The notes below the pieces were generated by a model that did no database searches, was not told the DNA's origin, and saw only the letters and a program-made list of their open reading frames with translations. Positions 1-64,000 of a stretch of DNA of 64,000 bases are shown here, piece by piece (within the stretch, counting starts at the first letter, position 1; the number at the start of each line of letters is the position of its first letter). Position numbers and translations under genes: made by a program. This stretch comes from Acidobacteriota bacterium (GTDB taxonomy: Bacteria; Acidobacteriota; Blastocatellia; HR10), in the NCBI GenBank assembly GCA_030550025.1, contig JAUQQC010000007.1, forward strand, positions 95,198 through 159,197, in the 5' to 3' direction.

Positions 1-1
1 C

Positions 2-619
2 ATTCCTGATCGGGTGCCGCTTTATGATGTGTTGGAAATCGTGCGCGTCGCTGAGCAGCACGGCGCCCAATTTGTGGGTCCGAATACGGTCGGCGTGCTT
101 AGCCCGGGCCGGGGTGTGCTGGGCATGGTAGGCGGGCGGGCTGAGTTGGCGCGAGCTTGGTTTAAGCCCGGGCCTGTAGGCATCGTCTCGCGCAGCGGCG
201 GCATGAGCGTTTCAACGGCCTACTACTTGGGCAAGGAAGGCATTGGGACCAGTACGATCGTCCACGTCGGGGGCGATGCCATTGTCGGCTTACCTATGCC
301 TGAGGTGGTCAAGCTATTTGAAGCTGATGAGCAAACGGAGGCAGTCGTCTTGTTCGGAGAGATCGGTACATCCCAAGAAGAGCGAGTAGCTGATTTGATT
401 GAGCGGGGAGAGTTCACCAAGCCACTCATTGCCTACATTGGCGGTGTAGCCGCTACGTCCGGGATGCGCTTTTCCCATGCTGGAGCCATCGTAGAAGGTG
501 ACCGAGGGACGTATGAAGGCAAGGTCAAGCGGCTCCGAGAGGTTGGCGCCTATGTTGTTGACTCTTTCCATGACATACCCCACGTCACCAAACGAGTTTT
601 GAAGCGGCGCCGCGGATGA
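2..619 (+). CDS. Succinyl-CoA synthetase alpha-like CoA ligase subunit (5' partial)
   Basis: This is the C-terminal part of a SucD-type ADP/GDP-forming acyl-CoA ligase alpha subunit. The frame is open to the left edge, so the N-terminal CoA-binding Rossmann domain lies mostly outside the window; the ORF-track GTG at base 14 is not a real start. The fragment shows the family's 'GPNTVGVLSPG' stretch, 'GIVSRSGGMS', and near the end 'FSHAGAIVEGDRGTYEGK', which contains the His that is phosphorylated in SucD. The partner beta subunit would be expected upstream. The next gene is a citryl-CoA-lyase-like protein, so the pair may activate a di- or tricarboxylate to its CoA thioester and then cleave it, as citryl-CoA synthetase and lyase do. 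The family call is firm; the substrate is inferred. Confidence 0.85.
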   Translation: MPDRVPLYDVLEIVRVAEQHGAQFVGPNTVGVLSPGRGVLGMVGGRAELARAWFKPGPVGIVSRSGGMSVSTAYYLGKEGIGTSTIVHVGGDAIVGLPMPEVVKLFEADEQTEAVVLFGEIGTSQEERVADLIERGEFTKPLIAYIGGVAATSGMRFSHAGAIVEGDRGTYEGKVKRLREVGAYVVDSFHDIPHVTKRVLKRRRG

Positions 620-1047
620 GCATGGACGTCTATGGTCTATTCCCGGCCTTGAAAGACCCGGTCAAGAGCATCTGGTCGCTGACGTGGCCAGGGGTGATTA
701 GTGGATTAGGCTCTGGAGAACCCTCCTACGGAGTGCGAGGAAATCGAAATTCGAAACTGTTTCGGATCGAGCCTGATTCATAGGGTTTTGCCGAAGGACC
801 CATAGGCTGGTCCTTGGAGGACTGGTTAGGCGGCCGTTCGAGTTTCTGTGGGACGCTTGAGCGTTCTTCCGATCATGCCTCGAACCTAGGCAAGCCGTGG
901 CTCAAGCCGTTGGGAGAAGCCCGTTGAAACAGACTCGACCTGGCACCCCGCTCGCTACCAGTCTTCCAACGGCCGGCCTGGCTGGTGGCCCTAAGGCATT
1001 GCCGCCTAAAGGCGGCTCAGTGGTTACTTTTCGTATGTGTGCGCCTT
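620..1047. other. Intergenic gap, no gene seen
   Basis: About 430 bases between the CoA ligase subunit and the citryl-CoA lyase-like gene. Short ORFs here (for example 897-1082) have no recognisable content. The gap contains the word 'accctcctacgga', related to the palindromic 'ccctccta' words seen near 37.2 kb, and a short palindrome 'cgcctaaaggcgg' just before the lyase. No convincing terminator or RNA gene was found. Confidence 0.5.
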
Positions 1048-1836
1048 ATGGAAAGCGGGCACTGGAAGACAGCCATCACTAAGGTGGAACCCAATAAGAT
1101 CCTGCTCCGCGGCTATCGCTTGGACGAGCTGATTGGTCGCATCTCCTACGGAGAAGCTGTTTACCTGACGCTCAAAGGGGAATTGCCGCCTCGGCATGAA
1201 GGGAAACTGATCGAAGCCATTCTGGTGTCGGTCATTGATCATGGTGCGACCCCCCCCTCTGCGCTAGCGGCCCGCACGATTGCATCCACCGGGGCTGGGC
1301 TCAGTGCTGCTGTGGCTGGAGGGATCTTGGCCATTTCGCATTATCACGGTGGAGCTATCGGGGAATGCATGGCCGTGTTGCGCGAGGCAGTCAATCATCG
1401 GCGACAACAGGGAACTTCAGTAGCAGAAGCCGCCACCTGGGTGGTGGAAGAACACACTCGTGCCCGCAAACGTCTTCCTGGGTTCGGCCATCGCCTGCAT
1501 ACGCAAGATCCCCGCACAACCCGGCTGTTTGATCTAGCAGCACAGTGGGGGATTGCCGGGGAGTTTGTCCAAATGGCTCGCGCGATCGAGCAAGCGATGA
1601 AAGAACGTTTGGGCAAACCACTGCCAATCAACGCCGATGGAGCCATCGCGGCCTTACTGTGCGAAATGGACTTTGATCCAATGGTAGCCGATGCCTTTTT
1701 CATGATGGCCCGCGTGCCCGGCCTGGTCGCCCACATCCATGAGGAAAAGACACGACAGAAACCCATGCGGCGGATTCATCTAACAGATATTGAGTATGAT
1801 GGTCCGGCAGAGCGGGCGTTGGAGCGAACGGAGTGA
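1048..1836 (+). CDS. Citryl-CoA lyase / citrate synthase-family protein
   Basis: 262-residue member of the citrate synthase superfamily, short like citryl-CoA lyases and much shorter than the usual ~430-residue citrate synthase. I place the start at ATG 1048 because 'WKTAITKVEPNKILLRGY' is the typical N-terminus of the lyase group; the ORF-track start adds 21 unlike residues. Active-site landmarks include 'SHYHGGAIGE' (the HGGA histidine region) and 'LPGFGHRLH'. The family cleaves citryl-CoA-like thioesters to acetyl-CoA and an oxoacid, or runs the reverse condensation. The preceding SucD-like gene supports a ligase-lyase pair. The PrpD-like gene two positions downstream suggests a methylcitrate- or citrate-like intermediate, but this is inference. 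Confidence 0.8.
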   Translation: MESGHWKTAITKVEPNKILLRGYRLDELIGRISYGEAVYLTLKGELPPRHEGKLIEAILVSVIDHGATPPSALAARTIASTGAGLSAAVAGGILAISHYHGGAIGECMAVLREAVNHRRQQGTSVAEAATWVVEEHTRARKRLPGFGHRLHTQDPRTTRLFDLAAQWGIAGEFVQMARAIEQAMKERLGKPLPINADGAIAALLCEMDFDPMVADAFFMMARVPGLVAHIHEEKTRQKPMRRIHLTDIEYDGPAERALERTE

Positions 1837-1892
1837 TCACTCAGTGATCGGTAAGTCAGGAATCCGTAATCCGCAAAAGGAGGTGGCCGAGC

Positions 1893-2438
1893 ATGAAGGA
1901 GAAGATCAGGGAATTAATTCCTGAGTTTGACCAGATTAGGGATGACGAGCTACGGCAGAAAGCGCTTTCCGTTTGGGAGGATGCACTTCAAGATGGAGGG
2001 TGGGAGCCGGAAGAATTGCTCCGCATGCCCTTCACGCTGTGGGCAGAGAATGTCAAGGTGAGTTTCATCGAGCATGTCCGCACGGTTTGCCGTATGTGTA
2101 TCGAGATTGAGAAGGTTTTAAGAGAGTCCTACGGCGACCGAGTGAAGATCAATCGGGATTATCTTATCGCCGGAGCTCTGCTGGCCGATGTGGGCAAGCT
2201 CATCGAGTATGAGAAGAAGGACGGCGAGTATGTCAGAAGCAAAAAAGGAGAGTACTTGCGGCATCCGTTTGTGGGTGTGGGGATGGCCTATCGGCGAGGG
2301 TTGCCCGAGGGCGTCATGCATGTCATTGCGACGCATTCCAAAGAGGGCGATCATGTGGCCCGATCACCGGAATCCATAATTTTTCATCACGCCGATTTCA
2401 TTGACTTCGACCTGGTGAGCAAAAAGCGGCCATTTTAG
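1893..2438 (+). CDS. HD-domain-like protein with an altered HD pair
   Basis: 181-residue soluble protein of the HD phosphohydrolase type, preceded by a good ribosome site (AAAGGAGGTGG) before ATG 1893. Conserved-looking positions are 'IEHVRTV' (first His), 'ALLADVGKL', 'RHPFVGVGMA', 'IATHSKEG' and 'FHHADFIDFD'. In most HD proteins the second motif reads LLHDVGK; here the His is Ala while the Asp is kept, so one metal ligand is missing. It lies 57 bases after the citryl-CoA lyase-like gene and before a PrpD-like gene, so it is probably part of the same operon. HD proteins in catabolic operons may hydrolyse phosphoesters, but no substrate can be read from the sequence. Confidence 0.7.
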   Translation: MKEKIRELIPEFDQIRDDELRQKALSVWEDALQDGGWEPEELLRMPFTLWAENVKVSFIEHVRTVCRMCIEIEKVLRESYGDRVKINRDYLIAGALLADVGKLIEYEKKDGEYVRSKKGEYLRHPFVGVGMAYRRGLPEGVMHVIATHSKEGDHVARSPESIIFHHADFIDFDLVSKKRPF

Positions 2439-2551
2439 CATCCCGTTTTTGCCGGTTGGTCATGGGTGGGAACCACCGACCAGGAACCCAAGGCTGAATC
2501 ACAAGGATGGCCAAAATCTTCGTAGATTAAGCAGGGAACAACTGTTGACCG

Positions 2552-3943
2552 ATGGCTAAGACGATCTCACGACAGTGGGCTGAGTACGCGGTGGCGCTCA
2601 CGTTTGAGGATATTCCAGCGGCGGCCGTTCAGGCGGCGAAACGGTTTCTGCTGGATACGGTGGGATGCGCATTGGGAGGCTATCGAATCGAGGATTGTGA
2701 GATTGGGCGTGAGGTCATCCGCCAGATGGGCGGACGGCCGGAAGCTACGATCATCGGTTCTGGCGAGAAGACCAATGCCGTCAATGCCGCCTTCATCAAT
2801 AGCCTTGCCGTGCGGGTGATGGATTACAACGACGTCTACTGGAAGCAAGATCCATCTCACCCGAGCGACCTCATTCCTGCCGCCCTGGCCGTGGGTGAAC
2901 GGCAACGAAGGTCGGGCAAGGATTTGATCACGGCCATCGTCATCGCCTACGATTTGGAGATGCGGCTGTGCGAGGCTGCATTCCCCGGCATTCGCGAGTT
3001 AGGCTGGCACCATGCTACGCTGACGCAATTTGCCTCGCCAGTGGTGGCCGGGAAGATGCTGGGCTTGACGGTTGAGCAGATGGTCAACGCCATTGGCATC
3101 TCAGGCGCACACAACGCCACGCTCGGTGCCGTTACGGCGGGCAAACTGACGATGATGAAGAACACGGTAGACCCAATGGCCACGCAAAGTGGTGTCCTGG
3201 CAGCACTGCTGGCTCAAAAGGGCTATGTTGGACCGGAGGCAATTTTCGAGGGCCGCGAGGGACTGTTTGCCCAAGTGGGGCGCGAGTGGGACCCCGACAG
3301 GTTGACGGCTGGGTTGGGCACTGACTTCAAGATCACGCAATGCTCGATGAAACCCTTTCCCACGGAAGCGCTGACTCACTCGCCGATCACAGCGACGCTG
3401 GCGTTGGTACGTGAACACTGTCTCCGACCGGAAGACATCGAGGCGGTGACCGTCAGGACGATTGCTCGGGCGGCAGAAATTTTGGCCGATCCATCGAAAT
3501 ACCAGATCACCTCCAAAGAGACAGCTGATCACAGCTTGCCTTACTGTCTGGCAGCCGCCATTGCCGATGGTGAGGTCACGCCGCGCCAATTTAGGCCTGA
3601 TAAGCTCGGCGATCCTCGTATTCTCAATCTGGTTCCGAAGGTCCGGGTCTTGGCCGACGATGAATTTGAGCGGCTCTTCCCCGACCGGCAGCCATGCCTG
3701 GTGGAAATCCGCACTACGTTGGGTCGGACGTTCAATTGTCGCGTAGACTATCCCAAAGGCGATCCCCGCGATCCCTTAACTGATGAGGAGCTGAAGAACA
3801 AGTTTTCTGCTTTGGTGGAAGGGCTGCTGTCGTCTGAACGTTGTCAGACCATTTTCAGTCTTATCGGTGAGTTGGAGTCGTTAGGGGACATCAGTACCTT
3901 GATGGAGATGCTCGTGGTGGAAGAGGCTGGTATGAGGAGGTAA
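2552..3943 (+). CDS. MmgE/PrpD family protein
   Basis: 463 residues, the usual length for the MmgE/PrpD family, whose known members include 2-methylcitrate dehydratase and cis-aconitate decarboxylase. Visible family features are the N-terminal 'FLLDTVGCALGG', 'RVMDYNDVYW' followed by 'HPSDLIPAALA' (family normally HPSD), and 'CSMKPFPTEALTHSPI', which corresponds to the K-x-[FY]-P core. The protein is cytoplasmic, with no signal sequence. Its 3' end carries the ribosome site (AGGAGGTAAT) of the next gene, which starts two bases after the stop, so the two are translationally coupled. Together with the CoA ligase and lyase this suggests hydration or dehydration of a hydroxy-tricarboxylate-like intermediate. 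Family firm, reaction uncertain. Confidence 0.85.
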   Translation: MAKTISRQWAEYAVALTFEDIPAAAVQAAKRFLLDTVGCALGGYRIEDCEIGREVIRQMGGRPEATIIGSGEKTNAVNAAFINSLAVRVMDYNDVYWKQDPSHPSDLIPAALAVGERQRRSGKDLITAIVIAYDLEMRLCEAAFPGIRELGWHHATLTQFASPVVAGKMLGLTVEQMVNAIGISGAHNATLGAVTAGKLTMMKNTVDPMATQSGVLAALLAQKGYVGPEAIFEGREGLFAQVGREWDPDRLTAGLGTDFKITQCSMKPFPTEALTHSPITATLALVREHCLRPEDIEAVTVRTIARAAEILADPSKYQITSKETADHSLPYCLAAAIADGEVTPRQFRPDKLGDPRILNLVPKVRVLADDEFERLFPDRQPCLVEIRTTLGRTFNCRVDYPKGDPRDPLTDEELKNKFSALVEGLLSSERCQTIFSLIGELESLGDISTLMEMLVVEEAGMRR

Positions 3944-3944
3944 T

Positions 3945-5390
3945 ATGGGTCGTTATGATATGGTTATCAAAAATGGCACCCTGGTCATCCCCTACATAGG
4001 GATAGTCAAAGCCGATCTTGGGATTAAAGATGGCCGCCTGGCCAGCATGGGCTCAGAAATCGCTTCCACTGATGGCGAACAGGTCATAGATGCTGCTGGC
4101 AAGGTCGTCTTCCCCGGTGCGGTGGACTCCCATTTCCACGTGGGCATTTATCGCCCGTTGTCGGAAGATGCTCAGAGTGAGTCAGCTTCAGCCACCGTCG
4201 GGGGGGTGACGACGATCTTGAGCTACTTTCGCACTGGTCATCATTACCTGAACAAATCCGGACCTTATCGCGAAATCTTTCCCGAGGTATTAGAGCTTTC
4301 GCGCGGGCGCTTCTATACCGACTACGGTTACCATATCGCCATTATGACCGAAGAGCAGCTGGGTGAGGTCCAGATGTTGGTCGAGCAGTATGGGGTCGGG
4401 TCGTTCAAATTCTACATGTTTTACAAAGGGCTGACGCTCACTGCCGACTCTACGCGTGGCCGCGAATATACCATGACCGAAAACTATGATCTGGGCCATC
4501 TTTACCGGCTCATGGAACAGGTGTCGCGTGTATCCGCAAGATATTGGGACAAGGGTCGAATTGCCCTGAGCCTTCACTGCGAGAATCCTGAACTGATCCG
4601 TGTGTTCATCGAAGAAGTCAAGGCGCAAGGTGGGCAGGGGTTGGAAGCCTACAGCCGAGCCCGCCCACCTCTGACGGAACGACTCTCAATTCATGAAGCA
4701 GCGATCCTGGCCGATGCCACCAGCTGCCCGATTAACCTATTGCACTTGAGCAGTCGGCAAGCTTTGCAGGCGGGGCTGGAAGTCCGACGCCAGTATCCAC
4801 ATCTGAGCATCAAATTGGAAACAACGCTCCATCATCTGGTGCTGACGTACGACACAGCAAGTGATCTTAAGGGCAAGGTTAACCCACCCATTCGCACCCA
4901 AGCCGATGCCGACTTTTTGTGGCAAGGCATCATCAACGGGGACGTAGACACAGTCGTGAGCGATCATGCCTGCTGTTTTGAGGAACAAAAAGGGAACGAT
5001 CTGTGGACCGCCCTGCCGGGATTTGGAGGCTCCTCATTGCTATATCCCATCCTGATTTCTGAAGGCTATCATAAGCGAAACATTCCCCTAACGCGCATCG
5101 CTGAGCTGGTAGCGGCCAATCCGGCCGCCGCTTTTGGTCTCTATCCTCGCAAGGGAACGCTTATGGTGGGCGCGGACGCCGACTTGGCCATCGTGGACAT
5201 AAACTATCGGCAGAAGGTAACACCGGAGATATTGCATTCGGCCCAGAACTTCACGCCATTTGATGGAATCGAACTGACGGGATGGCCTACGCAGACGATC
5301 CTGCGAGGGCAAGTTGTGTTTTCCCAAGGTCGCTTGGTTGCCCAACCAATAGGGCAGTACCTGAAGCGGCCCGTTGGTCTTCATTCGTGA
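3945..5390 (+). CDS. Hydantoinase / dihydropyrimidinase-like cyclic amidohydrolase
   Basis: 481-residue amidohydrolase of the D-hydantoinase, dihydropyrimidinase and dihydroorotase type. The binuclear metal site can be read in order: 'DSHFHVG' near residue 65, a Lys in 'GSFKFYMFYKG' near residue 150 (probably carboxylated), 'SLHCEN', 'INLLHLSS' and 'VVSDHACC'. The C-terminus has the family's small beta domain ('PRKGTLMVGADADLAIVD'). Start ATG 3945 follows GAGGAGGTAAT, with the upstream PrpD stop inside that site. The enzyme would open a cyclic amide or imide. That implies the pathway handles an N-heterocycle or cyclic ureide at some stage, which fits the nitrilase-like and further amidohydrolase genes downstream. 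The exact substrate cannot be decided. Confidence 0.85.
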   Translation: MGRYDMVIKNGTLVIPYIGIVKADLGIKDGRLASMGSEIASTDGEQVIDAAGKVVFPGAVDSHFHVGIYRPLSEDAQSESASATVGGVTTILSYFRTGHHYLNKSGPYREIFPEVLELSRGRFYTDYGYHIAIMTEEQLGEVQMLVEQYGVGSFKFYMFYKGLTLTADSTRGREYTMTENYDLGHLYRLMEQVSRVSARYWDKGRIALSLHCENPELIRVFIEEVKAQGGQGLEAYSRARPPLTERLSIHEAAILADATSCPINLLHLSSRQALQAGLEVRRQYPHLSIKLETTLHHLVLTYDTASDLKGKVNPPIRTQADADFLWQGIINGDVDTVVSDHACCFEEQKGNDLWTALPGFGGSSLLYPILISEGYHKRNIPLTRIAELVAANPAAAFGLYPRKGTLMVGADADLAIVDINYRQKVTPEILHSAQNFTPFDGIELTGWPTQTILRGQVVFSQGRLVAQPIGQYLKRPVGLHS

Positions 5391-5391
5391 T

Positions 5392-5470
5392 GTCCTGATC
5401 CCTTCGATCGGTGTCATTCATCAGTCATCCGTTGATCATTGGGCGCTGATGATGGTTCATTCATTGGTCG
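5392..5470. repeat. Intergenic repeat-word cluster
   Basis: Short words of the dispersed family that fills gaps in the left block: 'ttcatcagtcatccgttgatcattggg' and neighbours. No ORF is present. Confidence 0.5.
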
Positions 5471-5553
5471 GAAAAAAGAATCGGCAACCCGAAACCAGCA
5501 ATAGATTGGATTCGGGACATTGATGTCGATTTCTCCTTTGCCAGGAGCTGGCC

Positions 5554-5976
5554 ATGAGACAACGACTCGGGATAACCTTGGCTTGTGTAACACTGGCACT
5601 GATTGGCCTGGCTTTGATGCTCCCCCAATTAGCTGTGACCGCTCAGGAATCAGAGGTGATCGAGCGTGGGCGCGAGATTTACCGTCAACACTGCGCTTCT
5701 TGTCACGGAGTCGATGCCAAAGGCCATGGCCCGGCAGCCGATGCTCTCAAAAAAAATCCGCCGGATCTGACGCTCATTCAGAAGAAAGGCGAAAAGTTTC
5801 CCTTTGATGAGGTCATGAATATCATCGACGGCGAGACGGTTATCTCTGCTCATGGCTCTCGTGAAATGCCTGTGTGGGGGACGATTTTCCGCAAGGCCAA
5901 GGGCGAGATGTTGGCGCATTTGGATATCTATGCGCTGACTAAATATATCGAATCCATTCAAAGGCATCGCCCGTGA
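5554..5976 (+). CDS. Exported monoheme cytochrome c
   Basis: 140-residue class I type cytochrome c. An N-terminal signal segment ('LACVTLALIGLALML') ends near 'VTAQES'; the single heme site is 'CASCHG' near residue 48. A likely axial Met sits in 'GSREMPVWG'. Start ATG 5554 follows an AGGAGC ribosome site. It is a periplasmic electron carrier. Since the molybdoenzyme cluster 18 kb downstream has no heme-b gamma subunit gene beside it, this cytochrome is a reasonable candidate electron acceptor, but that link is inference. Confidence 0.9.
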   Translation: MRQRLGITLACVTLALIGLALMLPQLAVTAQESEVIERGREIYRQHCASCHGVDAKGHGPAADALKKNPPDLTLIQKKGEKFPFDEVMNIIDGETVISAHGSREMPVWGTIFRKAKGEMLAHLDIYALTKYIESIQRHRP

Positions 5977-6387
5977 TTTGACCAGTGACCAGCGATCGGT
6001 GCTGGCGTCAGCAGCTAGCGATAGTGCTGAGTGTCAGTAACCAAGCCATAGATGACGTAGGAGACCGAATGGTTCGCAAGCCGCGTTTCGCGGGAGCCTA
6101 CAGGACGCACGAAATGCATGAACTTGGTGGCCGATTGGATGGCCCATTCGCCATTCGTCGCAGGCAAAAAGGTCTATCCGCGTACATCTTGTACGCATCT
6201 GTGGACTGTTAGGTGGGAGAGGATATTTCGTGTGTTTCGGGGGCGGTCTCGTGGGTTCATCATTCAGTAGCCGAGAGTCCATACGCAACGTTGGAAGACA
6301 CACCATGAATCCGACGGGTTGGCCTTTGGGGGGGGCCTCTCGCTCGTCATTCGCAATCTATGGTTCCCATTGCTAATGGAGGGAGGT
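5977..6387. other. Intergenic gap with repeat words
   Basis: About 410 bases with no convincing gene. It begins with the repeat words 'gaccagtgaccagcgatcggt' and later holds 'ggcccattcgccattcgtcg', a second common word type. Small ORFs (for example 5985-6212) show no coding character. Confidence 0.5.
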
Positions 6388-7275
6388 ATGAGATCTAATA
6401 TTTTCTTGGGATGTTGCCTGTTGGTCATGCTGGCCCGGGGCAGTCAGGCGCAACAACTTGACCTATCCAAGCCGGAGGATGCTGTCAAAGCTAGCCGCAA
6501 GATCCACTGCTCGTTGAACGATGGGCAGCCTGCTGTGTACTGGTGGCGCGGACACGTCTACAGTCGTGTGCCGGGGGAGAAAGACCGTAAGTTGTTTCAC
6601 GTGCAGGGTATGAATATCCGCGCCTGTGTTACTCTCATCGATCCACAGGGCAATTATGGGTATCGCATGGTTTCCCGTGAAGTCATGTTCTATTTGGATC
6701 CGGAGACCGACCAAATTCTTCGCACCTGGAACAATCCCTGGACGGGTAAGAGCGTGGAGGTCGTGCACGTCGCCAACGATCCGGTCAATATGCGTCCGGT
6801 CTTCGCTCGTGGGCCGCATGGCAATTATCAGTTGGGCGGCACGATCAAAGACGGCTGGGTGTGGCTGACGACTGAAGTTCCTTTGTTCTACACTAACCCA
6901 TTAGGTGGGGACTATCAGGAGTACGTTGGCGGTGCGTATCAGGCCATCGAAATGTTCAACCACTTCCTACCCTTGGACGAGCTTCTAGATGCTAACAAGC
7001 CGTCGGTTGAAAACGTGCTGGTGGGATGGGCTCGTGTGTCCCAGTGGCTGCCTTGGATGGAGATGGGAGATCGCCCTGGTCAGCTGATCTTTCACGCCGC
7101 TGGCAAGAAGCTCAGATCGTGGGATGACTTGCCGGAGATGATGAAGCGCGAAATTGAGGCGAACTATCCGATCTATAAAACCCCACCGCCGCTGGATGAT
7201 CGCCGTCCGAATGAAACCAGTTGGACCTATTTCAAGAAGGTGATCGACGCCAAGCGGGGCAAAAGGACGAACTAG
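6388..7275 (+). CDS. Secreted DUF1838-like protein
   Basis: 295-residue protein with a signal peptide ('IFLGCCLLVMLARGSQAQQ'). Start ATG 6388 is chosen because it directly follows GGAGGGAGG; the ORF-track start adds 23 unlike residues. The body carries 'AVYWWRGHVYSRVPGEKDR', 'LFHVQGMNIRAC' and 'RTWNNPWTGKSVEVVHVANDPVN', which match my memory of the DUF1838 family, a family without an assigned reaction and often found in catabolic clusters of environmental bacteria. It is probably periplasmic. It sits between cytochrome c and a BNR-repeat gene. A ligand-binding or enzymatic role is possible; I assign none. Confidence 0.65.
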   Translation: MRSNIFLGCCLLVMLARGSQAQQLDLSKPEDAVKASRKIHCSLNDGQPAVYWWRGHVYSRVPGEKDRKLFHVQGMNIRACVTLIDPQGNYGYRMVSREVMFYLDPETDQILRTWNNPWTGKSVEVVHVANDPVNMRPVFARGPHGNYQLGGTIKDGWVWLTTEVPLFYTNPLGGDYQEYVGGAYQAIEMFNHFLPLDELLDANKPSVENVLVGWARVSQWLPWMEMGDRPGQLIFHAAGKKLRSWDDLPEMMKREIEANYPIYKTPPPLDDRRPNETSWTYFKKVIDAKRGKRTN

Positions 7276-7358
7276 GATCTTGCCAAGGAGGTGTAGGAAG
7301 AGCCCACCATATAGCTCCGAGTTTGAACTCTCGAGGTGCCAATCATCAGCAAAAGTCT

Positions 7359-8792
7359 ATGAGCGAAATGGTCAGAACCAGCCCGTCGTTCACCAGCTGC
7401 TCGTCGCCGGTTGGGTGTCAGGGACAACTGGCGACCAGAAACCAGCGACCAGTGACACTCATCTTGTCGATGTTTGCCATCCTGGCCTTCTGCCTTCTCT
7501 TACCTGGGGTGCCGTCTGTAGCCCTGCCCGTCATCGGCGGTGGCGACAAGCCCGATGGTTCCTCTCTGGTTGTGCTCTCGCCGGCCAATCATCAGGCAGC
7601 CAGTCCAGATCTGGCTATCGGCCCAGATGGCAGCATCAATGTCATTTGGGTTGACCGCGCGCCGGATGCAGCCAATCGTGCTCGCTTGAAACCGGGCGAG
7701 CATACACACAAAAGCTATACCAATCTCTACTTTGCCCGTTCCACCGACGGAGGGCGATCCTTCACTCCACCGCTTCGCGTCAACGACGTGGAAGGGACGG
7801 TGTGGGGGTTCGGTACCAGCAAACCCCGAATTGCCGTTGGCCAATCGGGCATCATTCACGTGTTTTATTCGGGAAATCGCTGGTCGGCCTCAGCCCCCAG
7901 ACAGGCAGTTGATGCCATGTACACTTGATCCACTGATGGCGGGCGGACGTTTGAAAAGCCTCGGCGGCTCAATTCTCTTCATGAAAGTCAGTATGATGAT
8001 GGCGAGCTGCAGGCTGCCCATTGCTTCGGCACTATGGGGGTAGCACTGGACGGCTCAGTCTACGTATACTGGATTGACACGCGACACATGAAGAAGGAGG
8101 GTGATAATAGCACCATCTACGGCGTCGTCTCACGGGATGAGGGGAAGTCGTTTGAACACGAGCGGATGATCTTCGCTAACCTGGCCTGCCCTTGCTGTCA
8201 ACTGTGGGTAGCGTTCTCGCCGGAGGCGAAACCCTACCTGTCGTTTAGGGCAGTGGGCAGCGATGGCTCGCGTGATAGCTTGGTGGCGTGGTCTGAGGAT
8301 CGAGGTAAAACCTTCTCCCAACCGGTTCGTGTTGCCTCCAGCCGATGGCTGATCAACGCCTGTCCCTTGAAGCCGACGGTGATAGCGATTGATCAGCAAG
8401 GTCGCGTGTTTGCCGCCTACTATACGGCCGGCGAGCAGCCTGCCGGCGTCTACTTTACGGTCTCCGACAATGGTGGAAAAACCTTCACCAAGTCGGTCGC
8501 CATACATCCGGAGGCTAAAGTCTCGGACCATCCCAGCGTGGCCGTCGGACCCGACGGGGTGGTGTACGTGGCTTGGGATGCCAAGGTCGGAGATGGACGC
8601 CGAGTGTATCTGCGTGTGTCCTCAGATCACGGAAAGACGTTTGGGCCGATCAGAGAATTTGGCGATCCTTCAGGGTCGGCGACCTATCCTGCTGTCGCCG
8701 TTGATAAGAACGGCCGGGTCTATCTGGCCTACCAACAGAATGACCGCGTGGTGGTGGAGTCCCATCCCTCGCTGGTGACCAAGATTAAGTGA
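7359..8792 (+). pseudogene. Secreted sialidase-like BNR-repeat protein, interrupted by TGA
   Basis: Exo-sialidase-type beta-propeller protein with Asp-box (BNR) repeats: 'STDGGRSF', 'SRDEGKSF', 'SEDRGKTF', 'SDNGGKTF' and 'SSDHGKTF'. A hydrophobic leader ('LSMFAILAFCLLLPG') precedes the mature part; the start is uncertain (ATG 7359 or ATG 7470). The reading frame is interrupted once, by TGA at 7926-7928, between 'DAMYT' and 'STDGGRTFEKP', and continues in the same frame without any indel to 8792. So a Trp or Arg codon probably became TGA, or there is a base error. BNR proteins of this kind are often annotated as sialidases, but many have unknown ligands. If the stop is real, the second half starts poorly and the gene is probably inactive. 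Confidence 0.75.
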
Positions 8793-9077
8793 TCTTGGGT
8801 CAGTGTTAGGGAAATGCCAAATCCGAAATCCTCAAAAGTTTCAAGTTTGGGATTTAGGATTCAGCATTTCCCCGCCGAGATTTCGAATCTCGGATTGCGA
8901 ACCTGAAACTTCGCAACTTGCTTCGGACATCAGACCTACTCTGATCCATCGGCCTTGGTCCCTGAAGTTTCATTGGGATAGGAAAGTGGGGGAGCAGGTA
9001 ACGAATCCATGGTTCGAGGGAACTTTTTTGAGTCGTGACCTATCGGCTCATTTGCTCAACTAAGGAGAGTAAACGCC
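8793..9077. repeat. Intergenic repeat-word region
   Basis: About 285 bases without a gene, made largely of repeat words of a third type: 'aatccgaaatcctcaaaag', 'gggatttaggattcag', 'gatttcgaatctcggattg'. The ORF 8803-9063 crosses them and is not considered coding. Confidence 0.5.
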
Positions 9078-9599
9078 ATGTCACCAGCTCGACACTTCAC
9101 GTTTTGGTGGCTGAGTCTGATTCTGCTGCTGAGCGTTACGGCGCTGGGCCGAGTCGCCACCGGCCAGCAAGTCGGCGGTGACGCCAGACACCCCAACGAC
9201 CGCTCAGATGCCGTCGCGCGCACAATGCAGGTGGCGCAACGAGCCTTCGACCACTTCCGGCGCGGGTTGGCTACAGGCCAATGGCAGCCATTTTTGGACA
9301 TGTTGAGCGATGATTTCACGTTCTACTTCCCGACAGGCAAGTACCAAGGCCTCCATGTCGGCAAGGCGAAGGCAGCCGAATTTTTCCACTATGTGGCCTC
9401 AGTGTTTACCGAAGGTGTCCAGATCACCGAGGTCCTGCGCGTGACGGCCGATGAAAAGACCGTGGTCTTCGAGTTCCGAGACGAAGGCAAGCTGCACGGC
9501 CAGATGTACAAAAATCGTGTGGCCGTGTCGTTAGATGTGTGCGGCGATAAAATCTGCGGCTATCGCGAATACTTCGGCAGCGATGGGAAGTCCAATTGA
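9078..9599 (+). CDS. Secreted SnoaL-like (NTF2-fold) protein
   Basis: 173-residue protein with an N-terminal signal peptide ('FTFWWLSLILLLSVTALG') and a SnoaL / ketosteroid-isomerase-like domain of about 120 residues ('HFRRGLATGQWQPFLDMLSDD'). A good ribosome site (AAGGAGAG) precedes ATG 9078. The domain is about 69% identical (85 of 123 positions, counted by hand) to the C-terminal domain of the iron-sulfur protein at 27301-28791, and both end in 'REYFGSDGKSN'. NTF2-fold proteins range from isomerases and cyclases to simple binding proteins, so the function is open. It is probably periplasmic. Confidence 0.75.
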   Translation: MSPARHFTFWWLSLILLLSVTALGRVATGQQVGGDARHPNDRSDAVARTMQVAQRAFDHFRRGLATGQWQPFLDMLSDDFTFYFPTGKYQGLHVGKAKAAEFFHYVASVFTEGVQITEVLRVTADEKTVVFEFRDEGKLHGQMYKNRVAVSLDVCGDKICGYREYFGSDGKSN

Positions 9600-9721
9600 A
9601 GTGGCCCGCGCCAGGTGCCCGGAACGCGCGGCAGGTCAGGGAGCAACTGATCACCGGACAACCGGTTACTGATCCGGTGAGCTGTAAGCCACCAAGCCAC
9701 CGATTTCACCGATTTTCACTG

Positions 9722-11065
9722 ATGATTGATCGTCGTCAATTTCTCGGCGCGATGACAGTTGCGCCGCTGTGTCGCGCGCTTGATGTGTCATCCCTGGCTC
9801 AGACCGACGGCGATGACGATGAGGCATTTTGGGCCGGCGTGCGCCGCGAGTTCCGGCTCGATCCGCATCACGTGTTTCTCAACACGGGGACGCTTGGCTC
9901 GTGTCCGCGCGTGGTCAGCGAGACGGTGATCGAAGCCATGCGGATGATGGATGAGCGGCCCACCTACGGCTACTGGGCGCGCGGCATGCCCAGCGCCGAA
10001 CGGGTGCGACAGCAGGCCGCAGCCCTGCTCGGCGCCGAACCCGTCGAGGTGACCATCACGCATAGCACCACGGAGGGCATCAACATCGTCGGTCTGGGCC
10101 TGGACTGGCGGCCGGGCGATCGAGTCTTAGTCAGCACCCATGAGCATCCGGGCGGCCGGGCGATCTGGGATTTTCTGCATCACCACCGAGGGATTGAGGT
10201 GGACTTCGTTGATGTACCGCTGTCGCCCAAGAGCGCGGATGAGATTGTGGAGTTGATTCAGCGCCAGATCAGCTCCCGCACGCGGTTGGTGGCCGTCTCC
10301 CACATTCTCTATTCCACTGGCTTAGTGATGCCGGTCAAGGAGATCGGCCAGGTCGCTAAACAGGCTGGAGCGCTGTACCTGGTTGACGGCGCGCACCCGG
10401 TGGGACTGCTGCGGGTCAATGTCAAGGAGATCGGCTGCGATTTTTATGCAGCCAGCGGACATAAGTGGTTGTGCGGTCCGCGCGGCACCGGGTTACTCTA
10501 TGTGCGTCAGGAGCACCTGGAGCGATTACACCGCTTCGTTCACGCCTACTCGGAGCATCGAGTGCCGGCGGATGTGGGGACGCTTGATCGCCAGGTCAGC
10601 CGATTGAACTTCGTCTGGACCAACAATCTTCATGACATTCTCGGTCTGGGGGCGGCCATTGAGTTTCACCAGCGCCTTGGTCCAGACCGTGTCTATGCCC
10701 GCAACATGGCGTTGATTAACCGGCTGAAAAAGGCCGTCGTGACTATTCCTGGCGTCGAATTGATTTCGGCGTTTGACGGCGCTATGGCTTCGCCAATGGC
10801 CACGCTGCGGCTTATCGGCAAAAGCAATAAGGACGTGTTCCAGCGGTTGCGCGACCACTACCACATTACGGTCAAGGAGGTAGCCGATGCTGAATTGCCT
10901 CAGCCGCTCAACGCGATCCGCGTCTCCGCACATATCTACAACACCCCAACCGAGATCGACCGATTCGCTGCCGCCTTACACGACGTGATGACCGAACCCT
11001 TAGGACCCATTTCAAAACCGTCTTGGTTCTGTGGTGGACTGGAGGCATGGCATGGAGGGGATTAG
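9722..11065 (+). CDS. Tat-exported class V aminotransferase (isopenicillin-N epimerase-like), 3' end altered by an IS
   Basis: PLP-dependent class V aminotransferase-fold enzyme. I start it at ATG 9722 because the following 'MIDRRQFLGAMTVAPLC' is a twin-arginine leader (RRQFLG). PLP landmarks are 'THSTTEGIN', 'LVDGAHPVGLL' (Asp and His) and 'AASGHKWLCGPRGTG' with the Schiff-base Lys. Exported members of this group are usually labelled isopenicillin-N-epimerase-like, with unknown substrates. The gene runs into the left end of IS copy 1: native sequence stops at about 'HDVMTEP' and the last ~20 residues ('ISKPSWFCGGLEAWHGGD') are encoded by the IS. Only the tail appears replaced, so activity may survive. 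Confidence 0.8.
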   Translation: MIDRRQFLGAMTVAPLCRALDVSSLAQTDGDDDEAFWAGVRREFRLDPHHVFLNTGTLGSCPRVVSETVIEAMRMMDERPTYGYWARGMPSAERVRQQAAALLGAEPVEVTITHSTTEGINIVGLGLDWRPGDRVLVSTHEHPGGRAIWDFLHHHRGIEVDFVDVPLSPKSADEIVELIQRQISSRTRLVAVSHILYSTGLVMPVKEIGQVAKQAGALYLVDGAHPVGLLRVNVKEIGCDFYAASGHKWLCGPRGTGLLYVRQEHLERLHRFVHAYSEHRVPADVGTLDRQVSRLNFVWTNNLHDILGLGAAIEFHQRLGPDRVYARNMALINRLKKAVVTIPGVELISAFDGAMASPMATLRLIGKSNKDVFQRLRDHYHITVKEVADAELPQPLNAIRVSAHIYNTPTEIDRFAAALHDVMTEPLGPISKPSWFCGGLEAWHGGD

Positions 11066-11847
11066 CTGATGAACAGTGGCAGAGGGCTCGTGTTCATTTA
11101 CCGTCGTCCAAGCTGCAGCCCAAGGGGGGCCGACCCTGAGGCGATGACCGCCGATGCTTTGAGGGGATCCTCTGGATCTTGTGGACTGGAGCTCCTTGGA
11201 GGGAGCTGTCGCGCCGGTATGGTAGCCCCAGCAGCTGCTGGCGAAGGCTCAAGCAGTGGGAAGAGTCTGGTGGGCTGCTTGAGCTGTGGTGGGCATTCTT
11301 GGTCCAGCTCAACGGCTAACAGAAGATCCGCTGGGATGAGTGCCTTGCCAAGGGCAGCCTTGCTCCGGCCAAAGAAGGGGGCCCAAGGTGGGCAAGACCA
11401 AAAGGGGAAAGGGCACGAAGTGGCTGGTTTTGGTCGGTGGCGCGAGGACTCCGCCGAGAGCATACTTGGACTCGGCATCCCTGGCGGAAGGCCTGCTCTT
11501 GGAGAAGACCCTCGACACAGTGGCGATAAGGCGAGCAGGCAAGCCCGGACGGCCCCGCAAGCGGGTGATTGCCGATGGCGCTTTCGACAGCACTCCCTTG
11601 CGCCGGCGATCGAAGCGGCGGGGGACAGAGCCGATCATCCCCGCACGGCGCAACCACCCCACTGCCACCGATCAGGATGGGAGGAAGTTGCGCCGCTACC
11701 GGCAGTGGATCGTGGGGTGAACCTTTGCCTGGCTTGGGCATTTTCGGCACCTGGTGGTGCGCTATGAGCGGCTCTTTCTCACCTATGCCGGGTCCTTTCA
11801 TCTGGCGTGTGCCTTGCTCACCCTTCCAAAGGTTTGGAAATGAGTTC
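11003..11847 (+). mobile_element. IS5-family element, copy 1 (defective)
   Basis: 845-bp insertion sequence identical as far as I can see to copy 2 at 29807-30651. The terminal inverted repeats are imperfect (left GGACCCATTTCAAAACC, right end read in reverse GAACTCATTTCCAAACC; 14 of 17 match). It is flanked by TA on both sides (11001-11002 and 11848-11849), a TA target duplication that implies the original site was CTTAAG. The transposase type (IS5 family, IS427-like) comes from the encoded protein fragments. The transposase has several lesions, so the copy cannot move by itself. Confidence 0.85.
11047..11843 (+). pseudogene. IS5-family transposase, multiply disrupted (copy 1)
   Basis: Reading from ATG 11047 ('MAWRGLADEQWQRARVHLP'), the transposase is broken by TGA where 'GRPW' is expected, then continues 'RCFEGILWILWTGAPWREL' to a TAA after 'LVQLNG'. 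A frame change follows around 'SLAPAK', giving 'PKVGKTKRGKGTKWLVLV'. Finally 'WIVG-stop-TFAWLGHFRHL' shows a TGA where 'IVERTFAWLG' is expected. Some IS427-type elements use programmed frameshifting, so the frame change alone may be natural, but the stops are not. The ORF-track entries over this region (11069-11767, 11340-11720 and others) are pieces or wrong frames. Confidence 0.85.
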
Positions 11848-11884
11848 TAAGCAGATCCATGGGGCCAACCACGGATACACGCAG

Positions 11885-11914
11885 CCACAGATTACACAAA
11901 GGTTTGTGAAAATC
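11885..11914 (+). repeat. 30-bp inverted repeat, left arm
   Basis: Left arm CCACAGATTACACAAAGGTT... pairs with the reverse complement of 16174-16203 at 28 of 30 positions. The arms bracket the TonB receptor and its small downstream gene. The words resemble the CACAGATTACACAGA type of intergenic repeat. Confidence 0.7.
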
Positions 11915-12003
11915 CGGGAAATCTGTGGTTCCCAGATGTGGCCTGGACAACGGGCCACAGATTATGAACACGGATTTCAATCTACCCGGTCAAGGAGGTG
12001 CTT

Positions 12004-15000
12004 ATGATGTGTTGTAGCATCACTCGAGCATTGGCATCTCTACATCGAAGGATCTTGCCTAAGCCGCTCGGAGCAGCGTTTTGGCCGTCCTGGTGGCTGG
12101 TGGTGCTGAGCCTCATCATGCTGACCAGCGCGCTGGGGGTGAGGCAACCAGTTCACGCTCAGACGACAGGCACGATCTTGGGGACGGTCGAAGATCAGTC
12201 GGGAGCAGTAATTCCTGGCGCGTTGGTCACAGTGACAAATTTAGCCACGGGCCTGGAGCGATCGGTTAAGACAGACGACAACGGGAATTATAACTTCACT
12301 CTCTTACCCGTTGGAATTTACCGAGTCAAGTGCGAGAAGGAAGGATTCAAAACCGCGGTGAAAAACAACGTCGTGTTGCAAGTCGCGCAGCGGCTGAAAC
12401 TCGATTTTGTTCTGGAATTAGGTCCCACGATCGAAGAGCTGACCGTCGCCACTGGGGCGACGTTGGTCAATACCGAGAGTCCAGAATTGGGCGAGGTCAT
12501 CGAAAACCGGCGCATCTTGGATCTGCCGCTCAATGGCCGGCAATTCCTGCAGTTAGCGGAATTGACGCCAGGCGTCAGCCGGGGGCCCTCCGGAGGCTTC
12601 CGCGGCGGACTGACGGGCAATCTGACCGGTCCCAATATCACCGTCAATGGCGCACGCGACACCGATAACTACTACACGGTGGACGGCGTCAGCGTCAACG
12701 ATCGCCTCTTCAATTCGCTGACGGTGTCACCATCGGTGGAAGCGATTCAGGAATTCAAGGTCCAATCTGGGTTGTATTCGGCCGAAAGCGGCATCACTAG
12801 TGGTGCTCACATCAATATCGCCATCAAGAGCGGGAGTAATGATTTTCATGGATCGGTCTATGAGTTCTTCCGCAATGACCGCCTCAACGCCCGGAACTTC
12901 TTCGACACCGCCAAGCCGTTGTATCAGCAAAACCAGTTCGGGTTCACGGCTGGCGGCCCTATCATCCGCGACCGGAGTTTCTTCTTCGGTAACTTTGAGG
13001 GACTTCGGCTACGAGTGCCCATCACGCGAACAGTCACCGTCCCGACGATGAAGATGCGGCGTGGGGATTTCAGTGAGTTCGGAGATGGCAATCCAGCTAC
13101 CACGGGCGACGTTGATTTGGTTGATCCCTACGCCGCCGGCGCGCCGTTCCGCCGGACGTATTTTGCCGGCAACATCATCCCTCAAGAGCGCTTTGATCCG
13201 GTCGCCCGCGAGATTCTGGCGCTGTTGCCTAAGCCGAATCGTCCGGGGCTCTCCAACAACTTGGTGGCCTCACCCTCGTTCCGCAATAGGACCGATCAGT
13301 TCATCATTCGCATTGATCATCGCCTGACGGACCGAGACCAACTTTATGGACGATTTCTCTTCTCCAACATCACTGCCTTTTCGCCCTTCGGGGCAGTGAC
13401 GCAAGGCACGCGCGGTGGCGCAGCCATGCCGGGATTTGGTTGGGATTTGACCACCAATAATCGCAACCTGGCCATCAATTACACGCGCGTGTGGACCAGC
13501 CGCTTGGCGGGCGAGTTTCGCTTCGGCTATAACCGGACGACCGGCGGTCAGGTGCACGAGAATGTGGGCAATGACATTGCTGTTCGGCTGGGCATTCAGG
13601 GGATCTTGGGAACCGGGCCGGATGAGGCAGGTATTCCCCGTATTGAAGTGATCGGCTTGAGCCCGTTTGGCGATGAACCGAACACCATCATCCGCCGGAA
13701 TGAGGATTTTCAGTACAACTATAATGTCACGTATGCTGTCGGGGTCCACGCCTTCAAGTTCGGCTTCGAGTACGCGCGAGTCAACTTTGCGCCCTCGATC
13801 CAAAACCTGGTTCGCGGCCAATTCTCTTTTGGCTCGACACGGAATACTAGCGGTCTGGGGTTTGCCGACTTTCTGCTGGGGCTGCCGACGACCGGTGCCT
13901 TCGGTTCGGTAGCGGCGGCTGATTTTTACGGTAATGAGTTCTACTGGTATGTGCAGGACAGTTGGCGAGTGAGTCCACGGCTGACGCTGGATTACGGATT
14001 GCGGTATGAGTACCAGGAGCCGCTCATTGATAGGAATTTGCGGGTGGCGACGTTCGATCTTGATAAGCGCGTGATCATCATCCCCAGCCTGAATGGTCGA
14101 ACGGCGCCGGATTCTGCCTTTCGCTCTGGGAGCCGTCAGAAGGGATTCACCGGTGGCGGTGCCCCCAACTATCCGATCGTCACCTCCGAAGAGTTCGGTA
14201 CTCATCCGGGTTTGATTCGGCCGGATAAGAACAACTTTGGGCCGCGCCTGGGGCTGGCCTGGAATGTGCTGGGCAATGATCGGTTGATCCTGCGCACGGG
14301 GTACGGCATTTACTATAACCGTAAGGAGCAATTTGCCGCTGCCACTATGGCTGCCCGACCCCCCTTCGGTCTGGTGGGTAGCCGGCAGAATTTCTTCACT
14401 CCGACTCCAGCCCGCAATCCCGATGGCAGTCCCATCACCATCGCCAACTTTCTGGGAGGCTCGCCAGCAGGTCTGGCCTTTCTTCTGCCTGTGGACATTA
14501 ACATGAGGTCTGGATACTCCCAGCAGTGGAGCTTGAACCTCCAGGTGACGCTGTTTAACGACTGGTTAGTGGAGAGCGGTTATGTGGGCACGAAGGGGAC
14601 TCGCCTGTTTTTGACCGATAGCCGGAACTACCGACGTCCGCTCCAGGACGACTCCAGCCGCGAGTTCGCCCCCTACAGGTTTGGCATGGCTGTGTGGACT
14701 GACTACGGATTTTCCACTTATCACAGTTGGCAGACTCGCGTCGTTAAGCGGCTATCGTATGGATTGCAGCTTTCAGCCAACTACACCCTGGCCAAGTCAC
14801 TGGATAATAATTCGGCTGGCTCCTCGGGCACGAACGATTCGGATTCCGGAGGCATCAGCAATCCATTCAATCGGAAACTGGAGAAGGGGCGGTCGGCCTT
14901 TGACGCCCGCCATCGGTTCGTTATCAGCGCTGTGTATGAGTTGCCGTTGGGCCCCGGGCGCGCGTTTGGCGCGAGCGCGACCGGCGTGGTTAAGAAGCTG

Positions 15001-15480
15001 ATCGAAGGTTGGCAGGTGGCGGGCATCGGATCGTATCGCAGTGGGCTGCCCTTCACCGTGGACAGCACGACCGACTTCCATCAGATCGGACGCACCAACA
15101 GCAATCGGCCGGATCTGATAGGCAATCCCAACAACGGGCCGCGCACGGCGGAGCGATGGTTCAATACCACGGTGTTCGTTAATCCTCGACCGGGAGTGTT
15201 CGGCAATGCCGGGCGGAACATCGTGGAAGCTGACAGCTTCAGTACGATTGATCTGTCGCTGCAAAAGGATACGTTCGTGAGCGAGCGGCTTCGTGTGCAG
15301 TTTCGCTGGGAGATCTTTAACCTGCTGAACCATACGAACTTTGCTGTGCCGAACCGATTGTATGTCGCACCGCTAGACGCGCCCAGTGGTCTGCATACGA
15401 ACATCAATCCCGACTTTGGCCGAGTATCTAGCGCCTTTGATCCCCGCGTTATGCAAGTGGCGCTCAAGGTTATCTTTTAG
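12004..15480 (+). CDS. Oar-like TonB-dependent outer-membrane receptor
   Basis: 1158-residue outer-membrane receptor. Order: signal segment ('WWLVVLSLIMLTSALG') ending near 'VHAQT'; carboxypeptidase-regulatory-like domain starting 'GTILGTVEDQSGAVIPGA'; plug domain with 'NRRILDLPLNGRQFLQL' and 'YYTVDGVSVND'; then a long beta-barrel ending in 'VMQVALKVIF' with the C-terminal Phe usual for barrels. ATG 12004 is preferred over the GTG six bases upstream because it sits correctly behind AAGGAGGTGCTT. Receptors of this kind are numerous in Acidobacteriota and import large or complexed ligands. The cassette is bracketed by a 30-bp inverted repeat and follows IS copy 1, so it may have been inserted as a unit. 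Ligand unknown. Confidence 0.9.
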   Translation: MMCCSITRALASLHRRILPKPLGAAFWPSWWLVVLSLIMLTSALGVRQPVHAQTTGTILGTVEDQSGAVIPGALVTVTNLATGLERSVKTDDNGNYNFTLLPVGIYRVKCEKEGFKTAVKNNVVLQVAQRLKLDFVLELGPTIEELTVATGATLVNTESPELGEVIENRRILDLPLNGRQFLQLAELTPGVSRGPSGGFRGGLTGNLTGPNITVNGARDTDNYYTVDGVSVNDRLFNSLTVSPSVEAIQEFKVQSGLYSAESGITSGAHINIAIKSGSNDFHGSVYEFFRNDRLNARNFFDTAKPLYQQNQFGFTAGGPIIRDRSFFFGNFEGLRLRVPITRTVTVPTMKMRRGDFSEFGDGNPATTGDVDLVDPYAAGAPFRRTYFAGNIIPQERFDPVAREILALLPKPNRPGLSNNLVASPSFRNRTDQFIIRIDHRLTDRDQLYGRFLFSNITAFSPFGAVTQGTRGGAAMPGFGWDLTTNNRNLAINYTRVWTSRLAGEFRFGYNRTTGGQVHENVGNDIAVRLGIQGILGTGPDEAGIPRIEVIGLSPFGDEPNTIIRRNEDFQYNYNVTYAVGVHAFKFGFEYARVNFAPSIQNLVRGQFSFGSTRNTSGLGFADFLLGLPTTGAFGSVAAADFYGNEFYWYVQDSWRVSPRLTLDYGLRYEYQEPLIDRNLRVATFDLDKRVIIIPSLNGRTAPDSAFRSGSRQKGFTGGGAPNYPIVTSEEFGTHPGLIRPDKNNFGPRLGLAWNVLGNDRLILRTGYGIYYNRKEQFAAATMAARPPFGLVGSRQNFFTPTPARNPDGSPITIANFLGGSPAGLAFLLPVDINMRSGYSQQWSLNLQVTLFNDWLVESGYVGTKGTRLFLTDSRNYRRPLQDDSSREFAPYRFGMAVWTDYGFSTYHSWQTRVVKRLSYGLQLSANYTLAKSLDNNSAGSSGTNDSDSGGISNPFNRKLEKGRSAFDARHRFVISAVYELPLGPGRAFGASATGVVKKLIEGWQVAGIGSYRSGLPFTVDSTTDFHQIGRTNSNRPDLIGNPNNGPRTAERWFNTTVFVNPRPGVFGNAGRNIVEADSFSTIDLSLQKDTFVSERLRVQFRWEIFNLLNHTNFAVPNRLYVAPLDAPSGLHTNINPDFGRVSSAFDPRVMQVALKVIF

Positions 15481-15612
15481 TGGGCAGCGGATGGGAGCTG
15501 GGGGCGGGAGGCTGGTACTGAATGATGGGTTTCACTAGTCTCTAGCCCCTACCTTCCACTGACAACGAGCCTTCCGGCTTTAAAAACTAAATCTCATAAG
15601 AAGGAGGAAACT

Positions 15613-16146
15613 ATGATCCGAAAAACACTATTGGTGATGATTTCGCTGAGTTTGATCATCCTTGCGGCACGGGTTCCGTCCCACGCCCAAGGTCAGGCCA
15701 ACAGCTTTGTGGGTAAGTGGTTTCTGACAATCGACTTGGGGGGAGGGAGCGTTTTTAATTACGAAATCGAGGCTAAGCCGAGCCCAGGTGGGACGACCTC
15801 CACAGGAACGCAAAGTGGCCCGCCATCGACGGCACGAGGTGGCGGCAGTGTCTTGGGTGCGCTTAATTTTGGTTGCACCAGTAACTGTCGGGAGATTGGG
15901 CTTAGTTGGCGACATACGCCGCTGAGCGGCGCGAATCCGACGGGGGTTGCCCTTTCGTTCGAGCTCCAAAGTCCGGTCTCCCCGGGAACGTTTGTTCTCC
16001 AAGGCGACTTTGTGGATGCCAATGCCGTTCAGGGGAAGGCTATTCTGCTGTCTGATGTCCTTCCTTCAACGGATCCCTCTACGGTTAATCCTGATCTGAA
16101 TCGGGTGGTCACCGTGGGCACGTTCACGGCGTTCCGAATACAGTAG
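15613..16146 (+). CDS. Small secreted beta-rich protein, unknown function
   Basis: 177 residues with a clear signal peptide ('LLVMISLSLIILAARVPSHAQG') behind a strong ribosome site (AGAAGGAGGAAACT). The mature part starts 'FVGKWFLTIDLGGGSVFNYEIEA', a lipocalin-like or beta-sandwich pattern similar in style to the C-terminal domain of the amidohydrolase at 45499-47211. Two Cys in 'FGCTSNCRE' may form a disulfide. It follows the TonB receptor by 132 bases and probably shares its transcript. Function not recognised. Confidence 0.6.
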   Translation: MIRKTLLVMISLSLIILAARVPSHAQGQANSFVGKWFLTIDLGGGSVFNYEIEAKPSPGGTTSTGTQSGPPSTARGGGSVLGALNFGCTSNCREIGLSWRHTPLSGANPTGVALSFELQSPVSPGTFVLQGDFVDANAVQGKAILLSDVLPSTDPSTVNPDLNRVVTVGTFTAFRIQ

Positions 16147-16173
16147 TTTGTCATCATCGCCACAGATTGCACA

Positions 16174-16203
16174 GATTCTCACAAACCTCTGTGTAATCTG
16201 TGG
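16174..16203 (-). repeat. 30-bp inverted repeat, right arm
   Basis: Read on the minus strand this is CCACAGATTACACAGAGGTT..., matching 11885-11914 with two mismatches. It lies immediately upstream of the TlpA-like gene and closes the bracket around the TonB receptor cassette. Confidence 0.7.
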
Positions 16204-16221
16204 CTGGAAGTGAGGTAAAGC

Positions 16222-17562
16222 ATGAAGACCACCATAAGCCATCTGTGGTCGGCCGGCCGTCTGATTCTTGTCCTGCAGTTGATCGTCTCTGGGACAGCGA
16301 AGAGTGGCCTTACGACCAGCTCACTCTCTCAGGCTGGAACTTCAGCCACTCCCTTGAGAGACGGGTTGCTGAACCCACAAACTGTTGAACCCATCACCAC
16401 CGAAGAATTTCAGGCTCTGCTGAAGCGGTGGCAAGGGAACGTCGTGCTGGTGAATCTGTGGGCTACCTGGTGTGTTCCTTGCATTCGCGAATTCCCCGAT
16501 CTATCCAAGCTGCAGGAGCAGTATGGCGAGCGGGGGGTGAAGGTGATCGGAATTTCACCGGATGAGCCGGATGCGCTCCGGACGAAGGTGAAGCCATTTG
16601 TCCAGGAGCGGTCGCCCTGCTTTGCCACCTATCATAGCCAAGAGCCTGACTCGGAGAAGTTCATCGCTCACTTGGATCCCGGATTCAATGGGATCATCCC
16701 CACAACCTACGTATTGGACCGGCAGGGCAAGCTGAAGGCGACGTTGATGGGCCGGAAAACCTACGAAGAGTTCGAAGCGGTGGTCAAGCCACTATTAGAA
16801 GCAACCAACGATCCACTGGCTGGTGCGTCAGCTATTGAACTGGTGCGGGCAGCTATTGCCGCTCATGGCGGCCAGGCGTTTCACCATCCCCGGTCTATCC
16901 AACTGAAAGGACGCGCCGTCTACCACCCTCTGGATGGGAGTCCCGACATTCTTATTGACAGCCTGACCATTACCCGTCTAGTGCCTCAGGCCAGCATCTC
17001 GGCGCGCAATCCGGGCGGCAAGCTGCGTGTCGAAGCTTGGGTCAACGGTCGCCTTTTCTTTCGTCAGGGCTACGACGGAACGAAACTATGGTCGGAGGTC
17101 GGTGACCAGGCCAGGCCCATTGCCGAATATCTGCAATTGGACCGCCACTTCGGATTCGGCATCATTCGATTTGCGGAAACGCCGGGATTCGTCGTTGAAC
17201 GATGGGCCGATGATGAAGTGGAGGGGCGGCCTGCTTATCATATCTCCATCACAGACCTGGAGAAGCGCCGTACGGATTTTTGGATTGACAAAGAAACGCG
17301 GCTCATCCATAAGGTGGCCTTCGACACGCTGTCCGGTCACCATGAGCGAATTTACTGGCCCTACGACCTGAAGGATGAGGTGAAGGAGGCACGCCGGGTC
17401 AAGCTCATTTTTCGAGGACACACGTTATTTGACGTGATGTGGGATACGGTCACCTACAACCTGGACTTCCCGCCAGACTTTTTCGACCCTCCGGCTGATG
17501 CGCTCTTGCTTCGCCAAACAGTGGGGGCAGATGAGAAAGCAAAGGTGGGAAGGCAAAAGTAA
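16222..17562 (+). CDS. TlpA-type thioredoxin fused to a LolA-like beta domain, exported
   Basis: 446 residues: signal segment ('LILVLQLIVSGTAKSG'), then a thioredoxin-fold domain of the TlpA/ResA type (about residues 55-190) with 'NLWATWCVPCIREFPDLSKL' as redox centre, then about 230 residues rich in beta strands. The second part ('IELVRAAIAAHGG...IQLKGRAVYH') resembles lipoprotein-sorting LolA or outer-membrane-assembly folds that bind lipids. Start ATG 16222 follows GAGGTAAAGC. The two-domain arrangement suggests thiol redox or heme-related work on an extracytoplasmic partner; the lipid-binding idea is inference. The final residues 'KAKVGRQK' are encoded by the AAAGGCAAAAG intergenic word, which also gives the stop. 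Confidence 0.7.
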   Translation: MKTTISHLWSAGRLILVLQLIVSGTAKSGLTTSSLSQAGTSATPLRDGLLNPQTVEPITTEEFQALLKRWQGNVVLVNLWATWCVPCIREFPDLSKLQEQYGERGVKVIGISPDEPDALRTKVKPFVQERSPCFATYHSQEPDSEKFIAHLDPGFNGIIPTTYVLDRQGKLKATLMGRKTYEEFEAVVKPLLEATNDPLAGASAIELVRAAIAAHGGQAFHHPRSIQLKGRAVYHPLDGSPDILIDSLTITRLVPQASISARNPGGKLRVEAWVNGRLFFRQGYDGTKLWSEVGDQARPIAEYLQLDRHFGFGIIRFAETPGFVVERWADDEVEGRPAYHISITDLEKRRTDFWIDKETRLIHKVAFDTLSGHHERIYWPYDLKDEVKEARRVKLIFRGHTLFDVMWDTVTYNLDFPPDFFDPPADALLLRQTVGADEKAKVGRQK

Positions 17563-17597
17563 AACGCAACCCTTTGCTTTCGAATCACCATTCCGTG

Positions 17598-18887
17598 ATG
17601 GATGGTACTTATCAATCAGGATCGATCACCCGCCTAATTGGTCCATCGGCGGTTGATTATCCCCGACTTGAACTCACTCGGCGTTCATTTCTCAAAGGCT
17701 CAGCCTTAGGAGCCACCGGCTTGATGCTGACGTATGCCTCGCCGGCTCTGCTTCATGCCGAAACCGTTCCGGTGGCTCGATACGATGGGGTTGAGGACGT
17801 ATATCGCCAGAATCGGCAGTCGATTGTTGAGGGAAGAGTGATGGAGACGAGCGCGGAAACAATGACCTCATTTCGAGCGTTAGCGCTGCAGGTGACTTGC
17901 CATGCCGTCAATCAACTCCCCAACCGCGAGCAAGCGAGAGCGCGCATGCGCCAGACGTTGGAGCGTCTCCGACGCCTGATTCCAGCCAGCCTAGCCTGGG
18001 TCGGCCAGGATACTCGATTGGTAGTCCTTCCTGAGTATTTCCTGACGGGATTCCCCGTGGGTGAGACCATCGAAGAATGGGCCCAGAAAGCGTGCTTGGA
18101 ACCCGATGGTCCTGAGTATGAGATGTTGAGCCGGATCGCTGAGGAAAATAAGATCTTTCTGGCTGGTAATGCCTATGAGTTGGATGCTCATTTTCCAGGG
18201 TTGTATTTCCAAACGAGCTTCATCATTGACGGGACGGGTCGTGTCGTACTGCGTTATCGCCGACTCAACTCGATGTTCGCGCCAACGCCGCACGATGTCT
18301 GGGATCGCTACCTTGATATCTATGGTTTGGAGGGCGTCTTTCCTGTGGCACAGACGGAGATCGGACGGCTGGCAGCAGTGGCCTCCGAGGAGATCCTCTT
18401 CCCAGAGCTGACGCGCTGCCTAGCTATGCGCGGCGCGGAGATTATCGTCCATTCCTCGTCTGAAGCGGGTAGCCCCCGACCGACCCCTAAGGGGATCGCT
18501 AAGATCGCTCGAGCTATCGAGAATTCGGTCTATCTCGTTTCCGCTAACTCTGCTGGGATAGAGGGCAATAATATGCCCAGCCGCTCAACCGATGGTGGCT
18601 CCATGATCGTTGATTATCGCGGTCAGGTATTGGCGGAGGCCGGTCCGGGTGAAAGCCTCGTAGCACATGCTGAGATTGATCTGGCTGCCTTGCGCCGCTG
18701 GCGTCGCCGACCCGGGATGGACAATTTGCTCTCACGCCAACGCTTCGAGTTGTATGCCGAAAGTTATCGCCAGTTTCACTTTTATCCGGCCAACACGTTG
18801 CTCCATGGGATAACCGACCGAAGTCATTTCATCAAGACCCAGAGGGAAACTATCGAGAGATTGGTCCGGGAAGGGGTAATTTTATGA
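17598..18887 (+). CDS. Nitrilase-superfamily protein with a grafted Tat leader and no catalytic Cys
   Basis: Carbon-nitrogen hydrolase fold from about 'FRALALQVTCHAVNQ' onward. The Glu is in 'VVLPEYFLTGFP'; the Lys position reads 'LRYRRLNS' (Arg); the nucleophile position reads 'AVASEEILFPE', Ser where C-x-x-x-x-F-P-E is usual. So it may not hydrolyse nitriles or amides by the standard route. The N-terminus is a Tat leader ('LTRRSFLKGSALGATGLML') followed by 'HAETVPVARYDGVEDVYRQ', almost identical to the start of the molybdoenzyme at 23691. Start is uncertain: ATG 17598 gives the Tat form; ATG 17841 ('METSAETMTSF') gives a plain cytoplasmic nitrilase. Its stop overlaps the ATG of the aldehyde dehydrogenase by four bases. 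Confidence 0.75.
   Translation: MDGTYQSGSITRLIGPSAVDYPRLELTRRSFLKGSALGATGLMLTYASPALLHAETVPVARYDGVEDVYRQNRQSIVEGRVMETSAETMTSFRALALQVTCHAVNQLPNREQARARMRQTLERLRRLIPASLAWVGQDTRLVVLPEYFLTGFPVGETIEEWAQKACLEPDGPEYEMLSRIAEENKIFLAGNAYELDAHFPGLYFQTSFIIDGTGRVVLRYRRLNSMFAPTPHDVWDRYLDIYGLEGVFPVAQTEIGRLAAVASEEILFPELTRCLAMRGAEIIVHSSSEAGSPRPTPKGIAKIARAIENSVYLVSANSAGIEGNNMPSRSTDGGSMIVDYRGQVLAEAGPGESLVAHAEIDLAALRRWRRRPGMDNLLSRQRFELYAESYRQFHFYPANTLLHGITDRSHFIKTQRETIERLVREGVIL
17671..17812 (+). repeat. 142-bp segment duplicated from the molybdoenzyme 5' end
   Basis: Aligns without gaps to 23704-23845: 125 of 142 bases match. Only 2 of about 46 encoded residues differ (Thr/Lys and Asp/Arg). The matching part lacks the molybdoenzyme's own start codon and ribosome site. 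Confidence 0.85.
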
Positions 18888-20356
18888 GCGAACGGTTAGG
18901 TGTGCGCAATCCTAGGACGGGGCAGATCGATTATTGGATCACGCCACCGACGGCATCGGAGCTTGCCGACCTCTGTGCGCGATTGCGTCAGGGGCAACCC
19001 GGTTGGTGGCGGCTTGGGCTAGCGCAGCGCATCCAAGTCATGCAGCGGTGGAAAGAGATCGTGCTGGAGCATCGGGATGAGCTGATCGCCGCGCTGAGCA
19101 CCGATACCGGGCGGCTCAGGGAGTCCGTGATCGAAGTGGATTCAGTCCCGTTAATGATTGATTGGTGGTCAAGGGTAGCCCCAGAGGTCCTATCCACAGG
19201 TCAGGAGCAACTCACTTCCATCTCGTTCATTAGGATGAGAAGAGAGTTTGTCCCTTATCCCTTGGTGGGAGTCATTAGCCCCTGGAATGTTCCTCTAGCC
19301 CTGTCGCTCATTGATACGATTCCCGCACTCCTGGCCGGTTGTGCGGTGGTGGTCAAACCCAGCGAGGTGACGCCTCGGTTCATTCGACCGCTGACCCATA
19401 CCATTGAATTAGTGCCCGAGTTGCGCCAGGTATTGCAGTTTGTGGAAGGAGGGGGCGAAACCGGTGCTGCCTTGATCGAGTACATTGATCTGGTTTGTTT
19501 CACCGGTGGTGTGAAAACTGGTCGTCAGGTGGCTGAGGCGGCGGCTCGTCGCTTCATCCCGGCCTTTCTCGAGCTGGGCGGCAAAGACCCCGCCGTGGTG
19601 CTGGCCTCGGCCGACATCGAGTTGGCCACGTCGGCCATTCTGTGGGGAGCGACGAGCAATGCTGGGCAGAATTGCTTGGCGATTGAGCGCATTTACGTAG
19701 CCGAGTCCATCTTCGATCGGTTTGTCGAACAACTGGTAGACAAGGCGCAGCGCGTCCGGTTGGCTTATCCATCGTTCGAAGATGGCGAGCTTGGTCCGAT
19801 TATTGCCGAGCGGCAGGCGGCCATCATCCAAGAGCATTTGCAAGATGCCGTCCAGAAAGGTGCTATGGTTCACTGTGGTGGGACCATTGAACATCTTGGT
19901 GGGGGTCTGTGGTGTCGGCCTACAGTCCTGACCCACGTCAATCACTCGATGAAGGTGATGACTGAGGAAACCTTCGGTCCGCTGATGCCTGTTATGCCAT
20001 TCGCCACTGTAGAAGAAGCCATCCATCTGGCTAACGACACCATCTATGGACTCAGTGCCGCCGTCTTTGCTGGTTCTGAAGACGAAGCGCGAGCTGTGGC
20101 TGAGTCGTTGGACGCTGGTAGCATTAGTATCAATGATGCTGCACTGACAGCGGTCGTACGGGAAGCTGAAAAGAATTCATTCAAAGCCTCAGGCCTGGGT
20201 GGGTCACGCATGGGGCCATCGGCCATCAAACGATTTGTGCGGCAAAAAGCGCTCTTGATTAAGAAGGAACCGATCTCGGATCCGTGGTGGTTCGATGCGA
20301 TCAAAATCGGTAGCCAGTCGTCGGCAGCTGGTCTTCAACACTTGGTCACCAGTTGA
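18884..20356 (+). CDS. NAD(P)-dependent aldehyde dehydrogenase
   Basis: 490-residue aldehyde dehydrogenase of normal length. Motifs in order: 'VGVISPWNVPLAL' (oxyanion Asn), 'VVVKPSEVTPRF' (cofactor Lys), 'VCFTGGVKTGRQ', 'FLELGGKDPAVV' (general base Glu), 'SNAGQNCLAIERIYV' (catalytic Cys) and 'EETFGPLMPV'. It is cytoplasmic and oxidises an aldehyde to an acid. The start overlaps the nitrilase stop (ATGA), so the two are translationally coupled. An acyl-CoA ligase follows after a small gene, giving a plausible aldehyde to acid to CoA-thioester series. The C-terminal 'LQHLVTS' runs into an intergenic repeat word. Confidence 0.92.
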   Translation: MSERLGVRNPRTGQIDYWITPPTASELADLCARLRQGQPGWWRLGLAQRIQVMQRWKEIVLEHRDELIAALSTDTGRLRESVIEVDSVPLMIDWWSRVAPEVLSTGQEQLTSISFIRMRREFVPYPLVGVISPWNVPLALSLIDTIPALLAGCAVVVKPSEVTPRFIRPLTHTIELVPELRQVLQFVEGGGETGAALIEYIDLVCFTGGVKTGRQVAEAAARRFIPAFLELGGKDPAVVLASADIELATSAILWGATSNAGQNCLAIERIYVAESIFDRFVEQLVDKAQRVRLAYPSFEDGELGPIIAERQAAIIQEHLQDAVQKGAMVHCGGTIEHLGGGLWCRPTVLTHVNHSMKVMTEETFGPLMPVMPFATVEEAIHLANDTIYGLSAAVFAGSEDEARAVAESLDAGSISINDAALTAVVREAEKNSFKASGLGGSRMGPSAIKRFVRQKALLIKKEPISDPWWFDAIKIGSQSSAAGLQHLVTS

Positions 20357-20554
20357 TGACTGGTAACCAATTACTGAGCGCATTACGCGCTAAGAGTGAT
20401 GAAAAAATGACCATTCTACAAGCGGAAAGTCACTGCTGATTAGTTCAAAAGATGAACATCAAGGAGCACTCACTTCCGGCGGGCTCGGCCTTCGGCTCCA
20501 GCGAGCACGCTGGAGGCGTGCGCTCCTAAGAACTTTCACAGGAGGGATTGGCTT
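20357..20554. repeat. Intergenic repeat words
   Basis: Holds 'gactggtaaccaattactgag' and an inverted word pair, 'ggagcactcacttccgg' and 'ctggaggcgtgcgctccta', of a type that reappears near 28.96 kb ('ggagcgcacgcctccgac'). No gene. Confidence 0.5.
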
Positions 20555-21001
20555 ATGTCGCTACGCGATAAAATGCCATTGCTTGCCCGGCATGAGGGTG
20601 AATGGATCGGAACATACATTTACATAGATGCAGAGGGTAGGGTCTTGGATCGTCACGCCTCCCATTTAATCTGTCGCTTCCCCGAGGAAGATCCGAATTC
20701 TTATCATCAGACGAATCGTTATACTTGGGACGATGGTCGGACGGAGGAGTACCAATTCCCGGCCACCTATCGTGATGGTAAGATCTGGTTTGATACCGAA
20801 CGTATCAAAGGATATGCCTGGGAAGTCGATGACAAGACGATCGTCCTGACCTGGTATTACCGGCACGAGCCGGAGAAATATCTCTATGAGATGATCCAGC
20901 TCAGTCCGGATGGCCAGCATCGAGCCCGCACTTGGCATTGGTTCGATGAAAAGGGTGAACTCTACAAGCGTACGATCATCAAGGAGAGACGGAAAAGTTG
21001 A
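20555..21001 (+). CDS. DUF3598-like small protein
   Basis: 148-residue cytoplasmic protein behind an AGGAGGG ribosome site. It shares a pattern with the gene at 41542-41988: 'GEWIGTYIYIDAEG' against 'GVWEGIYTHLTPEG', a 'DRHASH / DQHASR' motif, 'Y-x-W-[DP]-D-G-R', and a terminal 'KRTIIKERR / KVTIIVERR'. This looks like the lipocalin-type DUF3598 group, but I recall that family only loosely. It lies between aldehyde dehydrogenase and acyl-CoA ligase genes, so it may bind or rearrange a pathway intermediate. No reaction is assigned. Confidence 0.6.
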   Translation: MSLRDKMPLLARHEGEWIGTYIYIDAEGRVLDRHASHLICRFPEEDPNSYHQTNRYTWDDGRTEEYQFPATYRDGKIWFDTERIKGYAWEVDDKTIVLTWYYRHEPEKYLYEMIQLSPDGQHRARTWHWFDEKGELYKRTIIKERRKS

Positions 21002-21017
21002 GCGACGGAAAAATTGA

Positions 21018-21083
21018 CAGTGGCCAGTGATCCGTGTTTATTCATTACCGAATCACTGGTCACTGATAATTGATCACTGTTAG
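21018..21083. repeat. Intergenic repeat-word cluster
   Basis: 'acagtggccagtgatccgtg' and 'aatcactggtcactgataa' directly before the acyl-CoA ligase. The words reach the ligase start region, which is why I reject the TTG at 21070 as start. Confidence 0.6.
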
Positions 21084-21087
21084 GCAG

Positions 21088-22671
21088 ATGTTTGGGGATC
21101 TTCGGCATTTTGGTGATCTACTCTATCGCAACGCCCGATACCACGGACGGCGGGTTGGCATCGTCTATGGCGACGTGCGCCTGACCTGGCAGCAGGTTAA
21201 CGCGCGCGCCAATCGGTTGGCCTCGGCGCTAGTCCGGCGCGGCGTGCGGCAGGGCGACCGTGTGGCCATTTTGAGCCGTAATTGTCACGAGTACGTGGAG
21301 TTACTCTTCGGCTTGGCCAAAATCGGCGTCATCAGCGTGCCGATCAATTATCGCCTGGCCGAACCGGAAGTCGAGTTCATCGTGAACGACTCTGGCGCGG
21401 TGGTTCTGGTGGCTGGACCGGAGTACGTAACCGTAGCCGAGCGAATTGCCTCGCGCTCGACAATGGTCAAGGAGCTTGTTGCTTTAGGTCCAGATGCTCC
21501 GGCCGTCAGCTTGGCCTATGATGCGTTGATCGAACAGGGGAGCGAGGCCGAGCCGGAGCCCGAGCGTCCCATCGCGCCAGATGACTTGCTGCTGTTGCTT
21601 TACACCAGCGGGACGACCGGCTTTCCCAAGGGCGTCATGTACACACATTATCGCACCTTGGTCGGGATGCTCATCCATGTATTGGCCATCGGTAGCCACT
21701 CTAGTCATCGCGTTATGCTCCCGTCGCCGCTGTATTCGGCAGCAGGCATCGCCGGGATCTTTTGCGCCGTTTATGTGGGCAGCTACACTGTTGTGATCAA
21801 CTTTGAGCCGAAGCGGGCATTGGAGACGATTCAAAGGGAGCGCATCACCTTCACCAATCTGGTGCCCACGACAATTCAAATGCTGGTCACACGGGAGGAT
21901 ATCAATCGCTACGATCTGTCCAGTCTGAAGGTGCTGCTCTACGGTGGCGCGCCGATGCCGGAACCGGTCTTGCGTCGAGCCGCGCAAGTGTTTCACTGCG
22001 ACTTTCGTCAGACTTATGCTACGTCTGAAACCGGTTGTTCGGGGACAGTGTTGGAGCCCCACGAGCACCGACTGGCGCTTGAGCAAGCGCAATGGAGCAA
22101 GTTGTTGTCGTCCTGCGGGCGGCCTCAAGTGGGGGTGGCCGTGCGGGTGGTCAATGCGCAGGGTCAGGATGTGGCTCCTGGTGAAGTTGGTGAAGTCGCC
22201 ATCTGCTGCGAGGGCAACATGGTCGGCTATTGGAACAATCCCCAAGCCACGGCGGAAGTGCTGCGCGACGGCTGGGTGTATACCGGCGATCTGGCTACCA
22301 TGGACGAGGACGGCTATGTGTACCTGGTCGACCGGAAACACGACATGATCGTCAGCGGTGCGCTCAATGTCTATCCGTCAGAGGTGGAGCGTGTCCTGTA
22401 TCAACATCCGGCGGTGCACGAGTGTGCGGTCATCGGCGTGCCGCACGAAATTTGGGGAGAAGCTGTCAAGGCTGTGGTGGTGGTCAAAGAAGGCATGACG
22501 GTATCCGAGTCTGAGCTCATTGCGTTTTGCAAACAGCGATTAGCCGGATTTAAGTGTCCCAAGTCGGTCGATTTCGTTGACCGGTTGCCGCGCAACCCGA
22601 CCGGCAAAGTGCTCCGGCGAGTCTTGCGCGAGGCCTACAAGAATCAGCGACCGGCAACCAGTGATCAATGA
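21088..22671 (+). CDS. AMP-forming acyl-CoA synthetase
   Basis: 527-residue ANL-superfamily acid-CoA ligase. Signatures: 'LLLYTSGTTGFPKGVMYTH' (ATP loop), 'RQTYATSETG' (A5), 'YTGDLATMDEDGYVYLVDR' (A7/A8 hinge) and 'LPRNPTGKVLRRVL' with the catalytic Lys (A10). Start ATG 21088 ('MFGDLRHFGDLLYRNARYHG') is chosen because upstream bases are repeat words. It activates a carboxylic acid, probably the aldehyde dehydrogenase product, with ATP and CoA; the acid cannot be identified. The last residues 'NQRPATSDQ' are written in the intergenic repeat word, which also supplies the TGA stop. Confidence 0.9.
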   Translation: MFGDLRHFGDLLYRNARYHGRRVGIVYGDVRLTWQQVNARANRLASALVRRGVRQGDRVAILSRNCHEYVELLFGLAKIGVISVPINYRLAEPEVEFIVNDSGAVVLVAGPEYVTVAERIASRSTMVKELVALGPDAPAVSLAYDALIEQGSEAEPEPERPIAPDDLLLLLYTSGTTGFPKGVMYTHYRTLVGMLIHVLAIGSHSSHRVMLPSPLYSAAGIAGIFCAVYVGSYTVVINFEPKRALETIQRERITFTNLVPTTIQMLVTREDINRYDLSSLKVLLYGGAPMPEPVLRRAAQVFHCDFRQTYATSETGCSGTVLEPHEHRLALEQAQWSKLLSSCGRPQVGVAVRVVNAQGQDVAPGEVGEVAICCEGNMVGYWNNPQATAEVLRDGWVYTGDLATMDEDGYVYLVDRKHDMIVSGALNVYPSEVERVLYQHPAVHECAVIGVPHEIWGEAVKAVVVVKEGMTVSESELIAFCKQRLAGFKCPKSVDFVDRLPRNPTGKVLRRVLREAYKNQRPATSDQ

Positions 22672-22725
22672 TTGGTGATAACGTATTTGAACTGCAGTGA
22701 ACTTTCATACTGTGGGTGATAGATC

Positions 22726-23568
22726 ATGATCATTGACATTGTCGTTAACTTGTGGACGCCAGAAGTCACGCGGAATTACCCGGCAAAATTAGACCCCTTT
22801 TGGAAATGGATTAAAATCTACGAGGAAACTAAGGCAGGTATTCCGATTGAGGAACAAATACGCCGTATGGACGAGGCGGGCATTGATCGCGGGTTGCTAG
22901 TGGCGACCACAGGCGGCAAGCCCGGTTCCGATGAGTTCTTCGAGAAACCCTACACGCTCATCCAGAAGGTCATCGAGCAGTATCCCAAACGATTCAAAGG
23001 GATCATTGGCGTCAACCCTTATCAAATCATGCCGTGGTTGAAAAAGCTCGAGCACGCAGTGCGCGAGTTGGGATTTGTTGGGGCTCACGTCTATCCGCAT
23101 TGGTACGGCGCGCCGCCAGATGATCGAGCCTACTATCCGTTCTACGCGAAGTGTGCTGAGTTGGGCGTGCCGATTGAGATCCAGGTGGGACATTCGGCTC
23201 AACAGTTCTTGCCCACCGTCGCACGCCCGATGACATTGGATCGCGTGGCTATTGATTTCCCGGAATTAAAGATCATCGGCATCCACATCGGTTATCCCTG
23301 GACGGAGGAGATGATTGCTGTGGCTTGGAAGCATCCCAATGTTTTCATCGGGACTGATGCCCATGCTCCAAAGTATTGGGACCAGTCATTGATCCGCTTC
23401 ATCAATGGCCGTGGACAGGATAAGGTGTTATTTGGTACCGATTGGCCAGTGATTGATTTTGCTCGCGCCGTCAAGGAAATCGAGGCCCTGGAATTGAAAG
23501 AGACGGCAAAGAGGAAGTTACTGATGGAGAATGCCGTCCGGGTTTTCAATCTCGAGAAATGGGTGTGA
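22726..23568 (+). CDS. Amidohydrolase_2 family protein (ACMSD/resorcylate-decarboxylase-like fold)
   Basis: 280-residue TIM-barrel metal-dependent hydrolase or decarboxylase family member. Later ligand positions are visible: 'GAHVYPHWYG', 'IQVGHSAQQ', 'IGIHIGYPW' and 'LFGTDWPV' with the conserved Asp. The N-terminal strand reads 'IIDIVVNLWTPE', so the HxH or ExH motif typical of the family is absent. The metal site is then incomplete, or this branch works differently. It lies immediately upstream of the molybdoenzyme gene. Decarboxylation or hydrolysis of a ring-derived acid is possible. Confidence 0.75.
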   Translation: MIIDIVVNLWTPEVTRNYPAKLDPFWKWIKIYEETKAGIPIEEQIRRMDEAGIDRGLLVATTGGKPGSDEFFEKPYTLIQKVIEQYPKRFKGIIGVNPYQIMPWLKKLEHAVRELGFVGAHVYPHWYGAPPDDRAYYPFYAKCAELGVPIEIQVGHSAQQFLPTVARPMTLDRVAIDFPELKIIGIHIGYPWTEEMIAVAWKHPNVFIGTDAHAPKYWDQSLIRFINGRGQDKVLFGTDWPVIDFARAVKEIEALELKETAKRKLLMENAVRVFNLEKWV

Positions 23569-23690
23569 CATCAGGGGCGGATGGTGAACGGTGAACGAGG
23601 TTGACCGTAAGGTGCCTCTGCGCTATTCCCACGCCCAGTTGGGCGCTATGGATGAACGCTGGATGTTGACCACCAACCGAGGAGGATCCC

Positions 23691-26426
23691 ATGAAAGGTC
23701 CTAAACTCACTCGACGCTCATTTCTCAAAGGCTCAGCCTTGGGAGCCACCGGCTTAATGCTGAAGTATGCTTCGCCAGCTCTGCTTCATGCTGAGACCGT
23801 TCCAGTGGCTCGGTATAGAGGGGTCGAGGACGTGTATCGCCAGAAATGGACTTGGGATAAGGTGGTGCGGGGGACGCACGGGACCAATTGCGCCGGGGCC
23901 TGTGCCTTCAATGTCTACGTCAAAAACGGCATTGTCTGGCGCGAGGAGCAACAGGCCGAATATGAAGCCTCTGGCGATGCCCCCGACTACAACCCGCGCG
24001 GTTGCCAAAAGGGCTTGTGCCACTCGTCCTATATGTATGGGAAGCAGCGCATCCTCTATCCGATGAAGCGGGTGGGGCGACGTGGCGAAGGGAAGTGGCA
24101 GCGCATCAGTTGGGAGCAAGCCTGTCGGGAGATTGCCGATCGGTTCATTGATATATCGGTCAAGTACGGACCTGACGCCATCGGCATGGGTAGCGGCACC
24201 CAGATGGTCATCAAGTTTGGAACATTGGCAGCCTTCTTGCGGTTCGCAGCGATTACCGGCATTTCTGTGCCCGAGTATTACTCGGGCGTGGGCGACCTGC
24301 CGACGGGCGCTTACATGACCTTAGGGACGCCGACAGTGGGCGATACGATCGCGGCCGTCTTCAAGTCCAAATACATTCTGATCTGGGCAGCGAATCCGGC
24401 TGTCTCCCGGATACCCGACGCCCACTTCTTCTGGGAAGCCAAGTATAACGGCGCGAAGGTCGTCGCCATCTGTCCGGAATTCAACGCTACAGCCATGCAC
24501 GCTACCCATTGGCTTAATCCCCGGCCAGGCACGGACTTAGCGTTGGTCCTGGCTATGATTCATACGGTCATCGAGGACAAATCCTACGATCGTGAGTATA
24601 TCATCGAACAGACCGATTTGCCCTTCTTAGTGCGGACCGATACCCACCGCTTCCTTCGAGAGAGCGATTTTCTGCAGGACGGCCAGGTCGAGGTCTTTTA
24701 TGTGTGGGATCAGCGAACGGGGCAGCCCGTCAAAGCTCCGACCACCACATTGCGACTGGGCGACCTCCAGCCAAGCTTGGAAGGCCGATGGAAAGTTCAA
24801 ACGCGGGACGGCCTCGTTGAGGTGACGACCGTCTTCGAGTTGGTGAAGCGCAAGATGGCCGATTACAGCCCAGAGTGGGCATCTGGTGTGACTGGACTTC
24901 ATCCCCAAGTCATTCGGCAGATCGCGCGTGAATTTGCCGCCACTAAGCCAGCCATGATTTACACGGGGTATCAGGCCTGTAAGTGGCTTCATGGTGACCT
25001 GATTCACCGAGCCATGCTTTTGCTTCTGTCACTGACGGGCAATATTGGCCCCGAGGGGAGTGGACTACAAATTCTCAATTCTGTCCGGGCTGATGGTCTC
25101 TTTGCTTTTGCCTTTGCCGGAATTGATCCCACCCTTCGCATGGTTTCGGGCACTACCTGGGATTATGAAAAAGGTAACATGAAACAGCTCAACGAGCAGG
25201 TTTATGGGAAGGACCTAGCCCAGGTGATAGATACTCACTACCAGACGAGCATTCGCCAGGGGTGGTTTCCTTCCTACGCCAAGCAGGGTTGGAAGATGGG
25301 CATCTTCGCCGGCAATGGCAGTCCCGGCTGGGTGGCTTCAGCTAAGCAGTGGAGGGAAGAGGCGTTTGACAAGTTGGAGACTATAGTCGTGATGGCACCT
25401 GACATGGGCTTTGCTGCCCATCATGCTGATTATGTGCTACCCATTGCCCACCACTACGAACGGGTGGATATAATGTTCCATGCACGGCTTCCCTACATCC
25501 AGGTGCTGGATGCGGCTGTGCCACCATTGGGAGAGGCGGTGGATGATTGGACGGCGATGTATAGACTTCTGGCTGCCATCAGCAAGCGAGCCAAGCAGCG
25601 CGGCATCAAGCCCATTGAGGATGTCGTTGACGGTCGCACCGTCAAGCGCGATTTCACGAAGTACTTGGATCTGTACACCATGAACGGTCAGATCAAGGGC
25701 ATCCGGGATGTCATCCAGTTTGTGCTGGACCGGACTCCGGGCGTGCCCAAAGTCACGGTTGAGGAGCTGGCGGCCCGGGGTATAGTGCGCGTCAAGGGTT
25801 CTGACTCGACGATGTGGGGTTCGCCTGAGTCACCCTATCACACAGATATCACTGACAGCGTGGTGCACAAGCGACCATACAAGACGATGACTGGTCGGCA
25901 GCAATTCTACTTTGACCACGACTGGTTCATTCAATTCGATGAAACGCTGCCTACCTATAAAGAGCCCTTGCGGCTGGAGCGATATCCACTCCGGTTCATC
26001 ATGGGCCATGCTCGACATGGAGTTCACACCATGTGGCGGGATCATCCGTTGTTGCTGCAATTGCAGCGCGGCGAGCCCGACGTGTATGTGAGCGCCGAGG
26101 ATGCGGCTCAGCGAGGCGTCCGGGATGGGGATCTGGTGCGGGTCTTTAGCCCAGCCGGTGAGTTCATTGCCCAAGCCCACATTAGTCATGGTGTTCAGCC
26201 GGGCATGGTCTTTATGTATCATGGCTGGGACCCTATGATGTTTCCAACTCGCCATAACTTTTCCTCCGTTATCTGCAGCGGCGGTTTAATCAAACCGACC
26301 TCGGTGGTCGGTGGGTACGGCCACCTAGGGCATCGCTTACTACAGTTTGCGCCTAACCAAACCTATCGGGACTTCACCGTAGATTTTGAGCGGTATCAAC
26401 CCGTTACCCCACAGGTGAGTCGGTAA
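23691..26426 (+). CDS. Type II DMSO-reductase-family molybdoenzyme, catalytic alpha subunit (Tat-exported)
   Basis: 911 residues behind a strong GAGGAGGA site. The Tat leader 'TRRSFLKGSALGATG' ends near 'HAETV'. The FS0 cluster motif reads His-x3-Cys-x3-Cys ('THGTNCAGACAF') with a later 'CQKGLC'; first-position His is typical of type II enzymes (ethylbenzene, dimethylsulfide, selenate and (per)chlorate groups, NarG). A candidate Asp ligand to Mo is in 'YSGVGDLPTGAY'. Also typical are 'REYIIEQTDLPFLVR', 'MYHGWDPMMF' and 'GGYGHLGH'. The enzyme binds bis-MGD and probably works in the periplasm with the iron-sulfur subunit at 27301. The surrounding dehydrogenase and ligase genes favour anaerobic hydroxylation of an organic substrate over anion reduction, but this is inference. 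Confidence 0.9.
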   Translation: MKGPKLTRRSFLKGSALGATGLMLKYASPALLHAETVPVARYRGVEDVYRQKWTWDKVVRGTHGTNCAGACAFNVYVKNGIVWREEQQAEYEASGDAPDYNPRGCQKGLCHSSYMYGKQRILYPMKRVGRRGEGKWQRISWEQACREIADRFIDISVKYGPDAIGMGSGTQMVIKFGTLAAFLRFAAITGISVPEYYSGVGDLPTGAYMTLGTPTVGDTIAAVFKSKYILIWAANPAVSRIPDAHFFWEAKYNGAKVVAICPEFNATAMHATHWLNPRPGTDLALVLAMIHTVIEDKSYDREYIIEQTDLPFLVRTDTHRFLRESDFLQDGQVEVFYVWDQRTGQPVKAPTTTLRLGDLQPSLEGRWKVQTRDGLVEVTTVFELVKRKMADYSPEWASGVTGLHPQVIRQIAREFAATKPAMIYTGYQACKWLHGDLIHRAMLLLLSLTGNIGPEGSGLQILNSVRADGLFAFAFAGIDPTLRMVSGTTWDYEKGNMKQLNEQVYGKDLAQVIDTHYQTSIRQGWFPSYAKQGWKMGIFAGNGSPGWVASAKQWREEAFDKLETIVVMAPDMGFAAHHADYVLPIAHHYERVDIMFHARLPYIQVLDAAVPPLGEAVDDWTAMYRLLAAISKRAKQRGIKPIEDVVDGRTVKRDFTKYLDLYTMNGQIKGIRDVIQFVLDRTPGVPKVTVEELAARGIVRVKGSDSTMWGSPESPYHTDITDSVVHKRPYKTMTGRQQFYFDHDWFIQFDETLPTYKEPLRLERYPLRFIMGHARHGVHTMWRDHPLLLQLQRGEPDVYVSAEDAAQRGVRDGDLVRVFSPAGEFIAQAHISHGVQPGMVFMYHGWDPMMFPTRHNFSSVICSGGLIKPTSVVGGYGHLGHRLLQFAPNQTYRDFTVDFERYQPVTPQVSR

Positions 26427-26525
26427 TCCGTGATCCGTAGGCAGAGATCAGTTAACAGTGAGGCAAGGATCCATGATGGGACTCTTGATCGCTGACTATT
26501 GATTACCGGTGACGTATCACTGGCC
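26427..26525. repeat. Intergenic repeat-word cluster
   Basis: 'ccgtgatccgtaggcagag', 'gatcagttaacagtgag', 'gatcgctgactattgattac' and 'ggtgacgtatcactggcc' between the alpha-subunit stop and the chaperone. Confidence 0.6.
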
Positions 26526-26532
26526 GAGAATC

Positions 26533-27249
26533 ATGGGCAACGAACGGCAAACAAACTCCGAGGCCAAATTGAGGAGCATCACCTACGCACTCTTTTCGCA
26601 ATTGACTGCCTCTCCCTATGAAGCTGCGTCGGCAGTCCTGGTACTGCCTCCAGCCGACATGCCGACGGTGCTAGACGAGCTTCAGCAAGCGCTCCCTTAT
26701 CCCGTTGATTTTTCGACGCTGATCGAAGTGGCCCAGAGGCTCTCGTCAACTGATGCTGAGTCCTTACGCCAGGATTATGCTAGCTTGTTTGAGGTCGGAT
26801 CGGATGGTCCTCCTTTACCTATTCGGGCTGAACTCGCGCGAGGGCGTTCGCCAGAGCGGAAGGAAGAGCTGGTCCGGTTCTATGAGTTCTTTGGTTATAA
26901 GCTACAACCCTCCTGGCAATGGGCTCCTGATCATCTGTCCGTTCTGCTTGAGTTCATGCACTTTCTCACCTATCAAGAGAGCCAGTTGTCCGAAGCTGAT
27001 GACATTGCATCGTATCGAACAGCCCAGCGGGATTTCTTGGAGCGCCATATTCTCGATTGGTACGATCAGATCCCAAGGGGGATGTCTAATCTAACCTTGG
27101 AGATATCCCCCATCTCATCGACTTACTATCAAACCCTGTTTGAAACCTTGGGCAAATTCCTCCATCTGGATTTTGCCTGGCAGCAGAAAAACCTAGGGGG
27201 TAGCCTTCGGTCCTCAGTGGATGAGTCATCACTGATCACTGGTTACTGA
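26533..27249 (+). CDS. TorD/DmsD-family chaperone for the molybdoenzyme
   Basis: 238-residue mostly helical protein of the TorD/DmsD/NarJ group, which binds the Tat leader and helps insert the molybdenum cofactor. Features: 'LRSITYALFSQLTASPYE', 'LRQDYASLFEVGSDGPPLP' (family D-Y-x-x-L-F) and 'APDHLSVLLEFMHFLTYQE' (family PDHL..EL.FM). Start ATG 26533 ('MGNERQ') is preferred to the upstream GTG lying in repeat words. It sits between the alpha and iron-sulfur subunit genes, as in EbdD- and DdhD-type operons. The C-terminal 'DESSLITGY' is encoded by an intergenic repeat word. Confidence 0.85.
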   Translation: MGNERQTNSEAKLRSITYALFSQLTASPYEAASAVLVLPPADMPTVLDELQQALPYPVDFSTLIEVAQRLSSTDAESLRQDYASLFEVGSDGPPLPIRAELARGRSPERKEELVRFYEFFGYKLQPSWQWAPDHLSVLLEFMHFLTYQESQLSEADDIASYRTAQRDFLERHILDWYDQIPRGMSNLTLEISPISSTYYQTLFETLGKFLHLDFAWQQKNLGGSLRSSVDESSLITGY

Positions 27250-27282
27250 TGGCTGATCATTGCCTCCCGATCGTTGATCACA
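27232..27282. repeat. Intergenic repeat words overlapping the chaperone 3' end
   Basis: 'tcactgatcactggttactgatggctgatcattgc' provides the last codons and the TGA stop of the chaperone gene and continues into the gap. Confidence 0.6.
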
Positions 27283-27300
27283 TTAAGGAGGAATAGATCT

Positions 27301-28791
27301 ATGAGCCGACAGATCGCCATGGTCATAGACTTGAATAAATGCATTGGTTGCCAGACCTGTACGGTTGCCTGCAAGACGCTATGGACGGATGGGGCTGGTC
27401 AGGAGACGATGCTCTGGAATAATGTGGAGACGGTTCCTGGTCAAGGCTATCCTCGTAATTGGCAAAACATGGGCGGAGGTTGGAAGGAAGGTGAATTGAG
27501 TTTCGGCGAGCTGCCTGCCGAGGAGGATTATGGTAAACCTGTGGAATTGAACTATCGCGAAGTTTATCAAACTGGTAAGGACTACTATCTACATGCTAAA
27601 GAGAAGATGACTTGGGGGCCCAACTGGGATGAAGATGTGGGTGCGGGAGTCTACCCCAATAATTACCATTTCTATCTGCCTCGGCTCTGCAATCATTGCA
27701 CTCACCCAGCTTGTTTGGAAGCGTGCCCAGTCCGTGCCATTTATAAACGAGAGGAGGATGGAATTGTCCTCATTGATGAGAAGAAATGCCAAGGTTTTCG
27801 AGAATGCATTCGTGCCTGCCCTTACAAGAAGATTTATTTCAACTCGGTCAAGGGCGTGTCGCAAAAGTGCATCTTCTGTTTTCCCCGCATCGAAAAGGGG
27901 ATAGCTCCAGCGTGCGCCCGACAATGTCCCGGACGGTTGCGGTTTGTGGGCTTTTTAGATGACCCGACCGGGCCTATCTACCTGTTGGTGCACAAGTGGC
28001 AGGTAGCCCTACCACTGCATGAAGAATATGGTACACAACCAAATGTGTTTTACGTGCCCCCCTTATTGCCCGACGCCTTTGATGAAGAAGGGCGATTTAG
28101 CGAAAAACCGCGGATCCCGCTCGAATATCTGCGATTTCTCTTTGGCCCCCGAGTGGACTCAGCCTTGGCCACCTTGAAAGCCGAAATGGCCAAACGTCAA
28201 CGTGGAGAGCCATCTGAGCTTATGGACTTGCTAATCGCCAAGGACTGGAAGTCGTTGTTCAAAATTCCGAAGGTCATCGCGGTGCTGCTTATCAGTCTGC
28301 TGACCATCACCACGAACCTGGGAGCTACAGGCTTCAAGGCCAACGCTCCTGCTGGTGTGCTGACCACTCCCACAATGGGTGTTCTCATGGGTGGAAAAGA
28401 CCAGTCTGCCAAGACGTTGAAAATAGCCAGAGCTGCTTTCGAGCACTTCAAGCATGGCTTAGCCACGGGCCAGTGGGAGCCGTTCCTGGGGATGTTGACA
28501 GATGATTTCACGCTCTACTTTCCCACCGGAAAATATCAGGGTCTCAATGTGGGAAAGGCTAGGGCGGCAGAGTTCCTTCGCTTCGTATCTGAGACGTTTA
28601 AGGAGGGGTTGCTCATCACCGAGGTCATTAGCGTAACCAGCAGTGCTACGACGGTTGGGTTTGAATGTCGCGTTGAGGGGAAGCTTGGTGAGCAACCTTA
28701 CAAGAACCGGGTGGCTATCTTCCTGGACGTGTGCGGTGACAAAATTTGCGCGTTCCGCGAGTACTTCGGTAGTGATGGCAAGTCTAATTGA
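27301..28791 (+). CDS. Iron-sulfur beta subunit of the molybdoenzyme, fused to a SnoaL-like domain
   Basis: 496 residues from ATG 27301 behind AAGGAGGAATAG. About residues 1-320 are an EbdB/DdhB/NarH-type four-cluster ferredoxin: 'CIGCQTCTVACKTLW', 'LCNHCTHPACLEACPVRA', 'CQGFRECIRACPYKK' (Phe replaces a Cys, as in the [3Fe-4S] site) and 'CIFCFPRIEKGIAPACARQCPG'. Then comes a hydrophobic stretch that looks like a signal peptide ('VIAVLLISLLTITTNLG'), a short linker and a 120-residue SnoaL-like domain about 69% identical to the secreted protein at 9078-9599. The frame is continuous. Beta subunits of this family normally end after the ferredoxin part. The fusion may tether a second activity to the enzyme; topology is unclear because the ferredoxin part should ride out with the Tat-exported alpha subunit. 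Confidence 0.9.
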   Translation: MSRQIAMVIDLNKCIGCQTCTVACKTLWTDGAGQETMLWNNVETVPGQGYPRNWQNMGGGWKEGELSFGELPAEEDYGKPVELNYREVYQTGKDYYLHAKEKMTWGPNWDEDVGAGVYPNNYHFYLPRLCNHCTHPACLEACPVRAIYKREEDGIVLIDEKKCQGFRECIRACPYKKIYFNSVKGVSQKCIFCFPRIEKGIAPACARQCPGRLRFVGFLDDPTGPIYLLVHKWQVALPLHEEYGTQPNVFYVPPLLPDAFDEEGRFSEKPRIPLEYLRFLFGPRVDSALATLKAEMAKRQRGEPSELMDLLIAKDWKSLFKIPKVIAVLLISLLTITTNLGATGFKANAPAGVLTTPTMGVLMGGKDQSAKTLKIARAAFEHFKHGLATGQWEPFLGMLTDDFTLYFPTGKYQGLNVGKARAAEFLRFVSETFKEGLLITEVISVTSSATTVGFECRVEGKLGEQPYKNRVAIFLDVCGDKICAFREYFGSDGKSN

Positions 28792-29271
28792 CTCCCTTGA
28801 CACACGGAATACGCGAAAGCGTTCTATTTTCATCCGTCATGGCGTACTGATCTTATGGGCGATTTTGGCGAAATGTCCATAAACATACGAACGACGTCAA
28901 AAACACTTTTTCCTCCGTCCGGATGCATTGATATATGGGCCGTTCCTATAAGGGGAGCGCACGCCTCCGACGTACTGGCTGGGTCTGTCACCAGCAAACG
29001 TCTCTGGGTTTTTCCTTCATTTCTGGCGACGTCAGTTCATAATCGATTCCTCCGAAAAATAATAACAAAGACACCAGTAGATTTGATATGTCTTCATGTG
29101 CCGCTGATGTTATGTTCGTCCTCTACAGTGTGGGTGGGACATAGTCGGTTCCTAGGCAAAGAGCCTCTGCATGGGTGAGATATCTGTGGGCATTTTTATC
29201 CGTGAGCGCTGAAGCTCATTCCTTGGTAAGCAAGAGCACATGGGAGATTCCCTACGGGAGGAGAGATAACG
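28792..29271. other. Intergenic gap, no gene seen
   Basis: About 480 bases, AT-richer than its surroundings. It contains 'ggggagcgcacgcctccgac', related to the word pair near 20.5 kb. ORF 28855-29178 has no recognisable protein character and no ribosome site. A regulatory or decayed segment is possible. Confidence 0.4.
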
Positions 29272-29757
29272 ATGACCCTCTTATATGACGTTCTCTTATT
29301 GTTACATATGTTTCTGATCATCATCTGGCTGGGTGGTGATTTGGTAGTATTTTTCTTGAGCATGAGTCTATTGAAACGGGAATTGCCGATAGCCATTCGG
29401 CTGGATCGAGCTCATATTGCAGAACAGATCGATCGTTGGGTTTTGGTAGCCTTCGTATTGACGATTCCCGTCGGCCTGTCGCTCAGTTATCTGGTTGGCT
29501 ATCCGATCTTCGATACCCCCTGGCTGACCTTGAAGTTGTTCTTCTTTGGCCTCATCATCTTGATGGCAATTATGATCCTGACTGGGGCGGCGGAGACTAC
29601 GCAGATGCTCAAGCAGATTGCCGCAGCTACTGGGGACGTGACTCAATTGGAAGCACGGTTGCGTCGGCGAATCTTGATCATGGCGCCGCCGGCGCTCTGT
29701 ATTCATCTATGCATCTTAATCATCGCGTTTATTGCTCTGACGAGAGACCGTTGGTAG
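29272..29757 (+). CDS. Four-helix membrane protein, possible redox or anchor partner
   Basis: 161-residue integral membrane protein with four predicted helices: about 'VLLLLHMFLIIIWLGGDLVVFF', 'WVLVAFVLTIPVGLSLSYLVG', 'LKLFFFGLIILMAIMIL' and 'PALCIHLCILIIAFIAL'. His residues in helix 1 and helix 4 are placed where b-type heme or quinone-binding proteins have ligands, and the pattern recalls CopD/DUF2269-like proteins, but no motif decides it. A strong GGAGGAGAG site precedes ATG 29272. It follows the iron-sulfur subunit, so it may connect the enzyme to the membrane. Could equally be unrelated. Confidence 0.6.
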   Translation: MTLLYDVLLLLHMFLIIIWLGGDLVVFFLSMSLLKRELPIAIRLDRAHIAEQIDRWVLVAFVLTIPVGLSLSYLVGYPIFDTPWLTLKLFFFGLIILMAIMILTGAAETTQMLKQIAAATGDVTQLEARLRRRILIMAPPALCIHLCILIIAFIALTRDRW

Positions 29758-29806
29758 GCGAGCAATCGGTGATCGGTAATTAGGGGTCGGTGAGTCTAAA
29801 TCGCTA

Positions 29807-30651
29807 GGACCCATTTCAAAACCGTCTTGGTTCTGTGGTGGACTGGAGGCATGGCATGGAGGGGATTAGCTGATGAACAGTGGCAGAGGGCTCGTGTTCA
29901 TTTACCGTCGTCCAAGCTGCAGCCCAAGGGGGGCCGACCCTGAGGCGATGACCGCCGATGCTTTGAGGGGATCCTCTGGATCTTGTGGACTGGAGCTCCT
30001 TGGAGGGAGCTGTCGCGCCGGTATGGTAGCCCCAGCAGCTGCTGGCGAAGGCTCAAGCAGTGGGAAGAGTCTGGTGGGCTGCTTGAGCTGTGGTGGGCAT
30101 TCTTGGTCCAGCTCAACGGCTAACAGAAGATCCGCTGGGATGAGTGCCTTGCCAAGGGCAGCCTTGCTCCGGCCAAAGAAGGGGGCCCAAGGTGGGCAAG
30201 ACCAAAAGGGGAAAGGGCACGAAGTGGCTGGTTTTGGTCGGTGGCGCGAGGACTCCGCCGAGAGCATACTTGGACTCGGCATCCCTGGCGGAAGGCCTGC
30301 TCTTGGAGAAGACCCTCGACACAGTGGCGATAAGGCGAGCAGGCAAGCCCGGACGGCCCCGCAAGCGGGTGATTGCCGATGGCGCTTTCGACAGCACTCC
30401 CTTGCGCCGGCGATCGAAGCGGCGGGGGACAGAGCCGATCATCCCCGCACGGCGCAACCACCCCACTGCCACCGATCAGGATGGGAGGAAGTTGCGCCGC
30501 TACCGGCAGTGGATCGTGGGGTGAACCTTTGCCTGGCTTGGGCATTTTCGGCACCTGGTGGTGCGCTATGAGCGGCTCTTTCTCACCTATGCCGGGTCCT
30601 TTCATCTGGCGTGTGCCTTGCTCACCCTTCCAAAGGTTTGGAAATGAGTTC
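29807..30651 (+). mobile_element. IS5-family element, copy 2 (defective)
   Basis: Second 845-bp copy, matching copy 1 at a constant offset of 18,804 bases, with the same internal stops. It is flanked by TA at 29805-29806 and 30652-30653 (original target GCTAGG), unlike copy 1's flanks, so it arose by transposition and not by a larger segmental duplication. Confidence 0.85.
29851..30647 (+). pseudogene. IS5-family transposase, multiply disrupted (copy 2)
   Basis: Same structure and same lesions as copy 1: TGA at the expected Trp of 'GRPW', TAA after 'LVQLNG', a frame change near 'SLAPAK', and TGA within 'IVERTFAWLG'. The ORFs listed at 29873-30654 are fragments or wrong frames of this pseudogene. 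Confidence 0.85.
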
Positions 30652-30891
30652 TAGGGATGGTAGGCATCTCGTACTCATGCCATCAGGATGGCGAATGGAT
30701 ATTTCGGGCAAGATTGGCCTTGAGTATGCAAGGCTGGTTCATGATGGTCATCGAGCTTGACCTGATATTTAGGAACGCTTGCGGCAAGGGCACGAGTAGG
30801 AAGAACGGCAAATGTCTGGAATTAACAACGGGTCACCGGGTTGGTTGATCGCTGATTACCATTCAACGATCCTCAGTTTGGGGAACGAGCG

Positions 30892-31092
30892 ATGTTCCTG
30901 TTATGGATCTTTTGGCTTGAGATCCTAGCCTTCTCTTTCTATGCACTGTGGAGCCTTTGGCAGAGCGCGCGCGGGGGGGCGCTAGGGGGATATCAGTGGG
31001 CCGACGTGATGATCTATGGGCTGACGCTCGCTTACGGACTCTATGGTTTCATTCGTTTTGCTAGTCGTCGCCTCAAGCGCACGAGCCCATAA
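30892..31092 (+). CDS. Small two-helix membrane protein
   Basis: 66 residues with two hydrophobic stretches ('FLLWIFWLEILAFSFYALWSLW' and 'VMIYGLTLAYGLYGFIRFA') and a basic tail 'SRRLKRTSP'. ATG 30892 follows GGGGAACGAGCG, a weak ribosome site. It precedes a small basic protein. No family recognised; a real gene is likely given the clean amphipathic pattern. Confidence 0.45.
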   Translation: MFLLWIFWLEILAFSFYALWSLWQSARGGALGGYQWADVMIYGLTLAYGLYGFIRFASRRLKRTSP

Positions 31093-31179
31093 CAGTCCTT
31101 GGCCTTGCACCATCGAGCACGATGGCTTATTGGAGGTCGAACTGCCAGCTAGAGGATGGTGCGACGAAGGAGGCAGATT

Positions 31180-31434
31180 ATGATAGCTAAGCGGCGGAAG
31201 CGCAGCCGTCAGGTTAAGGCTTGGCTAAAGCAGGAGCTCAAAGAGCAACAGGAGCGATACAAGAAAATCGTCGCCGAGATGGAAGCCCTCTCGCCGCAAC
31301 GAGAGCAGTGGATCGAGGAATTCTTCCAGCGCATTCAGACACGCGGATTCTGCGTCCATAAGGATATTCGCCGGCGTATTAAGCCGGAAGAAATCCCGCC
31401 ACGGCCCAAGCGGAAGCTGCGAGTGGTGTATTAA
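31180..31434 (+). CDS. Small basic coiled-coil protein, unknown
   Basis: 84 residues beginning 'MIAKRRKRSRQVKAWLKQEL', strongly charged, with a heptad-like helix ('KEQQERYKKIVAEMEALSPQ') and a basic C-terminus. ATG 31180 sits behind AAGGAGGCAGATT; the ORF-track start at 31156 would place that site inside the gene. No domain recognised. Confidence 0.55.
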   Translation: MIAKRRKRSRQVKAWLKQELKEQQERYKKIVAEMEALSPQREQWIEEFFQRIQTRGFCVHKDIRRRIKPEEIPPRPKRKLRVVY

Positions 31435-31696
31435 GCTGGAGCAGGCCTGTGTGCCACTCACACAAATGGCAGGGTTGGGAAAAGGGGAAATGGGAATGGG
31501 AAAAAGCGGAGGACGCAACGTATCTCCCCCCTCCCTTTCCCTCGCTTTTTTCCCTGCGCCATATGCATCTGTGTGCCGTGGTCACAGGGGCCCCTTGTAG
31601 GCAGTGCCGGGGTGTCATCTGTGGCTGAGATTCGACTTCTTGATTTGTTTACCTTATACATCTTTGTTTTCATTTCACTTGGCGAAGGAGGTAGAG
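31435..31696. repeat. Intergenic G/A-rich and pyrimidine-rich words
   Basis: 'gggaaaaggggaaatgggaatggg' followed by 'cccctccctttccctcgcttttttccc': purine and pyrimidine runs that resemble those at 43.14-43.25 kb. They could pair with each other as a loose hairpin. No gene. Confidence 0.45.
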
Positions 31697-32575
31697 ATGG
31701 CGCGACCCCATATCGAACCGTTTTGTGATCGAGATGTACCATTCAAGAAAATGACGCTGCCCGGATTCCCTCCAGGGATGCAGTACAAGATGCTGAGTTT
31801 GGATAAGGATACTGGAGCCTGCACGATGACCGTCCAATTTGATGCCGGCTATAAGCAGCCTCCTGGCTTCAGTTATTCGGATGTCGAATTGCTGATCATG
31901 GAAGGCGGACTCCGCGTGGGCGAAAAAATGTGCGGCCCAGGTTATTACTTCTTCATCCCGGCTGGCGTAGCTATGCCGGAGATCTCGACCAAGACGGGCT
32001 GTCTGGCGCTGCTGATGTACAACCAGGCGGAGCCCAGCTTTGAGGAATCCGATCAGGACTGCGATGGTGCTGACCGCTCAGGACTCATTCAGGTCAACGC
32101 CTACGACGATCTCTACTGGCAAGAGCCCACGCTCTTTCCGAGCACGGCCCCCGGCTGTCTGATCAAGATTCTTCGTATGGACGAAAAGACCCACGCCCTC
32201 TCGTTTTTGTACTGCATGGTTCCCGGCTTCTTCCAGGATAACATCTCCTATCACGATTGCGCAGAAGAGGCCTATCATATCTGGGGGACATCCTGGATCA
32301 TGCAGTTTGGCTACTTGCCGACAGGCGGCTACTTTTGGCGACCGCCCTATATTAACCACGGGCCGTTTGCCAGCGAACATGGCATTCTGGCATTTGGCCG
32401 CACTGACGGCGAGCTCTATAATCACTTCCATTACAACCCCTACTCAACAGTTGAAGAAAACCGAGAACGCGCTGCTGCCCGCTTGCTGCATCGCAAGCCG
32501 GAGCTCTACAAATGGATTGTGGCTCATGGACATAATCATCCCACTGATTTTGAGTTCGACGCAAAGACCAAATAA
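31697..32575 (+). CDS. Two-part cupin-like protein (DUF4437-type)
   Basis: 292-residue cytoplasmic protein from ATG 31697 behind GAAGGAGGTAGAG. It seems to contain two related beta-barrel halves: the first with 'ACTMTVQFDAGYKQPPGFSYSDVELLIMEGG', the second with 'ALSFLYCMVPGFFQDNISYHDCAEEAYHIWG' and 'FWRPPYINHGPF'. The pattern of a small barrel with His and Glu ligands suits a cupin, close to what I remember of DUF4437. Cupins in such clusters may be dioxygenases, isomerases or binding proteins. The next gene starts only four bases after its stop. Confidence 0.6.
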   Translation: MARPHIEPFCDRDVPFKKMTLPGFPPGMQYKMLSLDKDTGACTMTVQFDAGYKQPPGFSYSDVELLIMEGGLRVGEKMCGPGYYFFIPAGVAMPEISTKTGCLALLMYNQAEPSFEESDQDCDGADRSGLIQVNAYDDLYWQEPTLFPSTAPGCLIKILRMDEKTHALSFLYCMVPGFFQDNISYHDCAEEAYHIWGTSWIMQFGYLPTGGYFWRPPYINHGPFASEHGILAFGRTDGELYNHFHYNPYSTVEENRERAAARLLHRKPELYKWIVAHGHNHPTDFEFDAKTK

Positions 32576-32579
32576 CCCT

Positions 32580-33716
32580 ATGCCGTCTCTGGTTGCCCTT
32601 GATCATTCTGCCAGAAAAACCAAGGCCGTCGTCATAATTGTGGTGGTCTTGACGCTCCTGGGTTCAAGCGTGCCAGCTCGATGGTCATGGGCAGAGCAGC
32701 CGACTATTGGTGGTGTCTACGAAGTCGGGATCGGCACGACGGACCCCCTCCCGCTGATACGGTACTGGCAGCAATTTGGTTACCGTCCGGGCCCCAGCGG
32801 TGAGTTGAGCGCGGCAGAGGCGTTGCGCTTATATGGTGTTAACTCCAGGCTGCGCTCCATCCGACTCCTTCATCAAGATGCCGATCATGGATTGATTCGG
32901 CTCATGGTGTGGGAACGCCCCACCAGTGAAGGTCTAGGCCTCAGTCACATGAAAGTGAAAGGAAATCGGTGGGGTGCGATGCTGACGGCCGATGTCTACA
33001 ATCTGCTAAACCACGCTGAAGTCGCTTCCAGTCAGGGCCTGCCCGTGTACTACGTCCCACCACAGCTGGCCCAGATCTATCCGCCGGAGCGCCCTCCCAC
33101 GCCCTTCCTGGATCCTCTGGTTTGCGTCCGCGAGATGGTCTTGATTCAGCCGCTGACTCGACAGGTTCTGTTTCAACGGTTCAACTATCAACTTCCGCTC
33201 TACGGCCGCATTGACGAATCGTCCCACTTCCGCACCAGTCAAATCACCCACGTTGGGATGGTCGTTCAGGGCGACCGGCGGCTGCTAGATTTTTATGATC
33301 ACGTCCTGGGGCTACTTCGAGTCCGAGACCAGAAGGTGAGCGGCGATACTGACCCCTCGGCACGAGCTATCTTTGAGCTCGAACCGGGCCAATGGTATGT
33401 GAGTACCGACTTTGATGATCCACGCTCATCCGCTACCGATCCCCAGAAGATGCGCTCGGGAAGATTGAAGATTATTTGGTTTCCTCCCGAAGTCCGCTTG
33501 GAAGATAAACTCGCCTTGTCTCGCCCTGGCGCTCTGGGATACTCACTTTACACCTACCGCGTCAGCTCCATCGAGGCGTATCACGCTCGCGTCAAGGCTA
33601 GCACCGCCACCTCAGTGACGGAGATTTATCTCAATGAGTTTGGGGAGAAGAGCTTTTCCTTCGTCGCTCCAGATGGTTACTTTTGGACGCTCGTGCAACA
33701 GCCGCGCCATCAATAA
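32580..33716 (+). CDS. Exported VOC-superfamily (glyoxalase/dioxygenase-fold) protein
   Basis: 378 residues from ATG 32580, five bases after the cupin gene's stop; the ORF-track start lies inside the cupin gene and is rejected. Signal segment 'AVVIIVVVLTLLGSSVPARWSWAEQ'. Two VOC-like halves follow, beginning 'GVYEVGIGTTDPLPLIRYWQQFGY' and 'SQITHVGMVVQGDRRLLDFYDHVLGL', with 'EKSFSFVAPDGYFWTLV' at the end. VOC proteins are often metal-dependent lyases or extradiol-type dioxygenases; metal ligands cannot be assigned with confidence. It is one of three double-VOC genes in this block. Confidence 0.7.
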   Translation: MPSLVALDHSARKTKAVVIIVVVLTLLGSSVPARWSWAEQPTIGGVYEVGIGTTDPLPLIRYWQQFGYRPGPSGELSAAEALRLYGVNSRLRSIRLLHQDADHGLIRLMVWERPTSEGLGLSHMKVKGNRWGAMLTADVYNLLNHAEVASSQGLPVYYVPPQLAQIYPPERPPTPFLDPLVCVREMVLIQPLTRQVLFQRFNYQLPLYGRIDESSHFRTSQITHVGMVVQGDRRLLDFYDHVLGLLRVRDQKVSGDTDPSARAIFELEPGQWYVSTDFDDPRSSATDPQKMRSGRLKIIWFPPEVRLEDKLALSRPGALGYSLYTYRVSSIEAYHARVKASTATSVTEIYLNEFGEKSFSFVAPDGYFWTLVQQPRHQ

Positions 33717-33820
33717 GTCAGTGATGGGGTAATAAGTCGGTGCGAGGTAGTGATCGGTTTGCCCCATGGACCTGTAAGTCACTGATCTATCGTTGCTGAT
33801 CACTAATTGTAGGCAATAGG
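33717..33820. repeat. Intergenic repeat-word cluster
   Basis: 'gtcagtgatggggtaataagtcggtg', 'gtagtgatcggtttg', 'gtaagtcactgatctatcg' and 'gctgatcactaattg'. No gene. Confidence 0.55.
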
Positions 33821-33854
33821 TTGCTCCGGGCAAGAAGGAGGTTCAACCGAGGCG

Positions 33855-34604
33855 ATGGGGAAGAACCTTGTTCACTATCACGGGATGCTGTCGTATCGTC
33901 GGAAGTCAACCGGCGCTGAGCGAGGGCGGGAATACTGGTCGTTAACCAGGCACCGGGATGGGACGCGGACCATGCGCTGTGTAGCTATGACCGAGGATTC
34001 GCAATTTGTGCGCGATGTCACCTACACGTTGGGGAAAGATCATCGCCCGCTGGATGTGTTCATCCGGTTACAGGTAGGCGAGCGGTTCGTGGGCAGTGGC
34101 TACTTCCGGGTGGAAGGGGATCAGATGAGGGTGGTCACCGACGGCTGGGACACCGGTCATGTCAATCAAACGCTCTGCGTTCCCGAGTGCTTTTACATCG
34201 TCACGCATGCCGTGATGTTGGATGGTTGGATGTTCTGGAGTTACGACAAGGCCAAGGGTGGGGAGCAATGCATTCCGATTTACAACACCTCGACACAGTG
34301 GGATGGGACGGACGGGCCGCTGGGGCGGCAGGAGACGCTCCGCGTGACCCTGGTGGGCGAGGAGGAGATGGAGGTTCCGGCGGGCCGGTTCCACACCACT
34401 CATTTTCGCTTTGAGTCGGATTTCATCAACGTTCCGACGTCTGATCTATGGATAACGGGTGAGGACCTGGTTCTAGTCAAGTACGATTGGAGCGGATTAG
34501 GTCTGGAGTATGTACTCGTCTCGCTCGTGACTGAAGGAGGTGAGTCAAGTCGAAATCCATCGGGGATGGGGGAAGGAGGAAAGGGATATGATCAGTCCGA
34601 TTGA
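33855..34604 (+). CDS. Unknown protein with DUF3108-like C-terminal pattern
   Basis: 249 residues, no signal sequence, behind AAGGAGGTTC although with long spacing to ATG 33855. The second half has 'EEMEVPAGRFHTTHFRFESD' followed by 'DLWITGEDLVLVKYDW', a pattern shared with DUF3108-type beta proteins that act on envelope lipids or polysaccharides. The first half ('MRCVAMTEDSQFVRDVTYTL') is not recognised. The 3' end overlaps the start of the next VOC gene by 17 bases, so the true C-terminus may be reached through sequence that also serves as the neighbour's ribosome site. Confidence 0.55.
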   Translation: MGKNLVHYHGMLSYRRKSTGAERGREYWSLTRHRDGTRTMRCVAMTEDSQFVRDVTYTLGKDHRPLDVFIRLQVGERFVGSGYFRVEGDQMRVVTDGWDTGHVNQTLCVPECFYIVTHAVMLDGWMFWSYDKAKGGEQCIPIYNTSTQWDGTDGPLGRQETLRVTLVGEEEMEVPAGRFHTTHFRFESDFINVPTSDLWITGEDLVLVKYDWSGLGLEYVLVSLVTEGGESSRNPSGMGEGGKGYDQSD

Positions 34605-35529
34605 TGCGGTGTACTTAAGTGTGAGCGACTTGGCCGACTCGATGAGGTTTTATGCGGCCATTCCTGGGTGGGAGGTGGTCTATCAGGGATCGTTGAGAGC
34701 AGCCGATATAGGAGAGCTCTGGGGCTATCATCAGCAAGCCGACGTGAACGTAGCTCTCTTGCGCCATGTAGCTTCTGACTACGGCAAGTTGAAGCTGCTT
34801 GAATTCCCCGGCGATTCCCGCCAACCGATTCGCAATCCGAATCGAGTGGCCGATGTCGGCCTGTTTGACATTGATCTGATGGTCACCGATATTGAAGCCT
34901 GCGTCAAGTATATGATTGAGCGAGGCGCGCGACCCGGACCTTGTGGGCCGGTGCGATACTCGCTGGGTGATGTGCCGGTGGCAGAGGCCTTAGTCTATGG
35001 CCCCGACGGGGAAGCCATCGTGTTGATCGAGCGGCTCGCGGCTCCGGCGGCCGCTGCGGCCGGACAGACCGGTTTTCGCTATTCAGAGATTGCGACGTCG
35101 GCTCAGATAGTGGCGCATCTGGAGACCTCCATGGCCTTCTACCGCGATGTACTGGGCCTGACGCTCTATCGGCAAGCCGAGCTGCGGGAGCCGCAAGTGG
35201 AGGTCATGTTGGGGTTGCCGGCTGGTCAACCGCTTCGGCTGGCTATTTTCACTGCTGGGGAGAGCCTTTCGGGCAAGATCGAATTGGTTGATTTTCCCGG
35301 CCTGCCCGGCGAGAATCGCTCGACGCTGGCCCATCCCCCGAACCTGGGCTTCTTCATGTACTCATTCCTGGTGGATGATCTTGATGCGCTCTATCAGAGG
35401 TTGGTGGAAGCTAAGATCACCATAAGCTGCGCGCCCCGTCGCGTGGATTTTGGGCCGGAAGGCGTACAGGAGGCGATGAGCGTTTTGTCGCCCGATGGCT
35501 TGCGGTTAGAATTTCGGCAGGCTGTGTGA
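34588..35529 (+). CDS. Double VOC-superfamily protein
   Basis: 313-residue cytoplasmic protein from ATG 34588 ('MISPIDAVYLSVSDLADSMRFY'), with ribosome site GGAGGAAAGG. Two VOC halves: residues ~1-150 and from 'FRYSEIATSAQIVAHLETSMAFY' on, ending 'AMSVLSPDGLRLEFRQ'. Each half has the beta-alpha-beta-beta-beta pattern of glyoxalase and extradiol dioxygenase enzymes. The gene overlaps the previous one by 17 bases. Substrate unknown; a ring-cleaving or isomerising step is possible. Confidence 0.75.
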   Translation: MISPIDAVYLSVSDLADSMRFYAAIPGWEVVYQGSLRAADIGELWGYHQQADVNVALLRHVASDYGKLKLLEFPGDSRQPIRNPNRVADVGLFDIDLMVTDIEACVKYMIERGARPGPCGPVRYSLGDVPVAEALVYGPDGEAIVLIERLAAPAAAAAGQTGFRYSEIATSAQIVAHLETSMAFYRDVLGLTLYRQAELREPQVEVMLGLPAGQPLRLAIFTAGESLSGKIELVDFPGLPGENRSTLAHPPNLGFFMYSFLVDDLDALYQRLVEAKITISCAPRRVDFGPEGVQEAMSVLSPDGLRLEFRQAV

Positions 35530-35574
35530 CGGGTGATGGGAGGCCTGGGGCAAGCGAAAGATGAGGTGATCGGC

Positions 35575-35725
35575 GCATTAGCAGTCGGCCAGTCGCTAGT
35601 GGCCAGTTGCTAGTCGCTGGTGAATTAGGGGCTAGGGGTCAGGGGCTAGAGGCTGGAGAGAGCGTTTTTACCAGCCCCCAACTCCCCAACGACCAGCGAC
35701 CAGTAACCAGCGACCAATCAAAGCG
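35575..35725. repeat. Long intergenic repeat-word cluster
   Basis: 'gcagtcggccagtcgctagtgg', 'ggggctaggggtcaggggc' and 'acgaccagcgaccagtaacc'. This is the densest run of such words in the window; there is no gene. Confidence 0.65.
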
Positions 35726-35737
35726 GGTGAGCGGGTT

Positions 35738-37174
35738 ATGATCAGTCAATCAACTAATTGGGATCTGATCATCGTCGGTGCGGGCACGGCGGGAATGCCC
35801 TGTGCCATTGCTGCCGCCGAGCATCACGCTCAAGTGGTGGTCATCGAAAAGGCGTCTGACGTTGGCGGTACACTGCACATCACCGGCGGCCACCTGAGCG
35901 CAGCCGGCACTCGTCGCCAACGCCAGAGAGGAATTGACGACTCACCAGATCGTCATTTCGCAGATGTCATGAGAATCAGTCGTGGGACAGCCGATCCCGT
36001 ACTGGTTCGGTTGGCCGTAGATGAAGCGCCGCGCACTCTTGACTGGCTCGATGATTTAGGGTTTCCTTTCGCGCCCGAAACACCGGCGCTGGTGTATGGC
36101 CATGAGCCTTATTCTGTGCCTCGTACTTACTGGGGAGTTGAGGCCGGAAAGTCTATCTTGGCCACCCTTCGTCCCCTATGGGACCGGTATCGAGCGTCTG
36201 GAAACATCACCCTTCTGCTTGAGCACGAGCTGATCGAGCTTTTGTGGGATGGTCAACGAGTGGTCGGCGTGGTGGTGCAGGGATGGCGTGGCCGGCTCAA
36301 GTTGCAAGGCAAAGCGGTAGTGCTTACTACTGGCGGGTATGCTGCCAACCCGCACTTGTTTGCTGAAGTGACGCCGGGACACCCCAGGTTAATCAGCGCG
36401 GCTAGCCCGACGTCCACTGGCGATGGCCTGCTGGCCGCCCGCCGCCTTGGCGCCGCCTTTCGCAACGGAGATAAGTATCTGCCCAGTCTGGGCGGTTTGG
36501 AATTAGAACCCGGTTCGGGACGCGCCGACTGGTGGGCCGCATGGGCGTTGGTGTTCTCCCCGGTCTATCGCTTGCCGCGAGAGATTTACGTAAACGAACG
36601 GGGGGAGCGCTTTATCGCTGAGGATGAGATGAGTCCGGATCGTCGCGAGCGAGCGCTGCTAGAGCAACCAGGACAGAGGTTCTGGTTGGTATTTGACGAT
36701 GTGGCCTTGCATGACGGTCCATCAGTCGTGCGGCAGTGGGACGCGGCAGAGATACGCGCCAGAGCGGCAGAGGGTAAGGTTGTCTGGTCGGCTGACACGT
36801 TGCAGGAGCTGGCGCGTAAGGCTGGCATTGATGCGGATGGGCTCCAGCAGACTGTCAAGTGCTACAATGAGGCGGTGCGCTGTGGTCATGATCCTCTGGG
36901 CCGAGTCCAGTTAACCCACCCGATCGAGAAACCGCCCTTTTATGCGTTGCTGACTTACGGTACCTCACTGGTCTCCTTTGGTGGGCTGGCCGTTGATGGC
37001 CGGCTTCGAGTGTTGGATGAACAAGGCAACCCCATTCCTGGCTTGTATGCCGCGGGTGAGATCCTGGGCGCTGCCGCCACCAGTGGCCAGGCGTTCTGCA
37101 GCGGCATGCTCCTGACACCATCCCTCAGCTTCGGACGCTGGCTCGGTCGGCGATTGGCTATGGCTCTCCGCTAG
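35738..37174 (+). CDS. FAD-dependent fumarate-reductase / ketosteroid-dehydrogenase-like flavoprotein
   Basis: 478 residues. N-terminal dinucleotide fold 'DLIIVGAGTAGMPCAIAAAEHHA', 'GGTLHITGGHLSAAGT', and the C-terminal FAD contact 'GLYAAGEILGAAATSGQAFCSGM'. This belongs to the fumarate reductase / succinate dehydrogenase flavoprotein superfamily, soluble single-subunit branch, which includes urocanate reductase and 3-ketosteroid delta-1-dehydrogenase. It has no signal sequence. It would insert or reduce a C=C bond next to a carbonyl in the pathway. Substrate not determinable. Confidence 0.8.
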   Translation: MISQSTNWDLIIVGAGTAGMPCAIAAAEHHAQVVVIEKASDVGGTLHITGGHLSAAGTRRQRQRGIDDSPDRHFADVMRISRGTADPVLVRLAVDEAPRTLDWLDDLGFPFAPETPALVYGHEPYSVPRTYWGVEAGKSILATLRPLWDRYRASGNITLLLEHELIELLWDGQRVVGVVVQGWRGRLKLQGKAVVLTTGGYAANPHLFAEVTPGHPRLISAASPTSTGDGLLAARRLGAAFRNGDKYLPSLGGLELEPGSGRADWWAAWALVFSPVYRLPREIYVNERGERFIAEDEMSPDRRERALLEQPGQRFWLVFDDVALHDGPSVVRQWDAAEIRARAAEGKVVWSADTLQELARKAGIDADGLQQTVKCYNEAVRCGHDPLGRVQLTHPIEKPPFYALLTYGTSLVSFGGLAVDGRLRVLDEQGNPIPGLYAAGEILGAAATSGQAFCSGMLLTPSLSFGRWLGRRLAMALR

Positions 37175-37188
37175 CGGCCAACAGTCCG

Positions 37189-37285
37189 TACGAAAACCTA
37201 TAGGAGGACACGCCGGAGCCTGACGGATCGGCCTCCGGAGAGCCCTCCTACAGGGCTTCCATTGGGTTGGCGACGAGTTTTCGTA
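37189..37285. repeat. Nested inverted repeat (hairpin-forming element)
   Basis: Three nested perfect arms: TACGAAAAC (37189-37197) with GTTTTCGTA (37277-37285); TAGGAGG (37201-37207) with CCTCCTA (37244-37250); CCGGAG (37213-37218) with CTCCGG (37233-37238). This could fold as a cruciform or long RNA hairpin after the flavoprotein stop. It might be a small REP- or MITE-like element or a terminator without a U-run. Confidence 0.7.
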
Positions 37286-37340
37286 TAGACTCTTAGTCGT
37301 TTCTCGGTTGAGTCAGTTTCGCGGCTGTAGAGGTGAGACT

Positions 37341-37763
37341 ATGAGTAAAAAGCTCTCGGGCTCCTGGGCTGTCTATGTCGGATTGCAGAAGATAGGTCGT
37401 CTTTCGACTGTGGATGAGACGGGCACACCTCACACGACGCCTGTCTTTTACGTGCTCATGGACGGCGAGATCTACGTCGGGACACAGCGGACGCGGAAGA
37501 AATTCCGTAATATCCAAAGGAATCCCAAGGTGTGCTTCACAATAGATACCTCCGAGCCTCCTTATAAAGGCATCGTCATCCAGGGTACAGCAGAGGTTGT
37601 TGAGGATGAGGCAATACATAACCGCTTTCGTGAGGCGTTGATCTATCGCTACTACGGTCATCCGGACAATCCTGGTTGGCAATACATTCAAAGCCTCGGC
37701 GCTCCTGTACTCCTGCGCATCAAGGCCGAGAGAATCTTTCACTGGGACTTGTCTGGCAGCTAG
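37341..37763 (+). CDS. Pyridoxamine-phosphate-oxidase-like flavin (or F420) protein
   Basis: 140 residues from ATG 37341 ('MSKKLSGSWAVYVG') behind GAGGTGA; the ORF-track start adds 11 residues. The split-barrel pattern 'GRLSTVDETGTPHTTPVFYVLMDGEIYVGTQRTRKKFRNIQRNPKVCFTID' (only the family outline is used here) matches PNPOx-like proteins, which bind FMN, F420 or heme. It probably reduces or oxidises a small molecule of the pathway. Confidence 0.75.
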   Translation: MSKKLSGSWAVYVGLQKIGRLSTVDETGTPHTTPVFYVLMDGEIYVGTQRTRKKFRNIQRNPKVCFTIDTSEPPYKGIVIQGTAEVVEDEAIHNRFREALIYRYYGHPDNPGWQYIQSLGAPVLLRIKAERIFHWDLSGS

Positions 37764-38258
37764 GAGATCGTCTTTTAGGGTCAATGGGGCCAGGCCTAGG
37801 GCATGGATGAGGATGATGATTCAAGCCCCATCAGGGCATGATACCCACAGCCTCAGTGCTCAGTAATCACCGGTCACTGGCCCACTGATCACTGGTCACT
37901 GTTACCTACTCTGGGAACCTAGTGCCAGGCGCCGAGCTGTGACATCCTGTTCGTTCAGGGTGGAGAAGGCGCTTTTCAAACACGCTCTGAGAGCATTACT
38001 CTGGCTTCAGGAAATAGGGCGGCGTGGAGCATAACCATCATCATCTAGCAACCTGCTGCCTCTGGCTGCGGGCTCAGGACGCGGCCTTTTGGGGGAAGCA
38101 GTGATTAGTGACGGGTGTGACAATACCTCAACTGAGGTTGGTACTGGCCACTCAAGCAATTACCCATGACTAACGCTCGTCACGAGCGGTGGGTCGTGGG
38201 GCCATTTCGTGCCGTTCGTGTATTTGATGGGTGATTTTTATGTAGGAGGGAGAACGTC
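37764..38258. other. Intergenic gap with repeat words
   Basis: About 495 bases. It holds the repeat run 'cagtaatcaccggtcactgg' and 'cccactgatcactggtcact' (37860-37912), then unremarkable sequence with no supported ORF. The second TonB receptor's ribosome site (TAGGAGGGAGAACGTC) is at its right end. Confidence 0.5.
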
Positions 38259-41132
38259 ATGACAACACAGTACTGGAAGCAGATTTGGCAAGTCATTGTG
38301 ATCGTGCTCCTGGTGGGTTGGCCTGGTGTGGCGCGAGCCCAACAGGGGAGCGTCAGTGGCACGGTCATTGATACCAGTGGGGCGGTGGTGGCTGGCGCCA
38401 CCGTCAATCTCATCAACCTCGCCTCGAACGTGATTCGCACTGCGGTTACCGATCCTAATGGAAAGTTCGAGATCACCGGACTACCCAGCGGTCAGTATCG
38501 CTTGGTGGTGAAGGCCACTGGCTACAATAACTATGGACGCACCATCGCAGTGACTGGCGAGCCGGTGGTGCAAAATGTGGTCCTGGCGCCGGGATCGATC
38601 ATCGAGGAGATAACGGTGACGGCTGCCCGTGGACTGGCGGGTGAACAAGATATTCCGTTGAACGTGACGACCATCACCAGCGAGAGCATTGAAGCGCGCC
38701 TGCCCACCAGTGTTGGAGAGGCGCTCAAAGCGACGCCCAGCCTGTTCATCTTCAACCCCGGTCCGGTGCTCGGCTCGCCCAACTTGCGGGGGCTGCAATC
38801 GAGTCGTGTGCTGATCGTCGTTGATGGCGAGCGGGTCAACAATTCGCGCACGGAGATCCAAACGTTTGGACCCTCGGTTGGGGCGTTCATCGAAACGTTT
38901 CAAATTGATACGGCTGAGGTGGTAGCCGGAGCTGGGTCATCCCTGTATGGAACAGATTCATTGGTGGGGACAGTGAACTTTACCACCAAAATCCCTACCC
39001 GACCCGATAAGGGTTGGATCTTAGGAACTCGGTTCCAAGGACTCTATAGTCAGAATGAGAATGGCCGAAAGGGTAATGTGACATTGAATCTGTCCAACCC
39101 CTGGATAGCCATCAACCTGTCCGGCTCGCTGTACCGATATGGTTACTATCACTTCGGCTCGACCGGTGGCGTGGTGCCCTTGGCGGCCGTCATGCAGCAG
39201 CAGGATTTTCTCAAGTTCCTCTCCAACAGCACCGACAATCGCATGGATTTCGAATTATCGCAGGAATGGAATCGGCGGTTTACCAATCTGGGAGTTCCGG
39301 CCAACGCCACACAGACGACAGTCTTCGGAACCCAGGCTCATGGTGCTACCGGGTTTTTCAACCTCTTTTTGCATCCTCATCAGAACCACTATATTCGCTA
39401 CAAGCAGATGAATACGCACTTGGGCCCGTACGGTTATCCGGGAGAGGCTGTGCCGTGGCATCCGGAATACTTCTTCGCTTCGTTTGACCGGGTCGACCGC
39501 TATGGGGTGCGCTATCAAGGTGTGGAACTCAGCCCTCTCATCACGCGGGTCGCGGGTGGATTCTATCGCCAGTATCTCTATCGTGCCGGCGATAGCCTGA
39601 CCTTCTTCCGAACCAATCGGCTTGCACCCGGTTCGACGGCGACGCTGGATACCTACGTTCGTCCTAGTGCGCTCACCTTCAGCAAGCAAGGGGTGGTCAC
39701 CACCGGCTTCGATGGTCAGGCGACGCTGCAACTGACTCTAGCCAACATGCTGCTGGTCGGTTACCAGTTCTGGCGCGACCGCTCGGCTGACGAATTCCAG
39801 CAGTGGTTCTACAACGCCCAGCGGGGTGGTGCGGGCCGAGTCCTGTTGCCCTGGTCTCCGTTAGACGGGTTTCTGCTGTCGGGCGCGGGCAATTTTGGCA
39901 AGGGCGTCCCGGATGGTTACACCCAGGAGAGCGCCTTCTTCCTTCAGGATCAGTTAGACGCCTTTCGTTGGCTGCGTTTAGAAGGCACGTTCCGTTACAG
40001 CCGATTTACTACGCAGTTTCGACCTTCGGAAGGATTCCCGTTGCCCGGATTTAACATTGCCATTAATGGCCCGTTTCCTGCTGGGATTGATCCCAACGGG
40101 GCTGTGCCGTTCGCCCCGGTCATCAACCGCACGGGCAACATCTCATTCAAGCGCAACGTCTATACGGGCAGTTTCGCCATTATTGGCCGCCCGCACGGCA
40201 CGGTGAGCGTGTTTGGGCGTATTGGCAACAGCTTCCGCCAACCAGCGCTGGTCGAGATGGGGCTGTTTCGCGGATTCCCATTCGGCACGTTCGGTTTCAT
40301 CTTTTTGCCCAACGGCAATCTGAAGCCGGAGCGGGGCGTCAATGTGGATACCGGCGTCAAAGTCAGCAACCGATTTTTCCGCGCAGCGGCCACGTACTTC
40401 AACAACACCTATACAAACTTCATCGAACAAACGCCTCCGCTGTTTCAGCCAGGTGGCCCGGGATCTCTGGCCGAGCGGCTGGGCTTTCAGTTTCTGCTGT
40501 GGGTCCAACGATTGAACACCGGACGGGCGCGAGTGCACGGCTTGGAGACGGAGTTTGAGGTTCCTCTACAGATCCAAGATCGTGCCATTCTGACCGTGGC
40601 CGGAACTATGAGCTGGGAGCATGGCCGGGACTTACGCCCCACCCCTGGTCAATTCGCTTTCCTGGAGCGACAGTTCCAGGCCAATGAACGAGCAGGGAAG
40701 AAACTGTTTGACTTCGGTCGGCGGAGCTTGGACGCCAACGGCAGGCCGGTCTTTTCTGACGTGCCGTTTGAGCGAGTCATTCCGTTCATGGCCTCCTGGA
40801 ACGTGCGCTTAGCCGACAAACGGAACCGGTTCTGGACCGAGTATGATGCCCGCGCGCATACGCGCGTCAGACGACTCGATCCCGACATCCAGCCCAATTT
40901 CCTTCGGCTGAATTACTTTGGCTGGGCTGGATTGGCCGGTAAGACGGTCCACAATTGGCGCGTCGGCTATACTCACCATAGCGAGCATTACAAGACGTCG
41001 TTCGCGCTGTCAGTGGATAATGTGGGGAACAAGTTCTATACCGATCCCTTCCAACGAGCTCCGGCTCGCGGCCGCAGCGTCATCTTAGGCGTCGTCATTG
41101 AATCCTTTGATCTGTTGAGGTATCTCAGGTGA
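38259..41132 (+). CDS. TonB-dependent outer-membrane receptor
   Basis: 957 residues. Signal peptide ('VIVIVLLVGWPGVARAQQG'), carboxypeptidase-regulatory-like domain ('GSVSGTVIDTSGAVVAGATV'), a TonB-box-like 'IEEITVTAAR', a plug domain with 'NLRGLQSSRVLIVVDGERVNN' and 'EVVAGAGSSLYGTDSLVGTVNF', then the beta-barrel. The plug is the classic siderophore/cobalamin receptor type and differs from the first, Oar-like receptor. Ligand unknown. It may import the catabolic substrate, a cofactor, or a metal such as molybdenum, but nothing in the sequence decides. Confidence 0.9.
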   Translation: MTTQYWKQIWQVIVIVLLVGWPGVARAQQGSVSGTVIDTSGAVVAGATVNLINLASNVIRTAVTDPNGKFEITGLPSGQYRLVVKATGYNNYGRTIAVTGEPVVQNVVLAPGSIIEEITVTAARGLAGEQDIPLNVTTITSESIEARLPTSVGEALKATPSLFIFNPGPVLGSPNLRGLQSSRVLIVVDGERVNNSRTEIQTFGPSVGAFIETFQIDTAEVVAGAGSSLYGTDSLVGTVNFTTKIPTRPDKGWILGTRFQGLYSQNENGRKGNVTLNLSNPWIAINLSGSLYRYGYYHFGSTGGVVPLAAVMQQQDFLKFLSNSTDNRMDFELSQEWNRRFTNLGVPANATQTTVFGTQAHGATGFFNLFLHPHQNHYIRYKQMNTHLGPYGYPGEAVPWHPEYFFASFDRVDRYGVRYQGVELSPLITRVAGGFYRQYLYRAGDSLTFFRTNRLAPGSTATLDTYVRPSALTFSKQGVVTTGFDGQATLQLTLANMLLVGYQFWRDRSADEFQQWFYNAQRGGAGRVLLPWSPLDGFLLSGAGNFGKGVPDGYTQESAFFLQDQLDAFRWLRLEGTFRYSRFTTQFRPSEGFPLPGFNIAINGPFPAGIDPNGAVPFAPVINRTGNISFKRNVYTGSFAIIGRPHGTVSVFGRIGNSFRQPALVEMGLFRGFPFGTFGFIFLPNGNLKPERGVNVDTGVKVSNRFFRAAATYFNNTYTNFIEQTPPLFQPGGPGSLAERLGFQFLLWVQRLNTGRARVHGLETEFEVPLQIQDRAILTVAGTMSWEHGRDLRPTPGQFAFLERQFQANERAGKKLFDFGRRSLDANGRPVFSDVPFERVIPFMASWNVRLADKRNRFWTEYDARAHTRVRRLDPDIQPNFLRLNYFGWAGLAGKTVHNWRVGYTHHSEHYKTSFALSVDNVGNKFYTDPFQRAPARGRSVILGVVIESFDLLRYLR

Positions 41133-41541
41133 GGTCGTCATTCTCTAGCTTCTAGGAAGGCATGAGTCGCGGATGCATGTGGATGGAACAGTTGCGATGA
41201 GAAAGCGGATTAGGCAAAAAGTGGAGTGACAGGGCGAAGGTAAAAAAAGTAGAACTAATTCGTGACCTTTGGCCTCGGGCTGCGGATTTTGGAGTGCGGT
41301 AAGCTCTGCGCACTTTGGTGGTAGATGTTGAACCATGGTGTAGTCAGCCCGAGGCCTCGGATAGCAGATGGCGGGTGGGAAAATAAAGAGGTAGAGAGCA
41401 CGAATTGTGCGATCTGCCGAAAGTGATCCGACATTTCGCCACAAAGTTGGTATCCGAGTCACCACGGAGGGACAGGACTCACAGCAACTTCTCTGCGCTC
41501 TCTGTGTGAGTTGTGAGACTTGAACTAGGGTTGAAGAGCTT
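41133..41541. other. Intergenic gap with repeat words
   Basis: About 410 bases; no supported ORF. Words seen: 'gggctgcggattttggagtgcggtaagc', and 'caccacggagggacaggactcacag' with 'ctgcgctctctgtgtgag'. These are further classes of the dispersed intergenic words. Confidence 0.5.
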
Positions 41542-41988
41542 ATGACGAACCGAGAACGCTTACGGCAAGCCGCTGGTGTGTGGGAGGGGATCTACACCCA
41601 TCTGACGCCCGAGGGTCAACTGATAGATCAACATGCCAGTCGCCAGGAGACGCGCTTGGAAGGAGATCAGTGGTATGAGCGGATTATCTACCGGTGGCCC
41701 GATGGGCGACAGCAGACGTTAGACTTTCACGCCCGACTGGAAGGCGACCAACTCGTTTTTGACGATCCGCAGTTTCACGGCCAGTTGTTTCACGTCACTG
41801 ACGACATTTCCATTTTCTCCTACTACTGGAAGGATAGGCCCAACAATCGCGTCGTAGAAACCATCGTGTTCAAGGGCCAGGATCGCAAAGCGCGCCTGTG
41901 GCAGGTGTTCGAGGGCAACGAGTTAATCAAAGTGACCATCATCGTCGAGCGGCGCGTCACCCAGTCATCCGTGACCAGTCATCAGTGA
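41542..41988 (+). CDS. DUF3598-like small protein, paralogue of 20555-21001
   Basis: 148 residues, the same length as its paralogue, with matching 'GVWEGIYTHLTPEGQLIDQHASR', 'IIYRWPDGR' and 'KVTIIVERR' patterns. Cytoplasmic. ATG 41542 has a weak AGAGCTT site. The last residues 'TQSSVTSHQ' and the stop are written in the intergenic repeat word. It lies between the second TonB receptor and a VOC gene. Function not known; its partnership with VOC proteins suggests ligand handling. Confidence 0.6.
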   Translation: MTNRERLRQAAGVWEGIYTHLTPEGQLIDQHASRQETRLEGDQWYERIIYRWPDGRQQTLDFHARLEGDQLVFDDPQFHGQLFHVTDDISIFSYYWKDRPNNRVVETIVFKGQDRKARLWQVFEGNELIKVTIIVERRVTQSSVTSHQ

Positions 41989-42055
41989 TCAGTGGTCAGT
42001 GGCTGGAAATCAGTAACTGGTTACTGGCCCACTGGTCACTGGTTACTGAGTGGGG
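41961..42055. repeat. Intergenic repeat-word cluster overlapping a gene 3' end
   Basis: 'cagtcatccgtgaccagtc', 'atcagtgatcagtggtcag', 'cagtaactggttactggcc' and 'actggtcactggttactgag'. The left part is translated as the tail of the preceding protein. Confidence 0.7.
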
Positions 42056-42214
42056 GACCTCCTCCAAAGTTAAAGGCAAAAGGCAAAATCCGCAACTGGC
42101 AATATGAGGTCCATGCTTGGTTGCTCAGCCTGAGCTGTGGAGGTGCCCAAGAAGAGGAGGTCACCGAAGGTGAGCAAGCACCCACCCCGCAGCTCGAATA
42201 GCATCTAGCGACCT

Positions 42215-43162
42215 ATGTTGAGGACCATTCTCATTGTGACAATCACTGCCTCTAATCTGACGGCTGTGGAGCAGGCGTATCGGGAGTATTTAGGGTATGA
42301 GGTGGTTGAGCGCGGCACCATCAGCCGAGTGCTGGCCAGCGTTTGGGGAACGCCAGCCGCTATCGGGCGTCCCTATCTGCTCCTGCAACCGCCCAGTGGT
42401 GAGAAGGTCTACCTGCGATTTGTCCAGGCAGAACCCACCGAGGGCTATGCTCCGTTGCGCACCGTCGGCTGGAATTGTACCGAACTGCTGGTTCAGGACG
42501 TGGACGATCTGGCCAAGAAGCTGGAGAACTCTCCGTTTCAGATCCTCGGTCCGCCCAGAAACCTTTCGTCCAACGAGAATATCCGCGCCATGCAGGTTCT
42601 GGGTCCGGCAAACGAAGTCTTATACCTGACGCGTCTGAAGCCCGGCCAATCGGGATTTAACCTGGGCAGCGCCAAGACCTATGTTGATCGTGTGTTTGTC
42701 GTCGTGCTTGGTAGCAAAGACCTTCAAGCCGCTCTCGATTTCTATGCTCAACAATTGAAGCTGCCGGTAACCCAACCCATGCAGGTGCGGATCTCTGTGC
42801 TCTCGAAGGCGTACGGGATGGATCCAGAGCGGATGCACAAGTTGGCGCTGGCTCAGTTGCCCGGGGGGTTTTTGATTGAGATTGATGAGTATCCGGAGAG
42901 CGCCACCAGGCGGCCTCAACGTGCTGGGGATTTACCCCCCGGCATGGCGATGGTCTCCTTTGAAGTTGATTCCTTGGATGCTTTGAAGCTGGAGTGGATA
43001 CGGCCACCGATTAAACTGAAGCAAGCTCCTTATCACGGCCGGCGGGCAGCGATAGTCATTGGCGCAGCCGGGGAGTGGATCGAGTTGATTGAGGCGCCCG
43101 TGTCCAAGGAGGGCCAGGGACCAAAAGCCGAACGCAAGAGAAAAGGCGAAAGGCAAAAGTGA
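42215..43162 (+). CDS. Double VOC-superfamily protein
   Basis: 315 residues, cytoplasmic. First half 'TILIVTITASNLTAVEQAYREYLGYEVVERG', second half from 'YVDRVFVVVLGSKDLQAALDFYAQQLKLP', ending 'AAIVIGAAGEWIELIEAP' (described here by outline). The third double-VOC protein in this block. The tail 'PKAERKRKGERQK' is encoded by the AAAGGCAAAAG word, which also gives the TGA stop. Function as an isomerase, lyase or dioxygenase cannot be separated. Confidence 0.7.
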   Translation: MLRTILIVTITASNLTAVEQAYREYLGYEVVERGTISRVLASVWGTPAAIGRPYLLLQPPSGEKVYLRFVQAEPTEGYAPLRTVGWNCTELLVQDVDDLAKKLENSPFQILGPPRNLSSNENIRAMQVLGPANEVLYLTRLKPGQSGFNLGSAKTYVDRVFVVVLGSKDLQAALDFYAQQLKLPVTQPMQVRISVLSKAYGMDPERMHKLALAQLPGGFLIEIDEYPESATRRPQRAGDLPPGMAMVSFEVDSLDALKLEWIRPPIKLKQAPYHGRRAAIVIGAAGEWIELIEAPVSKEGQGPKAERKRKGERQK

Positions 43163-43275
43163 AAAAGTGACGAGGCCAGGGGCAAAAGCGGAGGGCGAAA
43201 AGAAACTGGGGAAGATGCTCCCTTCTCCCCTTTCCCCATTTCCCTTTTACTCTACTCGTGTAGGGAGCTAGGGCC

Positions 43276-44565
43276 TTGAATCTTCGGTCGTCATCTCACT
43301 CGTGGTCAGCCTTGAGGGGCTATCCGTTGCGGGCGTTCTTGATTTGCTTAATCGGCCTGAGCTTCGCCAATATGGATCAAGCGCTGTTTGGCTATGCTGT
43401 ACCTGCCATCCGCCAAGAATTCGGCCTGAGCATCCAGACCGTTGGCTGGATCTTCAGTATTTCCTTTGGCGTGGCCGGTCTGCTGATTGCTTGGTTCGGC
43501 GTGCTGACGGATCGGGTCGGACGCAAGGTGATGATGCAATTGTCGAACCTGATTTCTTCGATCTTTGTCACTCTGCATGCCATCGCGCCGAATGTCGTCA
43601 TCTTGACGGTACTTCGCACCCTAGGCTTCGCCGCGGGTGGCCTGCAGACCCCGGTGGCGGGCACCATTGTCGTCGAAGAAGCGCCGGCGCGGTTTCGTGG
43701 ATTGTTGTCCGGGATCTTGCAAACGGGATATCCGATTGGTTGGTTTCTGGCTTCGCTGATGGCCGCGCCGATTCTGAAGCGGTATGGCTGGCGGCCTATG
43801 TTTCTGATCGGGTTGGTCAGCATTCCCTACATGCTGGTCGTGTGGAAATACTTGCGAGAAACCGAGCGATTCCTCCGGCAGCGCTCCGAGCTTGCCGAAG
43901 GCCTGGGGTGTGGCTCCAGTGGCAGCCACGCCAGGCGGGAGCCGGCAAAGATTCGCCATCTCTTTGCGCCGGACCTGATCCGACGCACGATTGTGCTCTT
44001 TTTGGGTGAGTTCCTCCATGTGGCGGCGTATGGCGGGTCAGCGTTTTTCTTCCCTACCTACTTGGTCGAAGAACGTGGGTTTAGCCTGGAGATGGCCACA
44101 CGGTTGGTGGGAGCGGCCTACGGCATCGGCGCGGTGGGGTACGTGATCTCTTCCTTCGTCGGCGAATTCTTGCTGACCCGTCGCAACACCATTGTAATCT
44201 GGAGTTGGGCCGGAACGCTGCTGTTTCTCCTCCTGGTGTGGGGAACTTCCTCCATGGCTTCGATCATTGTGGTATTCGGGCTGACCACCATGTTTTTCTA
44301 TGGCACTACGGCGGCCAAGTTCACATTCCTGGCCGAGCACTTTCCCACGCGAGTGCGAGCCACGGGGGTAGCCTTTTCCGGCTCGTTGGCCGTCAACCTG
44401 GGATTGGCGCTTGGACCGCTGGTTGTCTCCTACGCCATTGGTACGTATGGATGGAACTGGGCCTTCACTACCGTAGTGGCCATTCCCCTATTCCTTTCCG
44501 GGCTTGTGTTTCTCACCCTGAAACCGATCCCCTCAGGCGTGGAGGTGGAGGAGATTGCCACCTGA
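43276..44565 (+). CDS. Major facilitator superfamily transporter
   Basis: 429 residues with 12 predicted membrane helices, the normal MFS size. Motif A appears between helices 2 and 3 as 'GVLTDRVGRKVMM'. 'GFAAGGLQTPVAGTIVVEEAPARFRGL' matches the aromatic-acid / sugar-phosphate symporter branches. The track start is TTG 43276; the first in-frame ATG is at 'MDQALFGYAVPAI', which would remove part of helix 1, so TTG or a nearby start is preferred. It probably brings an organic acid, possibly the cluster's substrate, across the inner membrane. Confidence 0.85.
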   Translation: MNLRSSSHSWSALRGYPLRAFLICLIGLSFANMDQALFGYAVPAIRQEFGLSIQTVGWIFSISFGVAGLLIAWFGVLTDRVGRKVMMQLSNLISSIFVTLHAIAPNVVILTVLRTLGFAAGGLQTPVAGTIVVEEAPARFRGLLSGILQTGYPIGWFLASLMAAPILKRYGWRPMFLIGLVSIPYMLVVWKYLRETERFLRQRSELAEGLGCGSSGSHARREPAKIRHLFAPDLIRRTIVLFLGEFLHVAAYGGSAFFFPTYLVEERGFSLEMATRLVGAAYGIGAVGYVISSFVGEFLLTRRNTIVIWSWAGTLLFLLLVWGTSSMASIIVVFGLTTMFFYGTTAAKFTFLAEHFPTRVRATGVAFSGSLAVNLGLALGPLVVSYAIGTYGWNWAFTTVVAIPLFLSGLVFLTLKPIPSGVEVEEIAT

Positions 44566-44577
44566 CGGTGTCTACGT

Positions 44578-44636
44578 CCAGTAATCAGCCGCCGGTGATG
44601 ACTGATCACTGACTTACTGATCACTGGCTTACCAAT
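44578..44636. repeat. Intergenic repeat-word cluster (last one to the right)
   Basis: 'ccagtaatcagccgccggtgatg', 'actgatcactgacttactg' and 'atcactggcttaccaatctg'. This is the last instance; none is seen in the gaps beyond 45.46 kb. Confidence 0.65.
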
Positions 44637-44641
44637 CTGAT

Positions 44642-45460
44642 TCATACCACGATACCGGCCCGAAGCCGCGCCGCCTCTGACGCTCGCCCGTCAAATTCCA
44701 TTTTGGCGCGGGTCACCATTTTGAGGCGCTTAAAATCCGTCGGCAGATCATCCCAGAGCTTGTTGCTCATGATCATCAACTGGCACTCCCCAGACTTGAG
44801 CCGTTTGACCAGATCGTTGATCGTGGTGAGCGCTCTGACCTTGAAGGTGACTTTCTTGGCGGCAAAGCCCCGCTGGTAGTTGGCCAAAATCAATCCGCCG
44901 TAACTGGCGAAGTCGTGCTCGTCCAGGATGATCTCAATCACGGCACCATCGGGAAGTCGGGTGACCTCTTTGATCATGGCGTCGGTAAACTTCAGCCCAA
45001 CCGGAATGACCTCGGCATTGAGCCCGCCCGCTAGTGAGGAGACTTCCCCATAGCGATAATAACTGGTAAAGATTTTCAGCGGTATTTCTGGCGGAAGCTC
45101 ATGCAGGGTCTTAATCTGGTCCATGCTCAGGCCAACGATAGTGATCTGCCAAGCCCGACTGATCTGATCGGCGCGCTCGCGGGCCAGTGGCTCGGTGATG
45201 TCCGTGTAGAAAAACCGCTGTTGTGAGTGTTCTTGCTCTAACCCGAGCTGATAAAGCATACGGGCAAAGGACGGGTCAACCAGCCCGGCCGCTGTGACTT
45301 TTGATCTAGCGCTTCAGGAGCCAACTTCTGGGCCCGACGCACCAGCGACTGATCGGTGGGATAGGCCAGATCGGAGCGGACAATGACGCCTTTGCCATGT
45401 TTGAGCTTCAGCAGGCCGTAGGTATTGCCAAATGAAAGCGTATCCGTGTACATTTCGGGC
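44642..45460 (-). pseudogene. Truncated, frameshifted regulator- or binding-protein-like gene
   Basis: Two minus-strand frames join into one protein: 'TYGLLKLKHGKGVIVRSDLAYPTDQ...APEALDQK' continues, after loss of one base near 45296 (AAGGTC to AAGTC would explain it), as 'VTAAGLVDPSFARMLYQLGLEQ...' to the stop at 44642. No start codon with a leader is available: upstream the sequence becomes the GC-rich right block. The remaining ~270 residues have alternating strands and helices, for example 'WQITIVGLSMDQIKTL' and 'GAVIEIILDEHDFASYGG', which suggests a periplasmic-binding-like or effector-sensing domain. I do not recognise the family. It is the only minus-strand gene of the left block. Confidence 0.6.
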
Positions 45461-45498
45461 GCATGAATTGGGGAGAACGCTCGGGGAAAGGAGGAGCT

Positions 45499-47211
45499 AT
45501 GAGGTGGAGCACCTACCAACGGAGGGGCTATCTTCTCGGGCAGAGGCGCGCGATCGGTATGCTGGGGATCGCGCTTCTACTTGGCAGCCTTGCACGGGCC
45601 AGCTTCAGCCAAACGCCTTCGGTCTATGCCATCAAGGATGCGCGCATCGTCACGGTGACGGGCCCGGTGATTCCGAAGGGCACCGTGGTCTTTCGCGATG
45701 GGATCATCACGGCGGTGGGGGAGAACGTTCCGATTCCTCCTGAAGCGCGCGTGATCGATGGGAGCGGGCTAGTCGTGTATCCCGGCTTGTTTGACACCCA
45801 GACGGATCTTGGCTTACCGTCGGCCTCACAAGTGCCTGGGCCGCGGCCTGCGGCAGCGCCGGCCCCGCCAGCTCAAGCCCAAGCCCAGCAACAACCGCCC
45901 ATCCCTCATACCCAACCGGAGTGGCTGGCGGCGCGGCATCTTCAGCTTGGCGGACAGCGTTTCGAGAATGCGCGCGTCGCGGGCATCACGACTGCGCTCG
46001 TCATCCCGCCACGGGGGATTTTCATCGGCCGGAGCGCGCTGATCAACACGGCCGGCGAGACCTCGCAACGCGCTGTGGTGAAGTCGCCAGTCGCTCTGCA
46101 CATCGGGTTCACGCCGACCGGAGGCGGACTCGGCGGGCGATTCCCCGGCTCGCTCATGGGCGTATTCGCGCATATTCGCCAAACGTTGCTCGATGCGCAG
46201 CACTACGGCCAGCATTGGGAGGCATATCGGCGGAATCCGCGCGGTTTGGAGCGTCCGGAGTACAACGAGTCGCTAGAGGCGTTGCAGCCGGTCGTACGCG
46301 GTGAGCTGCCCGTCATCTTTCACGTCAATTCGGAATCGGAGATCCGGCGCGCCATTCGTTTGGCCGAGGAGTTCAACCTGAAATTCATCCTGAGCGGGGC
46401 GCTCGAAGCCTATAAGGCCGTGGACGTGCTCCGCCAGAAGCGCGTGCCGCTTCTGGTGAGCGTGAATTTCCCCGAGCGGCCGCGCGATGCCGATCCCGAA
46501 GCGGATGAACCGCTGCGCGTCCTTCGATTGCGGGCGGAAGCGCCTGAAAATGCCGCGCGCTTGCATCAGGCCGGAGTGAAGTTCGCATTTCATTCCGGAG
46601 GCTTATCCAATCCCAGAGACTATATTCGGAACGTCGCGCGGGCGGTTCGCGCCGGGCTTCCCGAAGAGGTCGCGCTTCGCGCGCTGACCATTCACGCGGC
46701 GGAGATTCTGGGCGTGGCCGAGCAGTTGGGAAGCATCGAAGTCGGCAAGATCGCCAATCTCCTCGTCACCGATGGGAACCTCTTCGAGGAGCGTACGCGG
46801 ATCCGGTATCTCTTCATTGACGGACGTCAGATCGAGTTGCGGCCGCCCGAGCCCGAACGGCCTTCGGCCTCATCGGCGCCCTCCGTCTCGGTGACCGGAA
46901 CGTGGAATCTCACGGTCGAATCTCCGCAGGGGGTGGTCGCCGTCGCGGCGGATCTTCAGCAAGAGGGAGAGACGATCTCCGGCACGGTGACCAGCCCGTT
47001 CGGACAGTCCACGATCTCTAGCGGATCGGTCTCCGGCGGTGAGGTGCGCTTCACGCTCTCGGTGGAGATTCAAGGGACGCCCATGGCGGTCACCTTCGTC
47101 GGTCGCGTCGTAGGCGATCGCATGAGCGGGACAGTAACCGTCGAAGGCATGGGGTCGTTTCCCTTCTCGGGGACGCGACCGAGAATCTCATCAGGAGGTC
47201 AGGCGCTATGA
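45499..47211 (+). CDS. Exported amidohydrolase-family protein 1, metal site degenerate, with a C-terminal beta domain
   Basis: 570 residues from ATG 45499 behind AAAGGAGGAGCT. A signal segment ('[20 protein letters not shown]') is followed by an amidohydrolase barrel. The usual metal motif HxH reads '[11 protein letters not shown]'. The later position matching the second gene's 'TFQHVLEG' reads 'ILSGALEA'. So most metal ligands are lost, although a His remains in 'VIFHVNSES'. The C-terminal ~110 residues ('[21 protein letters not shown]') form a separate beta domain. Its stop overlaps the next ATG. It probably pairs with the catalytic second gene product as a structural or regulatory partner (inference). 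Confidence 0.8.
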
Positions 47212-48653
47212 GAGACGCGCGAGCGTTTGCCGCACGAGTCTGGAGCATGGTCGTGAGCTTCCTTCTGCTTGGTGGATCGGTTTCGGCCCAGGCCCCTTCC
47301 AGTGGGGATGACGTGACGCTCATTCGTGGGGGGACGATCTTGACCGTCACGCGGGGGCGGATCGAGAACGGTTCGATCCTCATCCGCGGGGGGAAGATCG
47401 CGGCCGTGGGCCGAAACATTGAGGCGCCGCCGGGAGCCAAGGTCATTGATGCTCGAGGCAAGTACATCATGCCCGGCATCATCGATTGCCATTCGCACAT
47501 CGCCATAGATGGCGGGGTGAACGAAGGTACGCTCTCGGTCACCTCGATGGTGCGCATTGAGGACGTGCTCGATCCGACCGACATCAACATCTATCGGGAC
47601 CTGGCCGGAGGAGTAACGACAGCCAACATCTTGCATGGGAGTGCGAACGCCATCGGCGGCTTGAACGCCGTGATCAAACTTCGTTGGGGGAAGACAGCGC
47701 AAGAGATGCTCTTTGAAGGAGCGATGCCGGGCATCAAGTTCGCGCTCGGGGAGAATCCGAAGCGCTCGAATTTCACGCCGCCACCGGGGACGCCGCGCCG
47801 TTACCCGGCCACGCGCTTGGGCGTTGAGTACACGATCCGCGAAGCCTTCACGCAAGCGCGCAACTACATGCGCCAGTGGGAAGAGTATGAGCGCCGCAAG
47901 CGAGCTGGCGAGAACGTCGTCCCGCCGCGTCGCGATTTGAAGTTGGAGCCGCTGGTCGAAGTCCTACAGGGGAAGCGCTTGGTTCATGCGCACGCCTATC
48001 GCGCCGATGAGATCCTCATGCTCATCCGTCTGGCCGAGGAGTTCGGCTTTAAGATCGCGACGTTCCAACACGTGCTGGAAGGCTACAAGGTTGCCCGAGA
48101 GATCGCGGCTCACGGCGCGGGCGCATCCACATTCTCCGACTGGTGGGCGTACAAGGTCGAAGCCTATGACGCCATTCCCTACAACGGGGCGCTCATGGCG
48201 CGCAAGGGCGTCGTGGTCTCATTCAACTCCGACAGCGCCGAATTGGCCCGCCGCTTGAACCTGGAAGCGGCCAAGGCCATGAAGTATGGTGGCTTGAGCG
48301 AGGACGAGGCCTTGGCGCTCATCACGATCAATCCGGCCAAGCAATTGCGCATCGAGCATCGCGTCGGCTCGATCGAGGTCGGCAAAGATGCGGATCTGGT
48401 GATCTACAGCGGACATCCGCTCAGTGTCTACTCGATCGTCGAGAAGGTGTTCATTGACGGTCAGCTCTACTTCGATCGCGAGACCGATCTGGCTCGACGC
48501 GCGGAGATCCAAAAGGAGAAGGAAGCGCTCAAGGCCCGCGAGCGAAGCGCTGGGCGTCGTCCCGAGCCGCGCGGCCGTCCGCCTGAGGAAGCGGTCACAG
48601 GAGGCGTTGAGCATCCACTATCGCCCAGATCGGGCAAGGAGGTCAGGCCATGA
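47208..48653 (+). CDS. Exported amidohydrolase 2 (metal site intact)
   Basis: 481 residues with a signal segment ('[16 protein letters not shown]') and an intact metal-site series: '[14 protein letters not shown]', '[12 protein letters not shown]', '[11 protein letters not shown]' and '[12 protein letters not shown]' with the Asp. This is the imidazolonepropionase/prolidase-like amidohydrolase branch, often acting on peptides or cyclic amides in the periplasm. The start overlaps the first gene by four bases (ATGA) and its stop overlaps the third in the same way, so the three are translated as a unit. '[13 protein letters not shown]' is the usual C-terminal beta strand. Confidence 0.85.
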
Positions 48654-49993
48654 GGAAGAGGGCACTTGTGCTCATCATCGCCTTTGGGCTTGTGCTTGCG
48701 CTCTCACTCTTGAACGTGTGGGCGCAGCAGCGCGGAGAGACCTACGCGATCACCAACGCGCGCATTGTGCCGATCACCGGACCGGTGATCGAGCGCGGCA
48801 CCGTCGTCATTCGGGATGGGAAGATCGCCGCTGTGGGCCGGAACGTCTCGATCCCGGCTGGCGCGCGCGTCGTCAACGCGCAGGGGATGTGGGTCTATCC
48901 CGGCTTCATCGATTCGGGAACGACCATCGGATTGACCGAGATCGGCCAGGTCGCGGCGACGGTGGACGTCAACGAGATCGGGGATTTTAATCCGCAGCTG
49001 AAGGCGATCGTAGCCGTCAATCCGTCGAGCGAGATTATCCCCGTGACGCGCGTCAATGGGATCACAACGGTGCTGACGACGCCGCGCGGGGGGATCCTCT
49101 CCGGGCAGGCGGCGCTCATCAATCTAGACGGCTGGACGTGGGAGGAGATGCTCGTCAAGGCTCCCGTCGGCATCTACTTCAACTTCCCCACGATCGCTTC
49201 GGGTCGCTTCTTCGATCCGGAGACGTTCCAGCCGCGCGAGCGAAGTTTCGAGGAAGCCCGACGGCAACGCGAGGAGCGCCTGCAGCGCGTGCGACAGCTT
49301 CTGGATGATGCGCGCGCCTATGCCAAGGCCAAGCGTGCGGCCGAAGCAGGTGTGCCCGAGGGGAACGCGGCGAACATTCGGGATCGGCAGCCCCTTCTGG
49401 TCAATCCCGTCCTCGAAGCCCTGGTGCCCGTGGTCGAAGGGACGTTGCCGTTGATCGTCGCCGCCAACAATGATCGGGACATCAAAGCAGCCGTCGAGTT
49501 CGCCGAGGAGCAGAAGGTCAAGATTCTCATCAGCGGAGGGCTCGAAGCCCCGAAAGTCGTGCAGCTTCTTAAGGAGAAAAACATCCCCGTGCTGCTTGGG
49601 CCGGTGCTCAGCCTCCCGCGCAGCGAGGACGATCCCTACGACAGCACGTTCACGGCAGCGAAGCAGCTGTACGAGGCCGGAGTGAAGTTCGCCTTCCTGA
49701 CCAATGATGCCTCCAACGCGAGGAATCTGCCGTATCATGCGGCGATGGCCGTGGCCTTCGGCCTACCGCGCGAGGAAGCGCTGCGAGCGCTGACGATCTA
49801 TCCGGCCGAGATCTTTGGCGTCGCTGATCGACTGGGGAGTATCGAGGTCGGCAAGGTAGCCAACCTCGTCGTCTGGGATGGCGACCCGCTTGAAATCCGC
49901 TCGCAGGTGCGTCATCTCTTCATCAACGGTCGGCCCGTGCCGCTCGAGACCAAGCACACGCAGCTCTACGAGCGCTATCGGAATCGGCCCTGA
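48650..49993 (+). CDS. Exported amidohydrolase-family protein 3, metal site degenerate
   Basis: 447 residues with a signal segment ('[21 protein letters not shown]'). It is related to the first protein throughout ('[22 protein letters not shown]' against '[22 protein letters not shown]'). The HxH position reads '[13 protein letters not shown]', the next '[10 protein letters not shown]' and the next '[11 protein letters not shown]', so all obvious metal ligands are lost. Together with gene 1 it frames the only metal-competent member. An interacting pseudo-enzyme is likely; loss of function by decay is unlikely because the frame is intact and coupled. Confidence 0.8.
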
Positions 49994-50023
49994 TCGCGCG
50001 TGGGGGCGCAGCGCGCAGCGCCC

Positions 50024-50350
50024 CTACGCCTGCTCCTTCGGCAACACGTCCATGATCCACGTGATCGCGGCGAAGGCACCGGACCAGCCGATCGTCGTGA
50101 TGGCAAGCAGGCCAACGTGAATCAGCTCTTCCGGGGCGATCCCCGCCTTCAGCGCGCGACGCGCATGCGAATGGACGGCGCCCTCGCGACCGGCACCGAT
50201 AGCGATGGCGAGTTTCACCAATCGTTGCGTTCGCTCATCCAGTGGCCCCGCCTGCGTGGTCGCTTCCCCCAGCCGATTGTACGCCTCCCAAACCTGCGGA
50301 TATTTCGCCGCGAACTCTCGCAAGACGTCCGGCAATTCCGTATTCACCAT
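50024..50350 (-). CDS. Carboxymuconolactone decarboxylase family (AhpD-like) protein
   Basis: 108 residues from ATG 50350, which sits behind GGAGGAGGAGAGCT on the minus strand; the ORF-track start 279 bases upstream is rejected. Family pattern 'LDERTQRLVKLAIAIGAGREGAVHSHARRALKAGI' with a single His of the usual Cys-x-x-Cys-x3-His region. No Cys is visible, so the peroxidase type is unlikely. It lies convergent to the amidohydrolase operon and divergent from the D-aminoacylase. Function unknown within the family. Confidence 0.75.
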   Translation of the reverse strand: MVNTELPDVLREFAAKYPQVWEAYNRLGEATTQAGPLDERTQRLVKLAIAIGAGREGAVHSHARRALKAGIAPEELIHVGLLAITTIGWSGAFAAITWIMDVLPKEQA

Positions 50351-50563
50351 AGCTCTCCTCCTCCGATCCCCAATTGTGAACGCTCGATCGAAAGAGTCAA
50401 GCGCGCCGCGTGCGTCTCTCTTGGGAAAGTTCGCTGCGACGGCCCTTGGCGGGAGCGCTCGGCAGCTCCTCCAACTGTGGCCAGAGATGGGTGCCTCTGG
50501 ACAGAAGGCGCGGCCTTCTGTTATCTTCCCGCTGCGCGGGATCTCAAGGAGAGGGGGAGCGCT

Positions 50564-52258
50564 ATGAAGCCGATCGCCGCCCTTATGGCGTTTTTTGTTC
50601 TCCTCTCGATATGGCCGGTTCGCGGGCAAACGCCCCCCTACGACGTGCTCATTCGTGGGGGGCGCATCTTGGATGGGACGGGGAATCCGTGGTTTTCGGC
50701 CGATGTGGCGATCAAGGATGGACGAATCGCGGCCATCGGACGACTGGAGGGAGCGACGGCCACGCGCGTCATTGACGCGCGCGGGTTATATGTCGTTCCG
50801 GGATTCATTGACCTGCATTCGCATGCGGATGAGGGGTTGAGCTCGCCGCGTACCAATGCGAATCCGAACATGCTCATGCAGGGAGTGACGACGGTCGTCG
50901 TCAATCAGGATGGACGATCGCCGTGGCCGATCGCCGAACAGAAAGCGCTCTACGAACGGCAGGGGATTGGAACAAACGTTGTGCTCATGGTCGGGCATGG
51001 GACCGTGCGCAGCCTCGTCATGAAGGAGGACGTCCGTCGGCCCGCGACGCCGGAGGAGATCGAGCGGATGAAGGCGCTCGTCAGGCAAGGATTGGAGGAA
51101 GGCGCCTTCGGGCTGAGCGCCGGATTGGAGTACGTGCCGGGCCGCTGGAGCACGACCGAGGAGTTGATCGAATTGGCGAAGGTCGTCGCCGCTTTCGGCG
51201 GATTCTATATCGCCCATCAGCGGAGCGAGGGGCGCGATCCCTTGTGGAAGAACGCGTCCGATGAGACGCCGTCGGTGGATCTGCTGCAGGCGGTGAAGGA
51301 GACGATCGAGATCAGCGCGCGGACGGGCGTCGTGGCCGTCGCTTCGCACCTGAAGGCGAAGGGGGCTTCGTACTGGGGGAGCAGCTATGCCGCCGTGCGC
51401 TTGATTGCTGAAGCGCGGGAGCGAGGGCTGCCGGTTTACGCCGATCAGTATCCTTATGATACGACGGGGACAGATGGGCAAACAGTGCTCATTCCTTTGT
51501 GGGCGCTCGCCGACGAGGGTGTCGAAGTGGGCGGGCAACTCGGACAGCTCGCGCGCGGACGCGCCGAAGCCTTTGCGCGAATGAAGGACAACTTGCAGCG
51601 GCGGTTGAACGATCCGAAGTTGCGCGAGAAGATCCGCCGAGATATCGCCCATGAGATCGATCGGCGCGGCGGACCGGAGCGCATCCTCGTCTACGAATTC
51701 CCGGATCCGAAGCTCGTTGGGAAATCGCTCGATGAGATCGCGCGCCAGCGCGGCGAGGATCCGGTGGACACGGCTCTGTGGATCCAACTGAACGGGTCAG
51801 ACCGTCCAGGCGGAGCGCGCATGCGCGGCTTCTCGCTCTCGGAGCTGGACATCGAGCACATCATGCGGCAAGAGTTCACGGCGACCTGTAGCGATGCCGG
51901 CACCGTCGCTTTCGGCGAGGGGATTCCCCACCCGCGTTACTATGGTGCTTTCCCTCGGAAGATCCGGCGCTACGTCTTCGAGCGCGGAGTGATCTCCTTG
52001 CCATTCGCCATTCGCTCAATGACGTCGCTTCCGGCGCAGATCATCGGCTTGCGGGATCGCGGCCTTTTGCGCGAGGGGTATTGGGCGGACATCACCGTCT
52101 TCGATCCGGAGAAGATCGCCGACCGCGCGACGTACACAGATCCGCATCAGTATGCCGAGGGAATCCTCTACGTGCTGGTCAACGGCGAGTTCGTCGTGGA
52201 TGGGGGGAAACTCACGGGGAGACTTCCGGGCCGGGTTCTGACGCCCGCGCGGCGTTGA
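50564..52258 (+). CDS. Exported N-acyl-D-amino-acid deacylase (D-aminoacylase-like)
   Basis: 564 residues from ATG 50564 behind AGGAGAGGGGGAGCGCT; the frame upstream to 50000 is antisense to the previous gene and is not coding. Signal segment 'IAALMAFFVLLSIWPVRGQT'. Amidohydrolase motifs of the D-aminoacylase / dihydroorotase-like subfamily: 'GFIDLHSHADEG', 'YIAHQRSEG', 'VAVASHLKAKG' and 'TATCSDAGTVAFGEG' (Asp). It hydrolyses N-acyl-D-amino acids or D-peptide derivatives outside the cytoplasm. It stands alone on + between two minus-strand genes. Confidence 0.85.
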   Translation: MKPIAALMAFFVLLSIWPVRGQTPPYDVLIRGGRILDGTGNPWFSADVAIKDGRIAAIGRLEGATATRVIDARGLYVVPGFIDLHSHADEGLSSPRTNANPNMLMQGVTTVVVNQDGRSPWPIAEQKALYERQGIGTNVVLMVGHGTVRSLVMKEDVRRPATPEEIERMKALVRQGLEEGAFGLSAGLEYVPGRWSTTEELIELAKVVAAFGGFYIAHQRSEGRDPLWKNASDETPSVDLLQAVKETIEISARTGVVAVASHLKAKGASYWGSSYAAVRLIAEARERGLPVYADQYPYDTTGTDGQTVLIPLWALADEGVEVGGQLGQLARGRAEAFARMKDNLQRRLNDPKLREKIRRDIAHEIDRRGGPERILVYEFPDPKLVGKSLDEIARQRGEDPVDTALWIQLNGSDRPGGARMRGFSLSELDIEHIMRQEFTATCSDAGTVAFGEGIPHPRYYGAFPRKIRRYVFERGVISLPFAIRSMTSLPAQIIGLRDRGLLREGYWADITVFDPEKIADRATYTDPHQYAEGILYVLVNGEFVVDGGKLTGRLPGRVLTPARR

Positions 52259-52489
52259 TCGGAAGGTGGCAATAAATCAGCGAGCGAATCTTTAGGTCCG
52301 CGCTCTCCCCGAACCGTTCATTGGATCACACGCCATTCGCTTCTCACTCGGGCTCCTCGTTCATGGGGATCTCATCAGAAGGACCGTGGATATGGGGCAA
52401 ATCTACCTTGAGGCTGGCCGGGAACAGGTGTCCGCGGCGGACAATTGTCCGAGCGCGCGGCGAGTGAAAACGCTTCGCGATCCCAGCAG

Positions 52490-53419
52490 CTACTGTCCGA
52501 GCAAGCGAAGCAAGATGGCCTTCTCGATGTGGAGGCGATTCTCCGCTTGATCGAAGACGATGCTCTGCGGTCCGTCAATGACCTCGTCGGTCATCTCGGC
52601 GCCGCGCTCGGCAGGCAGACAATGCATGAAGAGCGCATCCGGGCGAGCCTGTCGCATGAGGTCCATCGTCACCTGAAAGGGGCGGAGGCGTCGCTCGCGC
52701 TCGGCCCGATGCTCGGGCGGGATGTGGTAGCTCATCCACGTGTCCGTGTACACGATGTCGGCCGAAGCGACCGCGGCGCGCGCCTCGTGCACGATCTCGA
52801 TCTCCGCTCCCGTCTCGCGGGCCATCGCCCACGCGCGTTGGAGAACGGTCGCATCCGGCTCGTATTCCTGACCCTCGGGGCATCCCACGCTCACGCGCAT
52901 TCCGACGGCAGCCCCGCCAAGCAGCAGCGAATGGGTCACGTTGTTGTGCCCGTCGCCCACGTAGGCGAGCTTCACGCCCTGGAGTCGGCCTTTCTTCTCC
53001 CGAATGGTCATCAGATCGCCGAGCACCTGGCAGGGATGCTCGTGATCGGTCAGGCCGTTGATGACGGGCACGCTCGCGTGCGCGGCCAGCTCTTCCAGAT
53101 CGGCTTGCCGAAACAGCCGCGCCATGATCGCGTCCACGTAGCGCGAGGCCGTGCGCGCCGTATCGGCGAGGCTCTCCTTCCCCTTCCCGAGCGGCGATGT
53201 GCTGAGATCGTAGTAGATCGCGTGCCCGCCCATCTGCAGCATGGCGACCTCGAACGACAGCCGCGTGCGCAACGACGGCTTCTCGAAAAGCATGAGCAGC
53301 ACGCGCCCGTCGAGCGCACGAGCGACCTGGCTCGGATCGCGCTTGATCTGCAACCCGTGCTCGATGGTCTCTTCAATCCACTCCCGGGGCCAATCGGCCA
53401 GAGAGAGAAGGTGCTTCAT
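52490..53419 (-). CDS. argF: Ornithine carbamoyltransferase
   Basis: 309 residues. Carbamoyl-phosphate site 'FEKPSLRTRLSFE' (usual STRTR with Leu for Thr), 'DHEHPCQVLGDLMTI', and the ornithine site 'FMHCLPAERGAEM'. Converts ornithine plus carbamoyl phosphate to citrulline, or the reverse in arginine fermentation. It is the last gene of a minus-strand run with carbamate kinase 13 bases upstream, which favours the catabolic direction (ATP from carbamoyl phosphate), but no arginine deiminase lies in the window. Catabolic OTC or another ureido-substrate transferase cannot be excluded. Confidence 0.85.
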   Translation of the reverse strand: MKHLLSLADWPREWIEETIEHGLQIKRDPSQVARALDGRVLLMLFEKPSLRTRLSFEVAMLQMGGHAIYYDLSTSPLGKGKESLADTARTASRYVDAIMARLFRQADLEELAAHASVPVINGLTDHEHPCQVLGDLMTIREKKGRLQGVKLAYVGDGHNNVTHSLLLGGAAVGMRVSVGCPEGQEYEPDATVLQRAWAMARETGAEIEIVHEARAAVASADIVYTDTWMSYHIPPEHRAERERRLRPFQVTMDLMRQARPDALFMHCLPAERGAEMTDEVIDGPQSIVFDQAENRLHIEKAILLRLLGQ

Positions 53420-53432
53420 CGCCTCATCCTCC

Positions 53433-54374
53433 TCATTCGGGGTAAATGTGCGTGCCCGTGTGGCCGCGAAAGGCCGCGAGCACGACTTCCGGTCGCGTGA
53501 TGATGACCTCGCGTCCGCCGCGCTGGAGAAATGCGATGGCGGCTTCGATCTTCGGCCCCATGCTTCCGGGAGCGAAATGGCCTTCGGCCAGGTATCGTCG
53601 CGCGTCTTCGAGCGTCATTCGCTCGATGTCTCGCTCCTGGGGCGTGCCGAAGTTGAGTTTGACCTTCTCGACGGCCGTGAGATCGAGCAGTCGGTCGGCT
53701 CGGAGCGTCGTCGCCAATAGACTCGACGCCAGGTCCTTATCCACAACGGCTTCGATGCCGACGAGCGTCCCGTCCTCGACGAGCGCCACGGGAATGCCTC
53801 CGCCGCCGGCGACGATGACGATGACGCCGCTCTCGAAAAGCCGAAGGATCACCTCCTGCTCGACCAAACGAAGCGGCACCGGCGAGGGAACGACGCGCCG
53901 ATAGCCTCGATGGGCATCTTCCATGAGCGTGTATCCCTTGCGCCGCAACTCCTCGGCTTGCGCCGCCGTGTAGAACGGGCCGATGGGTTTGGTCGGCGAG
54001 TGGAGGCGAGGATCCTGCCGATCCACGACGACCTGCGTGAGGACGGTCGCCACCGGACGCGCGATGCCGCTTCGGCGAAGCAGATTGTGGAGGGTGCGTT
54101 GAATGAGATACCCCATCTCGCCCTGCGATTGCGCGACGCAGACATCGAGCGGCAGGTCGTAGGCCTTCCCGCGCGCCTCTTCAGCGCGGATGACGATATT
54201 GCCGACCTGCGGGCCGTTGCCATGCGTGAGCGCGATCCGATGTCCTTCGCGGATCAATTCGACCACGCCGCCGAGCGACTCTTCCAGATTGGCGAGTTGC
54301 TCGGGGATCGTTCCGGCTTGTCCCGGTTTGATCAAAGCGTTGCCGCCAAGTGCGATGACGAGGCGTTCGCTCAT
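53433..54374 (-). CDS. arcC: Carbamate kinase
   Basis: 313 residues. 'VIALGGNALIKPGQ', 'ALTHGNGPQVGN', 'IVIVAGGGGIPV', 'IEAVVDKDLASSLLA' and 'FAPGSMGPKIEAAIAF' are the family's core motifs. Transfers phosphate from carbamoyl phosphate to ADP. The ATG overlaps the stop of the upstream GTPase-like gene by one base, so the two are coupled. Together with the downstream carbamoyltransferase it forms a substrate-level ATP-yielding pair. Confidence 0.9.
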   Translation of the reverse strand: MSERLVIALGGNALIKPGQAGTIPEQLANLEESLGGVVELIREGHRIALTHGNGPQVGNIVIRAEEARGKAYDLPLDVCVAQSQGEMGYLIQRTLHNLLRRSGIARPVATVLTQVVVDRQDPRLHSPTKPIGPFYTAAQAEELRRKGYTLMEDAHRGYRRVVPSPVPLRLVEQEVILRLFESGVIVIVAGGGGIPVALVEDGTLVGIEAVVDKDLASSLLATTLRADRLLDLTAVEKVKLNFGTPQERDIERMTLEDARRYLAEGHFAPGSMGPKIEAAIAFLQRGGREVIITRPEVVLAAFRGHTGTHIYPE

Positions 54375-55702
54375 CAGGCGTTCACCGTCGTGAGGAAATC
54401 TCGGAGGACATCGCCGAGCGTCGGCGGACCGACTTCCTCCAGCTCATACGCGACGCGACAGGTGGGATGTCGGATCTGCAAGACGCGGCGCAGATCCACC
54501 GGCGTGGCCACGAGCACGACATCGCACGGCGTGCGGTTGATCGTCTCCTCCAGCTCGCGCATCTGCTCGGCGCCGTAGCCCATGGCCGGCAGCAGCGGCC
54601 CGATATGCGGATATTCGGCGAACGTCTCCCGAATGCTCCCGACGGCATACGGACGAGGATCCACCAGCTCGCGCGCGCCGTACTGTCGCGCGGCGAGCAC
54701 GCCGGCCCCATAGCTCATCTCGCCGTGCGTCAGCGTCGGCCCATCTTCGACGACGAGCACGCGCCGATGGCGAATCGCCTCGGGCGCATCCACGACGATC
54801 GGCAGGTTCGCCTCGATGACGAGGGCGTTCGGATTGAACGTGCGGATATTGCGTCGCACGACGTCCACATCTTCGGGTCGCGCCGTATTGACCTTGCTGA
54901 TGATGAGAATGTCGGCCCGCAGGAAGTTCACCTCGCCGGGAAAATACGTGCGTTCGTGTCCGGGCCGATGCGGGTCCACGAGCACGATCTCCAGATCGGG
55001 AACGAAGAAGGGGAGATCGTTATTCCCTCCGTCCCAGACGAGAACATCGGCTTCTGCCTCCGCCTGGCGCAAGATGCGCGCGTAATCCACGCCGGCGTAA
55101 ACGATCACGCCGTTGCGCAGGTGCGGCTCGTATTCCTCCATCTCCTCGATGGTGCAGTTGTAGCGGCGGAGATCGTCGAGCGTCTCGAACCGTTGCACGA
55201 CCTGCTGGGAGAGATCGCCATAGGGCATGGGGTGACGCACGACGACGACGCGGCGCCCCATCTCGCGGAGCAGCCGGGCGATCTTGCGACTCGCCGGACT
55301 CTTGCCGCAGCCCGTGCGCACGGCGCAGACGGAGATGACGGGCCGGTGCGCCCGCAGCATGGTCGCCCGCGCGCCGAGCAACCGGAAGTCGGCGCCTCGC
55401 GCCAGCGCCCGCGCCGCCGCGTGCATGACGTGCTCGTGCGAAACATCGCTGTAAGAGAAGACGACCTGGTCAATCGCGTACTCCTCGATCAATCGTTCCA
55501 ATTCGTCTTCCGGGTAGATGGGCACGCCTTCGGGATACAGCTCGCCAGCCAGTTCCGGCGGATAGCGCCGCCCCTCGATGTTCGGAATCTGCGCCGCCGT
55601 GAAGGCGACCACGTCGTACTGCGGGTTGTCCCGAAAAACGACGTTGAAGTTGTGAAAGTCCCGACCGGCTGCTCCCATGATCAGAACGCGCGTGCGCTTC
55701 AT
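54374..55702 (-). CDS. Cyclic 2,3-diphosphoglycerate synthetase-like P-loop protein
   Basis: 442 residues from ATG 55702 behind AGGAGAG ('MKRTRVLIMGAAGRDFHNFN'). N-terminal Rossmann-like domain, then a P-loop NTPase domain with 'VRTGCGKSPASRKIARLL' and 'DVLVWDGGNNDLPFF'. This is the family named after methanogen cyclic 2,3-diphosphoglycerate synthetase, but bacterial members beside carbamate kinase are common and probably do something else. The coupling with carbamate kinase suggests a role in carbamoyl-phosphate or ureide metabolism. Real function unknown. Confidence 0.75.
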   Translation of the reverse strand: MKRTRVLIMGAAGRDFHNFNVVFRDNPQYDVVAFTAAQIPNIEGRRYPPELAGELYPEGVPIYPEDELERLIEEYAIDQVVFSYSDVSHEHVMHAAARALARGADFRLLGARATMLRAHRPVISVCAVRTGCGKSPASRKIARLLREMGRRVVVVRHPMPYGDLSQQVVQRFETLDDLRRYNCTIEEMEEYEPHLRNGVIVYAGVDYARILRQAEAEADVLVWDGGNNDLPFFVPDLEIVLVDPHRPGHERTYFPGEVNFLRADILIISKVNTARPEDVDVVRRNIRTFNPNALVIEANLPIVVDAPEAIRHRRVLVVEDGPTLTHGEMSYGAGVLAARQYGARELVDPRPYAVGSIRETFAEYPHIGPLLPAMGYGAEQMRELEETINRTPCDVVLVATPVDLRRVLQIRHPTCRVAYELEEVGPPTLGDVLRDFLTTVNA

Positions 55703-55751
55703 ACGTTCGCTCTCCTGGCGAGAAGCCATCTCATGATCCCGACGTCGCCCG

Positions 55752-57071
55752 TCAAATCACTTGTCCTTCCGGGATGACGCCGTTTTTGGGAATGATCACG
55801 ATGCCCTCCCGAATGTAATAGTTCAGTCCATCGGCGTGCCACCGTCCAGCCTCGTTCACGATACGCGCCCGAGCGCCGATGCGCACGTTGCGATCGAGGA
55901 TCGCGCGCCGAATGACGGCGCCTTCGCCGATCCCTATAGGCGGGAGGCCGCGCGCGCAATCCCGTTGCTCGTCCTCCGGCGAAGGGAAGAATTCCGCGCC
56001 GAAGGCGATCACCCCGTCTAAGTGAGCGCCTCGTCCTACGCGACTGCGGAGCCCAAGGATCGAGCGCCGCACCCGCGCGCCCGTCACCAGAGAGCCATCG
56101 GCGATCATGGAATCTACGATCTCGCTCTCGTGAATTTTGGCCGGCGGAAGATACCGTGGGCGCGTGTATAGCGGCGCATTCGGATCGTAGAAGGAGAGCG
56201 GCGGCTCCGCATCGAGCATCCGCATGTGCGCGTCATAGTAGGCGCTGATCGTGCTCACGTCCTCCCAATATCCCCGATGCCAATAGGCATAGACCCGGTA
56301 CCGGGTGACGGCCAGTGGCAGTAACTCCAACCCGAAGTCGAATGGGCCAGTGGCTTGCGCCAGGAGCGCAGCGAGTACGTCTCGTCGAAAGAGATAAATC
56401 CCCGTAGCGACCAGATACAGCGCGCCGTCGCTTGAGAAGCGAAGGTCCCTGAGGGCATCTTCGCGCGGCTCTTCCTGATACCACAGGACGCGCCAATCCG
56501 ATGGCTGGGGAGCATCCCCACGCGCGCCCGCGATCCTCACAACACCCCGCGTGCGCGCCACCGATTCACCGGCCGCGACGACGACCAGCGTGAGATCCGC
56601 CTCCATCTCCACGTGGAAGGTGAGGACCTCCTGCAGGGCGATTCGGCCGACGTAATCTCCTGGCAAGATCAAGACGTCTCGCGCCGGCCATGGTTCGAAG
56701 TGTCGCCAGGCGCGACGAATGGCATCGGTCGGACTCCGATACCAGTGCTGGCTCTCCGGCGTCTGCTCGGCCGCAATGATCTCAACGAATTCCGCCGATT
56801 CGGAGAACCGCCCGAACCGATACGTCTGCATCACATGCCGATTGAGCGAGAGGGAGTTGAATTGCGTGAGGACGTAGATGCGCCGCAACCCCGCGTTCAG
56901 ACATTGGCTGAGTGCGAGGTCAATGAGCCGATATTGTCCGATGAAGGGCAGGGCGGCTTTGGCCCGTTCCGCCGTCAAGGGGAAAAGGCGAGCGCCTTGT
57001 CCGAATCCCAAGACGATGGTCAAAACCTCTTGCCCGCGTGCGACCGCCACCCCATTCATCCCGCTTTTCAT
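55752..57071 (-). CDS. glgC: ADP-glucose pyrophosphorylase-like nucleotidyltransferase
   Basis: 439 residues from ATG 57071 (ATG 57059 also possible; neither has a strong ribosome site). N-terminal nucleotide-binding 'LGFGQGARLFPLTAERAKAALPF' is a variant of GGGxGTRLxPLTxxRAKPAVP, with 'YVLTQFNSLSLNRHV' after it. 'YWEDVSTISAYYDAHM' and the left-handed beta-helix near the C-terminus ('EGAVIRRAILDRNVRIGARARI') complete the family. Makes ADP-glucose for glycogen. The GlgC signature loop deviates (Phe for Gly, Ala for Thr), so specificity may differ. It is upstream of the GTPase-like gene by 49 bases. Confidence 0.8.
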   Translation of the reverse strand: MKSGMNGVAVARGQEVLTIVLGFGQGARLFPLTAERAKAALPFIGQYRLIDLALSQCLNAGLRRIYVLTQFNSLSLNRHVMQTYRFGRFSESAEFVEIIAAEQTPESQHWYRSPTDAIRRAWRHFEPWPARDVLILPGDYVGRIALQEVLTFHVEMEADLTLVVVAAGESVARTRGVVRIAGARGDAPQPSDWRVLWYQEEPREDALRDLRFSSDGALYLVATGIYLFRRDVLAALLAQATGPFDFGLELLPLAVTRYRVYAYWHRGYWEDVSTISAYYDAHMRMLDAEPPLSFYDPNAPLYTRPRYLPPAKIHESEIVDSMIADGSLVTGARVRRSILGLRSRVGRGAHLDGVIAFGAEFFPSPEDEQRDCARGLPPIGIGEGAVIRRAILDRNVRIGARARIVNEAGRWHADGLNYYIREGIVIIPKNGVIPEGQVI

Positions 57072-57192
57072 TGTAGCCCACGGCCTCGCTTGAGCGCTAT
57101 GAGCAACTCCGGCATGCGGGAATAAATCTCCGCCCTCGGTGTGTATGTCCTTATGGAAGATTTCCGGATCGAGGCCGAAGGAGGGGAGGGTT

Positions 57193-58434
57193 ATGAACGG
57201 AGGGGAGATAAGACGCACGAAGTTGCTCGCCCTGGGACTTGTCCTCGTGGGCTTCGGCCTGGGGCTTGGGGGGACGAGGGCGATTTCCCCCGTCCCGCAG
57301 AAGTTTCCAATCCAAATCCCCTTGGGGATTCCCGCCGATCTTTGGGAGTTGATGATCCCGGCCGATAACCCGATGACCGAAGCAAAAGTCGCGCTCGGTC
57401 GCGATCTCTACTTCGATAAGCGGCTCTCGGTGGACAATACCGTTAGTTGCGCGACCTGTCATGATCCGCGCTTCGCGTTCACCGACGGTAAGCCCGTCTC
57501 CGAAGGAGTCGGGGGCAAAAAGGGCGCGCGCAATGCGCCGACAGTTCTGAACGCCATGTTCAACGAGGAGCAGTTCTGGGATGGGCGGGTGAAGACGCTC
57601 GAAGAACAAGTCTTGCAGCCGCTCATTAATCCCGTCGAGATGGCTATGCCTTCCCATGATGCCGTCGTGGCGAAAATCCGTGGGATTCCCGAATACGCGC
57701 GACGCTTCCAGGAGGTCTTCGGCGGACCCAATCCCGTGACCATCCAGAACATCGCCAAGGCGATCGCGGCCTTCGAACGCACGCTCCTTTCGGGTGATTC
57801 CCCCTTTGATCGCTTCATGGCGGGCAATCCGAACGCCATCAGCGAGGCCGCTCGTCGCGGATGGGAGTTGTTCAAGGGGAAAGCCCGCTGCATCACCTGC
57901 CACGAGTTCAATCCATCCTCGCCGTTCTTCACCGACTTCAAGTATCACAACATCGGCATCGGCATGAAAGCCACGCAGAATTTCGAGCCACTTGTGCGAC
58001 AGATCCAACAGATGGCTCAGGAGAACCGCCTGACGAAGGAAGCGCTCGATCGGCTCGCGCTCACCGAGGGGTTCTCCGAGCTCGGGCGTTTCCTTGTGAC
58101 CCGTCAGCCGAAAGACTTAGGTGCGTTTAAGACCTCTCCCTTGCGCGACATCGAGCTGACGGCTCCCTATATGCACGACGGGAGCTTGAAGACGCTCCGC
58201 GAAGTCATTGATTTCTACGATAAGGGCGGCGAGCCTAATCCGAACCTCGACGGCGGGATTGTGAAGCTCAATCTCACGGAGCAGGAGAAAGCGGATTTGG
58301 AAGAGTTTCTGAAAAGTTTGACGAGCGATTGGGTACGGCGGGTCGCCCGCGGTGAGATCAAGCTGGCCGCCGGACCCACTTCCGAGAATCCGGCGCTACG
58401 CCTGGCGCGCGATTCTCGGTCTTCGAGGAGGTGA
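57193..58434 (+). CDS. Di-heme cytochrome c peroxidase family protein
   Basis: 413 residues from ATG 57193 behind GAAGGAGGGGAGGG. Signal segment 'LLALGLVLVGFGLGLGG'. Two heme motifs: 'VSCATCHDPRFAFTDG' near residue 95 and 'ARCITCHEFNPSSPF' near residue 235. 'RNAPTVLNAMFNEEQFWDGR', 'FKTSPLRDIELTAPYMHDGSLKTL' (Met ligand region) and 'LEEFLKSLT' are typical of the CcpA/MauG-like group. A periplasmic peroxidase or oxidative maturation enzyme. It starts a three-gene unit with a metallophosphoesterase and a second cytochrome c. Confidence 0.88.
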   Translation: MNGGEIRRTKLLALGLVLVGFGLGLGGTRAISPVPQKFPIQIPLGIPADLWELMIPADNPMTEAKVALGRDLYFDKRLSVDNTVSCATCHDPRFAFTDGKPVSEGVGGKKGARNAPTVLNAMFNEEQFWDGRVKTLEEQVLQPLINPVEMAMPSHDAVVAKIRGIPEYARRFQEVFGGPNPVTIQNIAKAIAAFERTLLSGDSPFDRFMAGNPNAISEAARRGWELFKGKARCITCHEFNPSSPFFTDFKYHNIGIGMKATQNFEPLVRQIQQMAQENRLTKEALDRLALTEGFSELGRFLVTRQPKDLGAFKTSPLRDIELTAPYMHDGSLKTLREVIDFYDKGGEPNPNLDGGIVKLNLTEQEKADLEEFLKSLTSDWVRRVARGEIKLAAGPTSENPALRLARDSRSSRR

Positions 58435-58439
58435 ACGCT

Positions 58440-59564
58440 ATGTGGCCCTTGAAATGGAAGAAACGGGAACAGGAGTATCGTCGGCAGCGCGAGGAATTCT
58501 TCGAAGCTGTGAAGCGGCTCAATCGCCGGGACTTTCTGAAGGTCGCCGGCCTGTCGGCCGCCGTCTTCACGGCCAAGACCGTCGTTCCACCCCATTCCTT
58601 CCAGGTCGTGGATGTCGTGCGGGCGGAACCACAAGAGAAGCCGCTCTTCCGCTTCGCCTACATCTCCGATACACACCTGTATGAGCGAGAGCTGAACGAA
58701 CGCTTCGTCAATGCGGCGCTCCGAGCCGTGCGCGACGTCAATGCCCTGGATCCACCTCCCGATTTCGTCATCTTCGGTGGCGATCTGGCGCAACTGGGGC
58801 AGCCGAAAGAGCTGGAGTTGGGGAAGCAGATCCTGAGCGAGCTGAAGGTACCGGTGAAGATGATGGTCGGCGAGCACGACTGGTTCCTCGACATGGGCGA
58901 GAAATGGCGCGAGTTGTTCGGGCCGGAGAATTACTCGTTCGATCATAAGGGCGTGCACTTCATCGTCCTGATGAGCGTGAACGAGAAGGACTTCTGGACC
59001 GAGCGGAATATGACGCCGATGGAGCGTATGCTCACGGTCGCGCAACTGGATAACCCCATCCAGAGTCGGTTTGAGGTGGGGGAAGAGGGGCGCGAATGGT
59101 TGCGGCGCGATCTGGCGAAGGTCTCCAAGGACACGCCCATCATCATCTTCTCGCATTCGCCGCTCTACAAGTACTATCGCCCGTGGAACTTCTGGACCGA
59201 GGATGCCGAGGCGATTCACGAGATGCTCTTCCCCTTCAAGTCGGTGACGGTGATTCACGGGCACACGCATCAGTTGCTGACGCATCGGATCCAGAATATC
59301 CACTTCCATGGGATGCTCTCGACGGCGTGGCCGTGGCCGTATGCTCCGGAGGGCTTGCCCAAGCTGACCGTGCCGATGGAGCGACCTGATCCCTTTGATG
59401 AAGCCGATGGAACAGGATGGGGGACTGTAGATGTGCATCGCGACGGCTACGTGGATAAGCACTACAACCTCTGGAGTCGGAATCCGATCACGGTCGCCAA
59501 GGCATATCTGGAGTCGTGGGGCAAGGAGGCCATTCCTCCGGCTCCCGAGTTTCCACCCTATTAG
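58440..59564 (+). CDS. Tat-exported metallophosphoesterase
   Basis: 374 residues from ATG 58440, five bases after the peroxidase stop, using the GAGGAGGTGA that spans that stop. The Tat motif comes late ('RLNRRDFLKVAGLSAA', after about 30 charged residues). Calcineurin-like metal site: 'YISDTHLYE', 'FGGDLAQLG', 'GEHDWF' (usual GNHD with Glu for Asn), 'FSHSPLY' and 'IHGHTHQLL'. Phosphomono- or diesterase acting outside the cytoplasm. Tight coupling with two c-type cytochromes is unusual for this family. Confidence 0.85.
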   Translation: MWPLKWKKREQEYRRQREEFFEAVKRLNRRDFLKVAGLSAAVFTAKTVVPPHSFQVVDVVRAEPQEKPLFRFAYISDTHLYERELNERFVNAALRAVRDVNALDPPPDFVIFGGDLAQLGQPKELELGKQILSELKVPVKMMVGEHDWFLDMGEKWRELFGPENYSFDHKGVHFIVLMSVNEKDFWTERNMTPMERMLTVAQLDNPIQSRFEVGEEGREWLRRDLAKVSKDTPIIIFSHSPLYKYYRPWNFWTEDAEAIHEMLFPFKSVTVIHGHTHQLLTHRIQNIHFHGMLSTAWPWPYAPEGLPKLTVPMERPDPFDEADGTGWGTVDVHRDGYVDKHYNLWSRNPITVAKAYLESWGKEAIPPAPEFPPY

Positions 59565-59576
59565 GAGGAGGCCGCG

Positions 59577-60182
59577 ATGAGGACGGCGAAATTGCTCATT
59601 CTGGTCGTTGGGATCATCGGGCTCGCGCTTGTGGCGACATCGTTTGAGCGGCGGACGGTGGGCGCCCAGCAGTCCAAGGCGTCTGGCGGTTCCGATCGCC
59701 TCGTCGTGCAGCTCTGCGACGGAGAGACGAAGTTGGAGATCGCCGATGCCCGCGCTGGTGAAGTCCTGCCGCCGGAGAAAGCGCGCGAGGTCGCGCGCCG
59801 CATGATGGCCGCTTATGCTGAACAACAGGCGAAGCAAGTCTCCAAGTGGACGGCGCGCGATCGCCTGACTTGGGAGCGCGAGCAAAAGCGCGTGATCGAG
59901 GAGGGGTATAAGCTCTTCCACGATTGGAGAGCCTTGGGCGGCACAATCGGCATCTCCTGCGATATGTGCCACCCCGATGCGGCGGCGACGCATCCGGAGA
60001 CTTATCCGAAGTTCCAGACGCAGCTCAAGCGCGTGGCCACACTGCGCGATATGATCAACTGGTGCATCGAGAACCCGATGAAAGGCAAGCCCTTGCCGCC
60101 CGATGATCCGCGCATGATCGCGCTCGAAGCCTATATCACGAGCACGCGCAAGGGCGTGCCGCTCGAGCCAGGGAAGCATTGA
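59577..60182 (+). CDS. Exported monoheme cytochrome c (third gene of the peroxidase module)
   Basis: 201 residues behind GGAGGAGGCCGCG. Signal or anchor segment 'LLILVVGIIGLALVATS'. One heme motif 'GISCDMCHPDAAATHPETYPKF'. The region before the heme is charged and probably helical. No Met ligand motif is obvious. The style resembles SoxX-type or small periplasmic carriers. Probably serves the peroxidase and phosphoesterase module as electron donor. Confidence 0.8.
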   Translation: MRTAKLLILVVGIIGLALVATSFERRTVGAQQSKASGGSDRLVVQLCDGETKLEIADARAGEVLPPEKAREVARRMMAAYAEQQAKQVSKWTARDRLTWEREQKRVIEEGYKLFHDWRALGGTIGISCDMCHPDAAATHPETYPKFQTQLKRVATLRDMINWCIENPMKGKPLPPDDPRMIALEAYITSTRKGVPLEPGKH

Positions 60183-60191
60183 TGCGCACAC

Positions 60192-60219
60192 GGGCTCCGC
60201 GCACGCTCGCGCGGAGCCC
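60192..60219 (+). terminator. Hairpin after the cytochrome module
   Basis: Perfect 11-bp stem GGGCTCCGCGC / GCGCGGAGCCC with a 6-base loop, 10 bases after the cytochrome stop, between convergent genes. No U-run follows, so it may be a Rho-assisted or bidirectional block. Confidence 0.65.
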
Positions 60220-60387
60220 TCGCCTGGGGTGAGCGACCACCAGAAGCAAGTGACCAAGTGGGGTCGCGTGAGCCCAGGACAAGATGACGCCCCAAAGGGC
60301 GGTGACTCGTACGGCCTTCCGCACATCGGGGAACACCCTTTCGAGAGGGGCGGGGAGACTCGACGCTTCTTAACAGCGCGCTTCCCT

Positions 60388-61356
60388 TCACGAGAGCCGG
60401 CCACGAAGCTGGCTGTAATACTCGATCTCCTCCGGGTCTTCGATCTTGTACTTCTCCCAGATTGTGGCGTGGCCGCGAACGGTGCGCAGAATGTCGGCGA
60501 CCGAGGCGATGTCCTGGGGGAAGATGAGGTTGAAATTCACTCCGGGCGCTCCTTCGTACAGCAACCGCTCGACGATCCCAATCGTGATTTCCAGACCGAG
60601 GCGCGCAGCTTCCTCCTTGCTCCCGGCCTCGTCTAATCGCTCCATGATCCAGCGAGGAACCGGAATGTGCAGGCCCGTTTGCAAAAAGATGCAGCGGCGC
60701 ACGCTCGTGAGCGGGATCACGGAGGGGAGAATCGGAACCGCGATCCCATGCGCGAGCGCCGCGTCCACATAGCGGGCGTAGTTCGTGGGATCGGTGATGA
60801 TGTTGGCGATGATCCCCTGCGCGCCCGCTTCGATCTTTCGCCGCTGATAGGCCATGTGCTTGGAGAGCGCATGCGCGGGATATTCCGGGTGCCCGGCGAC
60901 GAAGATGTCAATCGCGTAGCCTTGCCCATCGCGATATTCCCGCAGGAGCCGGACCAGCTCGACTGTGGAGAACTTGAAGGCGTCCACTTGGCGCGAACGC
61001 TGCGGCGTCGGATCGCCACGCAGGACGAGGACATCGGAGACGGCCTTTCGATCCATCTCGTCGGCGCGGCTATAGATGCTGCGGACTGAACCTTCATCGC
61101 GCGCCGTCAAATGGATGACGATCGGCGTCTCCGGCCGCCAGGCGCGAATCGTCTCCACGACCGCGAGCGGATTCATGCGGAAGCTTCCGCCGGTGCTGTT
61201 GGTCACAGCGATGCCCGCGATGTCGAAGTCCTTCAGCGCACGCACCATCTCGTCCGTCTTCACCATGGTCTTGTAGTTGACGGGCGGACTGATCTCGACG
61301 GTGAAGGTCTTCTCACCGGCGTCGGCTTTCGCGCGCAGTCTGCCAAGCAATGCCAT
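60388..61356 (-). CDS. metF: Methylenetetrahydrofolate reductase family protein
   Basis: 322 residues. TIM-barrel flavoprotein of the MTHFR family: 'FTVEISPPVNYKT', 'IVIHLTARDEG', 'VLVLRGDPTP', 'AIDIFVAGHPEYPAH', 'KIEAGAQGIIANIITD' and 'VPILPSVIPLTSVR'. Length agrees with bacterial MetF (~290-330). 'LVLRGDP' is typical where MetF reads 'LALRGD'. It lies convergent to the cytochrome module and upstream (in its direction) of nothing obvious. Reduces CH2-THF to methyl-THF; a methylotrophy or C1 variant cannot be excluded. Confidence 0.8.
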   Translation of the reverse strand: MALLGRLRAKADAGEKTFTVEISPPVNYKTMVKTDEMVRALKDFDIAGIAVTNSTGGSFRMNPLAVVETIRAWRPETPIVIHLTARDEGSVRSIYSRADEMDRKAVSDVLVLRGDPTPQRSRQVDAFKFSTVELVRLLREYRDGQGYAIDIFVAGHPEYPAHALSKHMAYQRRKIEAGAQGIIANIITDPTNYARYVDAALAHGIAVPILPSVIPLTSVRRCIFLQTGLHIPVPRWIMERLDEAGSKEEAARLGLEITIGIVERLLYEGAPGVNFNLIFPQDIASVADILRTVRGHATIWEKYKIEDPEEIEYYSQLRGRLS

Positions 61357-61408
61357 CGTTCTCCCTCGCCAGGTGTTTATCGGTTATAGCAGAAGCGCCG
61401 TGGGGGAT

Positions 61409-61894
61409 TCAAGCATCCGGGGGCGTTGTGTGAAGGGGATCACGGCGGATCGTCACCTGTCGCGTCGTCTCATCGATCCAGAGCAGCTCGACGCGATAAA
61501 TGAGCCTGGACTCTCCTCCCTTTCGATCGTCGAGCAGCTCGATCGGTACTTTCTCCCCCCACTCGATGGCGACGACAGCCGGAGTGGCTAGGATCTCCAT
61601 CAAACCCAGGTGTTCAATGAGCGCGCGCGGATCCTCCAGGCGGTAGAGGTCAATGTGGTAGAAGGGCCATCGCCCGTGATGGAGATTGATGAGCGTGAAC
61701 GAAGGACTGGTGACCTCGTCGGGATCGATGTCAAGGCCCGCGGCCAAGCCTTTCGCGAAAACCGTCTTTCCCACGCCCAGCTCTCCGATGAGGAGGAAGA
61801 CGGCGGGCGCCTCAAGCGAACGCGCCAGGCCTTCAGCCAACGCGCGCGTCTCTTCAGCCGAGCGCGTGAGGAACGTTCCCTGAACGCCGCTCAT
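61409..61894 (-). CDS. tsaE: tRNA threonylcarbamoyladenosine ATPase TsaE
   Basis: 161 residues from ATG 61894 (behind GAGGGGAAG; ATG 61906 gives four more residues). Walker A 'LLIGELGVGKTVFAKGLA', 'EVTSPSFTLINLHHG' and 'PFYHIDLYRLEDPRALIEHLGL' are the family's signatures; 'VVAIEWGEKVP' completes it. An ATPase needed for t6A formation in tRNA. It overlaps the 3' end of the upstream nnr gene by about 40 bases, in the common nnr-tsaE arrangement. Confidence 0.92.
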   Translation of the reverse strand: MSGVQGTFLTRSAEETRALAEGLARSLEAPAVFLLIGELGVGKTVFAKGLAAGLDIDPDEVTSPSFTLINLHHGRWPFYHIDLYRLEDPRALIEHLGLMEILATPAVVAIEWGEKVPIELLDDRKGGESRLIYRVELLWIDETTRQVTIRRDPLHTTPPDA

Positions 61895-63488
61895 CTTCCC
61901 CTCCAATCAGTGCGAGGGCCTCGCCCAGATGCGCCGTCACGTCCGAGGCGAGCATCACGCGCGCGCCCACGCGTTGCGCAGCCAGATCGCCGGCCAATCC
62001 ATGCAAGTACACGGCCGCGAGCACGGCGTCCGTCGGCTCCCTCCCTCGATCTTGCGCCAGACATCCGGCGAGCATTCCCGTCAGGACATCGCCCGATCCC
62101 GCCGTCGCTAACCCCGCATTCCCCGTGGGATTCACATAGACTTGTCCATCCGGTGTCGCGATGAGCGTCCGGTGGCCTTTGAGCACAAGCCAAAGGTGAT
62201 GCGCCAGAGCGAATTCGCGCGCGACTTCTACGCGATTCTCCAGGACGTATTGAGTCGTGGTTCCGATCAAGCGCGCCATCTCGCCCGGATGCGGCGTCGC
62301 GATCAGTGGGCGTTCTCGCCCGTCCAGTTCATCGGGCCAGGGCGCGAGATTGTTGAGCCCATCGGCATCCACGATGATCGGGCATCGCGCGCGCAAGAGC
62401 AACTCGCGCACAAACCGCCGCGTGCTCTCCTGCGTCGTGAGTCCGGGACCGAGGGCGAGGAGATCGCGCTCAGCGATGAGTTCGAGTGCGCGTGCGAGCG
62501 CCTGTTCGGAGATCGTTCCTTCGGTCGTCTCCTCCAGCGCCTCCGTCATCGCTTCGGCGACCTGCGCGACGATGACCGATTGGATGCTCGGTACGGTGGC
62601 GACAGTGACTAGTCCTGCTCCCGCCGTGAGCGCCGCGCGCGCGGCCAGACACGCTGCGCCCGGCTTACCGCGCGATCCCGCGATCAAGAGGACATGCCCA
62701 TACGTCCCTTTGTGGCTGAGCGGCTGCCGACGCGTCCGCTCCAACCAGCGGCGCACGTCCGACGCTTCGACCAGATTCAGTGTCGCGCCCACCGAGCGAA
62801 TCAATTCGTCGGGAGACCCGATAGGAGCTACGACGACTTCCCCGGCGTGCAGGTATGCTGGCGGCAAGACCAAGGCCGGCTTCGGCGCTGTGAACGTCAC
62901 CGTCAGATCAGCGCGCACTGTCGGCCCAATCACGTGATCGCGATCGGCCGCCAATCCCGACGGCAAATCGATCGAGACGATGCGCGTCGCACGCGAGGTC
63001 TCGGCGAATCGAGCCAAGTCCGAGATGACTTCTCCGTATAGCCCTTCAGCCGGTCGCTCCAATCCCGTTCCCAGAAGGCCATCCACGATGAAATCGTAGC
63101 ACTCCAAGCGCTCCCGAAACGTCAACCACGTCTCCCAATCAGCGTCCTCGAAGAGGCGAAGCCCTTCCACACGCGCCGCGAGATTCCGAACGATCTCGAA
63201 ATTGACGCGCGCGTCTCCCCGCGCGTCCTCAACGCGAGCGAAAAGCAAAACCTCCACGCGAGCCCTCCGCATCCAAGCCTGACGAGCGAAGGCTGCGCCA
63301 TCTCCGCCATTATTCCCCTTGCCGCAGAGGACGAGAACGCGCCGATCGGCGATCGGCCTGAACCGTTGTTCGATGGCTCGAAGCGTCTGTGCGGCCGCGT
63401 TCTCCATGAGCAAAAGACTCGGAATCCCATACCGCTCCGTCGTCAGCCGGTCCACTTCGCGCACTTCGGCTGCCGTCAGCACCTTCAT
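61854..63488 (-). CDS. nnr: Bifunctional NAD(P)HX epimerase / dehydratase
   Basis: 544 residues from ATG 63488 ('MKVLTAAEVREVDRL'; ATG 63497 is an alternative). N-terminal YjeF_N epimerase domain ('VLVLCGKGNNGGDG', 'DFIVDGLLGTGLERP', 'IVSIDLPSGLAAD') and C-terminal carbohydrate-kinase-like dehydratase ('HKGTYGHVLLIAGSRGKPGAA', 'ALGPGLTTQ', 'IATPHPGEMARLIG', 'NPTGNAGLATAGSGDVLTG'). Repairs hydrated NADH and NADPH. Ordinary core gene of the right block. Confidence 0.92.
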   Translation of the reverse strand: MKVLTAAEVREVDRLTTERYGIPSLLLMENAAAQTLRAIEQRFRPIADRRVLVLCGKGNNGGDGAAFARQAWMRRARVEVLLFARVEDARGDARVNFEIVRNLAARVEGLRLFEDADWETWLTFRERLECYDFIVDGLLGTGLERPAEGLYGEVISDLARFAETSRATRIVSIDLPSGLAADRDHVIGPTVRADLTVTFTAPKPALVLPPAYLHAGEVVVAPIGSPDELIRSVGATLNLVEASDVRRWLERTRRQPLSHKGTYGHVLLIAGSRGKPGAACLAARAALTAGAGLVTVATVPSIQSVIVAQVAEAMTEALEETTEGTISEQALARALELIAERDLLALGPGLTTQESTRRFVRELLLRARCPIIVDADGLNNLAPWPDELDGRERPLIATPHPGEMARLIGTTTQYVLENRVEVAREFALAHHLWLVLKGHRTLIATPDGQVYVNPTGNAGLATAGSGDVLTGMLAGCLAQDRGREPTDAVLAAVYLHGLAGDLAAQRVGARVMLASDVTAHLGEALALIGGEDERRSGNVPHALG

Positions 63489-63680
63489 AAGTTTCATAGT
63501 GTAGCACGAAGTCAAAGGACGACGAATTACGAAGCAGCCATTTCGCTTCTCCAAGCAGGGAAGCCTGTTTTAGAAGGCAAGCCCTTGTTTTTCTCGAAGC
63601 GCCAGGCTCAGGAGGCTGTGGACTGTGAGCCGGAACAATACCCACCTTGACTCTGTGGAGGTTCGCCTGACAGCAAAAGT

Positions 63681-63989
63681 TCACCGCATCGTTTCCAGCA
63701 GGCGGTCGAGGAGGCGGAGCACATCGTCTCGATTTCGACAGGATGCGCGCTCGCAGAGGGCCTGCAAGAGCCGGATGTAGTGGCTGACGTAGTCCCGGTT
63801 CTCGGACCAGAGGACATCGCCCGTCCGCATGCGCAGCAGGGCGAACATCTCCCCGTCCGGCTTGACGCAGACCCCGATGGAATCGAAAGTCCGAAGCGCC
63901 CTGGCCAGCTCGCCCACCCGCTCGTCTTCGACGACGACAAGCGCGATCCGTCCCCACTCCTTCTCGAGGAGTCCCCGCACGTTCTCCAC
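63681..63989 (-). CDS. Short conserved-looking protein, unknown
   Basis: 102 residues from GTG 63989 with GGAGG at 63996-64000 as ribosome site; the frame remains open to the edge, so a longer N-terminus cannot be excluded. 'KEWGRIALVVVEDERVGELARAL' and 'CRNRDDVLRLLDRLLETM' look like a small alpha/beta protein. The ORFs overlapping it in other frames (63310-63993, 63608-63940) have no such character. Family not recognised. Confidence 0.5.
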   Translation of the reverse strand: MENVRGLLEKEWGRIALVVVEDERVGELARALRTFDSIGVCVKPDGEMFALLRMRTGDVLWSENRDYVSHYIRLLQALCERASCRNRDDVLRLLDRLLETMR

Positions 63990-64000
63990 GCACCGCCTCC

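Follow-up and report, generated by a model that had tools for sequence, protein, structure and literature searches.

Copying of a Tat leader from a molybdoenzyme alpha subunit in frame upstream of a nitrilase-like gene in an Acidobacteriota bacterium

In the EbdABD and PcrAB systems of the type-II DMSO reductase family the genes for an alpha subunit, a beta subunit and a chaperone of the NarJ/TorD type are found together, and alpha carries a Tat leader. Beta carries none and is co-exported with alpha. It is established that chaperones of the NarJ/TorD type bind their substrates at the Tat signal (PMC10609526). Signal peptides can be gained when an entire N-terminal region is inserted, as in a survey of Enterobacterales that described 34 gains of Sec signals (PMC5952966). 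There, as in the case reported here, one lineage of a leaderless orthologous family gained a complete N-terminal signal. Yet Tat proteins had been removed from that survey, whereas the present signal is of the Tat type and its donor was identified within the cluster, 6 kb further downstream. The donor belongs to the EbdABD/PcrAB-type systems; while we found no unrelated protein with an alpha leader in the papers searched, the nitrilase-like protein described here has one. The leader copy is the Tat version of a known kind of signal-peptide gain, with the donor identified. Reports of Tat-signal gains whose donor is identified appear to be rare, and our searches of the literature on nitrilases with Tat or ethylbenzene dehydrogenase and on signal-peptide gain found no account of a leader-nitrilase fusion.

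The window, i.e. the whole stretch of 64,000 nucleotides that was analysed, contains a molybdoenzyme cluster with genes for alpha, a chaperone and beta downstream of the nitrilase-like gene (Table 1). Alpha matched TIGR03479 over its full length with 894 bits, which is below the cut-off of 984.75, and its nearest solved structures were PcrA (perchlorate reductase) and EbdA (ethylbenzene dehydrogenase). Judged by the profile match alpha is a divergent relative of the type-II DMSO reductase alphas.

Table 1. Positions of the leader copy, its donor and the neighbouring features in the window.
Feature	Coordinates	Strand	Evidence or remark
TlpA-like thioredoxin gene, directly 5' of the nitrilase frame	16222..17562	+	MFS1 next in G006; Nit2, MFS1 in G008
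Nitrilase-like protein; 429 aa and Tat leader if read from ATG 17598	17598..18887	+	Open frame, PF00795, PF10518
n-region (MDGTYQSGSITRLIGPSAVDYPR), no Shine-Dalgarno site before ATG 17598	17598..17670	+	No similarity elsewhere in the genome
Copied segment: Tat leader and the first ~17 residues of mature alpha	17671..17812	+	125/142 identity
5' flank of the nitrilase gene with Shine-Dalgarno TTGAGGG for ATG 17841	17813..17840	+	SD energy -6.1
Nitrilase-fold core (Nit1 family), ancestral start	17841..18887	+	Relatives match only from 17841 on
Aldehyde dehydrogenase gene, usual 3' partner of Nit1 genes	18884..20356	+	
Molybdoenzyme alpha subunit, type-II DMSO reductase family, donor gene	23691..26426	+	TIGR03479, 894 bits
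Donor segment of the leader copy	23704..23845	+	Alignment to 17671-17812
TorD/EbdD-like chaperone	26509..27249	+	TIGR03482 E 3e-25, PF02613
Iron-sulfur beta subunit, reading through into a SnoaL-like domain	27301..28791	+	TIGR03478 E 3e-159, SnoaL_2

The copied segment aligned without a gap to the 5' region of the alpha gene with 125 of 142 bases identical, and 15 of the 17 differences were transitions. A match of this length and of 88% identity lies far beyond chance. The segment corresponds to alpha codons 5-51 with the reading frame kept. Synonymous changes were present in 13 codons and amino-acid changes in two, i.e. Thr in the nitrilase copy for Lys in alpha at 17730 by a single base and Asp for Arg at 17784 by all three bases of the codon. 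Directly beyond both ends identity dropped to chance level. As the first matching bases are the last ones of alpha codon 4, the alpha start codon and its strong Shine-Dalgarno site were not copied. At the 3' end the match stops after alpha Gln51, directly ahead of the conserved KWTWDK; cleavage is likely between HA and ET, and about 17 copied residues follow this site. The first-pass annotation had given the same gap-free match with 17 changes, about 13 of them silent, and the same two residue exchanges; it had also placed the start of the match within the alpha gene, without a start codon or ribosome site, and about 16 copied residues past the cleavage point. The alignment confirmed these points, and the proposed duplication from the molybdoenzyme onto the nitrilase-like protein proved real. 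The direction of copying is from alpha to the nitrilase, because the alpha leader is homologous to the leaders of other alphas while nitrilases of the Nit1 family have none. A search of the whole genome returned the two segments only; there was no third copy, nor was the leader found on any other gene of this genome.

The alpha search covered 162 genomes of the class and detected a close alpha only in G006, G008 and G009, which belong to the same order, and in the window genome. The Nit1 proteins of these three genomes are 75-77% identical to that of the window and, like nearly all Nit1 homologs, start at the equivalent of 17841 without a leader. Thus, the leader is a gain in the window lineage, and on the genomes compared it is most readily described as a lineage-specific gain of a Tat signal with a known donor. 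The order of genes in G006 is TlpA, MFS1, Nit1, aldehyde dehydrogenase, DUF3598, acyl-CoA synthetase and amidohydrolase. The window is colinear with it except that MFS1 is missing and 278 bases including the leader copy are in its place. G008 and G009 share the order TlpA, Nit2, MFS1, SnoaL-like gene, Nit1. Nit1 is directly preceded by an MFS-type transporter gene in G006 and by a short SnoaL-like gene in G008 and G009. No orthologs of MFS1 and Nit2 were found in the window genome. A relocation of MFS1 within this genome was considered and rejected, as only distant MFS proteins are encoded there.

When further copies of the leader were sought in G006, G008 and G009, only their own alphas matched at meaningful E-values, and no second genome with a leader-nitrilase fusion was found among those compared. 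The first-pass annotation had held that related nitrilases starting at the 17841 position behind a decayed upstream segment would speak against its reading. The relatives do start there, but the upstream segment is absent, not decayed. Among about 75 distinct loci of Nit1 homologs one other upstream Tat-like leader was present, in the gammaproteobacterium L094, and it is unrelated to that of the window (L094:9143-11041, a Nit1-family member; FTRRDFLGIGGAAAAG). Nit2, a second nitrilase-fold gene of the corresponding cluster in G008 and G009, has its own Tat-type leader. Thus exported nitrilase-fold proteins in such clusters are not without precedent. The Nit2 genes (L026:6841-8079 and L113:9353-10510) directly follow TlpA, and the catalytic Cys was absent from them as well in the alignment.

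The frame is open from ATG 17598 through 18887 into the nitrilase. Its translation matched CN_hydrolase (PF00795) with an E-value of 3e-35 and TAT_signal (PF10518) with 4.5e-4, the latter slightly below the curated cut-off. The features of a Tat substrate are present, namely the twin-arginine motif S/T-R-R-x-F-L-K, a hydrophobic core and a cleavage region (LTRRSFLKGSALGATGLMLTYASPALLHA followed by ET); TRRSFLK, core and cleavage region are all retained in the nitrilase copy. By these features the leader on the nitrilase-like protein is an intact Tat signal, and the genome encodes TatC (G000:C14:7535-8428, 236.7 bits). In the predicted structure residues 1-86 of the long form were of very low confidence and outside the fold, which began at residue 90. 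The n-region upstream of the copy had a low GC3 and a codon usage within the coding range, as read from a short stretch. For the stretch of 108 bases from the end of TlpA to the leader copy (17563-17670) no relative was detectable in the window genome; a remnant of the lost MFS gene was tried as their source and rejected, since the similarity did not exceed that of shuffled controls.

The two possible starts differ in their ribosome sites. ATG 17598 has no Shine-Dalgarno site, with a duplex energy of 0.1 that is worse than the random median of -3.1. Because TlpA ends 36 bases ahead of it, re-initiation is possible. ATG 17841 is preceded by TTGAGGG with an energy of -6.1 and a spacer of 7, like most neighbouring genes, and the relatives carry GAGAGGG or GGAGAAGAG at the equivalent place. 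The 17813-17840 stretch is likely the native flank of the nitrilase gene; it showed no sequence match to the flanks of the relatives, local alignments being not above shuffles. No promoter or terminator was found by consensus in 17450-17900. As 17841 keeps its Shine-Dalgarno site and 17598 is without one, a cytosolic form or both forms are possible. The simplest reading of the start sites would be two products, one with and one without the leader.

The selection on the leader copy was assessed from its codon changes. Nei-Gojobori counts for the leader pair gave a dS of 0.43 and a dN of 0.040, and 13 of the 15 changed codons were silent (Fisher P 2e-5). For a nitrilase branch that evolved neutrally from the resident alpha about 19 changed residues were expected and two were observed (P at most ~0.001 by simulation). 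For the nitrilase branch maximum likelihood gave an omega of about 0.15. On the other hand, the alpha leaders of the congeneric G008 and G009 gave a dS of 0.41 and a dN of 0.041. Because the window pair has diverged like two alpha orthologs, constraint on the nitrilase side is unproven. A model with recent capture of a diverged alpha leader and a short neutral nitrilase branch thereafter fitted as well as the selection model. Against the relatives silent sites were too saturated (dS >1.7) for the 13 silent changes to be polarised. Three of the four non-silent base changes sit in one codon. This codon encodes the Arg replaced by Asp, an Arg shared by all of eight alphas with identities down to 40%; thus, the change to Asp most likely arose in the nitrilase copy, which speaks for evolution of this copy itself with its other residues kept. 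Taken together the codon data lean towards constraint on the nitrilase side without proving it. Of the selection in both places proposed by the first-pass annotation, the rejection of neutral drift after a duplication in situ stands, while constraint on the nitrilase copy itself does not follow from rates that equal those between two alphas.

We consider it somewhat more probable than otherwise that the in-frame copy of the alpha leader gives a formerly cytosolic nitrilase-like protein access to Tat export, with a leaderless form also possible. The Tat leader and the first mature residues of alpha were copied in frame upstream of the nitrilase-like gene, into the position that an MFS transporter gene occupies in relatives. 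The Tat signal would be read from ATG 17598, most likely reached by re-initiation after TlpA, and at least part of the product would be exported through Tat, the alpha chaperone possibly protecting the leader. The start at 17841 with its retained ribosome site could still yield a leaderless cytosolic form. Export of the nitrilase-like protein is likely, then, in the window lineage alone.

An alternative that we regard as possible, if doubtful, is that the segment came from another, diverged alpha, i.e. an old paralog or that of a related species, too recently to have decayed, and that the nitrilase is made from 17841 and stays in the cytosol without any function of the leader. The equality of the leader rates with those of the G008 and G009 alphas, the equal fit of the short neutral branch and the presence of a Shine-Dalgarno site at 17841 only are in line with it. 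Yet it requires a second alpha lineage that is now missing from the genome, each of the eight alphas has Arg where the nitrilase copy has Asp, an exchange that takes two or more base changes in the latter, and the frame and the upstream start are intact. That two alpha-like copies differ as between species in a metagenome-type genome of 29 contigs might also point to an assembly artefact, a chimeric join having set the alpha leader of a related species beside the nitrilase gene. This is very improbable, because a chimera would continue alpha on one side, whereas the 142-base segment is sharp-ended with non-alpha sequence on both sides; moreover, the frame is kept and the synteny with G006 runs on at both sides.

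Other readings accept the leader as made and differ in its role. It might be regulatory, i.e. titrate or sense the TorD-like chaperone or couple translation to 17841 without export, as the chaperone family binds the Tat signal of its substrate (PMC10609526), the leader and chaperone genes share a cluster and the internal start at 17841 is good. Nothing specific speaks against it, but simple export accounts for both the intact leader and the frame open into the nitrilase; we deem the regulatory role improbable. The mature residues ETVPVARY..GVEDVYRQ had been proposed as a possible recognition or docking tag, which would hold the nitrilase-like protein together with the molybdoenzyme or with beta. 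The extension of the copy by about 17 residues into the mature part, with most of the motif retained, would fit, but the motif opens the conserved YRGxEDxYR-x-WTWDK of mature type-II alphas, the copy stops before WTWDK, its invariant Arg is now Asp and the segment was unfolded in the structure model. A docking tag is therefore unsupported and we give it very little credence; passive inclusion explains the copied mature residues.

A wider version of the export reading, which we think rather unlikely, takes the loss of the transporter and the gain of the leader as a single adaptive swap, in which the protein was moved to the periplasm in place of import of the substrate, the TorD-type chaperone is shared and the internal start keeps a cytosolic pool. 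If this were true, a single TorD-type chaperone would serve both a molybdoenzyme and a protein that has no cofactor. The donor and the recipient of the leader copy can be seen, and so can the ancestral locus. If the leader works, the locus would offer a natural experiment on whether the chaperone of a molybdoenzyme accepts cargo without molybdenum behind its own leader, and on how proteins switch compartment in evolution.

The nature of the cargo itself was investigated by alignment and structure comparison. With the nitrilase superfamily, e.g. aliphatic amidase, formamidase and N-carbamoylputrescine amidase, Nit1 has the fold and the catalytic Glu in common, but Ser and Arg replace the catalytic Cys and Lys. 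In 95 sampled rows from many phyla, aligned to 1f89 for the triad positions, Ser occupied the Cys position in 95/95, Lys was replaced, by Arg in nearly all, and Glu was retained. The CN_hydrolase domain and fold are present, but the Glu-Lys-Cys triad of catalytic nitrilases is not. A Foldseek search with the predicted structure of the nitrilase-like protein matched 2uxy with an E-value of 3e-21, and also amidases, formamidase and nitrilases. Because of the exchange of Cys/Lys for Ser/Arg an activity of the usual type is doubtful and the names amidase or nitrilase are unsafe. The protein may bind instead of hydrolysing, or may use another chemistry. We found no description of the Ser/Arg clade in the literature on inactive nitrilases. 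Nit1 is a widespread nitrilase-fold family, and its gene often adjoins an aldehyde dehydrogenase gene.

Some further features of the cluster were observed. In the beta gene a signal-peptide-like stretch at about 28270-28345 precedes the SnoaL-like domain with no stop between, and in G006 and G008 beta stops short of this stretch. A separate SnoaL gene (9078-9599) is about 68% identical to the SnoaL-like domain fused to beta. The product of a class-V aminotransferase gene (9596-11065) also begins in a Tat-like manner (MIDRRQFLGAMTV...). Finally, identical copies of an apparent transposase-type element at 11001-11300 and 29805-30104 (onward), 100% identical over the 300 bases reported, flank the cluster in a composite-transposon-like arrangement.
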